Assembly: GCA_943788245.1 (NCBI GenBank)
Contig: CALSPN010000046.1
Location: 64,635 to 128,634 of the forward strand
Direction of reading: 5' to 3'
DNA: 64,000 nt
Source: an uncultured Verrucomicrobiae bacterium
GTDB taxonomy: Bacteria; Verrucomicrobiota; Verrucomicrobiia; Limisphaerales; AAA164-E04
Under the pieces are notes generated by a model. It was not told the DNA's origin. It ran no database searches and worked only from the letters and a program-made list of their open reading frames with translations. This document shows, one piece after another, positions 1-64,000 of the stretch. The translations under genes were made by a program, and so were the position numbers. Position 1 is the stretch's first letter. Every line of letters starts with the position of its first letter.

Positions 1-1
1 G

Positions 2-946
2 GTTCAAACAGATTCCAGCTCCATTGTTGCAACCGGTCAGAGTGCTGAACAGGGGCCAATGACATTGGGGCTTACCTGGCTGGATGGCAAAAGATTTGTG
101 TATGAGGTTAAGATTGACCAAATCACCTCTGCGGGAGAGGGCAGTTTTGCCGCTGCCCTTGATAGCGTTGCCGGTCAAAAGTTCAAATATTCGGTGTCTG
201 CCAATCTTGATGAGAACTCTGGCAACACACTGCTGGAAATGGAAATTCTTTCCGCGATGGTCAACCTGGAAATGATGGGTAACAAATTAACGTTTGATAG
301 TGAAAACCCCGCACCAGCAGGTTCGATTGACCCCATGCACACCATGCTGGAAGGATTGAATGTTTTGATTGGAGAAAAACTGACTTTGACATATTCGCCT
401 GAAGGTGAGGTCACCGAGGTCAAGGGACTGGACAGTATGTATGATAAAATTACCAGCGCGATCCCCCCACAAGCAGCCCCTGTTGCTCAAGGTTTTATTC
501 AAGAAGATCAGTTCAAGCAGCTTGCTAGTTACCCTTTCTGGCCGGAATCTTCGGTTAAGATTGGAGATGATTGGAAACGAAAATACACTCAAGTATTTGG
601 GACAAGTGGTGCTATGGAAGTGGATAATACCTACACATTCAAAGGTCAGGCCGAGCGAGACGGGCGACAGGTCAATGTGTTGGCGTACGAGGGTTCCATT
701 GTTGCCGATGCGGCCCAAAATGCAGACATGATGGGTATGGAAATGTCGATGACCGATGGGAAGAACTCTGGTGAAATCTTTGTGGATCAAACATCAGGAT
801 TCATCGTTCATGCTAGCGCCAACCAGGAGATGATCATGAACATGCAATTGCCAGAAGCACTTGCCGCCGCTGCGCCCGGACCGCTTGCCATCAAGGCCAG
901 TATTGTTCAGACCACGCAGTTAATTGAAGTATCAGATGTCGAATAA
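2..946 (+). CDS. Hypothetical protein (possibly DUF6263-like), 5' end truncated by window edge
   Basis: Frame is open from base 2 (VQTDSSSIVATGQSAEQGPMTLGL...) through the listed ORF at 59; no convincing start or signal peptide in the window. Confidence 0.6.
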   Translation, partial: VQTDSSSIVATGQSAEQGPMTLGLTWLDGKRFVYEVKIDQITSAGEGSFAAALDSVAGQKFKYSVSANLDENSGNTLLEMEILSAMVNLEMMGNKLTFDSENPAPAGSIDPMHTMLEGLNVLIGEKLTLTYSPEGEVTEVKGLDSMYDKITSAIPPQAAPVAQGFIQEDQFKQLASYPFWPESSVKIGDDWKRKYTQVFGTSGAMEVDNTYTFKGQAERDGRQVNVLAYEGSIVADAAQNADMMGMEMSMTDGKNSGEIFVDQTSGFIVHASANQEMIMNMQLPEALAAAAPGPLAIKASIVQTTQLIEVSDVE

Positions 947-1132
947 TCAGATGACCAAGCGGCAGTCAGGATAAAATTACTTCGTTGATTTGATGTTGGT
1001 AATACGACCTTGAACCGGCTTGAGCTGCTTTCTCAGGTAAACGCCACCTGATGATTCTCTCGCCCGAGGACCCAATGATGAGGCTGTTTCCTTTTCTACG
1101 AGTAATCCTTCCTTGATTGATGACTCCTCGCA

Positions 1133-1170
1133 CAAAAAATCTCTCGATGAAATGCATTCATCGAGAGATG
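1133..1170 (-). terminator. Rho-independent terminator of the ThuA-domain gene
   Basis: Perfect 13-bp stem ATCTCTCGATGAA/TTCATCGAGAGAT with 5-nt loop, followed on the minus strand by a T run, just downstream of the 1183..2256 stop. Confidence 0.85.
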
Positions 1171-1182
1171 TATCAATGAACA

Positions 1183-2256
1183 TCAAAATGGCAGCATCGG
1201 GCGCCAGTCGGGTGCTGATTTTGGGTTTGCCAGGCCTGTTGAGGCATTACTTCCCAGTTTGAAATCACTGACCCGAAGGTTACGCTTTTTGTAGTAATCT
1301 TTCACATTGTTGAAACCATAAAATGTGGGCTGAAAGTGATCCACAAACCGCACATCCGCGGCTTTGATTGTTTTCAGTCCCGTCAAGTGATAGGCCGTAT
1401 TCACAAATAACCTGCGCAGATCTTTGTCCAACATGTCGACAGATGCACCCAGGGTAGTGCAAAACGCCTGTCCCTTGCTCGTTCCGTTTGGTGCTGTGTA
1501 AGTGCGAAACCAAGCCAGCGGCATCATCGGGTCGTTTTTGGGCCCTTCAATCGCCGGGGAATCTTCATCCAGAGTGGCGGTGACCGCTCCGCGAAAAAGA
1601 ATGGTGGATTTCGCTGGGTCAAGATTTCGTATGCCGTATACATCCGTTGGTCCAAAGATATCGCCTACACCGTTCAATACCGGATGGTTGGCGTTTTGGG
1701 GTTCAAGCACAGCGCGCGTGCCTTGCCCCTTGTGCCGGCCATGATGGCTGATCCAGGTTTCACCCAGTATTTTGAGGCCAAACTGCCCCCAGCGAAAATC
1801 ACCGGTGGCTCCGTTACCCGTGAATGCATGAGTGGCCGTCCGAAAACCCATGACAGGTTTGCCCGCATTCAAATAGTCGGCAATGAGCTGATATTGATCA
1901 TCTGATAATTGGCGGAATCGAGTGCCGATAATCATTAAATCTGCACCCTTCAACGCCTCAAGCCCCGGAAGGCTTTTTTGGTTGTTGGGATCGATATACC
2001 CATTCTCGGGGTCAATCGAGAACAAGACCGTGCAGTCGAATCCGTGCCTTTGGCTCAGTATCTTGGCAAGCATCGGATTTGTTTCTTCCGATCGATATTC
2101 TTCATCGCCGGAGACAAACACGACATGCTTGCCTTTGCCTGGTCCCTTCTTACCCTCGAAATGCAGCCATTGGCCATCATCGCCGAAAAGTGAGTTTGAA
2201 ACGAAGAGAGCTGCAGCCAGGGCAAACCGCTGAATTGGTAAATGACAAGATTTCAT
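1183..2256 (-). CDS. ThuA-like domain secreted protein
   Basis: 357 aa with N-terminal signal peptide; KGKHVVFVSGDEEYRSEE... and GFRTATHAF...WGQFGLKILGETWISHHGRH resemble ThuA-like/glutamine amidotransferase-like proteins of PVC bacteria. Confidence 0.75.
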   Translation of the reverse strand: MKSCHLPIQRFALAAALFVSNSLFGDDGQWLHFEGKKGPGKGKHVVFVSGDEEYRSEETNPMLAKILSQRHGFDCTVLFSIDPENGYIDPNNQKSLPGLEALKGADLMIIGTRFRQLSDDQYQLIADYLNAGKPVMGFRTATHAFTGNGATGDFRWGQFGLKILGETWISHHGRHKGQGTRAVLEPQNANHPVLNGVGDIFGPTDVYGIRNLDPAKSTILFRGAVTATLDEDSPAIEGPKNDPMMPLAWFRTYTAPNGTSKGQAFCTTLGASVDMLDKDLRRLFVNTAYHLTGLKTIKAADVRFVDHFQPTFYGFNNVKDYYKKRNLRVSDFKLGSNASTGLANPKSAPDWRPMLPF

Positions 2257-2357
2257 AGCAAATTGGATCTTTTTACTATCTCAAATATCTGATCAGAAAG
2301 CAAAGCTCAATCATTCGCAGTATTGAATCACTCCCGTCCATGTTTTAAAATAAACTT

Positions 2358-5300
2358 ATGTCGTGTTGGTGTAATCAAAGATTGTTTTTTCTCATTACAA
2401 ACCTGTTCTTGCTGGGAGGGGGATTCAATCATGCGCAAGAACCTGCCCCCTGGCAGCAGGAAGATCACCATCGCTTCAAGCTTCTTTCCGTTGCGAAGTC
2501 GCCGGGAATCCAAGCCGGATTTGCCCTCATGGCGCAAGTGAATACGGGTATTGCATTCACCAATCAGCTTTCTGTAGCGCGCCACATGACAAACCAGATG
2601 TTATTGAATGGGTCGGGAGTTGCAGCAAGTGATGTGGATGGTGATGGGCATTGTGATCTTTATTTCAGCTCGATTGATGCCCCCAACAGGCTGTTTCGAA
2701 ATCTTGGCGACTGGAGGTTTGAAGATGTGACAGCGAGTGCTGGAGTGGGATGCGGTGAATTTGACGCAACTGCATGCGTTCTAGCGGATCTCAATGGTGA
2801 TACGCTGCCTGAATTGCTTGTCAACACCATGTATCAAGGACTGAGATTATTTCGTAACCTTGGGAATTTTAAGTTTGAGGAAATGACTCAACAAGCGGGA
2901 TTGAAACCGGCGCCAGGTGGAATGACGGTTGCCATTGGGGATTTTGATGTGGATGGGCTTCCCGATATTTATGTCTCCAGATATCGTGCGGCGGCATTGA
3001 TGGACGTACCGAACGCTTACGTCAGCATAAAGACCGACAAGGGGAAGCGTATCGTCACCCAATTCAACGGGCGATCTACATCTGAGCCTGACTTGAAGCA
3101 TCGATTCTATGTCGATGCCCGGGGTGGGGTGGGCGAGTACGGCGAGCCTGATTCTCTCTACCGAAATAAAGGGGATCTGCTTTTTGAAGAAATGAGTTGG
3201 ACAGGAGGTGTTTTCAAGGATGAGTTTGGGAAAACCTTGTCCGAAACACCCCGGGATTGGGGGCTTGCTGCGATGTTTCGGGATCTGAACCATGACAGCT
3301 ATCCGGACCTTTATGTCTGCAACGATTTTGATACCCCGGATCGTATTTGGATCAATGATGGAAGCGGGAGTTTCCTTGCTCTGCCTGCCGATGCAATTCG
3401 CCAGACAAGCTGGTTTGCCATGGGGGTAGATATGGCAGACGTAGATCGGGACGGAGACGACGACATCCTTGTCTTGGATATGTTGGCACGATCACATGCA
3501 ACGCGCATGAATCAGCTGGGCGATGTCAAGCCTGTCATGGAATTGATCCGTCAGGCAAGTCATCGTCCTCAATACATGAAGACGACGCTCCAGATGAACA
3601 GGGGTGACACTACGTACGCGGAAGTGGGGCAATGGGCTGGTCTTGCCACCTCTGATTGGGCATGGGGCGCTGCGTTTCTGGATGTCGATCTGGATGGTTA
3701 TGAAGATATTCTGATCACCAACGGCCATGAGCGCGATGGGCGGAATATTGATGTGGCAAACCAACTTAAGTCCCTGCGGCAAGCTCGAAAATTAAGCGAC
3801 AGTGAGATTTTTCAAAATCGCCTGAAATTCCCCCGGTTCAACACTGCCAATATTGCCTATCGAAACCAAGGTGATGGGACTTTCAAACAGGTCAGCCGAG
3901 AATGGGGTTTTGATTTCAACGGTGTTTCTCACGGGATCGCTCTGGCAGACCTGGACAGGGATGGTGATCTTGATGTCGTGGTCAACAACTTGAATGAGCC
4001 AGCATCAGTATATCAAAACCACGCCCAAGCACCTCGAGTTGCCATTTCCCTCAAAGGGCTCAATGGGAACAGTCAGGGCGTTGGAGCACGTCTAGAATTT
4101 AAAAATGGCGATATACTCCAGTCGCAAGAAATCATTGCAGGCGGCAAGTATCTTTCAAGTGATCAAGCAGTGCGGACTTTTGCATGGAGGAGGACTGATA
4201 GTGATGATGCTACCCTGCGTGTGATATGGCCGGCAGGAAATGTCACGGAGATCGATTCATTGCAAGCCAACTGCCTGTATGAAATTCAACAGCCCTATTC
4301 AAATTCCACTCGCAGCCCTCAGAAAGAACTCTTTTCGGGTCCAAAGCTCTTTTCGGATAAGGTCATCCAGTTGCAACCGGCGCATCACGACTCGATGTTT
4401 GATGACTGGGCCAGGCAGCCTCTGATGGATGCTTCTCTGGCACATGAAGGTCCTGCGGTTGCCTGGGTGGATTTAAATCAAGACGGTTGGGAAGATCTGG
4501 TGGTGAGCAGTGCGCGAGGTGGAAAATCAGCTGTTTGGCTTAATCAGGAAGGTAGAGCTTTAGAGCCTTATGACAAGGCTCCCTTTCATTTGCCTGTCTC
4601 CAGAGATCAGACAGGTCTGGTTGCCTGGAAGGATGCAGCAAACGAGGTGCGTCTTTTGATGGCTTCCTATAATTATGAAGACGGACTTGATCTTGGCTCG
4701 CCTGTGAGGGAATACCGATTTAAGGAGAAAAAAACGGTAGATGGTTTTCCTGGGCAACAAGCTTCTATTGGTGTGCTTACTCTGGGGGATGTCGATCGTG
4801 ATGGTGACCTCGACCTGTTCATGGGAGCGCGGGCAATGCCCGGGCGTTACCCAAATCCCCCTTCCTCTTTTTTATTTTTGAACGAAAATGGAGTTTTTAA
4901 ATTGGATGAAGAACGTTCTAAATTATTTAAAAGTATTGGCATGGTGAAAAGTGCCAGTTGGGTCGACATCGATCGTGATGGTTTCCCTGAATTGTTCGCC
5001 GCACTGGAATGGGGGGCCGTACGCTTTTTCAGAAATGATTCGGGCCAATTAGTGGACCAGACTGCTGAGGTCGGTTTAAGCGAAAAACTGGGATGGTGGA
5101 GTGGGATGGCTTTTGGAGATTTTGACGAAAATGGAACCATCGACTTTGTCGCAGGCAATCTGGGGCTAAACGGTCCGCATCAAAAACACCTTCATCACCC
5201 CCTGCGACTTTACCATGCAGACATGGACGGTAACCAAGTCATAGACATTGTCCGGTCGCATTACGAAGAAGAAATCGGTGCCTATGTGCCTGATTTACAG

Positions 5301-6071
5301 CTAGGCGCCTTGGCTCGCGGTATTCCTGTTGTTTCTGATCATTACACATCGTACCGGGTATTCGGGCAGCAAACTGTTTCTCAGGTATTTGAAAACCTGG
5401 GAGCTACTCCCTCGGTCCTTGAGTTGAACTGGCCGCAAACAACGCTTTTTTTGAATCATAATGGTCGTTTCATGGCTGCCCCACTTCCACGGGAAGCCCA
5501 ATGGTCGACAGCAGCTGGCGTTGTTGCTGGAGATTTTGACGGAGATGGCCACCTTGATGTTTTTCTGGCACAGAACCATTTCCAGTTTGAAGGAATGACT
5601 CCACGAATGGATGCTGGTTTCGGATTGATGTGTCTGGGAACTGGAAAAGGGGGGTTTAAAACACTGTCCCACTTCCAGTCTGGAATTCAGTTGACAGGAG
5701 AACAGCGGGGAGCGGCTAGCGGCGATTGGAATCAAGATGGTCGACTTGACTTGCTGGTAGGACAAAACAACGGTGTTTCGCACTTGTTCAACAATCAAGC
5801 CGCTGAGCCCGGTGTAATGGTCAGACTCAAGGGAGCCAATAAAAACCCGTGGGCTCTCGGGGCACAGATCAGGTTACTTGGGGACAAGGGAATTCATGGT
5901 CCATGGCAGGTGATCCAAACGGGGGCTGCCTGTGGCTCCCAAAATGGGATGCTGCAAGTACTGGGTTCCGTTCTAGGTGCCAACCATATTGAGGTGGCTT
6001 GGCCTGACGGTCGGCGATCGCTGCATCAAATTGACCGTAATCGCAGTACTCAAACAATATCGATCGAGTAA
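2358..6071 (+). CDS. FG-GAP/VCBS repeat CRTAC1-type protein with two ASPIC/UnbV-like modules
   Basis: 1237 aa; many DxDxDG repeats (DVDGDGHCDLYF, DVDRDGDDDILVLD, DFDGDGHLDVFLAQN) and UnbV-like segments mid-protein and at the C-terminus (IEVAWPDGRRSLHQI). Confidence 0.85.
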   Translation: MSCWCNQRLFFLITNLFLLGGGFNHAQEPAPWQQEDHHRFKLLSVAKSPGIQAGFALMAQVNTGIAFTNQLSVARHMTNQMLLNGSGVAASDVDGDGHCDLYFSSIDAPNRLFRNLGDWRFEDVTASAGVGCGEFDATACVLADLNGDTLPELLVNTMYQGLRLFRNLGNFKFEEMTQQAGLKPAPGGMTVAIGDFDVDGLPDIYVSRYRAAALMDVPNAYVSIKTDKGKRIVTQFNGRSTSEPDLKHRFYVDARGGVGEYGEPDSLYRNKGDLLFEEMSWTGGVFKDEFGKTLSETPRDWGLAAMFRDLNHDSYPDLYVCNDFDTPDRIWINDGSGSFLALPADAIRQTSWFAMGVDMADVDRDGDDDILVLDMLARSHATRMNQLGDVKPVMELIRQASHRPQYMKTTLQMNRGDTTYAEVGQWAGLATSDWAWGAAFLDVDLDGYEDILITNGHERDGRNIDVANQLKSLRQARKLSDSEIFQNRLKFPRFNTANIAYRNQGDGTFKQVSREWGFDFNGVSHGIALADLDRDGDLDVVVNNLNEPASVYQNHAQAPRVAISLKGLNGNSQGVGARLEFKNGDILQSQEIIAGGKYLSSDQAVRTFAWRRTDSDDATLRVIWPAGNVTEIDSLQANCLYEIQQPYSNSTRSPQKELFSGPKLFSDKVIQLQPAHHDSMFDDWARQPLMDASLAHEGPAVAWVDLNQDGWEDLVVSSARGGKSAVWLNQEGRALEPYDKAPFHLPVSRDQTGLVAWKDAANEVRLLMASYNYEDGLDLGSPVREYRFKEKKTVDGFPGQQASIGVLTLGDVDRDGDLDLFMGARAMPGRYPNPPSSFLFLNENGVFKLDEERSKLFKSIGMVKSASWVDIDRDGFPELFAALEWGAVRFFRNDSGQLVDQTAEVGLSEKLGWWSGMAFGDFDENGTIDFVAGNLGLNGPHQKHLHHPLRLYHADMDGNQVIDIVRSHYEEEIGAYVPDLQLGALARGIPVVSDHYTSYRVFGQQTVSQVFENLGATPSVLELNWPQTTLFLNHNGRFMAAPLPREAQWSTAAGVVAGDFDGDGHLDVFLAQNHFQFEGMTPRMDAGFGLMCLGTGKGGFKTLSHFQSGIQLTGEQRGAASGDWNQDGRLDLLVGQNNGVSHLFNNQAAEPGVMVRLKGANKNPWALGAQIRLLGDKGIHGPWQVIQTGAACGSQNGMLQVLGSVLGANHIEVAWPDGRRSLHQIDRNRSTQTISIE

Positions 6072-6232
6072 ATAACGCCAAAAACCTCTCAGAAAATGCC
6101 AATTTAAGCCTCAATGAACAAATTTGGCAGAATCTGTCAAAAATGATTTGCGGGAACACCCCAAAATGTAAGATGTTCGTCCATTCACTTGACCTTTAAT
6201 CGCAAGTAAACCAACGACAAAAACGTAAACTA

Positions 6233-7351
6233 ATGCAAGCTGTCGGCGCCATACCGAAGAAGAAAGAAGTCGGGATCATTGACCACCCGATGCCAACCTT
6301 GGAATCTGATGACCATCTGATCATCAAAAGTCTTGATGTTGGCATATGTGGCACGGACCGAGAGATATGTACATTTGTCTATGGAGATCCACCCAAGGAA
6401 TCAGACTATTTGGTGCTTGGGCATGAATCCATGGGTGAAGTCCAGGAGGTTGGTTCTGCTGTGCAGCATTTGAAACCCGGCGATCTGGTTGTTCCATCAG
6501 TTCGGCGGCCATGCGTTTATGATCACTGTGCGCCTTGCCAGGCTGATCTGCAGGATTTTTGTTCTACCGGTCATTTTGTTGAACGTGGTATCAAAATGAG
6601 TCATGGATTCATGACCGAATATTATTCTGAACAGGAAAAGTTTCTTAATTTTGTCCCAACTTCTTTGCGGGACGTGGCTGTCTTGGTCGAACCCTTGACG
6701 ATTGTTGAAAAGGCAATGTCGCAGGTCTGGCCCACACAAAGCCGATTGCCTTGGGTAAAACACAAAAATGCAAACGGTGGGCCAAGTGGGAAAGGTCTTA
6801 ATGCAGTGGTTCTTGGTGCGGGTCCTGTCGGGATCCTGGGGGCCATGAAATTAAAAGCCGAAGGTTTCAATACCTTTGTTTATTCCCGCAGCAAGGCTCC
6901 GAATCCCAAATCGGAATTGGTAGAATCATTTGGTGTGCCTTACATTTCAGCTTTGGATACGTCAATTGAGGGCTTGCTTGACCAAGTGGGAAATATCGAC
7001 CTTGTATACGAAGCTGTAGGTGTCTCAACCATTGCCTATCAAGTATTGAGCATATTAGGTCTCAACGGTATTTATGTGTTCACAGGAATCCCTGCTCCTA
7101 AACCTCCGATTGAAGTCAATGCCGACACCATCATGCGCAATGTGGTTTTAAAGAATCAGGTTGTTCTTGGTACAGTCAATGCCGATCAGTCTTCCTTCAT
7201 CTCGGCTATCAAGGACTTGGATGTATTCATGCAACGTTGGCCCGAATCATTGAAGGCATTGATCACCAAAAGGTTTTCAATTGAAGATAGTCAATCACTT
7301 TTGCTTGATAAGGCATCAGGTATCAAAAATGTTATTTCTTTTGATGCATGA
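6233..7351 (+). CDS. Glucose 1-dehydrogenase-like medium-chain dehydrogenase (MDR)
   Basis: GICGTDREI, LGHESMGEV, structural-zinc Cys segment CVYDHCAPCQADLQDFC, Rossmann VLGAGPVGILGA; matches archaeal-type glucose 1-dehydrogenases. Confidence 0.8.
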   Translation: MQAVGAIPKKKEVGIIDHPMPTLESDDHLIIKSLDVGICGTDREICTFVYGDPPKESDYLVLGHESMGEVQEVGSAVQHLKPGDLVVPSVRRPCVYDHCAPCQADLQDFCSTGHFVERGIKMSHGFMTEYYSEQEKFLNFVPTSLRDVAVLVEPLTIVEKAMSQVWPTQSRLPWVKHKNANGGPSGKGLNAVVLGAGPVGILGAMKLKAEGFNTFVYSRSKAPNPKSELVESFGVPYISALDTSIEGLLDQVGNIDLVYEAVGVSTIAYQVLSILGLNGIYVFTGIPAPKPPIEVNADTIMRNVVLKNQVVLGTVNADQSSFISAIKDLDVFMQRWPESLKALITKRFSIEDSQSLLLDKASGIKNVISFDA

Positions 7352-7525
7352 TATACCGTGCTTAAAAGACCCTATCCGGTTCGAATTGCGGCCCTTGAAG
7401 GGAATTCCCTTTTGACACTCGTGCCTTGAGTTGGCATGTTGGCTGACCATTGAAGAGAGCATTCCACATCTAAAAGACATTGGAATTTAACCTTTAGCGC
7501 CTGATTTAGAAGCGAACTGAAACTT

Positions 7526-8815
7526 ATGGAAAATACGGAAGAATCAAATGAATTTACCGGGAATCTGCTGGTGGCGCAATCCGGCGGGCCGACCGTCGTG
7601 ATCAACTCCAGTGTGGCCGGCGTCATACAGGAAGCCGGTAAACATCCGGAAATTGAAGAGATATATGGTGGTTTGAACGGCATCTACGGTATTCTCAATG
7701 AAGACCTGATTGATATTAACGACGAAAAAGCTAAAACTATTGGGGCTCTCAAGCATACGCCTGCGGCCGCTCTAGGTACCTGCCGTTACAAGATTGACTT
7801 TGCAAACAACCCTGAACAGGCATCCAAAGACATGGATCGCTTGTTTCAGGTGCTTGAAGCTCACAATATCCGGTTTTTCTTCTATGCCGGCGGAAATGAC
7901 TCTCAGGACACTTCCAATAAAATTCATGAGGAGGCCGTTAAGCGAGGCTACGAGCTTCGCGTGATTGGGGTGCCTAAAACCATCGACAATGATCTGCCTC
8001 ACACCGACCATTGCCCGGGATATGGATCAGTTGTCAAATACAACGCAACTACTGTGATGGAAGTAGGAGAAGATGTTGGAAGCATGGCTACGGATGATGG
8101 CTCTTGTTGTATTGTCGAAGTCATGGGGCGCGCAGCCGGATGGATCGCAGCAGGCACTGTGGCCGCCAAACGAAGCGAAGATGATGCCCCTCACATTATC
8201 CTCTTGCCGGAAATTAGACTAAACGAGGAAGCCTTTTTAGCCAAAATCAAGGAGACTATCGATCGCCTCGGGTATTGTATCGTGGTCGCTGGAGAGGGAG
8301 TCAAAAATGCGGCGGGCGAAGAAATTGGTGCTGACAAATCCAAAGTAGACTCTTTTGGCCACGCTGTTTTATCGGGCGCTGCTGAGGCGCTTAAGGAATT
8401 GATTCAAGGCAAATTAAACTTGAAAACCAGAACTGTGAAGCTGGGATATGCCCAACGCGCAGCTGCACATCATGCAAGTGCGACAGATATTGACGAAGCA
8501 CTTGCCTGCGGTGTGGCAGCAGTTAAAGCGGCTCTTGAAGGAAAGAGTGGATTCATGGTCAAGCTGGTAAGACTCGCCAACGAGCCATATCAGTGGGGGA
8601 CTGCCTTACAGCCACTCGGAGACATTGCAAATGTTGAGCATCTGATACCTCGTGCCTGGATTTCTGAGGACGGTTTCATGCCGAATGAAAACTTTGTTAA
8701 ATATGTCACCCCCCTCATTCAGGGTAGTCACCCGGTTCCAACCGAAAATGGTTTACCCAAGTTTGCCCGACTCGAAAAGGAACGTGTCGAAAAGTTGCTC
8801 GAGCCCAGAGCTTAA
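7526..8815 (+). CDS. Pyrophosphate-dependent 6-phosphofructokinase
   Basis: 429 aa PFK fold; YAGGNDSQDT and PKTIDNDL: Asp in the GGxDS position and Lys in PKTIDND are PPi-type signatures. Confidence 0.88.
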   Translation: MENTEESNEFTGNLLVAQSGGPTVVINSSVAGVIQEAGKHPEIEEIYGGLNGIYGILNEDLIDINDEKAKTIGALKHTPAAALGTCRYKIDFANNPEQASKDMDRLFQVLEAHNIRFFFYAGGNDSQDTSNKIHEEAVKRGYELRVIGVPKTIDNDLPHTDHCPGYGSVVKYNATTVMEVGEDVGSMATDDGSCCIVEVMGRAAGWIAAGTVAAKRSEDDAPHIILLPEIRLNEEAFLAKIKETIDRLGYCIVVAGEGVKNAAGEEIGADKSKVDSFGHAVLSGAAEALKELIQGKLNLKTRTVKLGYAQRAAAHHASATDIDEALACGVAAVKAALEGKSGFMVKLVRLANEPYQWGTALQPLGDIANVEHLIPRAWISEDGFMPNENFVKYVTPLIQGSHPVPTENGLPKFARLEKERVEKLLEPRA

Positions 8816-8849
8816 GGCTGGTTGGATTCAAGAATAAGCATTTTGCACA

Positions 8850-8880
8850 CCCCAAACGCTTTTGGCGTTTGGGGTTCTTT
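8850..8880. terminator. Bidirectional rho-independent terminator
   Basis: Stem CCCCAAACGC/GCGTTTGGGG with short loop and T-rich tail, between convergent pfk and uppP. Confidence 0.85.
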
Positions 8881-9682
8881 AGTTCAAAATCATCAACATC
8901 AGTGCAAGTCCTATTCCTATCCGGTAGTAACCGAAAGCATTGAATGTGTGCGTCTGTACATACCTGAGCAGCCATTTGACTGTTATAAAGGAAATGATGC
9001 CGGAGACTAGAAATCCAAATCCAACCATTCCCCAGTCTTCAGGAGGCGCCCCTTCAATGGGGTCTGTCAATTCCTTGAATATTTTGTAACCACCTGCGGC
9101 AAGCATGGTAGGAATGCCTACCAAGAAGCTGTATTCTGTTGCCATCGAGCGGCTCAATCCCATCATCAATGCAACCAGTATGGTGGTGCCAGACCGGGAT
9201 GCACCCGGAAACACCGCTGCAATCAACTGACCCAATCCAACCGCTATCGCTATACGCCAAGTTATGGCTTCCGTTGTTGGTCTTCCCTTCAACCACGTTT
9301 CAATCCCCAAAAATAATATACCCCCAATCAACAGTGCGAGGGCAATGGGCATTGGAGTCTCGGGCAATGTGAATCCCTTCTTTTCCAAAATCAGTCCACC
9401 AATCCCTGTAATGAAAAATGCCAGAGCAATCTGGGTGATGAAAATCCGTGTTTCCTTATTTTTCCACTCTTTGATTGTGGTGATGATTCGATTTTTAAAT
9501 AAAGGAATCACCGCTAAAACGGCTCCAGATTGGATGACTATATTAAATAGATCGGATTGAGGTTGGATCCACTTTCCGAAGATTTGTTGCGCAAGGAGAA
9601 GGTGTCCAGTTGAGGAAACAGGAAGAAATTCCGTGATACCCTCAACAATACCAAGTAAAAGAATTGCTAGCCACTCATTCAT
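8879..9682 (-). CDS. uppP: Undecaprenyl-diphosphatase
   Basis: MNEWLAILLLGIVEGITEFLPVSSTGHLLL and PGASRSG signatures; start chosen at the internal Met of the listed ORF. Confidence 0.93.
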   Translation of the reverse strand: MNEWLAILLLGIVEGITEFLPVSSTGHLLLAQQIFGKWIQPQSDLFNIVIQSGAVLAVIPLFKNRIITTIKEWKNKETRIFITQIALAFFITGIGGLILEKKGFTLPETPMPIALALLIGGILFLGIETWLKGRPTTEAITWRIAIAVGLGQLIAAVFPGASRSGTTILVALMMGLSRSMATEYSFLVGIPTMLAAGGYKIFKELTDPIEGAPPEDWGMVGFGFLVSGIISFITVKWLLRYVQTHTFNAFGYYRIGIGLALMLMILN

Positions 9683-10133
9683 CCAATGATACAGCAATAT
9701 CTTGTTTCTTAAAACAAGTGCAAATAAGCGGAATCTCAAGCAATGTTACCATCTCTTGTCATTAATTTGTGGCACAGGCATCAAAACCTGATTATGAGAA
9801 GTAAGTTATTTTCTTGCAGTGGTTTATTCTATTCTAAAAAGCATCACAGAACATGTTTTCATGCATTAGGGGTGCGATGTATTTTATGGAGAATTATGAA
9901 ATTGACACTGGCTTAGTCTCGCTGTTAACGTGAAATAGTCAATTAGGTAGGTATGATCGACAACAAAATTTGCTCCCAGTAAAAGGACGAAATTTAGAAT
10001 TGACACCGTTGGCCAATTCAGCTTATGCTGTATCGGTCTTAAGAGAAAATCTGTTTTTAAACCAAACAATTTTACGCAATTGAAGTAATACTGATTTAGC
10101 TTAGTACATAAAATTTACATATTGAATGCATTT

Positions 10134-10804
10134 ATGAGAACTAAAACAAACTCAATGAAAGGATTGATCTGCGCTGTTGCAGTAGTAGCAACGATCACAT
10201 CAGCTCTCGCTCAAGGCGATGTAGTTTATGACAACTCTTCTGACCCAGTCCTAGGTACTTTTGTTCCCTGAGGATACATCTCTTGAGTTTGGTGATCAAA
10301 TTGTCTTATCAGGAGGCGCAAGTCTTGTTACCGAGTTCAGACTTGAATACTTTTCTTCCGATGCTGCCGGTACAGGCGTCATTCGATTTCGTGCCAACGA
10401 TGGTGCTGTCGACCTTCTGGGTGGTTTTGAAACTGGACAACTTGAGCCTTCCACTTTGCTCTACGAAAGCCCTTCTTTCCCATTGCAAGCTGATTTCAAT
10501 ACGCTTGAAATAACAGGTCTTTCAGTTCCAGTGCCTGCTGACATGTTTACTTTTACCGTTGAATTTAGCGACGTTCCTAACACTCAGAACGTTGGTTTGT
10601 TGCTTCGTAATCCCCCAGTTGTCGGAAGCAGTTTTGATGATGTTTGGGTACGGCCCGAAAACGGTGATTGGGCTCTTCGCCAAATCCCTCTAACAACCGC
10701 CAATCTAGCCGCTCAAGTTGTTGCTGTCCCTGAGCCAGGAACAGTCGCTCTAGCTCTTGATTGGAATTGGTTCACTCTTTGGTTTCATGCGTCGTCGCCG
10801 TTAA
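10134..10804 (+). CDS. PEP-CTERM sorting-domain protein, broken by two +1 frameshifts
   Basis: Signal peptide MRTKTNSMKGLICAVAVVATITSALAQGDVVYDNSSDPVLGTFVP* from 10134; body in frame 10261 (EDTSLEFGDQIVLSGG...VAVPEPGTVALAL); dropping one base at about 10759 gives LIGIGSLFGFMRRRR*, a canonical PEP-CTERM tail. Confidence 0.85.
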
Positions 10805-10847
10805 TCCGGCTGATGTGCTGATCCATTCAAAATACACGATTTGCGAA

Positions 10848-10876
10848 GCGCGAGGTTTTACACCTCGCGCTTTTTT
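10848..10876 (+). terminator. Rho-independent terminator after the PEP-CTERM gene
   Basis: Perfect 9-bp stem GCGCGAGGT-TTTAC-ACCTCGCGC followed by TTTTTT. Confidence 0.9.
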
Positions 10877-10915
10877 GTGTTTTTTGTTTCTGATATATCA
10901 GCTAATTTCATAGTT

Positions 10916-13492
10916 ATGGTTAAGCCAAAATCACCCAGTCCTATGATGGAGCAATACCGAAATATTCGTGAGAGTTTGCCGCGGGATACTCTTTTGTTAT
11001 TTCGGTTGGGAGATTTTTATGAAATGTTCTTTGAAGATGCTCAAAATGGTGCTGCTATTTTAAATGTTGCACTCACTAAGCGTGGTATGACTCCCATGTG
11101 TGGAATTCCTTACCATGCCGCTTCAAATTACATATCCAAGATTCTAAAAGCAGGGAAAAAGGTTGCTTTATGTGATCAAGTAGAAGAAGCAAAACCAGGG
11201 AAACTCGTCAAGCGAGCGGTTACTCAGGTTCTCAGTCCAGGTACCCATTTTGATGAAAAGCTTCTTTCCTCCGAATCTCACAATTATCTAGCAAGTCTGT
11301 TTTGTGTGCAGAATTCGTATGGTATTGCCTATGTAGATTTAACAACGGGTGATTTTAAAACTGCAACTATAAAAACAGAGGAGGAAGTTTTAACAGAATT
11401 GCAGCGCATCCAACCATCCGAGGTAATCGTGCCGACAGATAATTCTAAATTACAATCTGTTCTCGAAGGTCAAACATTTATCGTCAGTGAATATGAGGAT
11501 TGGGTTTTCGACCAAGATACAGCTCGGTTTACCTTACTGGAGCATTTTAAGGTTAAAACTTTGGATGGTTTTGGCTTGAAGGGGAAAGCTGCCGCCGTTG
11601 GAGCCGCAGGTGCCGTCCTGCATTATCTTACTCATCAATTGAGAAGAAGCGTCATTCATTTGACTCGCATTTCATGTTATGAGCCTTCTGAGTTTTTGAT
11701 TTTAGATTCAGTGACCCTAAGGCATTTGGAAATTCTCGAACCTGCTTACCGTTCCAATGTGAAGGGCGTGAGCTTGTATGATGCAGTCAATCATACAATC
11801 ACACCCATGGGGGCCAGGCGACTGAAAGAATGGTTGGCTTTTCCACTTGCAGAGCATGCCGGGATTTGTAACAGGCAAGCTGCTGTTCGTAAATGGCTGC
11901 GAAACCCTGGGAAACTTTTTGATTTCAGATCTTCTCTGAAATCTATTCGGGATTTGGAACGTACCATGAGTCGTCTAAGCATGGGAGTTGGAAATGCACG
12001 AGATCTGAATATTCTGAAAATAGGACTGGAATGCGTGCCTGACTTGAAATGTCTTATTGAATCCATTCAAGAAACCAATGATTCAGATGATCCTCAATTG
12101 GGACTCAATGAATCCATGATCGACAGTCCAAATTCGTTATTGGTAGATGAATTGAAATCACAGATTCACGAATTGCCGGATTTAGTGCATCTCATCAGTA
12201 TTTCCATAGTGGATGAACCTGCATCGGTATTGAAGGAAGGTAACTTGATCCGTGATGGATTTAACAAAGAATTAGATGAAATACATGCTGCTAAACGAGA
12301 TGGTAAAGCATGGATTGCACAATTCCAGGCTGAAGAAATTGAGAAAACCGATATTGCTTCGCTTAAAGTTCGGTTCAATTCTGTTTTTGGTTACTTTATT
12401 GAAATAACCAAAACACATCTTGATAAAGTTCCTGGCCATTATGTTAGAAAGCAAACCATCGCTAATGGTGAACGTTTCATTACAGAATCTCTAAAAGAAG
12501 TCGAAGGAAAGATTCTGGGGGCCGAAGAACGATCTGTGAAATTGGAATATGAGATTTTCCTCCGCGTCCGCGAAAAGGTACTCACCTATCTTGAGCAAGT
12601 TCAGCAAACCGCTGCTGCTATCGCGGATTTGGATGTTCTAAGTGCATTTGCAGAATTAGCTCAGACTCATGATTACACCGCGCCCAAAATAACTCAAAAT
12701 GGTGAGTGTCTTATTGAGCAGGGCAGGCATCCAGTATTGGAACAATCGTTACAGAGCGAGCGATTTGTTCCCAATGACACCTCATTGGATCAAGAAAATG
12801 AGCAGATTGCCTTGATCACGGGGCCTAACATGGCAGGAAAAAGTACTTTCATTCGACAAACAGCGCTACTGGCAATCCTCGCTCACACAGGTTCTTTCAT
12901 TCCAGCTAAATCATCGAGCATCGGTGTAATGGATCGTATCTTCACTCGTATTGGTGCCAGTGATGATTTATCGAGGGGGCAATCGACATTCATGGTCGAA
13001 ATGAGCGAAACAGCCAATATTCTGAATAATTCGACACAGAAAAGCCTTGTCATCCTAGATGAGATTGGAAGGGGAACAAGTACCTTCGATGGTCTGAGCC
13101 TCGCTTGGTCGATCGTTGAATTTTTACATAATCAAGTTGGTGCAAAGACTTTATTTGCAACTCATTACCATGAATTGACGGAGTTAGCTTCAAAGTTAAA
13201 GCGTCTTAAAAACTATAATGTGGCCGTCAAAGAGTGGAACGATAAAGTGGTTTTTTTGCATCAGATACTTCCGGGGGGTACCGATAAGAGTTATGGAATT
13301 CAGGTTGCCAGGTTGGCTGGTGTGCCACTGGACGTTATCCAACGGGCAAAACAGATTTTGAATAATCTTGAAGAAGCGGAGTTATCCCCTGTTGGTCAAG
13401 CCAAACTCAAAACAAGGCATCGAGCCGAACGCGAAAAATTGAAAAAACTTGAACCTTCACCGCAACTTGATCTTTTTTCCATACTATCCTGA
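10916..13492 (+). CDS. mutS: DNA mismatch repair protein MutS
   Basis: PMMEQYRNIRESLPRDTLLLFRLGDFYEMFFEDA; ITGPNMAGKSTFIRQ; DEIGRGTSTFDGLSLAW; start at MVKPKSPSP because the upstream ORF start overlaps a terminator. Confidence 0.97.
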   Translation: MVKPKSPSPMMEQYRNIRESLPRDTLLLFRLGDFYEMFFEDAQNGAAILNVALTKRGMTPMCGIPYHAASNYISKILKAGKKVALCDQVEEAKPGKLVKRAVTQVLSPGTHFDEKLLSSESHNYLASLFCVQNSYGIAYVDLTTGDFKTATIKTEEEVLTELQRIQPSEVIVPTDNSKLQSVLEGQTFIVSEYEDWVFDQDTARFTLLEHFKVKTLDGFGLKGKAAAVGAAGAVLHYLTHQLRRSVIHLTRISCYEPSEFLILDSVTLRHLEILEPAYRSNVKGVSLYDAVNHTITPMGARRLKEWLAFPLAEHAGICNRQAAVRKWLRNPGKLFDFRSSLKSIRDLERTMSRLSMGVGNARDLNILKIGLECVPDLKCLIESIQETNDSDDPQLGLNESMIDSPNSLLVDELKSQIHELPDLVHLISISIVDEPASVLKEGNLIRDGFNKELDEIHAAKRDGKAWIAQFQAEEIEKTDIASLKVRFNSVFGYFIEITKTHLDKVPGHYVRKQTIANGERFITESLKEVEGKILGAEERSVKLEYEIFLRVREKVLTYLEQVQQTAAAIADLDVLSAFAELAQTHDYTAPKITQNGECLIEQGRHPVLEQSLQSERFVPNDTSLDQENEQIALITGPNMAGKSTFIRQTALLAILAHTGSFIPAKSSSIGVMDRIFTRIGASDDLSRGQSTFMVEMSETANILNNSTQKSLVILDEIGRGTSTFDGLSLAWSIVEFLHNQVGAKTLFATHYHELTELASKLKRLKNYNVAVKEWNDKVVFLHQILPGGTDKSYGIQVARLAGVPLDVIQRAKQILNNLEEAELSPVGQAKLKTRHRAEREKLKKLEPSPQLDLFSILS

Positions 13493-13553
13493 TTGAAGAT
13501 TCCAATTTATTTTTCACTGGCCATAATTCTCAATTAAAGTCAAATTAACAAAC

Positions 13554-14744
13554 GTGATTCAGATCGAACGTCAAGTTCAAGTGTCGTATCGGCATCGGGT
13601 GTTGTTTACAAAAGGCGTTTTTGAGGCAAGCAACCCGGTTCTTCGTGATTTACTCTTGGAAGGTTTTAAATCTGATCCCGTCAAAGTGCTGGTAATTGCA
13701 GATGATGGATTGGTTCGTGCCTATCCGGAGCTTTCCGGCCAGATTCATCGATATTTTGATCAATATCCGGATATTGACCTCGTTTGTCCTGCCATCATTG
13801 CTGAAGGTGGAGAAAGAGTGAAAAACTCTTATTTTCATGTTTCAGAAATACAATCACCAATTGATCGATACCACATTGACCGGCATTCCTATGTGATTGC
13901 TATTGGTGGTGGCGCTTTGCTGGACATGGTGGGCCTAGCTTCAGCGACAGCCCATCGAGGTGTGCGACACATCCGTATTCCGACAACGACTTTAAGTCAG
14001 GCGGATTCCGGTGTTGGGGTGAAAAACGGAATTAATGCTTTCGGTAAGAAAAATTTTGTCGGTACATTTGCTCCTCCATTTGCTGTCGTTAACGACTTGG
14101 CATGGTTGGGAGGTTTGTCAGAGCGTGACAAGCGCGGTGGTTACTCTGAGGCTGTTAAAGTTGCTTTGATTCGAGATCAGGCATTTTTTGAAGAATTGGA
14201 AGAATCTGCTGAGAAACTCGCCAGCTTTGACGATGAATCGATGGAACGATTGATTTATAAGTGTGCTGAACTGCATGTCAATCACATCGCTTCAAGTGGG
14301 GATCCATTTGAGTTCGGCTCCGCTCGTCCCCTTGATTTTGGTCATTGGGCGGCTCACAAACTTGAACAGTTATCGAGTTATTCCATCCGACATGGAGAAG
14401 CTGTTGCGATTGGGATCTGCTTGGATGTGATTTACTCAGGACTGGTTGGTATGCTGCAAGAAGCCGAAGTGGATCGCGTCTTGAACTTGATAGAAAAGCT
14501 TGGGTTTGAACTCTACTCCAACGAACTTCACTATACCACGAGTGAAGGGAATTATACCGTTCTGAAAGGGCTCGAAGAGTTCCGAGAGCATCTAGGTGGA
14601 GAGTTGACAGTGACACTTTTAGAGGGAATCGGCAAAGGCACCGAGGTGCATGAAATCAACTTACCCAAAATGAATCAAGCAATGCATATTTTACGAGACC
14701 GATTTCAATCTGATTCTGCCAAGATTATTTTAGCTCATCCCTGA
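13554..14744 (+). CDS. eboD: 3-dehydroquinate synthase-like sugar-phosphate cyclase, EboD-like
   Basis: [57 protein letters not shown]: cyclase fold but divergent from canonical AroB; adjacent to an EboF-like phosphatase. Confidence 0.72.
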   Translation: [396 protein letters not shown]

Positions 14745-14765
14745 TTCGGCCATCCTTTTGTTATA

Positions 14766-16169
14766 ATGAAGCGTCTGGCTGTTATCAATGTCGTTGGCTT
14801 GACTGCCGATCTCATTGATCGAGGGATGCCTCGTATCAAGGCCATGGCGCAGCAAGGTGGAATCACTCGTATTGATCCTGCCTTACCTGCGCTTACCTGT
14901 ACTGCCCAGTCAAATTACCTCACTGGATCACAACCTTCCACACACGGAATCGTCGCCAATGGTTGGTATGACCGCGACCTTGCCGAAGTTCAGTTCTGGA
15001 AGCAACCCAACCAGCTTGTTCAGGCACCCAAAGTTTGGGAGCAACTCAGAGAGCAGATACCAGATTTCACATGTGCTAAACTTTTTTGGTGGTATAACAT
15101 GCATTCCACTGCGGACTTCAGTATCACTCCGCGTCCCATGTATCCAGCAGATGGTCGGAAGTTTTTTGATATTTATTCATGGCCCTACAATATACGACCG
15201 GAAATCACTCGGGACCTGGGGGCTTTTCCTTTTCCTGCTTTCTGGGGGCCGGCTGCTGGCGTTCAATCGCCTCAGGGAGAACCTGATGCGGTTTCACGAT
15301 GGATAGCAAACGCTGCCAAATGGATGGAATCCCATCATAAACCTTCCCTGAGTTTGATTTATCTTCCTCACCTAGATTACAATTTACAACGCCATGGACC
15401 TGGTCATTCATCTATTCCAGATGATCTCAAGCGTATTGACCATATTGTTGGTGATTTGTTCGATTTTCTGGTTGGGCAGGGTGTTGACGCTTTAATTCTT
15501 TCGGAGTACGGAATTACTGAGGTGAAAAAAGCGATTCACCTCAATCGCCTTTTTCGCGAACAGGGCTGGCTGACCATCAAAGAAGAATTGGGTCATGAGT
15601 TAATAGATTTTGGAGCATCCAAGGTATTCGCAGTGGCAGATCATCAAGTAGCCCATGTATACATTCAGGACGCAACAATGATGCGTCAGGTGAGAACACT
15701 GCTTGAAACTGTCGATGGAGTGGATTGGATCTGGAGTGGCGAAGATAAAGCAAAGCAAGGCATTGATCATGAACGTTCGGGTGATCTTGTCGTCTTTTCC
15801 AAAGATTGGGCATGGTTTACTTATTATTACTGGTTAGATGATCAGAAAGCGCCCGACTTCGCGCGGTGTGTGGATATTCATCGAAAACCTGGATATGATC
15901 CGGTTGAGTTGTTTTTGGATCCTGCTCTGAAATTTCCAAAGTTAAAAATCGCACAACGTTTGCTCCAGAAGAAACTTGGATTTCGTATGCTCATGGACGT
16001 GATTCCATTGGATGCTACTTTGGTCAAAGGGTCTCATGGAACGCGTCCGGCCGATGAACGTCATTTTCCCGTGATCCTTTCAAACACCTCTGGTTTGATC
16101 CCCGAGGATGATTGTATTTCTTCTGTTCGAGTTGCTGAGGTGATCAAATCCTATTTTTCTGACCAATAG
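14766..16169 (+). CDS. Alkaline phosphatase/nucleotide pyrophosphatase superfamily protein, EboF-like
   Basis: PALTCTAQSNYLTGSQPSTHGIVANGWYDRD and KGSHGTRPADERHFPV are type I phosphodiesterase/nucleotide pyrophosphatase signatures; 21 bp after the DHQS-like gene. Confidence 0.75.
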   Translation: MKRLAVINVVGLTADLIDRGMPRIKAMAQQGGITRIDPALPALTCTAQSNYLTGSQPSTHGIVANGWYDRDLAEVQFWKQPNQLVQAPKVWEQLREQIPDFTCAKLFWWYNMHSTADFSITPRPMYPADGRKFFDIYSWPYNIRPEITRDLGAFPFPAFWGPAAGVQSPQGEPDAVSRWIANAAKWMESHHKPSLSLIYLPHLDYNLQRHGPGHSSIPDDLKRIDHIVGDLFDFLVGQGVDALILSEYGITEVKKAIHLNRLFREQGWLTIKEELGHELIDFGASKVFAVADHQVAHVYIQDATMMRQVRTLLETVDGVDWIWSGEDKAKQGIDHERSGDLVVFSKDWAWFTYYYWLDDQKAPDFARCVDIHRKPGYDPVELFLDPALKFPKLKIAQRLLQKKLGFRMLMDVIPLDATLVKGSHGTRPADERHFPVILSNTSGLIPEDDCISSVRVAEVIKSYFSDQ

Positions 16170-16178
16170 ATTCATTAA

Positions 16179-18260
<2,082 letters not shown>

Positions 18261-18331
18261 TCGAATCACCCAATTGCCTTGATCCATTGGACAAACCTAA
18301 CAGGATTCAGTAATTTGCATGAACCAAACAT

Positions 18332-19594
18332 ATGAACCGACCAAATCCTTTACCTGATCATTCAAGATCATTCCGACCTTCTGACCGGAGACGTTTCCTG
18401 GGGAGCCTGGCAACCGCGCTTGGTGCACCCCTGGTATTTCAGGATCTTTTACTCAAAACAGGCATTTTCCCCAGTGCTCTGGCTCAAGAAGCATTGTTGA
18501 AAGGTTGGCCTGGTAAAGAGGAATTAAGGATGCTCAGCGATAAACCTCTCAACGCCGAAGCGACTGCAAAACTTCTGGATGATGAGATAACTCCCTACTC
18601 CAGGCACTTTGTCCGTAACAACGGATTGATTCCTGATCGAGCCAGGCAGGGGACATTGGGTGATTGGTCTTTGACTATTGACGGCGAAGTGAATGAATCG
18701 TTGAAGTTTGATCTCGATGCGTTGAAGGATACTTTTTCACCTCACGAGGCCACTCTGGTGATTGAGTGTGGTGGTAATGGGCGAGCGGGATACTACCCCA
18801 AGGTAGGAGGCAATCCGTGGACCCTGGGTGCAGTGGGTTGTGCTCGGTATCGTGGAGTTCGTTTGAAGGATGTGTTGCGTCATGCAGGAGTTAAATCATC
18901 TGCTGTTTACATCGGATATTATGGTGAAGATCTCACGCTGAGTCGTGAGTCAGGTAAATTTCCCATCTCGCGTGGAGTGCCTATCGAAAAAGCGCTTGAT
19001 GAAAATACAATGCTCGCATGGGAGATGAATGGTAAGCCCTTGCCCGCTGAGCATGGATTTCCGCTCAGGCTTATTTGTCCCGGCTGGCCAGGTTCCACTT
19101 CAGGTAAGTGGTTGAAACGAATCCAAGTGCGTGACCAAATTCATGATGGAACCAAAATGACAGGAACCTCATACCGTGTGCCGAAACATCCTGTCGCTCC
19201 GGGAGCCAAAGTGCCGACTGAGGATATGCAAATCATCCAAACCATGCCTGTCAAATCCATCATCACGCATCCGGAAACAGGCAGCTCATCTCAGGATGGT
19301 AGAAATGTGCGCTTGCGTGGGCATGCCTGGAGTGGCAAGGGGCGCGTGGCACGGGTGGATCTCAGTTATGATTTCGGGGCTACCTGGACGCAGGCGTCCC
19401 TATCGAATCCGGTCAATGCCTTTGCATGGCAGCGTTGGGAGTTAGGTTTGAAATTGCCTGTTACTGGCTATTATGAAATATGGGCCCGTGCTACTGACAT
19501 CACTGGTGGGATGCAACCGATGCTTGTTCCTGGCTGGAATCCCAAAGGCTACTTGAACAATGCTGCCCACCGAATTGCGGTCCGTGTTGCTTAA
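18332..19594 (+). CDS. Sulfite oxidase-type molybdoenzyme (SorA-like), Tat-exported
   Basis: Twin-arginine motif RRRFLGSLATA; VIECGGNGRAGYYP, WTLGAVGCARYRGVRLKDVL; C-terminal Mo-co dimerisation-like domain. Confidence 0.82.
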   Translation: MNRPNPLPDHSRSFRPSDRRRFLGSLATALGAPLVFQDLLLKTGIFPSALAQEALLKGWPGKEELRMLSDKPLNAEATAKLLDDEITPYSRHFVRNNGLIPDRARQGTLGDWSLTIDGEVNESLKFDLDALKDTFSPHEATLVIECGGNGRAGYYPKVGGNPWTLGAVGCARYRGVRLKDVLRHAGVKSSAVYIGYYGEDLTLSRESGKFPISRGVPIEKALDENTMLAWEMNGKPLPAEHGFPLRLICPGWPGSTSGKWLKRIQVRDQIHDGTKMTGTSYRVPKHPVAPGAKVPTEDMQIIQTMPVKSIITHPETGSSSQDGRNVRLRGHAWSGKGRVARVDLSYDFGATWTQASLSNPVNAFAWQRWELGLKLPVTGYYEIWARATDITGGMQPMLVPGWNPKGYLNNAAHRIAVRVA

Positions 19595-19608
19595 GAAAGG
19601 ATAAACCT

Positions 19609-20019
19609 ATGATGCAGTGTTTAAAACATTCCTTCGGTACGTCGTTCTTCACGTCATTGCTGGGAGGGACCCTGGGCCTGGGGATGGCAGTGAGCGTATG
19701 GGCCTCATATGTTGCTGCTGAGGAAGGCAAAGCTTCAGCCAATCCATGGGGGCTCCATTCAGATCCCGCGATGGGATTGGTATTGGCTAACTGTGGCAAC
19801 TGTCATTCGCCTTACCTGATCACTCATCACCATCGTTCCCGTGAGGATTGGGATAAAACGATGATAAAAATGGAATCTAACGGGATGGCTCCACCCTCGG
19901 ATGTGATCCGAAACATGCTTTTGGATTATCTGGAAAAACATCAGGGACCGCTCATTGAGGATCGTCCTCAGGCATCGCCCTGGGGACATACTGCCTTCAA
20001 CGCCAATCCCCTTTGGTAG
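19609..20019 (+). CDS. Small c-type cytochrome, probable electron acceptor of the sulfite oxidase (SorB-like)
   Basis: Single CGNCH haem motif, N-terminal signal/anchor, immediately downstream of the sulfite oxidase gene. Confidence 0.75.
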   Translation: MMQCLKHSFGTSFFTSLLGGTLGLGMAVSVWASYVAAEEGKASANPWGLHSDPAMGLVLANCGNCHSPYLITHHHRSREDWDKTMIKMESNGMAPPSDVIRNMLLDYLEKHQGPLIEDRPQASPWGHTAFNANPLW

Positions 20020-20021
20020 GT

Positions 20022-20552
20022 TCAAGGGGTAGCTGTTTTCGGCGGTGGAACAATTGTTTGAATGGCGTCTTCAGGAAGAACTCCACCGACGCGCCATTGA
20101 TTTTCTTCCAGTGCCATGACATATGAATAAACGGCAGTGGGCTTCCCCTCCATGCTCAGGCGCGCGCGTACCAAAGCCTGCGAACCGTCATCATAAACTT
20201 CGCTGAACTCCAGTTGTTCATAGCGCAGCATGGGCTCAAATTGAATTCGAATCATTCTTTCGAATTCGGTCAATGGAATTTGGCTGCGAATTCCAAAGGA
20301 TGCAGATTGGTAGGCCTCATCAAATTGTTCTGACCGTATCGCATTGAGTTGTTTTGCCAGAACATCCATGACAGCCCTGCGGATGGGGGGATCGCTTGGG
20401 AATACCTTGATCGTTTGTTGGCGTGGAGCTTTTGGCCTGAAAGGCATCACCTTTGGAGAAGTATAATCAGAAATCAGCACAGGTAAATAAATCACCGCTC
20501 CGAGAAGGAGCAATGTTCCAATCGTTTCCTTGAAGGTCCAATGTATTTTCAT
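20022..20552 (-). CDS. DUF4864-like membrane-anchored protein
   Basis: N-terminal TM segment plus QLNAIRSEQFDEAYQSASFGIRSQ...WRVGGV pattern. Confidence 0.6.
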   Translation of the reverse strand: MKIHWTFKETIGTLLLLGAVIYLPVLISDYTSPKVMPFRPKAPRQQTIKVFPSDPPIRRAVMDVLAKQLNAIRSEQFDEAYQSASFGIRSQIPLTEFERMIRIQFEPMLRYEQLEFSEVYDDGSQALVRARLSMEGKPTAVYSYVMALEENQWRVGGVLPEDAIQTIVPPPKTATP

Positions 20553-20600
20553 CTGTTGAAGCCGTCCCGTTCTGCCTTGTTGAGTGGAGATAGAATCCAG

Positions 20601-21959
20601 TTATGGCTTTTGCCAGCTTACCCGGCCAGCCTCCTGAATGTGATCCATCAATTCTCGAACCAGCATGCGGTGGATGTCCGGGTTATTCTTGGAAAGATCG
20701 GTGGTTTCCTGAGGGTCTTTTTCGATGTTGTATAGTTCGTAAGGGGTAAAAGGTGAGTTTTGAACCAGCTTCCAATTCCCTCTTCTAAAGGCGTAATAAT
20801 CACGACCTTGATAACGCATATTGCCTTCACGTCTTACCCAAACCATGTCTCTCGTTTTTTGCGGAGACTTTTCTCCGCGGAGAGTCGAGAGAAATGACTG
20901 CCCTTCCACTTGAGTAGAGATAGGTTTTCCGGCTACCTCACAAAGAGTGGGATAAATATCCATGGTCATCAGCAATTGATCAGATCGGCCACCAGGTTGA
21001 ATGACTCCCGGCCAAACCGCACATGCTGGAACGATGATACCGCCCTCATACATGTCCTGCTTTCCCCCGCGAAAAGGTCCGCAATGTGCCCCGACATTCA
21101 ACTGCCCGCCGTTATCACTTGTAAAGATGATCAGCGTTTCTTCCAACTGATTTGAAACTTGGAGTGCTTCAATGACCCTTCCAATGCCATAGTCCATATG
21201 CTCAATGAGAGCGACGAGCTTAGCCCTGCGGTCGGTGATGTTGGATTCTCTTGCCTTGACTCGTTGATACCAGGCATCGGGTGGTTGAATCGGCGTGTGT
21301 GGAGCGTTGTATGCCAGGTAAAGAAAAAAGGGTTTCTGCTGGTCTTCCTGCTCAAGGATGTAATCTGATGCCCACTGTGAGAAGAGATCCGTCGCGTGTC
21401 CAACGGGGTGGATAGGATCCCTGTTACGTCGCATGTAATGTTTTCCATGTCTGCGATGGTTATAGTAATCATCCATCATATCCCCCAGAAAGCCGTGAAA
21501 AAAATCGAACCCGCGCTCAGTGGGAGTGTTGGGAGATTCGAGTCCTAGATGCCATTTGCCAATGAGGGCGTTATGATATCCCGCTGATTTCAATTGCTCT
21601 GGCAGCATTTTAGTCTTCGGATCCAAATATCCCCAGCTATCTGCAGGATGGGTGCGTATGACGCCAGGCACGCCTACTAAATCCGGATAGCGCCCACTCA
21701 ACAAGGCCGCTCGAGTAGGGGAACATACAGGGCAGTTGGCATAAAACTGATCAAAGCGCATGCCCGCATCCATCAAGGAATCAATGTTGGGAGTTTGAAG
21801 GTCCTTGGCCCCGTAACTCGATAAATCCCCATAACCAAGATCATCCACCAGGATTACCAGGATATTGGGTTGCTGAACGGTCTTTTTACTTTCTTCTGCC
21901 CGAACGTAAATTCCAAAAATGAGTAACCACAAGCAAAGTAGAATCGATGGTTTTCGCAT
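20601..21959 (-). CDS. Sulfatase (arylsulfatase family), secreted
   Basis: ILVILVDDLGYGDLSSYG; formylglycine motif CSPTRAALLSGR; GKWHLG; signal peptide. Confidence 0.92.
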   Translation of the reverse strand: MRKPSILLCLWLLIFGIYVRAEESKKTVQQPNILVILVDDLGYGDLSSYGAKDLQTPNIDSLMDAGMRFDQFYANCPVCSPTRAALLSGRYPDLVGVPGVIRTHPADSWGYLDPKTKMLPEQLKSAGYHNALIGKWHLGLESPNTPTERGFDFFHGFLGDMMDDYYNHRRHGKHYMRRNRDPIHPVGHATDLFSQWASDYILEQEDQQKPFFLYLAYNAPHTPIQPPDAWYQRVKARESNITDRRAKLVALIEHMDYGIGRVIEALQVSNQLEETLIIFTSDNGGQLNVGAHCGPFRGGKQDMYEGGIIVPACAVWPGVIQPGGRSDQLLMTMDIYPTLCEVAGKPISTQVEGQSFLSTLRGEKSPQKTRDMVWVRREGNMRYQGRDYYAFRRGNWKLVQNSPFTPYELYNIEKDPQETTDLSKNNPDIHRMLVRELMDHIQEAGRVSWQKP

Positions 21960-22102
21960 GTGAACACGTTACACCAGATTTTGATTTCATCGAACTTTTT
22001 GTGCCCTCGTGTATGATGTTAGCCTCATGTAACCAATGTCACCTGCAGGATAAGACGAACTCCAATGCTGCAATGTGTGGGCATTCCGACCGCTCCTGTC
22101 AA

Positions 22103-24016
22103 TTATTCGGCAATGAAAAATGTCTGTGAATTCTCAGGGACCACCGTAAAGGGTGAGCTTGCTTCTTTCACAGGGGTGTATTCACTCGCGAGAGATGCTG
22201 CGCTCTTAAGGGTTCCCACATATTCAATCACCAAATTATTGCCGTCCCTGGCAAACGAGATGATTTCACCTGGCTCAACGGTGCTTGCTGCAGGAAGAAA
22301 GAGGAAGTAATCGAGATCATGACTTGATTCGGCCAAGGTTGTCATACGGAGAACTTCCGTTCCTCCAAGTTCAACTCTTGCCAAAGCGTCTCCTTCTCCG
22401 GGTTGGGAATCTGTTTCTCGCAGGGGAAAAAGTTCAAATGTGTTCGAGTCCGCCGTGGCTCTTCCGGGATTCAACAAAGCGACGGTATTTACAGTCAACT
22501 CGCCTGATTCTGGGTTTTCGCTGACCAGGCCAAGTGAGGCATGTATGGGTGTGCCCTCGGATGAAGCTCTGACAAAAATATGATATTCAAATTTTGAGCC
22601 GTTGGCTGACAAGGGGAATTCCCTTGTATAATTCAACCATTCCCCCTTGTTATTATCTGTGACCGAATGATTAGTGATGACGGAAAAGGTGCCACGCTTT
22701 GTATCTTCTTGGCTGGTTCTCCTGACGGTTTCAACACCCGTGTCCGGGCGATAAGCGCTGAGGGGCTTTCCATTGGTGCTTGGATCTTCAAAATAATCTA
22801 CTCCAAAATCAGTGTCGGCATCCACATCAGTTTCACCAGCGCCATTTCCCCGATTACGATACGCGCCACCAGGATAGGCTCCTGTCATTCCGGTTGGGGT
22901 TCGTTGTTCCCACTGCCCTCTGCCAAAATCGAAGTCTTCGGCTTCAATAAAAAGTAAACCTTCAGCGCCAAAAACCGCAGTGGTGAAACTGGACGCAATC
23001 TCACGTGTGCCTGACTCTGAATCAAAACCAATTGTCCAATCATATTGAGTAAACGCACTCAGTTCGTTGAGCTCGATAGAGACATTCAACGTATCTCCTG
23101 TTAATTGTATCTGAGGTGTTACTGGTTCGCCGTTGAGTGTGGCAGTAATCGAGTCGTTGGAAACGCTCGAAAGATCATGTTTGATTTCTATTTCGAGCGC
23201 GGATTGGTTCAAAAGCACTCCTTTGGCATCGGGAGAAGGGGTTGACCGAACAAAACTAGTCAATGGATCGGGCTGGTTACTGAATGTTCTCAACCCTCCC
23301 TCTGTATTCAAAAGTACGCGGTTCTCTTCCGAATCAAGCGTCCACCACTCAAAGCTCGCATTGCCATCTCCGGTGTACCAGAGCGTACGGAACTGATAGA
23401 TTCCAGCTTGCTCGAAGTTCAGATCAAATCGCGTGGTAATTGCTTCCTGATGTCCGTCCACTTCAGCAATCCTGATGATATCCACCAAGTCATTAACATT
23501 GCCGGTGGTAACCGTGAATCCACCGCTTGCGTTCAGACCAAATGAATAGCTTCCAGGCTCGGGAATCTCCATCAGCATCAGTATTTCGGCTGTCAGGAAT
23601 GAAGTTTTTTCTTCGAACCCAGGTATGCCTGGAATGATCTGTTCCTCATTGGCTGCACCTGCGGCTTTACCGTCTTGCTCCAGATCGACCGCTCCCTTAG
23701 CCAGAAAAGTGTGTCCTAAAATCCAATCCTCCCTTGTTGCTCCCGTTTCCTTGGCGAAGTTTTCCAGTGGAAAACCAAGTGAATCAGGCCGCATTCCGGC
23801 AAGTACTTTTTCGCGTTCTGATTCCGTATTCAATAAATCTTCGTTGGCCTGATGGATACGTATTTGAAAACCAGGCTGCGATAATTCAGTTCTTCCTGAC
23901 AAATCAAATTTGCCCGGTATCTGGATTGGCTCGAGTTGAGCCTGCAAGGTCAAAACCCTAAAACCTGCCGTCAGTAAGACAAGCGCCAAAAATGCTTTGC
24001 TAAGAACCTGCTGCAT
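22103..24016 (-). CDS. Large secreted protein with PA14-like and carbohydrate-binding-like regions
   Basis: Signal peptide; PGSYSFGLNASGGFTVTTG...FEQAGIYQFRTLWYTGDGNASFEWW resembles PA14/GLEYA; later GEWLNYTREFPLSANGSKFEYHIFVRASSEG is CBM6-like. Confidence 0.6.
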   Translation of the reverse strand: MQQVLSKAFLALVLLTAGFRVLTLQAQLEPIQIPGKFDLSGRTELSQPGFQIRIHQANEDLLNTESEREKVLAGMRPDSLGFPLENFAKETGATREDWILGHTFLAKGAVDLEQDGKAAGAANEEQIIPGIPGFEEKTSFLTAEILMLMEIPEPGSYSFGLNASGGFTVTTGNVNDLVDIIRIAEVDGHQEAITTRFDLNFEQAGIYQFRTLWYTGDGNASFEWWTLDSEENRVLLNTEGGLRTFSNQPDPLTSFVRSTPSPDAKGVLLNQSALEIEIKHDLSSVSNDSITATLNGEPVTPQIQLTGDTLNVSIELNELSAFTQYDWTIGFDSESGTREIASSFTTAVFGAEGLLFIEAEDFDFGRGQWEQRTPTGMTGAYPGGAYRNRGNGAGETDVDADTDFGVDYFEDPSTNGKPLSAYRPDTGVETVRRTSQEDTKRGTFSVITNHSVTDNNKGEWLNYTREFPLSANGSKFEYHIFVRASSEGTPIHASLGLVSENPESGELTVNTVALLNPGRATADSNTFELFPLRETDSQPGEGDALARVELGGTEVLRMTTLAESSHDLDYFLFLPAASTVEPGEIISFARDGNNLVIEYVGTLKSAASLASEYTPVKEASSPFTVVPENSQTFFIAE

Positions 24017-24020
24017 TTGT

Positions 24021-24596
24021 CTAATCTACCAAATCCAGGTGACGAAAACAACTCACGATGTGGTCATTTACAACACCTGCGGCTTGTAGAAATGCATAAC
24101 AAATTGTTGAGCCTACAAAAGAGAACCCATCGGCCTTGAGGGATTTACTAACCCGGTCTGATAGCGAGGTTGATGCGGGGATTTGATCCATCGATCGCCA
24201 TTGGTTCTGAAGCGTCTTACCTTCGGTGAAACGCCAAATATACGAGTCGAACGAACCATGTGATTCCTGAATTTTCAAAAACGCTTTGGCATTCTTGACG
24301 GTTGCCTGAATCTTGAGACGGTTGCGAATGATCGCTGGATTGGTGCGGGCTTTCTCAATCTCGGCCGCCGACATGCCTGCGACTTTTTGAGGATCAAAGT
24401 TTTTGAATACCTGGCGAAACGCCTCTCGCTTATGCAGCACGGTTCGCCATGACAAACCCGCTTGAAAGGAGTCCAGCAGTATGAATTCGAACCATTTCAG
24501 GTCGTGATGCACGGGGACTCCCCACTCTTTATCGTGGTAATTCAGCATCAATGGGTCCGATCCCGGCCATTTGCAGCGTTCAGTCTTCTTTTGCAT
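24021..24596 (-). CDS. tag: DNA-3-methyladenine glycosylase I
   Basis: RCKWPGSDPLMLNYHDKEWGVPVHHD, SFQAGLSWRTVLHKREAFR, GFSFVGSTICYAFLQAAGVVNDH. Confidence 0.93.
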   Translation of the reverse strand: MQKKTERCKWPGSDPLMLNYHDKEWGVPVHHDLKWFEFILLDSFQAGLSWRTVLHKREAFRQVFKNFDPQKVAGMSAAEIEKARTNPAIIRNRLKIQATVKNAKAFLKIQESHGSFDSYIWRFTEGKTLQNQWRSMDQIPASTSLSDRVSKSLKADGFSFVGSTICYAFLQAAGVVNDHIVSCFRHLDLVD

Positions 24597-24829
24597 GGAA
24601 GGAGTCTATAATAATCTTACAGCATTTTTCCAGAAATCCTCCTCATTCAGGGGAGGCAAGCTTCGATTACAGGAACTTGGCCCAGGCAAGGTTCATCAAG
24701 AGCTAAGAGATCAGACGATCATTTGAAGTAAGGCAAGGTGGTTGATTTGCCTTCCAAAGGCTGAACGATCCCCTCGCTCCCTTTGCCTGGCGACTTGTCT
24801 CAAATGGGTTTTTCCATCATATTTCAACC

Positions 24830-25279
24830 ATGGCATACGAATGGAAGCATCGACGTCGAGTGGAGTTTTCGGAGACAGACATGGCGGGGATCGTGCATTT
24901 CTCAAATTTCTTCCGTTACATGGAATCTGCCGAGCATGCATTTTTTCGCTCTCTCGGTCACAGTGTGACTCTTTCCGACATTGACGATGCGCTTGGATTG
25001 CCACGAGTCCATGCGCATTGCGATTACAAACGCCCCCTGCGATTCGAAGATGAAGTGGAAATACACCTACTGATAGAATCCGTGAAGCACAAATCCCTTA
25101 CTTACCAATTTCGTTTTTACCGGCTTCAGGACGGCAAAGTCATGGAGGAAGTTGCTCAGGGGCGGATTACCATCGTTTGCGTCCGGAAGGCTTCTGATGG
25201 CGGGTTGAGCGCTTCCTCTCTGCCAGAAGTCATTCGCGACAAAATACAAACTGCCCCTGCCGAACGGCTCATCCCCTAA
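24830..25279 (+). CDS. Acyl-CoA thioesterase (hotdog fold, YbgC/4HBT family)
   Basis: RRRVEFSETDMAGIVHFSNFFRYMESAEHAFFRSLG is the 4HBT-family active-site region. Confidence 0.88.
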   Translation: MAYEWKHRRRVEFSETDMAGIVHFSNFFRYMESAEHAFFRSLGHSVTLSDIDDALGLPRVHAHCDYKRPLRFEDEVEIHLLIESVKHKSLTYQFRFYRLQDGKVMEEVAQGRITIVCVRKASDGGLSASSLPEVIRDKIQTAPAERLIP

Positions 25280-25665
25280 CCCCAATCCAGTTCATCCAGT
25301 TTTCTGCGGTCACGTTTGGTAGGGCGGCCAGTTCCTTTTGTATGCAGGACAACAGGTTGAAGTGCTTTCACATTTGTTTTTGGTCTTAGATCTTCCGGGG
25401 GTGTTAATTCCTCGAGATAGTCTGCTACTTCCTTGGCGCTGACGCGTCGTTCAAGTAATTTCAATACCTTGACCTTACGTTGCACAAACCCGCATCTCGC
25501 TTGCACTGTTTCTCCGATATGGATGAAACGGGCGGCCTTGACATTGTGGCCATTCACTTTGACGTGTCCGGCCTTGCAGGCCTGCATGGCCAGCGACCTC
25601 GTTTTGTAAAGACGAACCGCCCACAGCCACTTATCAATTCTCACGCGTTCATTCGTAACCGTCAT
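25276..25665 (-). CDS. hslR: S4-domain RNA-binding protein (HslR/Hsp15-like)
   Basis: VRIDKWLWAVRLYKTRSLAMQACKAGHVKVNGHNVKAARFIHIGETVQ S4 domain; basic C-terminus GTGRPTKRDRRKLDEL. Confidence 0.88.
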   Translation of the reverse strand: MTVTNERVRIDKWLWAVRLYKTRSLAMQACKAGHVKVNGHNVKAARFIHIGETVQARCGFVQRKVKVLKLLERRVSAKEVADYLEELTPPEDLRPKTNVKALQPVVLHTKGTGRPTKRDRRKLDELDWG

Positions 25666-25704
25666 GATCTCTTTCAGCGGTAAAAGGGAAAGACTGCTGA
25701 AACC

Positions 25705-26229
25705 TCAGTCTTTCCTGAGTGACTTTCTGGGGGAGTTTTCGGCTGCTTCGCGACACGCATCGGCAATCGTTGTCAATTCCTGAAGGAACAACTTTTTGCT
25801 CTCCTCTGACAAGGATTGAAGTACTTCGCGCTGGAGTTCCACAGCGATATCCTTTGCTTGTTGAAAACTATCGGAACCACAGGTTTTCAGCAATATACGC
25901 CGAGCTCTTCGGTCATTTGGATCAATTTTTCGTTCTATAAAATCAGCGCGCTCCATTCGGTCAAGCAACGAGGCTACTGTGTTTGGATCACTTGACATGC
26001 GAGAGGTAAGTTGTTTCTGGGTCAGTCCTTCATTACTCCCCTGAGCCAGGGTGCGCATGACTGTATACTGATCCGGGGTCATATTCAGGTGTGCAACCCG
26101 TCGTCGAAAGGCTTGGTTCAAACCATACCAAGCCCTCCTGAGCAGCATCGGAAACACTGATCTCTCCTTGGGGAATGCTCCGTTTTGCTCTGGGGGGGGA
26201 TTTAACAGAATTTCATCCAGTTCAGGCAT
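25705..26229 (-). CDS. MarR-family transcriptional regulator
   Basis: VAHLNMTPDQYTVMRTLAQ...GLTQKQLTSRMSSDPNTVASLLDRMERADFIERKIDPNDRRARRILL winged helix. Confidence 0.9.
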   Translation of the reverse strand: MPELDEILLNPPPEQNGAFPKERSVFPMLLRRAWYGLNQAFRRRVAHLNMTPDQYTVMRTLAQGSNEGLTQKQLTSRMSSDPNTVASLLDRMERADFIERKIDPNDRRARRILLKTCGSDSFQQAKDIAVELQREVLQSLSEESKKLFLQELTTIADACREAAENSPRKSLRKD

Positions 26230-26335
26230 GGTGCGACTGTCTAATTTATTACGTGTAGGTATTATTTTTTATTGCATCAAAGGGTTGAATGTAGAATAGT
26301 CAACATCATTCGGGAAGCAAATTCAGGTTTCAATC

Positions 26336-26351
26336 ATGCTCGCCCGAGCAT
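26336..26351. promoter_or_regulatory. Candidate operator: perfect inverted repeat ATGCTCG-CC-CGAGCAT
   Basis: 7-bp perfect arms with 2-bp spacer between divergent marR and the PQQ-like gene (start 26369). Confidence 0.4.
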
Positions 26352-26368
26352 CAATTCAGCACAGTCCT

Positions 26369-28670
26369 ATGAATACTCAACATATGCAATTTTCTCACTT
26401 CAAACCGCTTGTTGCCTGCACGGCTTTTCTGCTTGTGCTCAGTATGCAGGCTGCATCGGTCAAGGGTTGGCTTCACTGGCGTGGCCCCCACCAGAATGGT
26501 ACCTCCGATGAAATCAATCTTATCGAAGACATCGAATTGGGTGGAAAAAATCATCTTTGGTCCTTTGAAATGCCCGGACGTGGTGAGGCTGTGATCGCTG
26601 ATGGACGTGTTTATGCCTGGGGTTACGAGGGTACAGGTCCTGATTTACGCGAATATTTGACGTGTCTGGAAGAATCAACTGGAAAAGTGATCTGGCAGTA
26701 TGGATTCAATGATTTTCTCAGCGACACGGTTTACAATCGCTACACGGTCGGGGCAGTGACCGTCGATGAAGAGACAGGTAACGTTTACCTGATGTCTACT
26801 GTCGGGGAAATGACTTGTTTTGATCGGGATGGCAAACTGCTTTGGCAGCACTCGATGATGGAGCGTTTTGGAATGTTGACGTTCCCCAATGGTCGCCGAG
26901 GGGCAGCAGTTATTGATGGAGACTTAGTAATTCACCACTGTATTACCAGCTATTGGGGAGCTCAAGGCCCTGCTCGGGATCGTTTTTTTTGCATTTAACA
27001 AGCGGACAGGTGATTTGGTTTGGTCCAGTACACCTGGTACACCACCCAAAGACAGCTCTTTCAGTTCACCGGTTCTCGGGTATTACAATAACAAGCGCGT
27101 GCTTTATGCGGGGACTGGTTGCGGCAATCTAGTCGCCGTCAACGTACGCACAGGTGACCCTTTATGGAGATATCATTTTTCGTATGGCGGTGTGAATTCC
27201 TCGCTGTTGCTTCATGACAATAACAAGATCATTGCAATTCATGGTAAGGAAAATCTGGACTCATCCGAGGTTGGCCGCATGGCCGCTGTAAAGATTGGTG
27301 CCGAACCTGTAAAGGGTGAGTCCGGTCCTGTTGTCCTGACAAAAGAACAGGAGCTCTGGCGTTTACCTCACGTCATGTTCACCAGCTCACCCGTGCTCGT
27401 CGAAGATAAGGTTTACCAGGTAACCCACACAGGTGAATTGATCTGTGTGGATGCCAATTCAGGTAAAGAACTATGGCATCACAAACTTGAGAATGGTCAA
27501 CTGCACGCGTCTCCGCTTTATGCTGATGGTAAACTCTATGTGCCAATGGGGAATGGTAACTTCTACATCCTTCGTTTGAAAAATGATGGAGTGGATGTGT
27601 TGGACAAAGTGAAATTGGCAGGCGGATGCCTGGGAGCTCCCACGGTGTGGAACGGGAAAATCTACGTGCATTCGATGGAGAAGCTTTATTGTTTTGGGAA
27701 CACTGAAAAGCGCGCCAAGCCAGTGATGGCCAAGACAATCAAACCCAAGATAAGCAAGGGTGAGGTCGTCAGGTTGCAGGTAGTGCCACCCGATGTATTG
27801 CTTGCACCAGGCGACAATGCCCGAGTAAGGGTCACCGGTCTGGATAAAGATGGTTGGGTTGTTGACCGTCGTGTGCGTCCGGACTGGGATGCTTTCATTC
27901 CTCCAACCGCAAAAGTAAAATCAAAAGCGGATGCCTCTTTCACTCGCGGAAACCGGATTCGTGCGGACAAGGAGGGATCCACATCTGCAGGTGCTTTCAA
28001 GGGAACTGATGGTGATGCCTCCGGTATCCTGCGTGCTCGCATTCTTCCTGGACTGCCATTCCAAGAAGATTTCGAGTCTTTCACGATCAATGAAACCTAT
28101 CCTTCAAGCCATCGGGAGGCTGGAGTCAACTATGCCTACCCTCCATTGCCCTGGATTGGGGCCCGCTTCAAGTGGGACATTCGTGATATGGACAGCAACA
28201 AGGTTTTGGTCAAAACTCTGGATAATGTTCTGTTCCAGAGGGCGACTTCGTTTATCGGCCATCCCGATTCTTCCAATTACACCCTCGAAGTTGACGTCAT
28301 GACCGACGGGAACCGTCGCATGAAATCCAACGTGGGTGTTATCAATCAACGCTATGTGATCGCTTTGATCGGGAACTGGCAGGAGCTGGAAATCAGCTCC
28401 AACCATGATCGTATCAAAGTCTCGGTGCCTTTCAAATGGTCCACCAAGAAATGGTATCGTATCAAGTCAAGAGTAGATATTGACGGCGACGGTTCTGGGG
28501 TGGTGAGAGCCAAGGCCTGGCCACGTGACGAAGCTGAGCCTGAAAAGTGGACTCTCGAAGTGCCGCACAAGATAGCTCATCCCAAAGGAGCACCGGGCCT
28601 CTACGGGTTCTCACCTCAAACGCGCTACAGCGTTTATGTCGACAATGTTTCCGTGTATCCCAATGAATAG
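26369..28670 (+). CDS. PQQ-like beta-propeller secreted protein, frame interrupted at a T8 run
   Basis: Signal peptide MNTQHMQFSHFKPLVACTAFLLVLSMQAAS; ORFs 26336..26998 and 27015..28670 fuse as ...ARDRFFAFNKRTGDLVW... if one T of T8 (26983-26990) is removed. Confidence 0.85.
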
Positions 28671-28722
28671 GGATGCGTCTTATCTAGAGTATCTAAATTT
28701 TAAAAGAATAGGTAATAGTCTT

Positions 28723-30259
28723 ATGAATACTTCAAAGATCGTTTTGACGACCGCCATGCTGGCCTCAGTTTCCATGGCTGCATTGGGTGGTGACTGGAAC
28801 CAGTGGGGTCGTACCTCCAATAAAAACTTCTACAGCCCTGAAAAGGGTATTCCTCATGAGTTTGCTCCCGGGGATTTCAAGTCAGGGACTGAGGAAATAG
28901 ATCTATCCACGACTGAAAACGTCAAATGGGTTTCCAAGCTGGGTTCGCAAGCTTACGGGAATGTGACTGTTGCCAACGGCCATGTCTACGCCGGCACCAA
29001 CAACGAAACTTTTCGAGATCCCAAGCACAAGGGAGATCGCGGTATTGTTTATTGTCTGGATGAACAAACAGGCGCATTCAAATGGCAGCTGGTCGTCCCA
29101 AAACTGGGTGCCGGTAAGGTCAGTGATTGGGAGTTTCTAGGTATTTGTTCTTCTCCGGCAGTGGATGGAGAGAAGCTGTATGTGGTATCGAACCGCTGTG
29201 AGATTTTGTGTCTGGACGCCAAAGGTTTGGCTGATGGTAACGATGGTTTCAAAGATGAAGCGTCCTACATGGCCGGTCCCGGCAAGCCCCCCCATTACTC
29301 CCGGTGTAACCGATGCAGATATTCTGTGGGTCTTTGACATGCGAGAGGAGCTTGGCGTTTTCCCTCACAATATTGCCAGTAGTTCTGTCGTCGTTGCTGG
29401 TGACTATGTCTATGCCACCACATCCAATGGACAGGATTGGTCTCATCTCAATATTCCTTCTCCCATGGCTCCTTGTCTGGTCGTACTGGACAAGAACACA
29501 GGTGAATATGTAGGTGAAGAGTCATCCGGAATCAGTCGGAACTTGATGCACTGTAACTGGTCTTCACCCGGCTATGGTGAAATAAACGGAAATGGTATGG
29601 TTTTCTTTGGAGCAGGAGATGGTGTCTGTTACGCATTCAATCCAAAGCCCGTACCCGATGGTGACCTAGCCATACTGGAAGAGGTTTGGAAATTCGATTG
29701 TGTGCCCGACAAATACAAAATGGAGAATGGTGAACCCATCAAGTATCCGGCAGCAGAAGGTCCCAGCGAATTGATTTCGACACCCGTTTTCTACAAAAAC
29801 AGGGTCTACATCGCGATTGGTCAAGACCCTGAGCATGGTGAAGGTGTTGGTAATCTCATCTGTATTGATGCGTCCAAGAAAGGTGATATTACCAAAGATG
29901 GGGCGATTTGGAGTTACGACAAAATCAACCGCACTATTTCAACCTGTTCGATAGACCCTGAAACAGGCCTGTTGTTCATGTCCGATTACTCAGGGTTTGT
30001 ATACTGCCTTGATGCTGAAACTGGTCAGGAATACTGGGTTCATGACATGAAAGCACATATGTGGGGCTCGACCCTGGTTGCCGACGGGAAGGTATTTCTC
30101 GGAGACGAGGACGGTGATCTGGTTGTCCTTGCTGCTACCAAGGAAAAGAAAGTTCTTAACGAAGTCTATTTTGGTGCCCCCATTTACTCAACTCCGGTAG
30201 TTGCTAATGGTACGTTGTACGTTGGAACGCAGACTCATCTCTACGCCATTGGTAAATAA
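28723..30259 (+). CDS. Second PQQ-like beta-propeller secreted protein, frame interrupted at a C7 run
   Basis: Signal peptide MNTSKIVLTTAMLASVSMAALGG; the two ORFs fuse as ...GPGKPPITPGVTDADILWVFDM... if one C of 29287-29293 is removed. Confidence 0.85.
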
Positions 30260-30272
30260 TCATGTTTAGTCA

Positions 30273-30305
30273 TCAGGAGAGTGGCCTGCGCCTCTCCTGA
30301 TTTCT
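30273..30305 (+). terminator. Possible terminator/attenuating hairpin after the PQQ-like genes
   Basis: Stem TCAGGAGAG...CTCTCCTGA with short T-rich tail. Confidence 0.5.
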
Positions 30306-30371
30306 CGAAAAAGCCATCTTCGGAAATTTGTAAATAAGAAACTCCTCTGTTCACACCCTTATCCCGATAAA

Positions 30372-30620
30372 ATGAAAAATAACGGTTGGATTGTCTGGCT
30401 TGGAACCCTCGCCCTTTTACTCCTGCACCAGGACTTTTGGTTTTGGGATAACTACGAAACGGAGGTCTTTGGCTTCATGCCCATTGGGTTGGCCTACCAT
30501 GCAGGCTTTTCCATTGTCGCTGCTCTATGGTGGGGAGCTGTCATGAGCTTTGCGTGGCCTCATCATCTGGAAGCTTTGGCTGAAGAACAGGAAGAATCAA
30601 TCTCAACACAACGACCATGA
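30372..30620 (+). CDS. DUF3311-like small membrane protein
   Basis: 82 aa, two hydrophobic segments (WIVWLGTLALLLLHQDFWFWDN; GFMPIGLAYHAGFSIVAALWWG), overlaps the start of the SSS transporter gene, a common pairing. Confidence 0.65.
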   Translation: MKNNGWIVWLGTLALLLLHQDFWFWDNYETEVFGFMPIGLAYHAGFSIVAALWWGAVMSFAWPHHLEALAEEQEESISTQRP

Positions 30621-32332
30621 CACCTCTGATTATCATTGTTTGTTACTTGGGGCTTTTGCTGGCTCTGGGAATCATCAGTAGCAGATCCTTCCGCGGTACG
30701 AGCAAGGACTACTTTGTGGCCAGCCATTCGATAGGTCCATTCCTCCTATTGATGAGTGTTTTCGGGACGACCATGACCGCTTTTGCCTTGGTGGGTTCCA
30801 CTGGGAAGGCTTTCGAAAGAGGAATCGGTGTCTATGGGCTGATGGCTTCTATCAGTGGTCTGGTCCATGCAGCCGTTTTCTTCCTGATAGGCATTCGTCT
30901 CTGGGTTTACGGGAAAAAGTACGGATTCGTTACGCAAATTCAATTTTTCCGAGCTAGGTTTGATTCTCAACGTATTGGATACGTCCTGTTTCCAATACTC
31001 GCCATGCTGGTCGTTCCCTACCTCTTGATTGGGATTATTGGTGCTGGCAAAACCGTGTTGCCGGTTACTGCTGGTGCATTTCCCGATCTATTCCCCAATG
31101 CGGCCACCCCTCAGTTTGCCGGTGGCATTCCGGTCTGGCTTACGGGTTTAGTCATTTGCGGAGTCGTGATGACCTACGTGTTTCTTGGTGGTTCGCGTGG
31201 AGCGGCATGGGCGAATACATTTCAAACGATAGTTTTCATGGCCATGGGGCTGGTTGCTTTCGTTTTCATTGCAAACAGCCTGGGCGGATTGACCAATGCT
31301 TCCAAAGTCGCCATTCAAATAAACGATCAAGGTGAAGTAGTTCAACCCTACAGGTGGGATGCTGCAAACAATCAACTGGTAGCCAATGATCCGCCCAAGG
31401 TTGTGGGACGGATCATCGAGGGGGAAAGCGACACAGCGGGATCTTATTCACCGCGCCCGTTGTTGAGTCGTCAAGTGACCACGGTTGAACTGGAGAATGT
31501 AAATAAGAAAACAGGTGAGGTTAGAACATTCACACGTGAGTATGGTATGTCCACATGGATGTTCATGACATATCTATTCATCCCCCTCAGTGTGGGGATG
31601 TTTCCTCATTTGTTTCAGCATTGGTTAACCGCCAAAAGTGCGCGTGCATTCAAACTGACGGTTCTTGCGCATCCATTGTGTATCCTGATTGTTTGGGTGC
31701 CCTGCGTATTGATCGGTATTTGGGCGACGGGTATTTTGCCCCCGCTGGATCCCACCAAAGTAAGTGGAGTATTGGGGCAGATGGTCGCGCGACTGGTTTC
31801 AAGCCCAATACTCAGTGGGTTTCTCATAGCAGGTATTCTGGCGGCCATCATGTCTTCACTGGATTCTCAGTTTTTGTGCCTGGGAACGATGTTTACCAAT
31901 GATATCGTCATTCATAAATTGGGTAGTGGTAAACTCAGCGATCGTCAGGTGATTTTGATCGCCCGTGGATTTGTTGTTGGCATCGTCACACTCACCTACC
32001 TTTTGTCGCTGGTCGCTCCACAAAACGTATTTGACCTGGCTGTATGGTGTTTCAGCGGTTTTGGTGCTTTGTTCCCCCTCGTGTTCGCTGCGGTTTTTTG
32101 GAAGCGTGTCACCAAAGCAGGTGCCTATGCCTGTATCTTGGCAGCCACGCTCAGTTGGTTTTACTTTTTTGCCAAAAGCGGTTTCGGCTCCGAGCTGGTA
32201 CTCGGGCCTGGAATCATGCCGGTAGCAGTATGCTTTCTCATTTCCACCGCAGCATTGATCATTGTTTCCTTGATGACGCGCCCTCCAAGCGAGGAAACCA
32301 TCAAGAAATTCTTTCCCGATAAAGCTTCTTGA
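30617..32332 (+). CDS. Sodium:solute symporter family (SSS) transporter
   Basis: 571 aa multi-TM protein; SSRSFRGTSKDYFVASHSIGPFLLLMSVFGTTMTAF, AGILAAIMSSLDSQFLCLGTMFTND typical of SSSF. Confidence 0.9.
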   Translation: MTPLIIIVCYLGLLLALGIISSRSFRGTSKDYFVASHSIGPFLLLMSVFGTTMTAFALVGSTGKAFERGIGVYGLMASISGLVHAAVFFLIGIRLWVYGKKYGFVTQIQFFRARFDSQRIGYVLFPILAMLVVPYLLIGIIGAGKTVLPVTAGAFPDLFPNAATPQFAGGIPVWLTGLVICGVVMTYVFLGGSRGAAWANTFQTIVFMAMGLVAFVFIANSLGGLTNASKVAIQINDQGEVVQPYRWDAANNQLVANDPPKVVGRIIEGESDTAGSYSPRPLLSRQVTTVELENVNKKTGEVRTFTREYGMSTWMFMTYLFIPLSVGMFPHLFQHWLTAKSARAFKLTVLAHPLCILIVWVPCVLIGIWATGILPPLDPTKVSGVLGQMVARLVSSPILSGFLIAGILAAIMSSLDSQFLCLGTMFTNDIVIHKLGSGKLSDRQVILIARGFVVGIVTLTYLLSLVAPQNVFDLAVWCFSGFGALFPLVFAAVFWKRVTKAGAYACILAATLSWFYFFAKSGFGSELVLGPGIMPVAVCFLISTAALIIVSLMTRPPSEETIKKFFPDKAS

Positions 32333-32383
32333 GCATTTTTACTTTCGTTTTTCAATTATTGAGTCAACTTGACCGTATGCACT

Positions 32384-33475
32384 ATGATGAGTACTGAAAC
32401 TGTTTCAAACGAAGCAATCCAACAGGCCAAAGAGCAACTCGATGCTCACGTCCGTGAGATTGTTCAATGGCACTTTTCCCCCGAAACCGGTAGTCCCTTT
32501 TGGTTGGATTGGGCGGAAAAAGCAGGGTGGAATCCAGCTCAGGAGATCGAATCTTTTGATGACATCATTGCCCGGTTTCCACACTTCCAAGACGAGTGGC
32601 TTCGTGATCTCCAGCCCGATGTGTGGGTTCCGCAAGCATTCAAGGGCCAACCTTTCAATGTATTCGAAACTGGAGGCACCACAGGCATGCCCAAGCAGCG
32701 CATTGGGTGGACCGACTATAAAGTCGATTACAGCGAGTTTTCCGAAAAGATTTCTGACGACCATTTTCCCCGAAACCACTATTGGCTGATGATGGGGCCG
32801 ACCGGTCCTCGTCGATTGCGACTTGCCATCGAACATCTGGCCAATGTGCGCGGCTGCTCATGCTACTTCATTGACCTGGATCCTCGCTTCGTCAAGAAGT
32901 TGATTGCGGACAAGAAATTTGATGTCGCGCGAAGTTACATGGATCATGTCATCGATCAGGCTGTGACGATTCTCAAGCATCGTAAGGTCAGCGGTGTCTT
33001 TACCACCCCCAAATTATTGGAAGCGTTATCTGAAAAGATCGATCTATGGGAAGCTGGCATTCGCGGGGTGTTCTGTGGTGGAACCACCATGGATCCTCAG
33101 TACACGCGCTTTCTACTGGAGGAAGTTCTCGAGAACCGCATCGGATTCTACCCAACCTACGGTAACACGTTGATGGGGTTAGCGGCCAGCGTGCCTGTCA
33201 CAAGAGAAGACAATTTCTCAATCACCTACTACGCACCTCAACCACGGGCAGTCCTGCGCGTTGTGGATGCTGAAAAGACAGATGAGGTGAAGGAGTATGA
33301 TGAATGGGGACGAGTGGAATTGACCACCTTGACCAAGGAGTTTTTCATGCCCCGTTTTCTGGAGCGTGACGAAGCATTGCGGCGGGAGCCTCGCGCGCCA
33401 TACGCATGGGATGGCGTTGCTCAGGTTCGTCCGTTCGGGGCCATGGAGAAAAAAATTGTTGAAGGTGTTTATTAG
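32384..33475 (+). CDS. Stand-alone ANL-superfamily adenylation domain (EhpF-like), lacking C-terminal subdomain
   Basis: FETGGTTGMPKQR (A3-like), FYPTYGNTLMG (A5-like), ends at about 363 aa with no C-terminal lid or catalytic Lys motif. Confidence 0.7.
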   Translation: MMSTETVSNEAIQQAKEQLDAHVREIVQWHFSPETGSPFWLDWAEKAGWNPAQEIESFDDIIARFPHFQDEWLRDLQPDVWVPQAFKGQPFNVFETGGTTGMPKQRIGWTDYKVDYSEFSEKISDDHFPRNHYWLMMGPTGPRRLRLAIEHLANVRGCSCYFIDLDPRFVKKLIADKKFDVARSYMDHVIDQAVTILKHRKVSGVFTTPKLLEALSEKIDLWEAGIRGVFCGGTTMDPQYTRFLLEEVLENRIGFYPTYGNTLMGLAASVPVTREDNFSITYYAPQPRAVLRVVDAEKTDEVKEYDEWGRVELTTLTKEFFMPRFLERDEALRREPRAPYAWDGVAQVRPFGAMEKKIVEGVY

Positions 33476-33493
33476 TCAAGCAGGGTTAATATT

Positions 33494-34930
33494 ATGAGTT
33501 CCATACCACATATCCCGTGCCTGAGAAAAGGTGCGCCTTACGAAAGCCTCGATCAGATAGAGATCAAGGGTTACAGCGACGGCCAAACCCTTGCAAGTGT
33601 GAGCACCGTTAATGGGGGAATCATCCGCCGAGATTTGCGTCGAATTGACCAAGGGAAGGCGGCCCTGAGAAAATTCACCGTTGACCAGTTGATCGATATC
33701 TCGGCAAAGGCTGGAGAAGTATTTTTAAACGGTTCATTGCCTCTTGGTGACAAAGGGCATACTCAGTCTCCCGAAGATTACATAAGCACACTGTCCGCAA
33801 CTTCCGGATTACCGCATGTGATGGTCAAACGCAACATGGATAAAATCCATCATGCGTTGACCCACATGAGGACGGTGTTGACAGGGCTCACACGCGGACT
33901 TGATTTTTCCATCCTGGATAAAGGTTACGGGGCGCAGTTTGGCACGCGTATTAGCTACTACTCAACCGCCAAAGCCCTAGGCTTGGTCATGCCCAGCAAC
34001 TCTCCCGCTGTGAATTCCCTCTGGTTGCCTGCCATTCCACTCAAGACACCTGTCATCATCAAACCCGGGCGCGAGGAACCATGGACGCCTTATCGGTTGA
34101 TACAGTCCTTTATTGCAGCTGGGTGCCCTGCGGAGGCTTTCGGGTTTTATCCAACCGATCACGAAGGCGCGGGTGTGATTCTTGAGAGTTGTGGGCGTGC
34201 CTTGATTTTTGGGGATCAAAACACCACGGCTCAGTATGCCAACAACCCGGGCATTCAAATTCATGGGCCTGGATTCAGTAAGATTCTGGTGGGTGATGAT
34301 CAAATCGAACATTGGCCGGACTTCATCGACCTCATGGCCGCTTCCATTTCGGAGAATGGCGGGCGTAGTTGTATCAATGCCTCCGCGGTAGTGGTTCCAA
34401 AGTATGGGAAGGAAATTGCAGATGCACTCGCGAAAAAACTGGGCCCCTACAAACCAACCCGCCCAGATGACCAAGGCGCGCGTCTTTCCGGGTTTGCCAA
34501 CCCGAAAATGGCAGAATACATCGATGGGGCCATCGCACAGGATCTCAAAGAACCCGGCGCTGAGGATGTGACTGCGCACTATCGGGAAGGTAGTCGCAAG
34601 TTGGAATTCGAAGGGGGGACTTACTTGTGTCCAACGATTGTTCATTGCGATTCAATTGCCCACCCTCTTGCCAACCGGGAGTTTCTATGCCCTTACGCAA
34701 GTGTGGTCGAGGTTCCTCAAGCTGAGATGCTGGAAAAAATAGGTCCTTCACTAGTCGTTTCAGCGATTACCAAAGATCCTGAATTTACCGAAATGTTACT
34801 TGATTCGGATTTGATTGAACGTCTCAACCTGGGGGCAATTCCAACCATGAAAATATCATGGGATCAACCGCATGAAGGCAACATGTTTGAATTTCTCTAC
34901 AAGCGCCGGTCCATCGAAAGAGAGGAGTAA
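33494..34930 (+). CDS. Aldehyde dehydrogenase-fold protein, candidate acyl-AMP/acyl reductase (EhpG-like)
   Basis: MPSNSPAVNSLWLPAIPLKTPVIIKPG and NGGRSCINASAVVVP with catalytic Cys; 18 bp downstream of the adenylation gene. Confidence 0.75.
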   Translation: MSSIPHIPCLRKGAPYESLDQIEIKGYSDGQTLASVSTVNGGIIRRDLRRIDQGKAALRKFTVDQLIDISAKAGEVFLNGSLPLGDKGHTQSPEDYISTLSATSGLPHVMVKRNMDKIHHALTHMRTVLTGLTRGLDFSILDKGYGAQFGTRISYYSTAKALGLVMPSNSPAVNSLWLPAIPLKTPVIIKPGREEPWTPYRLIQSFIAAGCPAEAFGFYPTDHEGAGVILESCGRALIFGDQNTTAQYANNPGIQIHGPGFSKILVGDDQIEHWPDFIDLMAASISENGGRSCINASAVVVPKYGKEIADALAKKLGPYKPTRPDDQGARLSGFANPKMAEYIDGAIAQDLKEPGAEDVTAHYREGSRKLEFEGGTYLCPTIVHCDSIAHPLANREFLCPYASVVEVPQAEMLEKIGPSLVVSAITKDPEFTEMLLDSDLIERLNLGAIPTMKISWDQPHEGNMFEFLYKRRSIEREE

Positions 34931-35027
34931 CCTTTGATCGCTATTACCTGTCACAGGGTGTAACGGTAATTGGAATTTCCTCCTGATGAACAGGGGGTAT
35001 GTCGTTGCATCTATAAAGTGTTACACC

Positions 35028-36251
35028 ATGGATCTTGAGTCGTCATTGAAACAAGCGGGAACAACCCGGTCCTCCTCATTGGACTGGCATCTGAACGCTT
35101 TTGATATTCAACCAAGAACCCGTTTGGTTTTTGGCGAAGGTAAGATTTATGAATTGGGCAATATCGTCCGAGACCTGGGCGGTGCGCGTGTGCTGATTGT
35201 CACGGATCCCGGAATTGTTGCTGCTGGACATTCCGACCTTGCGCTCAAGATCCTTGAGGAAGCTGGATTAAAGGTATTTGTTTTTGATCAAGTGCACGAA
35301 AACCCGACTACTGCCGATGTGGCAGCTTGTGTTGAGGTTGCCTCATCCAAGCAAATTGATATATTTGTTGGTTTAGGTGGCGGTAGCAGCATGGATACCG
35401 CCAAAGGATGTAATTTTATTCTGACCAACGGCGGTCGTATGCAGGATTACTGGGGCATCGGAAAGGCTTCCCATCCCATGCTGCCCATGGTGGCGGTTCC
35501 CACCACCTCCGGCACAGGGAGTGAATGCCAGTCATTCGCCTTGATTGCCGATGAGGTTTCTCACCAGAAAATGGCCTGTGGCGACTCGAAAGCTGCCGCC
35601 AAAGTTGCCATCCTTGACCCGGCTCTCACGGTATCCCAACCACGTCGTGTGACCGCGTGCACCGGTATGGATGCCTTAACCCATGCGCTTGAAACAGCCG
35701 TCACACGCAAGCGCACGCTTTACAGCTCCATGCACGCTCTCGAGGCTTTCAAACTATTGCTTCCGAATCTTCCGATCGTCCTGGATAAACCCCAAGACCT
35801 TGAGGCTCGAGGTAAAATGCAGCTAGGGGCTGCCCTGGCCGGCATTGCCATTGAGAACAGCATGCTGGGCGCAGCGCACGCCACAGCTAACCCCTTGACG
35901 GCTGGTTTCGATGTGATTCACGGCATGGCGGTGGGGGTGATGATGCCACATGTGATTCGGTGGAACGCAAGCTGCAAAGCCACCGCAAACTCCTATGCTC
36001 AAATCGCTTGCGAAACGCGTGTGGCGTCTTCTCATGATTCGGTCCCTCATTCGGTGAACAAACTCGTCACGGCCATCGAGCATATCCTTGAAGTCACAGA
36101 AATTCCATCGACCCTCAATTCTCATGGAGTTGGTCAGAAGGATCTTGATAAACTGGCTGAAGGTGCCTCCCAGCAATGGACGGGTAACTTTAACCCCGTT
36201 GATATTACTCAGGCCGATTACCGTTCTCTCTACTCACTGGCCTTGGATTAG
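35028..36251 (+). CDS. Iron-containing alcohol dehydrogenase
   Basis: RTRLVFGEGKIYELG, VGLGGGSSMDTAKGCNF, VPTTSGTGSE, HGMAVGVMMPHVIRWN. Confidence 0.92.
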   Translation: MDLESSLKQAGTTRSSSLDWHLNAFDIQPRTRLVFGEGKIYELGNIVRDLGGARVLIVTDPGIVAAGHSDLALKILEEAGLKVFVFDQVHENPTTADVAACVEVASSKQIDIFVGLGGGSSMDTAKGCNFILTNGGRMQDYWGIGKASHPMLPMVAVPTTSGTGSECQSFALIADEVSHQKMACGDSKAAAKVAILDPALTVSQPRRVTACTGMDALTHALETAVTRKRTLYSSMHALEAFKLLLPNLPIVLDKPQDLEARGKMQLGAALAGIAIENSMLGAAHATANPLTAGFDVIHGMAVGVMMPHVIRWNASCKATANSYAQIACETRVASSHDSVPHSVNKLVTAIEHILEVTEIPSTLNSHGVGQKDLDKLAEGASQQWTGNFNPVDITQADYRSLYSLALD

Positions 36252-36312
36252 GGGTTTTGACCCGAGTCCGTCCCACTTCGCGGCTTTCTGCGCGTTCGGA
36301 TCGTGACTCCCT

Positions 36313-36353
36313 AAAGACTGTTGGCCAGGCTTAAGTCTGGCCAACAGTCTTTT
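36313..36353. terminator. Strong bidirectional terminator
   Basis: 16-bp perfect stem AAAGACTGTTGGCCAG/CTGGCCAACAGTCTTT, loop GCTTAAGT, T tract; between convergent genes. Confidence 0.9.
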
Positions 36354-36404
36354 CATGTATTGTTGGATGTTTGAAGTGTTGAGGGTGATTCTGAATTGCC
36401 CCAA

Positions 36405-37725
36405 TTACAAACTCCATCCCTTGCGGTATTCACGCCGAATGTATTGATTTGCCTCGGGGGCGTTGGTGACTCGCAGGTTTTTGCTGTCCCATTCAATTTT
36501 CTTGCCGGAACGGATGGCTACATTGCCCAGCAGTACGACTTCGCTGAATGGACCAGATCGCTTGAAGTTGGATAAGGGTTGATCCGGATTGCCATTGCGA
36601 ATGCCATCGAGCCATTCCTGATCTTCGTTTTTGACGCGCGGAATTGTCTTGGGTATCTCCGTGGTGTTGGCCATCACACCGTTGGCCTTGATCAGCCAAT
36701 TGGTTCTCGAGCGGTTGAAGAACATGGTGCCTTTTTTCCCTACCAACACGGTGCCATATTTTGAAATATCCTCACCATCGACCACTTCGGCTGGCGGGTA
36801 GTTTTGCTTGCCATTATTCTTTCCGTCATACCACACGAATTTAACCGGCGGTTTTTTTCCACGTTTGGGGAACTGATAAGTCACGATGGACGATGTGGGG
36901 GCTGATTCCTGAGTCATGCCCTGCTGCTCAGCCTGAACCCAATCGGGTGCACCGAGTTCGAGCGACCAATAGGCCATGTCCATGATGTGACAGGCCATGT
37001 CGCCCAAGGCTCCCGTTCCAAAGTCCCAATAACCACGCCATTTGAAGGGTGCGTAATCGGGGTGGTAAGGTCGCCATGGAGCAGGCCCGAGAAAGAGATC
37101 CCAATCCAATGTGTCCGGCACTTTATGGTCGCCAGCAGGTCGGTTGACGCCTTGTGGCCAGACCGGCCGATTGGTCCACATATGTGCTTCGGTGACATCG
37201 CCAATGATACCAGCCTGAATCAATTCCACAGCTCTGCGGATGGGTTCGCCTGAGTGAGCCTGGTTCCCCATTTGAGTGACCACACCTTTTTCACGTGCAA
37301 CTTCGGTCATGACACGCGCCTCATAGACGGAATGCGTCAATGGTTTTTGACAGTAGCAATGTTTCCCCATTTTCATGGCCATGACCGCAGCGACTGCATG
37401 TGTGTGGTCAGGTGTGCTGACGGTGACTGCATCAATGTCCTTCTGCTTTTCCAGCATCACACGAAAATCCTTGTAACGCTTCGCCTTTGGGAACTTTTTG
37501 AAGGTTTCAGCTGCTCGATTGTCATCGACGTCGCACAAAGCCACGATTTCAGCGCCGGCTTTGGAGTTGTCATTGATCTCTCCGCGCCCTTTTCCTCCAA
37601 CGCCGATGCCGCCCAGGAGGATGCGGTCGTTAGCGCCGAAAACACGGCTGGGGAAAAAGTTGAATGCAAATGCCGTGGCAGCTGTTGTGCCGACAAATTT
37701 TCTGCGTGTAATTGGTTTTTTTCAT
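36405..37725 (-). CDS. Gfo/Idh/MocA-family oxidoreductase with Tat signal, frame interrupted at A7 near the start
   Basis: Minus-strand ATG at 37725 followed by A7; with A6 reads MKKPITRRKFVGTTAATAFAFNFFPSRVFGANDRILLGGIGVGGKGRGEINDNSKAGAEIVALCDVDD... continuous with listed ORF 36405..37544. Confidence 0.85.
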
Positions 37726-37886
37726 AAAACGCCTTCTCGTGATATATATTGTCATGCGGTGAACTGATGTCATCATCCTCATCTTGAGCTCCAGAAGCGC
37801 AAGCAAGATTGAAACATTCGATGGTTTTCCAAAAAGACTTCTCGTTGCAAACCCTGATCATAGTCGCTAAGTTCCCAATCTAAATT

Positions 37887-38817
37887 ATGGAAAAAGTAGT
37901 TATTATTGGAACAGGCTGTGCAGGTTTGACAGCTGCTATTTACAGCGCGCGTGCGAATTTGAATCCCTTGGTTCTTACCGGAACCATGCCTGGTGGTTTA
38001 TTGACAACCACAAGCACTGTGGAGAATTTTCCCGGATTTCCCGAGGGGGTAGATGGGTTTCAATTAATGCAGCACATGCAGAAACAGGCCGAACGATTTG
38101 GCGCACGCGTTCAGTTCGGGACCGTAGAATCGGCCGATCTCTCCGGAGATCATCCCAAACTAGTCGTCGACGGCAAGGAAATCGAAACCCAGACCCTGAT
38201 TATTGCCACTGGTGCAGGGCACCGTCACCTCGGGCTCGAGAATGAAAAAAAACTCGAAAACAAAGGAGTGACCTACTGCGCGACCTGTGATGGGGCATTA
38301 CCTATGTTCAGGGATAAGCCACTGGTTGTCGTTGGTGGCGGTGATTCTGCCTGCGAAGAAGCCACTTACCTGACTCGATTCGGATCGAAGGTATACCTCA
38401 TCCACCGACGTGATGAATTGAGAGCAAGCAAAATCATGGCCGAGCGTGCTGTCAACCATGATAAGATAGAAATGGTATGGGATACCTGTAGTGACAGAAA
38501 TACATGGTGTGGAAGAGGATGAGGTTACAGGTGTTCAGCTGAAAAATACCAAGACGGGTGAGGAAAGCAGGCTTGATTGCGCGGGTGTTTTTGTTGCCAT
38601 CGGTCATGTGCCCAATACTCAAATCTTCACCGGTCACATCGATATGGACGAAGCGGGCTACGTGCTGCCACGGGGCGGTAGTAAGACATCTTCCAAGGGA
38701 GTTTTTGTAGCAGGAGACTGCGCTGACCAAGTATATCGCCAAGCCATCACTGCAGCGGGCATGGGCTGCATGGCAGCGATCGATGCCGAGCGTTATCTGG
38801 GTGAACAGGATCAGTAA
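37887..38817 (+). CDS. trxB: Thioredoxin reductase, frame interrupted near 38486
   Basis: [25 protein letters not shown], redox motif [21 protein letters not shown]; ORFs fuse as [28 protein letters not shown] if one base is removed. Confidence 0.92.
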
Positions 38818-39073
38818 AAGGTGCTCTTGACTCCTTTCTTTCTCAACTGAGATGAGGAAGGAATTATGATTGTTTTTGTGTGATATGGCCTGTAATCTGC
38901 TCCCTTTGAATCAGTGTGCAAGGCTTGAATTCAAAGATCATCAGATAGAGGCAAGCGCCTCTTGTTTTGCTCTTGTTATTCATGGCCTTCGACTTAAGTT
39001 GTCTGATACTCAGATTCGACCCGTCCAAAGGAGTTGACTTCCTTTCGCGGGTTGACAATCAAAATTACAAATT

Positions 39074-40426
39074 ATGATCTGGTTAGTTGCAATTCTACTC
39101 TTGGCGGTTTTTGCTGGCGTTGGTTATCTCAAAGGTGCCATTCGCATGTCGGTTTCATTGGCGGGCCTGTTTGTCGGTCTTATGTTGGCCAAACCCATGG
39201 CTCCCATGATGACTCCCATCTACACAGCCTCTGGAATGACCAACCTTTTGTGGTTGTCTTTGCTACCTCCCATCACCGCATTCTTTGTTGTGGGATTGGT
39301 ATTTGTAGTGATCGGATTCATAGTTCATTACAAAATAGGACAATACTACAAATTCAGCGCTGATGAAGTCACTCGTCTGACTTGGGAACGGATGAACAAG
39401 CGTTCTGGTGCAGCCCTTGGATTGTTGGTGGGTGGTATTTACACCGTTCTGGTCGGCATGTTGATTTACGTGGGAGGTTACTTGACGACTCAGGTTGCCA
39501 CTGAAAACGATCAAGGTCCTGTCGGATACCTCAATTCCCTTGCCGCCGGATTGGAGAGCTCTGGATTAGGCAAGATTGCGCGCAGCATAAGCCCCGTGCC
39601 TGAAAAATATTTCAAGGTAGCCGACATCCTCGGTATGTCTCACAAAACGCCCCTGCTGGAAGTGCGTTATCGCAACTATCCACCTTTCCTGAATCTGGGA
39701 GAGGAGTCCACTATCGAGGAAATGGGGAGTAACGATGAATACCACAACTTATTGATTCAACAGGCCAGTCTGGATGAAATCATCAAACACCCAATCTCCG
39801 TGAAGTTGATGAGCGATCAGGCACTTACGGATCGTTTGCTGGCCACCGATCTGGATGATTTACGGGCTTATCTGGAAACCGGGGAATCCCCGCGATACGC
39901 CGACGAGTTGTTCCTTGGCCGCTGGGAATTGGATGGCAATGCGACGATCAATTACTTCAAGAAAAACACCATCGGGGTCAAAGCCCGGCAAATCAGAGAA
40001 ATGAAGGAGGTTGTCACCAACTGGCTGCTGGGTATGTCGATGGTGGTTTACCCTGACCAGACCTATACGGTATCCAATGGTAAAGAAGAGGAAGATGAAA
40101 AACCCGAGGAGAAGGAACCTGACGCTTACGAGGACCCTTATGCGGGTTTTGCTCCTCAACAGGGAATGGACGCTGAGATGGCTGCACGCTACGGGTTACC
40201 TCCTGGTCAAGGCGCGCAGGGCCAGAGGCGCCCTCAAGCGCAGGCTCCTAAACCGCGTCGTCCTCAACTCAAGTTTTCTGGTCAACAAGGTCGTTGGGAT
40301 CGAAAGACCCGCGGACGTTACCAGACCCAGAGCAGTTCTGGTGGTGGTTCTGTCGTGGTCCGTAAAAACCACCGTGCCTACATTGATACTGGAGGGATGA
40401 CCCTCGTCTTCAAGCGTGTGTGGTAA
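39074..40426 (+). CDS. CvpA-like membrane protein with low-complexity C-terminal tail
   Basis: MIWLVAILLLAVFAGVGYLKGAIRMSVSLAGLFVGLMLAKPM resembles the CvpA N-terminus; P/Q/R/G-rich tail. Confidence 0.6.
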   Translation: MIWLVAILLLAVFAGVGYLKGAIRMSVSLAGLFVGLMLAKPMAPMMTPIYTASGMTNLLWLSLLPPITAFFVVGLVFVVIGFIVHYKIGQYYKFSADEVTRLTWERMNKRSGAALGLLVGGIYTVLVGMLIYVGGYLTTQVATENDQGPVGYLNSLAAGLESSGLGKIARSISPVPEKYFKVADILGMSHKTPLLEVRYRNYPPFLNLGEESTIEEMGSNDEYHNLLIQQASLDEIIKHPISVKLMSDQALTDRLLATDLDDLRAYLETGESPRYADELFLGRWELDGNATINYFKKNTIGVKARQIREMKEVVTNWLLGMSMVVYPDQTYTVSNGKEEEDEKPEEKEPDAYEDPYAGFAPQQGMDAEMAARYGLPPGQGAQGQRRPQAQAPKPRRPQLKFSGQQGRWDRKTRGRYQTQSSSGGGSVVVRKNHRAYIDTGGMTLVFKRVW

Positions 40427-40456
40427 GTTCGCGTTGAATTTGATTCGATACCTTTT

Positions 40457-40491
40457 GCCGTTTTCCCAGTTGATGGGGAAACGGCTTTTTT
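40457..40491 (+). terminator. Rho-independent terminator
   Basis: GCCGTTTTCCC-agttgat-GGGGAAACGGC followed by TTTTTT. Confidence 0.85.
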
Positions 40492-40565
40492 GTGGTATTC
40501 TATCTCATTTTTTTAAATAAGTGGCTTTGATTGACGAATCGGCCTGTTTTTATCAAAATAAAAAG

Positions 40566-43500
40566 ATGAACCTCAGGCTTGGCATCACTGCATCCATGCG
40601 ATCAAGGCATCATGCTTCAATCGTCTTGCTTACGATCTTGTTTCATGGATCACTCAAAATATGTGCCGATCCCCTGGTAGATTATGAGCAGGATATTCAA
40701 CCGGTGTTTGATCGCGTTTGTTTGGAGTGCCATGGACCTGAATCTCAAAAAGGAGGTTTGCGACTCGACGGTTTGGATCAGTTGGCGTTGGGTGGTTCCT
40801 CCGGGGTTGCCGTCGTTCCTGGGCATTCCGATAAAGGGCTTTTGCTTCAAAAAATCCTTCACCGTGACCCTGAAGAACGGATGCCTCCAGAGAAGCGATC
40901 CCCATTGACACCCGAAGAGGTTCAAAAGATCAAATCCTGGGTGAACTCGGGGGCTGTCGAACTGGTTCAGCAGGCCAAAGCTCCCTATCCAAAAGAAGCC
41001 TATGAGCACTGGTCATTAAAACCTCTTGAGCAACCTGGGTTGCCAGAATTGAATGATGGTGGAGCAAGATGGGTGCGTCATCCGCTGGATGCTTTCGTTT
41101 ATCAAAAAATGTTCGATCATGGACTGAGTCCTTCACCCGAGGCTGATCGCGTGACATTGATAAGGCGTATTTATTTCGACCTTATCGGCCTGCCTCCATC
41201 GGCAAAAGCAATTCAGTCATTCGTTCGCTCGAAAAACCCTCATGCCTATGAATTGCTGGTCGATCGGTTGCTGGCGTCTGAGGCATATGGTGAGCGCTGG
41301 GCGCGGCACTGGCTGGATGTTGTGCATTACGCCGATACCCATGGCTATGATAAAGATAAGCCCCGCCCGAATGCCTGGCCCTATCGAGATTACGTGATTC
41401 GTTCTTTCAATGCGGATAAGCCATATTCCAGATTCGTCGAAGAGCAACTCGCCGGAGATGTCTTATATCCTGACAGCATGGATGGCATAACGGCCACCGG
41501 CTTCATTGCTGCCGGGCCTTGGGATTTCATCGGGCATGCCGAAGTTTCGGAAGACAAACTGGATGGCAAAGTCGCTCGTCATCTCGACCGTGACGACATG
41601 GTCGCAGTCACCATGAATACCTTCGCGAGCACCACGGTTCAATGTGCGAGGTGTCACCACCATAAATTCGATCCAGTTCGCATGGAGGATTATTACAGTT
41701 TGCAGTCGGTTTTCTCTGCTTTGGATCGTGCAGATCGAACCTTTGATGCCGATGCGAGTGTCAGCAGGAAGCGTCGACAATGGATGTCCTCCATGGATAA
41801 AATTCAGGAAGAACTGGATGAGCTCACCGCACGTGTCCGAGAAGCGGCGGGTTCCTCATTACCTGAATTGGAGTCATCCATCAAAGAACTTGAGGGATCA
41901 AAAAAGAGCAAACCGGATGCCTACGGTTATCACAGTGCGATTGCTCAATCACAAGATGAGACCAAATGGGTTCAAGTTGACCTGGGGGCTCCAACAGACA
42001 TACGGGAGCTGGTTCTGAGAGCGAGTGACGATGATTTCAATGGTATTGGTGCGGGCTTTGGATTCCCTTTGCGTTTCAAAATCGAAGCCTCAAGTGATCC
42101 TGCGTTTATCAATGCTCCCACGTTGCTAGTGGATATAACTCCAGAGGATGTTCCGAATCCAAAGCGGGTTCCGCTTTCGTTTGAAATCAATCCTCCTGTC
42201 ATGTCTCGATTTGTCCGTGTGAGTGCCACGCGCCTGGCGATCAGATCCAAGGACTATATCTTTTCACTGGCAGAATTGGAGATCAAGAACTCGGGAGGTA
42301 ACAATGTCGCATTGGGTAAGGCTGTTTCCTCAAAAGACAGCATTGAGGCTTCACCTCGATGGGCAAAGGCGAATTTGGTGGATGGTAAATTCGTGAGTGA
42401 TGAAAAGGTGACGGCGGGTGCTAAGACCCTCGCTCAGTTAGTGGCTGAAAAGAATGCATTGCTCAAGAAAGCGACCCAACCTGAATGGGCGCAGCGCAAA
42501 CAGATCCTTCTGGAAGAAAAGGAGATGTTGCAATCCAGCTTAGATCAATTGCCTCCACCGTCCAAAGTGTATGCAGGTACGGTCCATCAAGGCAGTGGTG
42601 CCTTTCGTGGGACTGGGCACATGGGAGGCAAGCCAAGAACGATACATGTACTCTCTCGAGGAGACGTTGATAAGCCCGGTAAAACAGTGAATCCCGGTGT
42701 TGTCCCTGTGATCTATGGGCAGGAAACTCGCTTTGAATTGCCAATGGACCATGATGAAGGGGAACGGCGTGTGGCTTTGGCTCGCTGGATTCTGCAAAAA
42801 AAGCACCCTCTGACCTGGCGCTCTATTGTGAACCGAATCTGGCAATACCATTTTGGAGCTGGTATCTGCGATAGCCCCAATGATTTCGGACTCATGGGCA
42901 GCGAGCCGACACATCCTGAATTACTGGATTGGCTCGCGGTTACTTTTCGTGATGGAGGCCAATCATTCAAGCAACTGCATCGCATGATCCTGACGAGTGC
43001 CACGTATCGTCAAACTTCCAATGCGAACCTTGAAAAAGCATCCATTGATTCGGGAAATCGCTACTTGTGGCGCATGAACCGGCGCCGGCTTGAAGCGGAA
43101 GCAGTGAGGGATTCGGTGCTCTCATTGGCCGGAGTTTTGGACAGAAAAATGGGCGGTCCTGCATTCATGGATTTTGTGATTGAAAAGCCTGAGCATTCAC
43201 CCCACTACGAATATCGATTGCACGATCCAATGGACCCTGCGTCTCACCGAAGATCCATTTACCGGTTTATTGTTCGGTCTCAGCAGCAGCCATTCATGAC
43301 GACACTGGATTGTGCGGATCCATCTTTGATGGTAGGAAGGCGCAATGAAACACTGACTCCTTCTCAATCTCTTGCGCTTCTGAACAACCCCTTCATGGTG
43401 GCGATGGCCAAAGAGTGGGGGAGGAAATTAGAAAAAAGCAGTTTGGATTTACCGGGTCAAATCCAAACTGCCATTGAAGCAGCGACGGGTAAAAAGCCTG

Positions 43501-43604
43501 ATGCGGTGGAATTAAAACGATGGGTTGATTATGCCAAAACGCATGGTCTTGCGAACACATGTCGCTGGATGCTCAACATGAACGCTTTTTTGTTCGTGGA
43601 TTAA
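40566..43604 (+). CDS. PSD1-type cytochrome c/DUF1549/DUF1553 protein with a discoidin-like insertion
   Basis: CLECHGPESQKGGLRLDGLDQL; GERWARHWLDVVHYADT; TVQCARCHHHKFDP; WRSIVNRIWQYHFGAGI; MTTLDCADPSLMVGRRNETLTPSQSLALLNN; F5/8-like segment around NVALGKAVSSKDSIEASPRWAKANLVDGK. Confidence 0.9.
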   Translation: MNLRLGITASMRSRHHASIVLLTILFHGSLKICADPLVDYEQDIQPVFDRVCLECHGPESQKGGLRLDGLDQLALGGSSGVAVVPGHSDKGLLLQKILHRDPEERMPPEKRSPLTPEEVQKIKSWVNSGAVELVQQAKAPYPKEAYEHWSLKPLEQPGLPELNDGGARWVRHPLDAFVYQKMFDHGLSPSPEADRVTLIRRIYFDLIGLPPSAKAIQSFVRSKNPHAYELLVDRLLASEAYGERWARHWLDVVHYADTHGYDKDKPRPNAWPYRDYVIRSFNADKPYSRFVEEQLAGDVLYPDSMDGITATGFIAAGPWDFIGHAEVSEDKLDGKVARHLDRDDMVAVTMNTFASTTVQCARCHHHKFDPVRMEDYYSLQSVFSALDRADRTFDADASVSRKRRQWMSSMDKIQEELDELTARVREAAGSSLPELESSIKELEGSKKSKPDAYGYHSAIAQSQDETKWVQVDLGAPTDIRELVLRASDDDFNGIGAGFGFPLRFKIEASSDPAFINAPTLLVDITPEDVPNPKRVPLSFEINPPVMSRFVRVSATRLAIRSKDYIFSLAELEIKNSGGNNVALGKAVSSKDSIEASPRWAKANLVDGKFVSDEKVTAGAKTLAQLVAEKNALLKKATQPEWAQRKQILLEEKEMLQSSLDQLPPPSKVYAGTVHQGSGAFRGTGHMGGKPRTIHVLSRGDVDKPGKTVNPGVVPVIYGQETRFELPMDHDEGERRVALARWILQKKHPLTWRSIVNRIWQYHFGAGICDSPNDFGLMGSEPTHPELLDWLAVTFRDGGQSFKQLHRMILTSATYRQTSNANLEKASIDSGNRYLWRMNRRRLEAEAVRDSVLSLAGVLDRKMGGPAFMDFVIEKPEHSPHYEYRLHDPMDPASHRRSIYRFIVRSQQQPFMTTLDCADPSLMVGRRNETLTPSQSLALLNNPFMVAMAKEWGRKLEKSSLDLPGQIQTAIEAATGKKPDAVELKRWVDYAKTHGLANTCRWMLNMNAFLFVD

Positions 43605-43618
43605 TTCAAGTAAACGAA

Positions 43619-43921
43619 TTATCCACCAAAGTCGTAAACCACCACTTTGGTGACGACTTTCTTGAAGACCTCTTCCACAAATTTCACATGATCAGGATGT
43701 ATTTGATACGCGTCCTGAGTCGCTTTGTCTTTGAATACGATATTGAGCGCGACTTGATAGCTTTGATCAACCACTGGTCGCTCGCTTGTGGCCATATAGC
43801 CTACGTGAAAATGGTCTGCACCCGGAATATCTTTCAGATATTTGTGGGCCCCATCCATCAGTTCCTTCGCAGCATTTGGTTGCTCTGGGTCCGTCCAAAA
43901 AATGACAACATGTGAAAACAT
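43619..43921 (-). CDS. Dabb (stress-responsive A/B barrel) domain protein
   Basis: MFSHVVIFWTD...HFHVGYMATSERPVVDQSYQVALNIVFKDKATQDAYQIHPDHVKFVEE. Confidence 0.85.
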   Translation of the reverse strand: MFSHVVIFWTDPEQPNAAKELMDGAHKYLKDIPGADHFHVGYMATSERPVVDQSYQVALNIVFKDKATQDAYQIHPDHVKFVEEVFKKVVTKVVVYDFGG

Positions 43922-44185
43922 AGTGAGATTTCATTGTTTTTAAGCAAGAAAGGCAACGAGTTTTTTTGATTTGCCGGGAAAACAAAAATTCATCACTCAG
44001 GGAGCAAGGAAGTTCTGTCATCCCTAAGCGCTGGAGAAGAGTTACAGATGCCTTATTTGGGAGGGAATGGACAGGGCGAACTTTGCTGGGCGAAGCAGCA
44101 AATGCAGTTCAGATCAGCTTCGATAATGGTGATCGTTCTCAAGACTCCTGAGTAAGTCGGTCTTTTACGCTCCAAGGAGGAACTT

Positions 44186-44220
44186 AAATCCGCCATTTTT
44201 GAAGAAATGGACCCGGATTT
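44186..44220. other. Long imperfect hairpin in intergenic DNA upstream of smc
   Basis: AAATCCG-CCATTT-ttgaag-AAATGG-acc-CGGATTT: 13 paired positions with a 3-nt bulge; no T tract after it. Confidence 0.5.
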
Positions 44221-44545
44221 CCGACAGCATGCCAGCCATGGGAAACGGCCAAACCCAGAACGTTTTTCTGCCTGCCGAAAAGAATTAGCCTTTAAATCGT
44301 CACCGATATCTTATGTCGTTCGTTGAGAAATTTTCCTCCGCAAGGCCTATCGGTGAAACTCTTATTTAAACATTGTTCAATCAGTCACGCTGATACTTTC
44401 TTCACTGACCCTCATAAAACCCTCTACTTTATCGTTATTTTGAACAGGTGCTTCCTACCGCCTGTTGGGGTGTGAGTGAATAAGTGCACAATATATGGTG
44501 GTTTTCGGCTTTACAACTATAAGTAGAATCCACATTATTACACCC

Positions 44546-47500
44546 ATGCATCTTAAGAACCTCACAGTACTGGGGTTCAAATCGTTTGCGGATAAGACCT
44601 CCCTGAACTTTGAACCTGGTATTACCGCTATTGTTGGGCCCAATGGTTGCGGCAAATCCAACGTAGCGGATGCGATCCGCTGGGTACTTGGTGAGCAATC
44701 GGCCAAGGCGCTGCGTGGCGGTGAGATGGCCGATGTGATTTTTAATGGCACTGACAAGCGCAAAGCTTATGGCATGGCCGAAGTCTCCTTGACTTTGTCG
44801 GATGTGGATGAGGAGCAATTAAAGGCTGCGGGTGTTGATCTTTCTTTCAGTGAAATCACGGTGACTCGCCGAGTTCTACGAGATGGTGGTAGCGAATATT
44901 ATATCAACAAAACTCAGTGCCGCCTGAGAGATATTCAACAGCTTTTCATGGGTACGGGTGTGGGGCGCGCAAGCTACAGCATCATGGCTCAGGGTAATAT
45001 TACGCAGTTGCTCAGCAGTAAACCTGAAGATCGCCGCATTGTTTTTGAAGAGGCTGCAGGAATCACCAAGTTTAAGGCTCAAAAGCGCGAGGCTCTCCGA
45101 AAGCTGGACCACACAGATCAGAATCTGCTGCGGGTGGCAGATTTGGTTGGCGAGGTAAAACGTCAGATTGGATCCCTGCAAAGGCAGGCAGGCAAAGCCA
45201 AGCGTTACAAGCAGGTACAAACCGAACTGCAACTTCTAGAAACTCAGTTGGCTCGTCATGAATACGATATTCTTCAAAATGAAATTCAAGATCGCCATTC
45301 TGCCTGTGAGGGACTCCAGCAGCAATATGAAGAGTCCTCTCAGTTTGTTCTGAAGAATGAGGAAGAAATCCGACAGTTGCGATCACGGCTTGCTGAACTG
45401 GATGCAGAGATCAGCGCTTCCCAGCAAAAGGGAATGGAGTTGAAGAATCAGGCAGATCGCCACGAAGGACGCATTCAATTCAATCGCGAGCGGTTGGTCG
45501 AGTTGGACCATCAAAATGAGCGAGCCCTAAGTGAAATAAGTCAATCGGAGGGTCGCAAGCTCGAGGTGGAAGCAGAGCTTGAAGCGCTGGCTCATTCTTT
45601 GGCATCTGCCGATCAAGGCCTTCAGCAAAAGCGAGATGCAGTTGAAGAGCATTTGGAGATTGTGCGTCAGGTTGAGTCTTCCATTCAATCAAGGCAGGAA
45701 GCATTTCGACAGGTTCAAACCGAATCTTTCACCGCAACTCAAGCGGTTGGCAAGGTCAGGAATGAAATCAGTGCCCTTGATTTCCAGAGTCAAAGTCATG
45801 CCAAACGACTTGATAAATTATCCTCTGAAAAAATTCAGCTTGAAGAAGAGCGCACTAGCCAGCGAGCAAAACTGGATCAATTTTCAGACACGGTTGAAGC
45901 CGACAAAAAGGCAGCGCATGATCAGCGTGAGACAGTTGAGCAACGTCAGGCTCGCTTGAAAGTCTTACAGGAAGAAATTCAAGTTGTTGCAGAGAAGCTT
46001 GATTGCGTGCTTCAGTCTCAGGCGGAGAAACGAAGTCAGCTGAGGGTCTTGAAGGATCTGGAATCCTCTCATGAGGGCTTCAGTGAAGGCGCGGTGGCTG
46101 CCATGAGGGAAACTGACACGCTGATGGGATCTCTGGCCGATCATTTGCGAGTGGAGTCGAAATTCGTACCAGCCATTGAATCGGTTCTGGGAGATTTCCT
46201 GCAGGTCGTTTTAACCGAATCACCAGAGGCAGCTCGAGAGATTCTTGGGTTGTTGCGCGACAAGAAAGCAGGCAGTGCGAGCGTGGCATCGGTGAGTATG
46301 ATGCAGAAAGTCTCTGAATGTTCCTTTAGCCACAGCCCCACAACGCATGACCCTGCATACAGTCCACACGGGCTGGCAGCATTGACCGTGGTCGAGTGTG
46401 ACCCAATCGTTCAGCCCCTGCTCGATTGTCTTTTAGGCTCAGTTTACATTGTTGATGATCTTGAGTCGGCAGCATCTTTTTGGCGAGAGTCCGGGCGGTG
46501 TGTCAGTTTTGTGACAAGTCAGGGGGAGACCCTGAGCCCTTGTGGTGTATTCACAGGCGGTGGGGCGCTATCAGATGGCAAGAACCTGACCACTTCCATC
46601 TTGGCGCGGAAAAATAAAATTGTTGAGCTGGAAGAGCAGGTAGCTCTCGTTCAGGTCGAAGTGTCTGAAGCCAGCCGGAAGAAAGGCCAGATCGCATCAG
46701 AAATTTCCTCCATACAAGCCGGCCTCCAGGAAGCTCAATCCGAGTTGAAAGCCCGCGAGGTTGCCATTGCCACCAGTGAAGGTGAGTATCGCGCTTTGAA
46801 GACCTCCAGTCAGGTGCTTGAGCAGAAGATCGATACTGTTGTTTATGAAATTCAAAGTCTCTCTGATCAGGATAAGGAATTAACTGAAAAACGAGAGCAT
46901 CTTAAAGTTCAATTAAATCAGATTGTTGAACAAGAGAAAACGGCTCAGGAAAAGCTCAATGAACTCAATCAGGAGCTGGATCATTTTCGTCAAGAACGCG
47001 ACCGGGCACAAGCGGCATCAACAGAATCCAAAGTCATGTTGGCCTCGGAAGAACAATCCGTGGCGGCTCAGAAAAGGCAAAAAAGCCCATTGGAGCAGCG
47101 TAATCGTGAATTGTCTCAAGCCCTCGAACAACGGCGGGCTGAAATTGCTTCGGTGCTTCAAAAACGGGAACAGTGTGAATCTGAAATTGCCGAGTCCGAA
47201 TCCTCTGTAGAACGCTTCAGCCACGAACGCAATATCGTCAGTGAACAAACTGCTGGTTTGGTTGCGCAAAAGCGTGAACAGGATGGAGCCATTCAGCAGC
47301 GCGATGGGATTTTGACCGAACATCGTCAGCGACTGAATGAAGTCCAGAATCGTAAGGGTGTGCTCGAGGTTGAGCTGGCCAAGAAACTTTCCAAACTGGA
47401 GAATTTATGCAATCGCATTGAGGAGCGTTATCAGATTGCTCTCGATCAGGTTGAAACAGAAAATGTCCCATTGGATTCACTTCCGGAAGGAGGGGCGTCC

Positions 47501-48334
47501 ACTGAGGCCGAGCCTCGACCTGACGTTGAAATTTTTGATGTGGATACCGATTGGGACGCAGTGAGCGAGCGGGTCCAGGCTCTTCAGAAGAAAATGGATA
47601 GTATGGGACCAGTGAATCTGGTTGCTATCGAGGAATATGAAGAGACCGAGGAGCGTTACCAATTCTTGACTCAGCAGTATGATGATTTGGTCAAAGCAAA
47701 GGATGAACTGATGACGGTGATTAATCGCATTAACACCCAAACTCGAGAGATGTTCATTCAGACTTTCAATCAGATTCGTGAAAATTTTCAATCGATGTTT
47801 ACAGAAATATTCGATGGAGGTATGGCTGATTTGAAACTGCACGATGACGAAGATGTCTTGGAGAGTGGTATCGATATCGTTGCGCGTCCTCCCGGAAAAA
47901 AGCTGCAAAGTATTTCCTTGCTCTCCGGTGGTGAACAGACCATGACCGCGGTGTCTTTGTTGTTCGCTATTTATCAGGTACGTCCAAGTCCCTTTTGCGT
48001 ATTGGACGAACTCGATGCACCACTCGATGAATCCAACATCAATCGATTCATCATGATCCTTGAGCGATTCCTTGATCATTCACAATTTATCATTATCACG
48101 CACAACAAGAGGACTATTTCCATAGCCGACATCCTTTATGGAGTCACCATGCAGGAGCGCGGCGTAAGTCGAATCGTGAGCGTAAAATTTAACAGGGAAG
48201 AAAATAAAATGGCAGGACCGGAAAGTTCCGGGCGCCTGGCGAATTCAAAAGCAACCCTGCAGTCCTCCCGAGTGAGTGATGATGGCCTTGATTTAGAGGC
48301 CGATCGGTCTGCAAAAGCGATTCTCAAAGAATAA
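44546..48334 (+). CDS. smc: Chromosome segregation protein SMC
   Basis: MHLKNLTVLGFKSFADKTSLNFEPGITAIVGPNGCGKSNVADAIRWVLGEQSAK; long coiled coils; hinge; LLSGGEQTMTAVSLLFAIYQVRPSPFCVLDELDAPLDE. Confidence 0.97.
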   Translation: MHLKNLTVLGFKSFADKTSLNFEPGITAIVGPNGCGKSNVADAIRWVLGEQSAKALRGGEMADVIFNGTDKRKAYGMAEVSLTLSDVDEEQLKAAGVDLSFSEITVTRRVLRDGGSEYYINKTQCRLRDIQQLFMGTGVGRASYSIMAQGNITQLLSSKPEDRRIVFEEAAGITKFKAQKREALRKLDHTDQNLLRVADLVGEVKRQIGSLQRQAGKAKRYKQVQTELQLLETQLARHEYDILQNEIQDRHSACEGLQQQYEESSQFVLKNEEEIRQLRSRLAELDAEISASQQKGMELKNQADRHEGRIQFNRERLVELDHQNERALSEISQSEGRKLEVEAELEALAHSLASADQGLQQKRDAVEEHLEIVRQVESSIQSRQEAFRQVQTESFTATQAVGKVRNEISALDFQSQSHAKRLDKLSSEKIQLEEERTSQRAKLDQFSDTVEADKKAAHDQRETVEQRQARLKVLQEEIQVVAEKLDCVLQSQAEKRSQLRVLKDLESSHEGFSEGAVAAMRETDTLMGSLADHLRVESKFVPAIESVLGDFLQVVLTESPEAAREILGLLRDKKAGSASVASVSMMQKVSECSFSHSPTTHDPAYSPHGLAALTVVECDPIVQPLLDCLLGSVYIVDDLESAASFWRESGRCVSFVTSQGETLSPCGVFTGGGALSDGKNLTTSILARKNKIVELEEQVALVQVEVSEASRKKGQIASEISSIQAGLQEAQSELKAREVAIATSEGEYRALKTSSQVLEQKIDTVVYEIQSLSDQDKELTEKREHLKVQLNQIVEQEKTAQEKLNELNQELDHFRQERDRAQAASTESKVMLASEEQSVAAQKRQKSPLEQRNRELSQALEQRRAEIASVLQKREQCESEIAESESSVERFSHERNIVSEQTAGLVAQKREQDGAIQQRDGILTEHRQRLNEVQNRKGVLEVELAKKLSKLENLCNRIEERYQIALDQVETENVPLDSLPEGGASTEAEPRPDVEIFDVDTDWDAVSERVQALQKKMDSMGPVNLVAIEEYEETEERYQFLTQQYDDLVKAKDELMTVINRINTQTREMFIQTFNQIRENFQSMFTEIFDGGMADLKLHDDEDVLESGIDIVARPPGKKLQSISLLSGGEQTMTAVSLLFAIYQVRPSPFCVLDELDAPLDESNINRFIMILERFLDHSQFIIITHNKRTISIADILYGVTMQERGVSRIVSVKFNREENKMAGPESSGRLANSKATLQSSRVSDDGLDLEADRSAKAILKE

Positions 48335-48615
48335 GCTAGGACCAGTCTTTTTTGGGGGGAAGGTAGTTTATGGAGCCTTCCAAAATTTTGTGCCCTTTTG
48401 AGTTGAAAGCACTAAATGTTGTGGTATCGTTTTTAACTGTATCCAACAGCTAGTGTTCAAGAGCTCGGAGAGGGAAATTTGAGTCGTATTTTGTAAGCGC
48501 AGTAGGGCTGCGTAATGTCGTTCCAAAAAATCCCAACGGTATCCATTTAGGATATCCTATATGTCCTTAATGAGTAAAACACTTTTAACATATCTCAGAG
48601 TAGAAAGAGCAAGCA

Positions 48616-51600
48616 ATGATCAACGCCCAGGATGAAACATTAAACCAACCAGACACCGCCAGCTCGAGCGACAGAATGCGAGCCACTAAGGCTCCCAAAA
48701 CCAAGCGTTCCAGCAAAAAGAAAAACGCCCTGAAAGTGAAACGAATTTTCAGTTCCTCTCAGGAGAGCCCATATGATCAAGTAGAGTGGGACAAGCGAGT
48801 TGCAGAGATCACAGATGGGAAAGGCAAAGTGATCTTTCGGCAGGAAGATGTGGAAGTGCCCAAGACATGGTCCATGCTGGCAACCAATGTGGTTGTTTCC
48901 AAATATTTTTACGGTGAACAAGATACAGACGAACGCGAATACTCTGTCCGACAGTTGATTCATCGTGTTTGTCGCACAATTGCCGACTGGGGGACCAAAG
49001 ATGGTTATTTCAACAAAACAGACGGCGAAATTTTTTACAATGAACTCTCATGGCTTTGCTTGAATCAATATGGTGCTTTCAACTCTCCCGTATGGTTCAA
49101 TGTCGGGCTTTACCACGAATATGGAGTTGGTCGTGATTCTGCGAAGGGAAACTGGTATTTCGATCCTTCCACGCAGCACAGTGAACGAGCACCTACTCAG
49201 TATGAATATCCGCAATGCAGTGCCTGCTTTATTCAGTCGGTTGATGATAACATGGAAGACATCATGCGGTTGGCTTACAGCGAAGCGATGTTGTTTAAAT
49301 ATGGTTCAGGCACGGGATCAGATCTTTCTCCAATTCGTTCCAGTAGGGAGAAACTGAGTGGTGGTGGACGTCCAAGCGGGCCAATGTCTTTCCTCAAAGT
49401 GTATGATCAAGTTGCCAACGTTGTGAAGTCTGGAGGTAAGACTCGACGCGCAGCCAAGATGAATACTTTGAAAGATTGGCATGGCGATATTGAAGATTTC
49501 ATTGAAGCCAAGCAGCTTGAGGAGAAAAAAGCATGGGCTCTGATTGAGCAGGGTTATGATGGCTCTTACAACGGGGATGCGTATGGCAGCGTCATGTATC
49601 AAAATGAAAACTTGTCTGTCCGTGTCAGTGACGAATTTCTGGATGCTGCCTTGAATGACAAGGAATGGTGGACCCGATCCGTAACTACCGGTAAACCGCT
49701 TGAAAAGAAAAGTGCTAATCATCTGCTGAATCGCATTGCTGAAGGAACGCACATTTGTGGTGATCCCGGTTTGCAATATGATGGAGCCATTCAAAACTGG
49801 CATACATGTAAGGGTAGCGAGCCGATTCATTCAACCAACCCTTGCTCTGAGTATGTTTTTCTCAACAACACTGCGTGCAATCTTGCTTCATTGAACCTCA
49901 TGAAGTTCAAGCGCGAAGATGGGCGCTTTGACGTGGACCGCTTCAAGGCTGCCGTGCGTTTATTTATTACCGCTCAAGAAATTGTGGTGGACAACTCCTC
50001 ATACCCAACTCCAGATATTGCGGAAAACTCACATATTTTCCGCACTTTGGGGCTTGGTTATGCAAACTTGGGATCACTGATCATGAGCTACGGATTATCT
50101 TATGACTCGGATGCTGGAAGATCACTGGCTGGGGCCATCACTTCGATCATGACGGGGCATGCCTATGAACAATCGGCTGAGATATCACGCATTATGGGCC
50201 CTTTCCCCGGCTATAAAGACGCCCGTTGTGCTGGCTTGAGCAAGCCCTTGAAAAAAGATAATGTCGAGTCGATGCTCGAAGTGATTCGCCTCCACAAAAA
50301 GGAAGCAGAAACTATTCAGCCCAGTCAGGAATTTGATTATCTGAAACAGGAAGCTCGTCATTGTTGGGAACATGCTGAACGACATGGCGTGGAACATGGT
50401 TACCGTAACGCGCAGGTCACAGTTTTGGCTCCAACGGGAACGATTGCTTTCCTGATGGACTGTGACACCACTGGTATTGAGCCTGACATCGCGCTTGTGA
50501 AATACAAACTGCTTGCCGGTGGCGGTATGCTCAAAATTGTCAATCGAACGGTGCCGCAAGCATTGAAGCGACTTAATTACACCCAGAAGGAAATAGATCG
50601 CATCATCAGTCATATTGAAAAACATGACACTATCGAGAATGTGACGGAAAACGGGAAAGTCATTGAAAGCGGGCTTCACCCAGAGCATTTGAGTGTTTTT
50701 GATTGCGCTTTCAAGCCGCACCAGGGTGTGCGAAGTATTCATTACATGGCTCACTTGAAAATGATGGGCGCTGCTCAACCTTTCATCAGTGGAGCCATTT
50801 CGAAAACTGTAAACTTGCCTCATGAGTGCTCGGTTCAAGATATCAAAGATGCTTATGTGCAGGCTTGGAAAATGGGCTTGAAATGTGTGGCTATTTATCG
50901 TGACGGATCAAAACGCTCACAACCTCTTAACACAAATCAATCTTCCACGGAGTCAGAAAACGAATCAGTTGAAGACAAGATCACATCACTTGAAAAAGAA
51001 ATTGAGCGACTTGGAAAACAGGCAACACAGCCATTGCGCCGCCGATTGCCAGAAACCCGCAAGGCGGTGACTCATAAGTTTGATATCGCCGGACACGAAG
51101 GTTACCTAACAGTGGGACTGTTTGAAGATGATAGCCCTGGTGAATTGTTCATTACTATGGCCAAAGAAGGTTCCACGATTGGGGGGCTCATGGATAGTGT
51201 TGCTACCTTGACAAGCATGGCCTTGCAGTATGGTGTGCCCTTGGAGGCTTTGGTCAGGAAGTTTTCACATCAGCGCTTTGAACCCTCTGGCTTCACTAAG
51301 AATCCCAACATACGCAACTGCTCCTCCATTCCAGATTATGTATTTCGCTGGATGTCGCAGACCTTTGCGCCGGGAAAGTCTCAAACAGCTGAGACTGCCA
51401 ATCCGCAGCCTGAGCTGAAAATGCCTGGGCTGGAGCAAGCAGAGAAGCAATCGATCAACCGCCCGATCGCTGAACTGCCATTGAGTGAAGAGGCAAGCCG
51501 CACGGCACTCTCATTGGAAATCAATGCTGGAGGTGAAAATGGAACCTCCTCAGTGCGTGCGGATAGAGGTGCGACCTCGATAGAAGGCCAATCCTTTGTC

Positions 51601-51705
51601 AATCAAAGTGATGCCCCAGCATGTCCGAATTGTGGTCATGTAACAGTGCGCAATGGCGCTTGTTACAAGTGTCTCAATTGTGGCGAAAGCTTGGGTTGCT
51701 CGTAA
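48616..51705 (+). CDS. nrdJ: Adenosylcobalamin-dependent (class II) ribonucleoside-diphosphate reductase
   Basis: 1029 aa; ACFIQSVDDNMEDIMRLAYSEAMLFKYGSGTGSDLSPIRS; NPCSEYVFLNNTACNLASLNL; APTGTIAFLMDCDTTGIEPD; C-terminal CPNCGHVTVRNGACYKCLNCGESLGCS. Confidence 0.94.
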   Translation: MINAQDETLNQPDTASSSDRMRATKAPKTKRSSKKKNALKVKRIFSSSQESPYDQVEWDKRVAEITDGKGKVIFRQEDVEVPKTWSMLATNVVVSKYFYGEQDTDEREYSVRQLIHRVCRTIADWGTKDGYFNKTDGEIFYNELSWLCLNQYGAFNSPVWFNVGLYHEYGVGRDSAKGNWYFDPSTQHSERAPTQYEYPQCSACFIQSVDDNMEDIMRLAYSEAMLFKYGSGTGSDLSPIRSSREKLSGGGRPSGPMSFLKVYDQVANVVKSGGKTRRAAKMNTLKDWHGDIEDFIEAKQLEEKKAWALIEQGYDGSYNGDAYGSVMYQNENLSVRVSDEFLDAALNDKEWWTRSVTTGKPLEKKSANHLLNRIAEGTHICGDPGLQYDGAIQNWHTCKGSEPIHSTNPCSEYVFLNNTACNLASLNLMKFKREDGRFDVDRFKAAVRLFITAQEIVVDNSSYPTPDIAENSHIFRTLGLGYANLGSLIMSYGLSYDSDAGRSLAGAITSIMTGHAYEQSAEISRIMGPFPGYKDARCAGLSKPLKKDNVESMLEVIRLHKKEAETIQPSQEFDYLKQEARHCWEHAERHGVEHGYRNAQVTVLAPTGTIAFLMDCDTTGIEPDIALVKYKLLAGGGMLKIVNRTVPQALKRLNYTQKEIDRIISHIEKHDTIENVTENGKVIESGLHPEHLSVFDCAFKPHQGVRSIHYMAHLKMMGAAQPFISGAISKTVNLPHECSVQDIKDAYVQAWKMGLKCVAIYRDGSKRSQPLNTNQSSTESENESVEDKITSLEKEIERLGKQATQPLRRRLPETRKAVTHKFDIAGHEGYLTVGLFEDDSPGELFITMAKEGSTIGGLMDSVATLTSMALQYGVPLEALVRKFSHQRFEPSGFTKNPNIRNCSSIPDYVFRWMSQTFAPGKSQTAETANPQPELKMPGLEQAEKQSINRPIAELPLSEEASRTALSLEINAGGENGTSSVRADRGATSIEGQSFVNQSDAPACPNCGHVTVRNGACYKCLNCGESLGCS

Positions 51706-51739
51706 AACTTTCCTTGCACGGGAGGCAAAATACCGCCGA

Positions 51740-51774
51740 AAGGGTCCAGCATCTCCGGATGCTGGACCCATTTT
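51740..51774. terminator. Bidirectional terminator between nrdJ and the aas-like gene
   Basis: 11-bp stem GGGTCCAGCAT-ctccgg-ATGCTGGACCC followed by ATTTTC. Confidence 0.85.
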
Positions 51775-51781
51775 CATAATT

Positions 51782-54700
51782 TCAAGTCCCGTTCGCCATT
51801 TCTACAGCTGTGGTGCGGATCCCCTTGAGGTCCAATTTTCCTGTTCCAAGAACGGGTAGTTTGGGGATTTTGTAAAATGATTGTTGATGAGGTTTCCAAA
51901 GATTTGGAATATCGGACTGTTTGAGGCTTTCGAGCAATGGTTCCTTATCTCCAAGTGCCTCAGCATACAAGACAATCAGTTTCTCTCCTTTGCGTTCACA
52001 AGGGATTGATGTCACCGCGATAACCGGTTCGCTATATTCGGCACAGCCCTCCAGGAGTACCTGCTCTATAGCCTCGTGAGGCACCATTTCTCCACCAATT
52101 TTGCTGAATCTGGATAGACGGCCTGTAATGGTGATGAAACCATCCTCATCCAGTTTTGCGATATCCCCCGTTTCATACCATCCGTTCTGCAGTACCTTGT
52201 CCGTTTTCTCCTGTGGTCCGAGATAGCCCTGCATTACGTTGGGCCCCTTGATCAATAGCATGCCCTCTTGATCGTATGGCAGCGTTTTACGAGATTCTGG
52301 GTCAACGATTTTTGCGCTAACACCGGGGATGGGATGGCCGACCGTACCGGTTTTATGCGTTGGAGCAAACTCCCCTTTTTGGGGTGGTTGCGGCAGGTTG
52401 AGTGAAACGATAGGCGAAAGTTCCGTTGTGCCGTAACCCTCTAAAGGACGCACACCGAATTTTTTTTCAAACATATCCGCGAGTTTGATTTTTAATTTTT
52501 CGGCTCCAGTAATGATGAGTTTTAGGCTTTTGAAGTCTTCCTGTTTTGCTTTCCTGATGTAGCCCATCAAAAAGGTAGGTGTAGCAAACAAGACGGTGCT
52601 TTTCTCCTCACGCACCATTTCAGCTATCTTGGCTCCCTCCAGGGGGTTGGTGTGGTAATGCACCCTGATGCCTGCAAGAGCGGGTAACCATATAGTACCG
52701 GTCAGGCCAAAGGAGTGGAAAAAGGGCAGTGCAGCAGCCACCCCATCATGACTGCTCAGGGGAATGACTTCCATTGCTGCCTCCACATTCGACATTAAAT
52801 TGTGATGGGCGAGCTTAATCCCTTTCGGTTCTGCGGTAGAACCTGATGAAAAAAGAATGGATGCCGTCCGTGTTCGATCAAAGCACTTTGTTGGGAGAAT
52901 CCAAGGCATCGGATACAAGCGTGCCTTGAGAGCAGTTTTGATTTTATCCAGTGCGGAGAAGTCCTTGCCCAAGTCTTCGATAAAGATCACGCGATCGGTG
53001 AGTTCCTGAATCTCAATTTTCTCAAGGAACGCCCTGGAGGTAATCGTGACCCTGATGCCGCTTTGCCTAATCGCTGAATCAAAAGCCTGAGATGATGCCG
53101 TAAAATTTAAATTGACTGCAATGCGGGCATCCAGAGCCAATGCGAAATTAACAAGAGCGCCTCCAACGCAGGAAGGTAAAAGTACGCCCACAGCCTCATC
53201 TTCGGCATTTAGCTCCTCTTTGAGTCGATCACGCAGAAGTAAACTTGAAATGAGAGATTTGCCGTGTGTAAGCCTCTTGTCTGTTGTGTCAGATACAAAC
53301 GGCTGTCTCCAGAACCGTCGTGCGGACCGGATCATTGCAGTTGCCAGCGATCCTTTTTGAGATTCAGCTTTTTCATGATAGGCACTTCCCAGTTCCTGCA
53401 CCGCCAGTCTGACTTCATGTGTCTGGGAATTTGAAGGCATTGGATTACCGATGTTTACATGCATGGGGTAGGGGACTCGCAAGCGATGATTTCGATAACG
53501 CCCTTTTCCTGCGTGACTGAAAAGACTTCCCCAAGCGCCGCCAAGGTATACGGGTATGATAGGGGCGTTCGTGCCTTTTGTAATTTTTTGATAGCCGGGT
53601 TTAAAAGCGCTCATCAATCCCGACCTTGTAAGTTTGCCTTCTGCAAAAATCCCCACCAGATACCCATCATCAAGCGCTTTACGGGCTGTTTGAATGGATT
53701 TCATGATTTGACGAGGAGGGTCATTTTCCGAAATTGGAATGGCTCCCATTAACTTGAGGAAAGACTTGAGCCATTTATTTTCATAATAATCACGATAAAT
53801 AAGGAAGCGGATTCTCCTTTGATAGAGACTCATCAAAAGCGGCGCATCCACATAGGTAATGTGATTACATACCAAAAGAGCGGGTCCCTTGGCAGGGAGA
53901 TGATTCAGACCCTCAATACGGACGCGGTAGACGAGTTTGAGTAGAACTGACCCTATAAAGCGGATAAGAAAGTCTGCGAGTGATTTAAGTGCGAGAGCAG
54001 TTAAGATTCCAGTGAGCCCCGCTGCGACGAGAAAACAGGCAGCTGGATCCAGATTCAAGGCATCAAGTGCCATCAGTAAAAAGGCGGCAATCAGCACTCC
54101 AAAGAAGCTTAAAAAGCTATCGAGTGCCAGTATTTCCGTGAGCTGTTCACGCGGACTGTGCAACTGAATAAATGCGACCAATGGAACGATAAAAAACCCC
54201 GCGCTCAGTCCCAGGACAAACAAAATAGATCCTATGCCTGCAATACTTCCGATTCCCACCTTGAGCCCAAGAAGAGTCAATCCCAGGAAAAGACCAAGTG
54301 CCCCCAAGGGGACCAAACCGAATTCAATGTTCTGCCCTGAAGCTTTGCCTGCAGTGAGTGCGCCAATGCCAATGCCCACCGCGACGAACAGGAATAAATA
54401 GGAGGCATCCTCGTTTTTCTCGAGGTTGGTGTATTCGATTCCGTATGGAATCAGGTTCATCTGCAAGAATCCGCCGATAAGCAAAAAGAAAGCCGCGCCC
54501 AAAAGAGCCAGCAGTAAAGGGCGATCCTTTCTGATAGACCAGAAAGTCTTTGCTACTCCAGACAGCGGGTTGACATGCCAGGATTGACTTGTGCCACTTG
54601 GTTCTGTTGATTTAATGCCACAAGCCAGCAACCATCCTATGAATGCAATTGCGATGCAGAAAAGAGATGCCCAATGAAATTGTTCTCCAGTCACCCTGCT

Positions 54701-55207
54701 GAAAACAGGCACCAGTCCAGTGCCGAGGACGATCGCCATAAAAACGAATGCTTGCTGCCACCCGTTTGCTTTGGACAGTGCATGAGCGGGGAGGATTTCT
54801 GGTATGATGCCAAGTTTTGCAGGCCCAAAGAAGGCAGATTGGGTGGCCATCAAAAACAGTACGCTATAAAGCCCCCACTCCGACTGGAAATAGAAAGCCA
54901 GACCTCCAGCCGACATGATACCAAGCTCGACGAGTTTAATGTGTTTTATAATTGCCTGTTTTCGAAGCTTGCCCGCAAGAAAACCGGCTGATGAGGCAAA
55001 AATCAAAAAGGGTAGAACAAATATAGCCCCTGCCAGATGGTTGATAGAAGTTATTGCCTCTTCGCCTTTCATGGCGATAAGGGCATAAATAAGGAAAAGT
55101 TTGAAAACGTTATCGTTAAAAGCACCTAAAAACTGAGTGATGTTCAACAAATGAAAATCACGACCTAAACGAATTTGTTGATTTGTTTTCATGGGGTTGC
55201 CAATCAA
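51782..55207 (-). CDS. aas: Trifunctional MFS transporter / PlsC acyltransferase / acyl-ACP synthetase fusion (Aas-like)
   Basis: N-terminal MFS-type TM region; acyltransferase CNHITYVDAPLL and FAEGKLTRSG; AMP-ligase ILFSSGSTAEPKGIKLAH and GYGTTELSPIVSLN; 1141 aa. Confidence 0.9.
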   Translation of the reverse strand: MIGNPMKTNQQIRLGRDFHLLNITQFLGAFNDNVFKLFLIYALIAMKGEEAITSINHLAGAIFVLPFLIFASSAGFLAGKLRKQAIIKHIKLVELGIMSAGGLAFYFQSEWGLYSVLFLMATQSAFFGPAKLGIIPEILPAHALSKANGWQQAFVFMAIVLGTGLVPVFSRVTGEQFHWASLFCIAIAFIGWLLACGIKSTEPSGTSQSWHVNPLSGVAKTFWSIRKDRPLLLALLGAAFFLLIGGFLQMNLIPYGIEYTNLEKNEDASYLFLFVAVGIGIGALTAGKASGQNIEFGLVPLGALGLFLGLTLLGLKVGIGSIAGIGSILFVLGLSAGFFIVPLVAFIQLHSPREQLTEILALDSFLSFFGVLIAAFLLMALDALNLDPAACFLVAAGLTGILTALALKSLADFLIRFIGSVLLKLVYRVRIEGLNHLPAKGPALLVCNHITYVDAPLLMSLYQRRIRFLIYRDYYENKWLKSFLKLMGAIPISENDPPRQIMKSIQTARKALDDGYLVGIFAEGKLTRSGLMSAFKPGYQKITKGTNAPIIPVYLGGAWGSLFSHAGKGRYRNHRLRVPYPMHVNIGNPMPSNSQTHEVRLAVQELGSAYHEKAESQKGSLATAMIRSARRFWRQPFVSDTTDKRLTHGKSLISSLLLRDRLKEELNAEDEAVGVLLPSCVGGALVNFALALDARIAVNLNFTASSQAFDSAIRQSGIRVTITSRAFLEKIEIQELTDRVIFIEDLGKDFSALDKIKTALKARLYPMPWILPTKCFDRTRTASILFSSGSTAEPKGIKLAHHNLMSNVEAAMEVIPLSSHDGVAAALPFFHSFGLTGTIWLPALAGIRVHYHTNPLEGAKIAEMVREEKSTVLFATPTFLMGYIRKAKQEDFKSLKLIITGAEKLKIKLADMFEKKFGVRPLEGYGTTELSPIVSLNLPQPPQKGEFAPTHKTGTVGHPIPGVSAKIVDPESRKTLPYDQEGMLLIKGPNVMQGYLGPQEKTDKVLQNGWYETGDIAKLDEDGFITITGRLSRFSKIGGEMVPHEAIEQVLLEGCAEYSEPVIAVTSIPCERKGEKLIVLYAEALGDKEPLLESLKQSDIPNLWKPHQQSFYKIPKLPVLGTGKLDLKGIRTTAVEMANGT

Positions 55208-55568
55208 TTTGGGCGGTTTTTAAGTTGCATGCGAGCAAAAGGTTTCTGCCCCTTGCTTTTTCTTTGTTCCTTTTGGATTCAATTCTTTGATTACGCCTTT
55301 GCTGATCCTGATGATATCTTGAATCATCACTCGGATTAACATTCTTTGTGCCAATCAAAATTGTATTGCGGCTTAGATTAGCCTGAATATGGAATTTTGC
55401 AGAAAAAATTCAAGATATTTGCTTTGTTACTTACACATATTTAACAAGATGCGTCGTACATACATGAGTTTTTGAAGGATACCTTGTGCGGCTTCGATGG
55501 ATTGTCATTGAAGGGGTTTAAGTGATGTTTTGTGGACATTATTTGACTGTTTGGTTAACAAATAATGT

Positions 55569-57035
55569 ATGCCGCTTAAAAAAATACCGCATGCCTTCAA
55601 GGAAATCTGTGATCGTGTTGCCGCTGCAACATTTTGTAACCCCTTCGATCCTACAAGGAGGGAACTTTACTCTAAACTGATTGGTCGTCAGTATGATGAT
55701 TCGGATAAATCAGATTTTCATGCACTGTCTGAAGCTGTGGAAAAAGCGCGCATCAGTTTGGGGAATGCCGGCATTCTTGATTATCGGAAATTCAGGGCAA
55801 TCGACGCAGAAAAGATTCGCATGCTTATTCTGTTTGGCTGCTATCATCAGATATTTTACCTGATGGATGAGCACATCGAAAGTCAGCTGAAATCTCCTGG
55901 CAAGACAATCCCGTTCAGGCATGGGGGGGGATGCGTAAGCACTCTTTGCCGGAATGGGTTTTCTGAAGAGGAGTCCGTCTGGTATGTAGGGGTCTTCTAT
56001 CAAATCAGACGCGCTTATTATTTCATATCGCGAAACTTAATTGGTTCCAGTCCATGCATGCATGCTTTCAAGCGACGACTTTGGAACAATCTGTTTACCC
56101 ATGACATAGGCAACTACGAGACCTGTATGTGGGATCGAATGGAAGAATTTTCTGTCTTGCTGGTAGGTGAAACGGGTTCAGGGAAGGGAAGTGCCGCTTC
56201 TGCTTTGGGGTATTCCGGTTTTGTGCCTTATGATTTGGTTAAAAAGTGCTTTGCATTTGATTTTCAAGATGCTTTCGTGGCGGCCAATCTATCGCAGTAT
56301 AGCCAGTCCCTGCTGGAATCTGAGCTTTTTGGCCACCGAAAGGGTGCATTTACCGGAGCGCTGTCTGATTATGATGGTTTGTTTGCAAGGTGCAGGGCAT
56401 TTGGCTCGGTCTTTCTGGATGAAATTGGAGACGTGCCCCTCACTGCTCAGATAAAGCTCCTGAGACTGCTGCAAGAGCGTGAGTATTCACCTGTCGGGGG
56501 GCGTCAAATTCTGGGGTTTCGTGGGCGAGTTATCGCTGCAGCCAACCCGTCCATTGATCAGCATTTGAACGATGGTGAATTCCGGCATGATTTTTACTAT
56601 CGATTATGCTCTGACCGTATTGAGCTGCCTACCTTGAGACAGCGCATTTCAGAATTACCCTCCGAGCTGGAAGCAATGGTTCAATATCTGATTCGGAAAA
56701 TTACAGGCATCTCCGATCAGGGCCTCAAGGGCATGGTGATGGAGGTTCTTTCCACTCTGAAAGGGCATGATTGGCCCGGAAATGTAAGAGAGTTAGAACA
56801 ATCGATTCGTCAGATTCTGATGTCTCAGCATTACACACCATGGAAAAAGCCTGATGATTTCATCGACAAGGTTGATGAATTTGCCAGAAAAATAAAAAAT
56901 GGATCTTTGACTGCGTCCGAGTTAGCGAGCGGCTATGCCAGGCATTTATACGATTTGAATGGCAATTATGAGAGTGTATCCAAAATCATGAATGTGGATC
57001 GCAGGACCGTAAAAAAATATCTGAATCGTTCCTAA
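55569..57035 (+). CDS. Sigma-54-dependent transcriptional activator with unrecognised N-terminal domain
   Basis: GETGSGKG Walker A, ELFGHRKGAFTGALSDYDGLFARCRAFGSVFLDEIGDVPL, HDWPGNVRELEQSIRQ, C-terminal HTH SKIMNVDRRTVKKYL; no receiver, PAS or GAF evident in residues 1-190. Confidence 0.88.
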   Translation: MPLKKIPHAFKEICDRVAAATFCNPFDPTRRELYSKLIGRQYDDSDKSDFHALSEAVEKARISLGNAGILDYRKFRAIDAEKIRMLILFGCYHQIFYLMDEHIESQLKSPGKTIPFRHGGGCVSTLCRNGFSEEESVWYVGVFYQIRRAYYFISRNLIGSSPCMHAFKRRLWNNLFTHDIGNYETCMWDRMEEFSVLLVGETGSGKGSAASALGYSGFVPYDLVKKCFAFDFQDAFVAANLSQYSQSLLESELFGHRKGAFTGALSDYDGLFARCRAFGSVFLDEIGDVPLTAQIKLLRLLQEREYSPVGGRQILGFRGRVIAAANPSIDQHLNDGEFRHDFYYRLCSDRIELPTLRQRISELPSELEAMVQYLIRKITGISDQGLKGMVMEVLSTLKGHDWPGNVRELEQSIRQILMSQHYTPWKKPDDFIDKVDEFARKIKNGSLTASELASGYARHLYDLNGNYESVSKIMNVDRRTVKKYLNRS

Positions 57036-57338
57036 TTCGGTATTTCAGATTCAATGTTCTGCTCGCGTAACTTGCTCAAGATCTCCTTATTGTTTGACCG
57101 CATTTCAAGCATAGAAGCGTGGTTTTTAAATACTCTTAAAATGAGCCTTTCAGTGTCGCTCTCCAGATAAAAATCTCACGGATCTCCCTCTTTCTCACAC
57201 TTGCTTTCATCATAGCCATCAAGGGCTCTTATGTGCATTCATGTCGCGCCTGAATTTTGTGAAGAAAAAAGCGCTTGTTCATCCATTAGATCAACCAAAT
57301 CTTTGACAAGGCAAGGGGTTGTTTAGCATGCTTGAGAC

Positions 57339-58217
57339 ATGATCAATCGGTTGTGTTTCTTCACTTGCCTGAGCATGATGGCTCTGCGGTTGGCTGGGAC
57401 CATGCCGGCTGCCACACCAAGCACCTTGCCTTCAGAAGCCTCTTATCGGGCTGGCATTCCCAAAGGAACAATCACGGATTACGTGTGGGATCAAAGTAAA
57501 GTGTTTCCTGGTACCTGGCGTCAATATTGGGTCTATGTGCCGGCTCAATATGATCCTGATCGTGAAGCGGCGGTGATGGTTTTTCAGGATGGGGCCAGGT
57601 TCATGGATCCCAAGGGGCATTTCCGCGTTCCAGCAGTGTTCGACAATCTCATTCATCAAGGTGAAATGCCGGTGACTATTGCGATATTTGTCAACCCGGG
57701 CAATAAAGGCATGCCGGCGCCCAAGCAGCGGCGCTTCAATAACCGCAGCTTGGAATATGACACACCTGATGACGCATATGTTCGGTTTTTAACGGAGGAA
57801 ATATTGCCGGAGATAAGCAAGCATTATCGACTCACCAAAGACCCCGACATGAGAGCCATTTGTGGGAACAGTTCAGGAGGTATTTGTGCGTTCACTGCTG
57901 CCTGGGAGCGTCCGGATGCGTTCCGAAAGGTGGTGAGTCACATAGGCAGTTTTGTCAATATTCGTGGTGGGCATAGTTATCCCGCCATGATTCGCAAAAC
58001 AGAGCGCAAACCATTGCGCGTTTTTCTACAGGAAGGCATGAATGACCTGGATAACACCCATGGAAACTGGCCATTAGCCAACAAGAAAATGGAAAAAGCG
58101 CTTCGATTCATGGATTACGATTATCGTATGGTCTGGGGAACAGGGGAGCACAGCTCAAAGCATGGCGGGCAAATTTTCCCGCAGACCATGAGATGGTTGT
58201 GGCGCGATTTTCGTTGA
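57339..58217 (+). CDS. Secreted putative esterase (Fes/IroE-like alpha/beta hydrolase)
   Basis: RQYWVYVPAQYDPDREAAVMVFQDGARF; AICGNSSGGICAFTAAWERPDAFRKVVSHIGSF; GTGEHSSKHGGQIFPQTMRWLW. Confidence 0.85.
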   Translation: MINRLCFFTCLSMMALRLAGTMPAATPSTLPSEASYRAGIPKGTITDYVWDQSKVFPGTWRQYWVYVPAQYDPDREAAVMVFQDGARFMDPKGHFRVPAVFDNLIHQGEMPVTIAIFVNPGNKGMPAPKQRRFNNRSLEYDTPDDAYVRFLTEEILPEISKHYRLTKDPDMRAICGNSSGGICAFTAAWERPDAFRKVVSHIGSFVNIRGGHSYPAMIRKTERKPLRVFLQEGMNDLDNTHGNWPLANKKMEKALRFMDYDYRMVWGTGEHSSKHGGQIFPQTMRWLWRDFR

Positions 58218-58286
58218 TGACAGGTGACCTTTTGATCAATACGGCAAGCAACTTTTAAATCCCACCTTTGTTCTAACTACGAATCG

Positions 58287-58892
58287 ATGCCCGCGATGGA
58301 TGATCCTGATGTTGAGCTCATGTTGCAAGTGCAGCAGGGCGACCTCGTGGCTTTTGAGAGTCTGATCGATCGTTACAAACAGCCTATCTACAACATGATT
58401 TTTCGCATGTTGCGTGATGCCAATGAAGCCGAAGACATTGCCCAAAAAGTCTTCATTCAGGTTTACAAGGCATCGGACCGCTATAAGCCCACAGCGCAGT
58501 TTTCCACCTGGATTTTCACGATAGCCCGTAATCTGACTCTCAATGAGATACGGCGGAGATCCAGGAAGCCCAACATGGACTCCATTGATGCGGCTGCAGA
58601 GCCTGAAGGGGATGCTATTCCTCGAGAATACAAAGATGCTCGAAGGCGCGATGCAGGAGAAGAGACCATGCAACGCGAGTTACTGGAGCGCATCGACGCA
58701 GGGATTGCTGATCTGCCTGATAATCAGAGAGCTGCCATTCTTTTGTGCAAAGAGGGGGATATCAGTTACGACGAAATAGCAAAAATTCTTGGCTGCTCCG
58801 TTTCAGCGGTGAAATCCCTATTATTTCGGGCAAGAGAAACACTCAAGCGACGTATCAAGGAGTATATGCAATCTGGTAACTGGGTCGAATAG
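58287..58892 (+). CDS. ECF-type sigma-70 family RNA polymerase sigma factor
   Basis: Region 2 FESLIDRYKQPIYNMIFRMLRDANEAEDIAQKVFIQVYK; FSTWIFTIARNLTLNEIRRRSR; region 4 ISYDEIAKILGCSVSAVKSLLFRARETLKRRI. Confidence 0.93.
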   Translation: MPAMDDPDVELMLQVQQGDLVAFESLIDRYKQPIYNMIFRMLRDANEAEDIAQKVFIQVYKASDRYKPTAQFSTWIFTIARNLTLNEIRRRSRKPNMDSIDAAAEPEGDAIPREYKDARRRDAGEETMQRELLERIDAGIADLPDNQRAAILLCKEGDISYDEIAKILGCSVSAVKSLLFRARETLKRRIKEYMQSGNWVE

Positions 58893-58965
58893 GAGTCGAT
58901 TTGGCTGATTTATACCCTCAAAACGCAACTTTTGAGTATTTGATGTTTTAAAACTAGATAACAGT

Positions 58966-59478
58966 ATGAAAAAGCGAAGTTACGAAGACTGGATTGACCT
59001 TCATTGGCAGCGGGAGTTAACTCAGGAGGAAGCTCAGCATTGGCAATCTTTTTTGTCAAACCAGCCAGAATTCGCAGCTCAATGGCATTTGGATCAGCAA
59101 CTACTTCTCGGAGTGCGTTCCTTAAACGATATTCCTCTTTCCAATAATTTCACCTCGCGTGTCATACGCTCTGTCGATCATGTTCAGCCCGTCAAGTTGA
59201 ATCCTCTTCTAGAAAAAGAAGTTATCACGGAATCCTGGTGGTCACGCTTCTGGGCGCTCCCCTCCATGCGTGCCGCGGGGGTTGGTCTCATGTTGTTGCT
59301 GGGAGTTGCGATTTGGCAATGGGATCCCAATGCGGTCAATCTGGTTGAAAGTGTCACCACCATTACAGAAGCGGAAACTGTTCCAAGCGTCGAAGAACTT
59401 CAGGATTTTGATGCAATTCACGGACTAGCCCAGTCCAATGCAGAAATTGATTGGGAACTGGTATTGGCAATGGATTAA
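58966..59478 (+). CDS. Single-pass membrane protein, candidate anti-sigma factor
   Basis: 170 aa; soluble N-terminus, one TM segment (AAGVGLMLLLGVAIWQW), immediately downstream of the ECF sigma gene. Confidence 0.55.
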   Translation: MKKRSYEDWIDLHWQRELTQEEAQHWQSFLSNQPEFAAQWHLDQQLLLGVRSLNDIPLSNNFTSRVIRSVDHVQPVKLNPLLEKEVITESWWSRFWALPSMRAAGVGLMLLLGVAIWQWDPNAVNLVESVTTITEAETVPSVEELQDFDAIHGLAQSNAEIDWELVLAMD

Positions 59479-59495
59479 ATGTCTCAGTAATCGTT

Positions 59496-60485
59496 ATGAA
59501 GCAGATCCGTCTCATTTCCATTTCCATAATAGGCCTGCTTGTTACGGGTTGGTTGGGTACCATTGGACAGGAGGCGGTGTCATTGCCGCCCTTGAGGACG
59601 GCTTCGCTGATTAAGACCTCTTCGGCCCTCCCTGAAGTCAAAGATTCACCCATCAGTCACCTGCACAACTTGTTGGATGCAAGTCAGGAAAAACGGCGTC
59701 AAATGCTTGCACAGCATGATCCTTCTGCAAGAGCATTTTGGGCAAGGAAGGTTAATGAATACAGCTCGATGGACTCGATGGAGCGTGATCAAAAAATGAG
59801 AGAAGCTCAGTTGCATTGGTATTTGCTTCTGGTACTTCGGTCTCCTGTCGAGGACCGAGATACGAAATTAATCCAAATTCCTCAAGCGGACAGGGGATTG
59901 ATTCAAAACCGACTCAAGGAATGGAGTGATTTGTCAAAACCCATGCAGGTGGACATTATGACGCATTTGCCCGTGCTCAGATATTTTGGCCGTTTGATTA
60001 CCTTAACCCCGCAGGAAAGAAAGCAAGCCATGAGTGCTTCTTTGGCAGAGGGAAACCGTCCGGATATGGCTTCCTCCGACTGGGGGCTTTTGAACCCGTC
60101 CCGTCGTAAATCCATGTTTCTTGCTTATCAGAAATTTTTCAGTCTTGCTGATGAGAAACGCAAACGTGTCCTCTCAAAAATTCCCATGCCTCAACGCCTC
60201 AACGTTCAATCAAAGCTCGAACAAATTGAGAATCTTTCTCCGGCTGCCAAAAAACGGTGTCTTGAAGCACTTGCTAAATACGCGCAAATGACTCCTGATG
60301 AGCGTGTTTTATTCAAAGTTAACGCAGAGGTTTGGAAGTCAATGCCCGACTCTGAGCACGAAGTCTGGAAAAAAGTTGTAAAAAAACTGCCACCTCTTCC
60401 GCCGGTTCGAAGTCTTTCTCTGCCTCCCATCCCGCGAAGTATAAATCGCCAAGGATTGCCTCCTCTTCCTCCGAACATGGAATAA
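59496..60485 (+). CDS. DUF3106-like secreted protein
   Basis: Repeated short motifs such as LTPQERKQAM, SRRKSMFLAYQKFFSL, ADEKRKRVLSK, LSPAAKKRCLEALAKYAQMTPDERVLF. Confidence 0.65.
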   Translation: MKQIRLISISIIGLLVTGWLGTIGQEAVSLPPLRTASLIKTSSALPEVKDSPISHLHNLLDASQEKRRQMLAQHDPSARAFWARKVNEYSSMDSMERDQKMREAQLHWYLLLVLRSPVEDRDTKLIQIPQADRGLIQNRLKEWSDLSKPMQVDIMTHLPVLRYFGRLITLTPQERKQAMSASLAEGNRPDMASSDWGLLNPSRRKSMFLAYQKFFSLADEKRKRVLSKIPMPQRLNVQSKLEQIENLSPAAKKRCLEALAKYAQMTPDERVLFKVNAEVWKSMPDSEHEVWKKVVKKLPPLPPVRSLSLPPIPRSINRQGLPPLPPNME

Positions 60486-62298
60486 TCAAGGCATGGTTTC
60501 AATCCTGTAAAACCTGAAGCCCTTCGCGTTTTCCGAGTCTGTAATAATGGTGGTTTCACCTTCTGCCGTAACCGGTTGGCCCCTTTTCTCCCAAGGATCT
60601 CCCATGATATCACGTCGACTGAACAATTGATAACTGGCTCCCACCTCACTTTCGAATGTAACCATGGCCCCCGATTCCGTGAGCTCAACGCCGATTAATG
60701 AGAAAGGAGAAACGGCTGTTCTTGGAGTTGATGCCGGGTTGTTCGGATCGGATCCTGCTTCGTATTCCTGCATGTTACTGTATCCGTCGCCGTCAGCATC
60801 TTGGTCAGGCCCGGCCGAAGGGGCTGTCCACCGTGTGAAATTCACTCTCTGAAAAATATCATCGAAGTTATCTTCATTAACATCCGGGATTTTGGCTTCA
60901 ATTTCAATAAAGCCATTTGCATAAGCGACGTTTTCTCCCTGACGCAATTCGAAGGACCTTGAACCCGGAGTGGCATCCTCATCAACGGAGACTTCGATGT
61001 ACCAAGCATCGGAATCTCCAAAGATATCATCACGAAACTGAGTGATGCCGGAGCTTATGCCGCTTCCCCCGCAAAGTGAAATTTGCGTCTGCAGGTAAAT
61101 CCACACCGTAAACTCCTACGTAAACATTTTGATCTCCTTGTTTGAGGCGAGTCGGCGCTCTATCAATGGAAAGTAAGCTCAAGTCAACGGCTCTAGGCTG
61201 TATGCCATGGATTCGAAAGGCAGGTTCTCCGCCCTGGACAGTGAGTTCCTCGGAAGTGGTTTCATTTGCCGTGACATTCACGATCACGGAGGCACTGGGG
61301 AGGAAATCTGTCGTAGCATCCTGATAGGCACCAAAATTAACAACGCTTCCCTTGAGTAGAAACTGGTTGGCATCGGCGGCATCCAGCGGAGCAACGCGCA
61401 GCTGGTATTGTCCAGGTGGAATTGCTGTGATGGAATAGAATCCACTATTCCACTCTTGGTTTTTGCCGCGACTAATGGTTCCACGTATCACATTTCCTTC
61501 CATGTCCTCGAGAATGATCACTGCTCCATGTATACCCTCACCATCGCGAACGACATGGCCTTGAATGGTCCCCAATTCCTGAAGCACTCCGTCGGCTGGA
61601 TAGTAGGTCTGGGTAAAAGCGATATCGTCCTTGCTGAGACTCAACTGAGAATTAATACCAAGTTGTGCCTGATACATCATGGTTGATGTGCCTACAGTGG
61701 CGTGTTCCATGCCAATCATGTGGCCCACTTCATGCAGGGCAACGGCTTCCACATAAACAGACTGGGCAATATCCGCGTCGTAATCCGCATACCATTTTCG
61801 TTCGACTCCGTTAAATACCATATCAGCTTCCACCAAATTGAAATCCTCGAAAAAAGCACGGAAGGTCAATCCAAGCGAGCCACGGATATCATCCCTGTCA
61901 CCGTTAACCAATGTGGAATCCTTTTCCCAGAAGATCATGTTGGTATTATCAAACAGATTGATTTCCGGTTCGCCTTCAATGAAACCGACTTCCTCGAAAT
62001 GCAGATTCGTTCCAGGAATATTTTCCCACTGGTCAAATGCTGAACGGATTGCCTCGAGTTCATTCTCGCTGTTGTCCTCCGAAAATGCGTTTTGATCAAT
62101 ATAGTAACGTATCGTTTTATTTCCGGCATTGATCACATTCTTACTCACAAAAATGCTGGATGCTGGCTTGAACCATAGCTGCGGCAATCCATTTTCACTG
62201 TAACTTCCGACAAATCCCTCCAATCGCACGGCCAACACCACTAAAAGTGTGCAAATTACAAGTGCGGACATGCGCTTGACCCAGTGAAGATTCTTCAT
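60486..62298 (-). CDS. Matrixin-like (M10) zinc metalloprotease, frame interrupted at a G5 run
   Basis: HEVGHMIGMEHA zinc motif with downstream Met (STMMYQAQLG); the two minus-strand ORFs fuse as ...DANFTLRGSGISSGITQFRDDIFGDSDAW... if one G of 61066-61070 (C5 on plus) is removed. Confidence 0.85.
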
Positions 62299-62840
62299 TT
62301 CACACCTCCCTGCACCTGTGTTTTCAACGACTCGATACTCAGGGGAAGTTGATGGGGCATTCGGTAGCGCAGTTGGGCGTGACCGCTTTCAGGAGGAAGA
62401 CCTCCGTGAAATAAATTGCGCACGTAGCGTTTTGAGGTCTGCACCGCTTTTTTTACCTCGAATTTCCCTTGCAGCAAGCCTATCGTTACCCCCTTGCCAG
62501 AGGGGTTGATACGGCAGAAAATGACGGCTTCCTCATTCATGGAATAACGTACCTGATATGGGGCGGTCACTTTTCTGTTACCCAAAATTCCACCGCCGTG
62601 CACGACTTCAAAAATATCGCTGTCGACGTCTCCTTTCCACAAATCCTGAACTTTAAGTCTGACGGTCGTAAAGATGCGCCCATCGTCGTCCCGACCTACC
62701 TTTTTGGAAATCACTTTTCCATGCAGAACGACGTCGGCAGCTGTGGTGAGATCCTGGACGGATAGAGGCAACAGCGGGCCTGCGAAGGCCATAGCGGACC
62801 ACATCAAGGATGCTATCAAAGCGGTGCAAAAATATTTCAT
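62295..62840 (-). CDS. Secreted hypothetical protein, partner of the M10 protease gene
   Basis: Signal peptide MKYFCTALIASLMWSAMAFAG; overlaps the protease start; no recognised domain. Confidence 0.6.
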   Translation of the reverse strand: MKYFCTALIASLMWSAMAFAGPLLPLSVQDLTTAADVVLHGKVISKKVGRDDDGRIFTTVRLKVQDLWKGDVDSDIFEVVHGGGILGNRKVTAPYQVRYSMNEEAVIFCRINPSGKGVTIGLLQGKFEVKKAVQTSKRYVRNLFHGGLPPESGHAQLRYRMPHQLPLSIESLKTQVQGGVK

Positions 62841-63078
62841 AAAGATGTTTTACTGATACAATTGGGCAAGTTTTATACCAAATTAAACCCATCCTGCAAT
62901 AAAATCGTAAAATCTGTTTCAATACACGGATGGATGTTGAATTTAGAGTGGGCACATCAAAGAGGTGAAAGGATAAAATTTTTGGTAATCGGTTGAATAA
63001 ACCCCTTGATTTATCAATCCATAGTATGGATTATTATATTACGATTAAATACAATTCCTATTGGCATAGCACCAATAA

Positions 63079-64000
63079 TTGATTCATGTTTATCAAACAT
63101 TCCAAAGCTACAGGAAAATCAGTGACCGTAATCCTTGCTGGTCGCCATCCCTGATGATTATTGGCTTCTGCGAGCAATCTGTGGAAGCGGATCCCACTGT
63201 TTTTCAGCAAGATATCACCCCATTCCTGAAGCAGTATTGCTATAATTGTCACGGAGTTGAAAAGCAGAAGGCTGATGTAAACTTTCAGGACCCTTCCGCC
63301 CAATACCGAGATATACAAAAACAGAGATTTGTGGGAACTCGTTCGCGACTTATTATTGGAAGACGAAATGCCGCCCTCCAAAAGCGATCAACCTTCCGCG
63401 GAAGATCGGCAGCGCATCATTGAGTTGATTGGTCAGGAGCTGGATCAATTTGATTGTGATGCCATATCAAACCCCGGTCGTGTTACGATTCGACGCCTTA
63501 ACCGAGCTGAATATGACAACACTATCCGTGATTTGATGGGAGTTGATTTTCATCCTGCAGATGATTTTCCTCTGGATGAAGTTGGGTATGGATTCGACAA
63601 CATTGGTGATGTGTTATCGCTCTCACCCATTTTGATGGAAAAATATCTCAACGCTGCAGAATCAGTAGTGACCAATGCTCTTCTTGCTGAATTACCGCCC
63701 TGGCCTCCTTACCACCAGCATCAAGCCGAGAAGTTTAAAGCCGACCAGGACGACATCGTGCGGGCGGAGGGCTCTGTCATGGGATTTTATCGAGAAGGTA
63801 ACGCATTCAAAAAGCTTCTGATTGAGCAGACAGGTGAATACAAAATCTCCGTACGCGCCCACGGTCAGCAGGCGGGCCCCGATCATGCCAAGCTTGAATT
63901 GGCTTTTGGTGATGGTGACAAATACGTGATCGACGTGGATGCGTTTGCTGATCGGCCTAAGGTTTACGCGATCCAAACGACGCTCTCCAAAGGAACGGTG
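63079..64000 (+). CDS. PSD1-type cytochrome c/DUF1587/DUF1592-like protein, frameshifted and truncated by window end
   Basis: FLKQYCYNCHGVEKQKADVNFQDPSA then, in the +1 frame, EIYKNRDLWELVRDLLLEDEMPPSKSDQPSAEDRQRIIELI...RRLNRAEYDNTIRDLMGVDFHPADDFPLDEVGYGFDNIGDVLSLSP to the window end. The true start codon is uncertain. Confidence 0.8.

Follow-up and report, generated by a model that had tools for sequence, protein, structure and literature searches.

Two neighbouring genes in the 64,000-nucleotide stretch of DNA that we analysed (the window), from an uncultured Verrucomicrobiae bacterium, very probably encode the two parts of one enzyme, which converts an aromatic acid to the aldehyde. We read the pair as a likely split aryl-carboxylate reductase of the EhpF/EhpG-GriC/GriD kind, acting on an acid that is probably chorismate-derived and of the hydroxybenzoate type. 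Together with the iron-containing alcohol dehydrogenase (Fe-ADH) gene that follows them, the EhpF-like and ALDH-fold genes make up a three-gene acid-aldehyde-alcohol cassette. The EhpF-like protein is predicted to use ATP and the acid to form an aryl-adenylate and, having no C-terminal lid, would not complete the second half-reaction by itself. The acyl group would pass directly to the ALDH-fold partner, at Cys293, and be reduced there from thioester to aldehyde with NAD(P)H; the Fe-ADH would take the reduction on to the alcohol. As a whole, the cassette would be a module within a more extensive, conserved pathway of Verrucomicrobiota. The features of the pair are as follows.

32384..33475, + strand: EhpF/GriC-like lid-less adenylation protein, 363 aa (phmmer to EhpF; Foldseek of the AF2 model)
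32672..32695, + strand: P-loop/A3-like motif GGTTGMPK, aa 97-104 (sequence and alignment)
33158..33169, + strand: A5-like motif YGNT, aa 259-262 (sequence and alignment)
33494..34930, + strand: EhpG/GriD-type ALDH-fold acyl reductase, 478 aa (PF00171, E 4e-10; genome co-occurrence with the EhpF-like gene)
33998..34000, + strand: codon of oxyanion-hole Asn169 of the ALDH-fold partner (alignment)
34262..34264, + strand: codon of His257, in the place of the general-base Glu of hydrolytic ALDHs (alignment)
34370..34372, + strand: codon of catalytic Cys293 of the ALDH-fold partner (alignment)

Both open reading frames lie exactly where the first-pass annotation had placed them, with a gap of 18 bp between them, and the EhpF-like frame starts with ATG at 32384. 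The two motifs that the annotation had picked out in the first protein are present at the positions listed above; G97, G98, T99, T100, G101, P103 and K104, as well as YGNT, are kept in at least 97% of 115 aligned EhpF-like rows. In a phmmer search, EhpF (3hgu/3hgv/3l2k) was the sole PDB sequence match of the 363-aa protein (E 9e-40), and a profile comparison of the two gave an E-value of 2e-47. The alignment to EhpF spans residues 20-363 of the window protein, up to the natural C-terminus of both, and the two proteins share their last residues, EGVY. Orthologues of 75-99% identity occur in at least 80 other genomes, and chance is therefore excluded.

The annotation had further proposed that this protein ends without the C-terminal subdomain. 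Against the Pfam AMP-binding family it matches only the last part of the model, just under the cut-off, and the AMP-binding C-terminal domain was not found in it by Pfam search; a PaaK-type ligase from the same pathway of the relatives, used as a positive control, matches AMP-binding_C_2. Because its length, which is kept in relatives, and its C-terminus equal those of EhpF and are conserved, we regard the missing lid as native. The same observations rule out a frameshifted or truncated adenylation gene; other genes of the window are frameshifted. Structure prediction recovered the ANL fold, with EhpF crystal structures as the top five Foldseek matches (TM 0.68-0.70, E 7e-22 to 4.5e-20) of an AF2 model of moderate confidence (mean pLDDT 69.7, below 50 for the last 27 residues). 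The next fold ranks were held by PaaK-like and aryl-acid adenylating enzymes (NatL2 with salicylate, ClxA with 3-amino-4-hydroxybenzoate).

The ALDH catalytic Cys that had been noted within GGRSCINAS of the second protein is residue 293, in a PF00171 match. It is Cys in all 88 aligned partner rows, so that none of these orthologues has lost it, and the same Cys is found in the partners from Pantoea, Streptomyces, Burkholderia, an E. coli plasmid and haloarchaea. Asn169 is likewise Asn in 88/88 rows, and Glu396 is present in 86 and gapped in the remaining two. The general-base position, placed by sequence alignment, holds His in 86 of the 88 rows and Glu in none, which sets the protein apart from the hydrolytic NAD(P)-dependent ALDHs; the more distant partners named above carry Q, R or Y at this position. 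An enzyme that receives or gives an acyl group, as the CoA-acylating ALDHs do, and does not hydrolyse it would be expected to have lost this Glu. The His in its place therefore fits an acyl-transfer reductase. A second subfamily of the partner, 43-45% identical, is found in several Limisphaerales genomes instead of the usual one and in others together with it (loci L187:7931, L188:8373, L189:7899, L190:7929 and L191:4643).

We then compared the distribution of the two proteins across genomes, using counts that ignore shared ancestry. In an order-level sample of 58 genomes centred on the order of the window, both partners were present in 41 genomes, the EhpF-like protein alone in none, the ALDH alone in one and neither in 16; about 70% of the order-level Verrucomicrobiota genomes sampled thus have an EhpF-type reductase. 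In a phylum-level sample of 388 genomes the corresponding counts, which omit three paralogues of 28-29% identity, were 19, 0, 0 and 369. The co-occurrence is not mere linkage, because 15 of those 41 genomes, some of which have the genes on short contigs, do not show the two within 6 kb of each other. The idea that many relatives lack the partner, for want of an ALDH gene after the EhpF gene, proved wrong: the partner lies elsewhere in the genome. In a plasmid collection, all 18 near-full-length partner ALDHs were in records that also bear an EhpF homologue, and these pairs are mostly adjacent, inside phenazine and other aromatic clusters. By co-occurrence, then, the EhpG/GriD-type partner is paired obligately with an EhpF-type protein. 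One haloarchaeal plasmid, from Halalkalicoccus jeotgali (L236:4508-8566), carries SSS-EhpF-ALDH in the order of the window, with an adjoining SDR gene and an IclR regulator. Two MAG contigs labelled Planctomycetota (L090 and L104) also carry the cassette; their EhpF proteins are 78-79% identical and nested in the verrucomicrobial clade, reflecting recent transfer or mis-binning.

These observations bear on how the acyl group reaches the reductase. It could be loaded by the EhpF-like protein onto CoA, or onto a carrier, with the partner acting as a CoA-acylating reductase that takes the thioester. CoA-acylating ALDHs likewise do without the general-base Glu, the best NCBIfam match of the partner is one of them (MMSDH, far under the cut-off), and PaaK-type CoA ligases come next after EhpF in the fold ranking of the EhpF-like protein. 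However, the lid domain that forms the CoA site of ANL ligases is missing here, and the near-strict co-occurrence of both proteins is that of an obligate pair. We therefore consider this route unlikely and favour direct transfer between the two proteins.

The genes around the pair, one of which, the Fe-ADH gene, had been overlooked in the first-pass annotation, are listed below.

24830..25279, + strand: 4HBT-type hot-dog thioesterase (PF13279, E 3e-16)
25705..26229, - strand: divergent MarR-type regulator (likeness to BagL/FevM, OhrR and HpaR models, under cut-offs)
26336..28670, + strand: PQQ-type beta-propeller protein a, interrupted in the assembly (intact 777-aa orthologue in L043)
28636..30259, + strand: PQQ-type beta-propeller protein b, interrupted in the assembly (intact 551-aa orthologue in L043)
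30372..30620, + strand: DUF3311 small membrane protein (PF11755, E 3e-5, under the Pfam cut-off; kept beside SSS)
30617..32332, + strand: sodium:solute symporter, SSS (PF00474, E 1e-29; conserved order)
34986..36251, + strand: Fe-ADH, third gene of the cassette (PF00465, E 1e-49; PF25137, E 5e-37)

The Fe-ADH gene lies downstream of EhpG in 26 of the 30 relatives with room for it. The SSS gene, 51 bp upstream of the EhpF-like gene, is replaced by an MFS transporter gene in other relatives, and the DUF3311 protein is a probable partner of the symporter. The MarR-type regulator is conserved upstream in relatives. Both PQQ propeller genes and a thioredoxin-reductase-like gene (37887-38817) appear in the window as overlapping or adjacent frames, and all three broken genes are intact in a near-identical MAG contig, L043 (NZFL01000005.1), which suggests that the breaks are indel errors of assembly.

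In the basal families (L255-L260), the pair lies within one continuous gene block of about 17 kb, in the order PQQa-PQQb-DUF3311-SSS-EhpF-EhpG-FeADH-PQQ3-radical SAM (HemN-like)-182-aa protein-FAD enzyme-GT4 glycosyltransferase-hot-dog thioesterase-small membrane protein-PaaK-type ligase, with an ABC exporter adjoining it in several of them. A dozen other loci join the first half directly to the radical SAM half. The block is divided in Limisphaerales. Its first half lies in the window, as does the thioesterase at 24830-25279, which is of the same family as the thioesterase of the relatives' full block and 41-50% identical to it, while PQQ3-radical SAM-182 aa-FAD enzyme lie at 92.3-96.8 kb of another contig of the same genome (C4; L215:7260-11753). 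The block is thus one unit in the basal families and dispersed in Limisphaerales, where its genes are nonetheless retained or lost jointly. The radical SAM gene, counted at a strict E-value of 1e-60, and the 182-aa gene share the presence/absence pattern of the pair, the co-occurrence counts for the latter being 40/1/2/15 in the 58 genomes and 17/2/0/369 in the 388 genomes. A HemN-like gene beside hem genes in L059 is probably an ordinary HemN.

The FAD enzyme of the block carries the WxWxIP motif of flavin-dependent halogenases in 25/25 sequences, and the radical SAM protein carries CxxxCxxC in 26/26. The 182-aa protein matched no Pfam family. Its AF2 model (pLDDT 92) had AF1396 (DUF98) as its best fold match, with a TM of 0.69, and a TM of about 0.53 to E. 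coli chorismate lyase in the fold search; a profile comparison with E. coli UbiC was insignificant (probability 3.6). UTRA effector domains share this fold too, and the 182-aa protein has no DNA-binding part. Its Arg78 and Glu177 are invariant and align with an Arg and a Glu of AF1396; chorismate lyases employ an Arg and a Glu at such positions. The model thus points to a chorismate-lyase-fold protein, and by its fold the protein may be read as a chorismate lyase.

Because the block contains this chorismate-lyase-fold protein together with biosynthetic-looking genes, the substrate of the pair is most likely a chorismate-derived hydroxybenzoate-type acid, which the 182-aa protein would probably make from chorismate. 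A point against this proposal is the importer of the operon, which would equally suit a pathway from an imported acid. Taken over the whole block of some 15 genes, the pair may well be the reducing module of an undescribed aromatic pathway widespread in Verrucomicrobiota. In such a pathway, the chorismate-lyase-fold enzyme would make a hydroxybenzoate for modification by the CmlS-like halogenase-type flavoprotein and the HemN-like radical SAM protein. Reduction to the alcohol would fall to EhpF/EhpG and Fe-ADH, and the final steps to the glycosyltransferase and exporter.

The cassette could conversely run in the oxidative direction: Fe-ADH and ALDH would oxidise an imported aromatic alcohol or aldehyde to the acid, which the adenylating protein would activate for a later step. 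The importer-type SSS or MFS genes immediately upstream would suit this, as would the SSS-EhpF-ALDH arrangement with an IclR regulator on the haloarchaeal plasmid and the similarity of the MarR regulator to HpaR-type regulators. Yet no aligned row retains the general-base Glu on which hydrolytic aldehyde oxidation depends, the relatives known best serve biosynthesis and work reductively, and the full block looks biosynthetic, with its chorismate-lyase fold, radical SAM protein, flavoprotein, glycosyltransferase and exporter. We consider an oxidative cassette quite improbable and retain the reductive reading.

Among known systems, the closest comparison is EhpF/EhpG of the D-alanylgriseoluteic acid phenazine cluster of Pantoea agglomerans Eh1087. 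The adenylating proteins are collinear over their full length and both lid-less, and in both systems the ALDH-fold partner is adjacent, shares the catalytic Cys and lacks the general-base Glu. In contrast, identity is only about 30% for EhpF and 22% for EhpG, and the verrucomicrobial pair is accompanied by Fe-ADH and by another gene block. In a tree with several long outside branches, the phenazine EhpF clade (support 97/93) is separate from the verrucomicrobial EhpF-like clade (100/99). The proposal of a split acid reductase resembling EhpF/EhpG is thus borne out by full-length homology, fold matches, the invariant Cys and genome co-occurrence. We rejected a phenazine pathway because PhzA/B had no match in the genome of the window, which is about 79% complete. 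This agrees with the earlier argument that the substrate is probably another one in the absence of phz core genes, and the wider block points to a chorismate-derived benzoate-type acid.

A better functional precedent is GriC/GriD of grixazone biosynthesis in Streptomyces griseus, described in PMC10179220, citing Suzuki 2007, as a carboxylic acid reductase for 3-amino-4-hydroxybenzoate. By that description, it resembles our pair as a two-gene adenylation and ALDH-type reduction of an aryl acid; the gene neighbourhood differs. Streptomyces homologues of EhpF carry the annotation 'arylcarboxylate reductase'. Such homologues adjoin a type I PKS (L123:5989-7074), with no EhpG-type ALDH detected in the same record, and may use another acceptor. 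Single-chain CARs share the overall ATP- and NAD(P)H-dependent reaction predicted for the verrucomicrobial pair, but a CAR combines a phosphopantetheine carrier and an SDR-type reductase domain in a single polypeptide, whereas the pair consists of two ORFs with an ALDH-fold reductase. Pfam searches found no carrier or SDR-type domain (fused A-PCP-R) in either protein.

The first-pass annotation had also drawn an analogy to LuxE/LuxC, which holds for the logic of a separate acyl-activating protein and an ALDH-type reductase with an acyl-enzyme and does not extend to family membership. A LuxE/LuxC-type fatty-acid reductase would use an identical two-protein logic, but it is very improbable here, as neither protein has a Pfam LuxE/LuxC match at E<=1, LuxE is unmatched in the genome, and the nearest relatives either act on aromatic acids or are associated with them. 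The family of the pair is that of EhpF/EhpG and GriC/GriD, not of LuxE/LuxC.

The enzyme kind is therefore already known from antibiotic-making bacteria, where the EhpF-type reductases described so far are rare enzymes that tailor antibiotics; what is new is its membership in a large conserved gene set of many Verrucomicrobiota. The many natural EhpF/EhpG pairs found here supply material for testing the direct passage of an acyl group from a lid-less adenylating protein to an ALDH Cys, and they are possibly simple two-protein biocatalysts for aromatic aldehydes. The surrounding verrucomicrobial gene set is apparently uncharacterised, a limited literature search having returned nothing relevant on it. 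Its retention or loss as a whole suggests that it makes a regular metabolite, undescribed as far as that search can tell, of these abundant and hard-to-culture Verrucomicrobiota.
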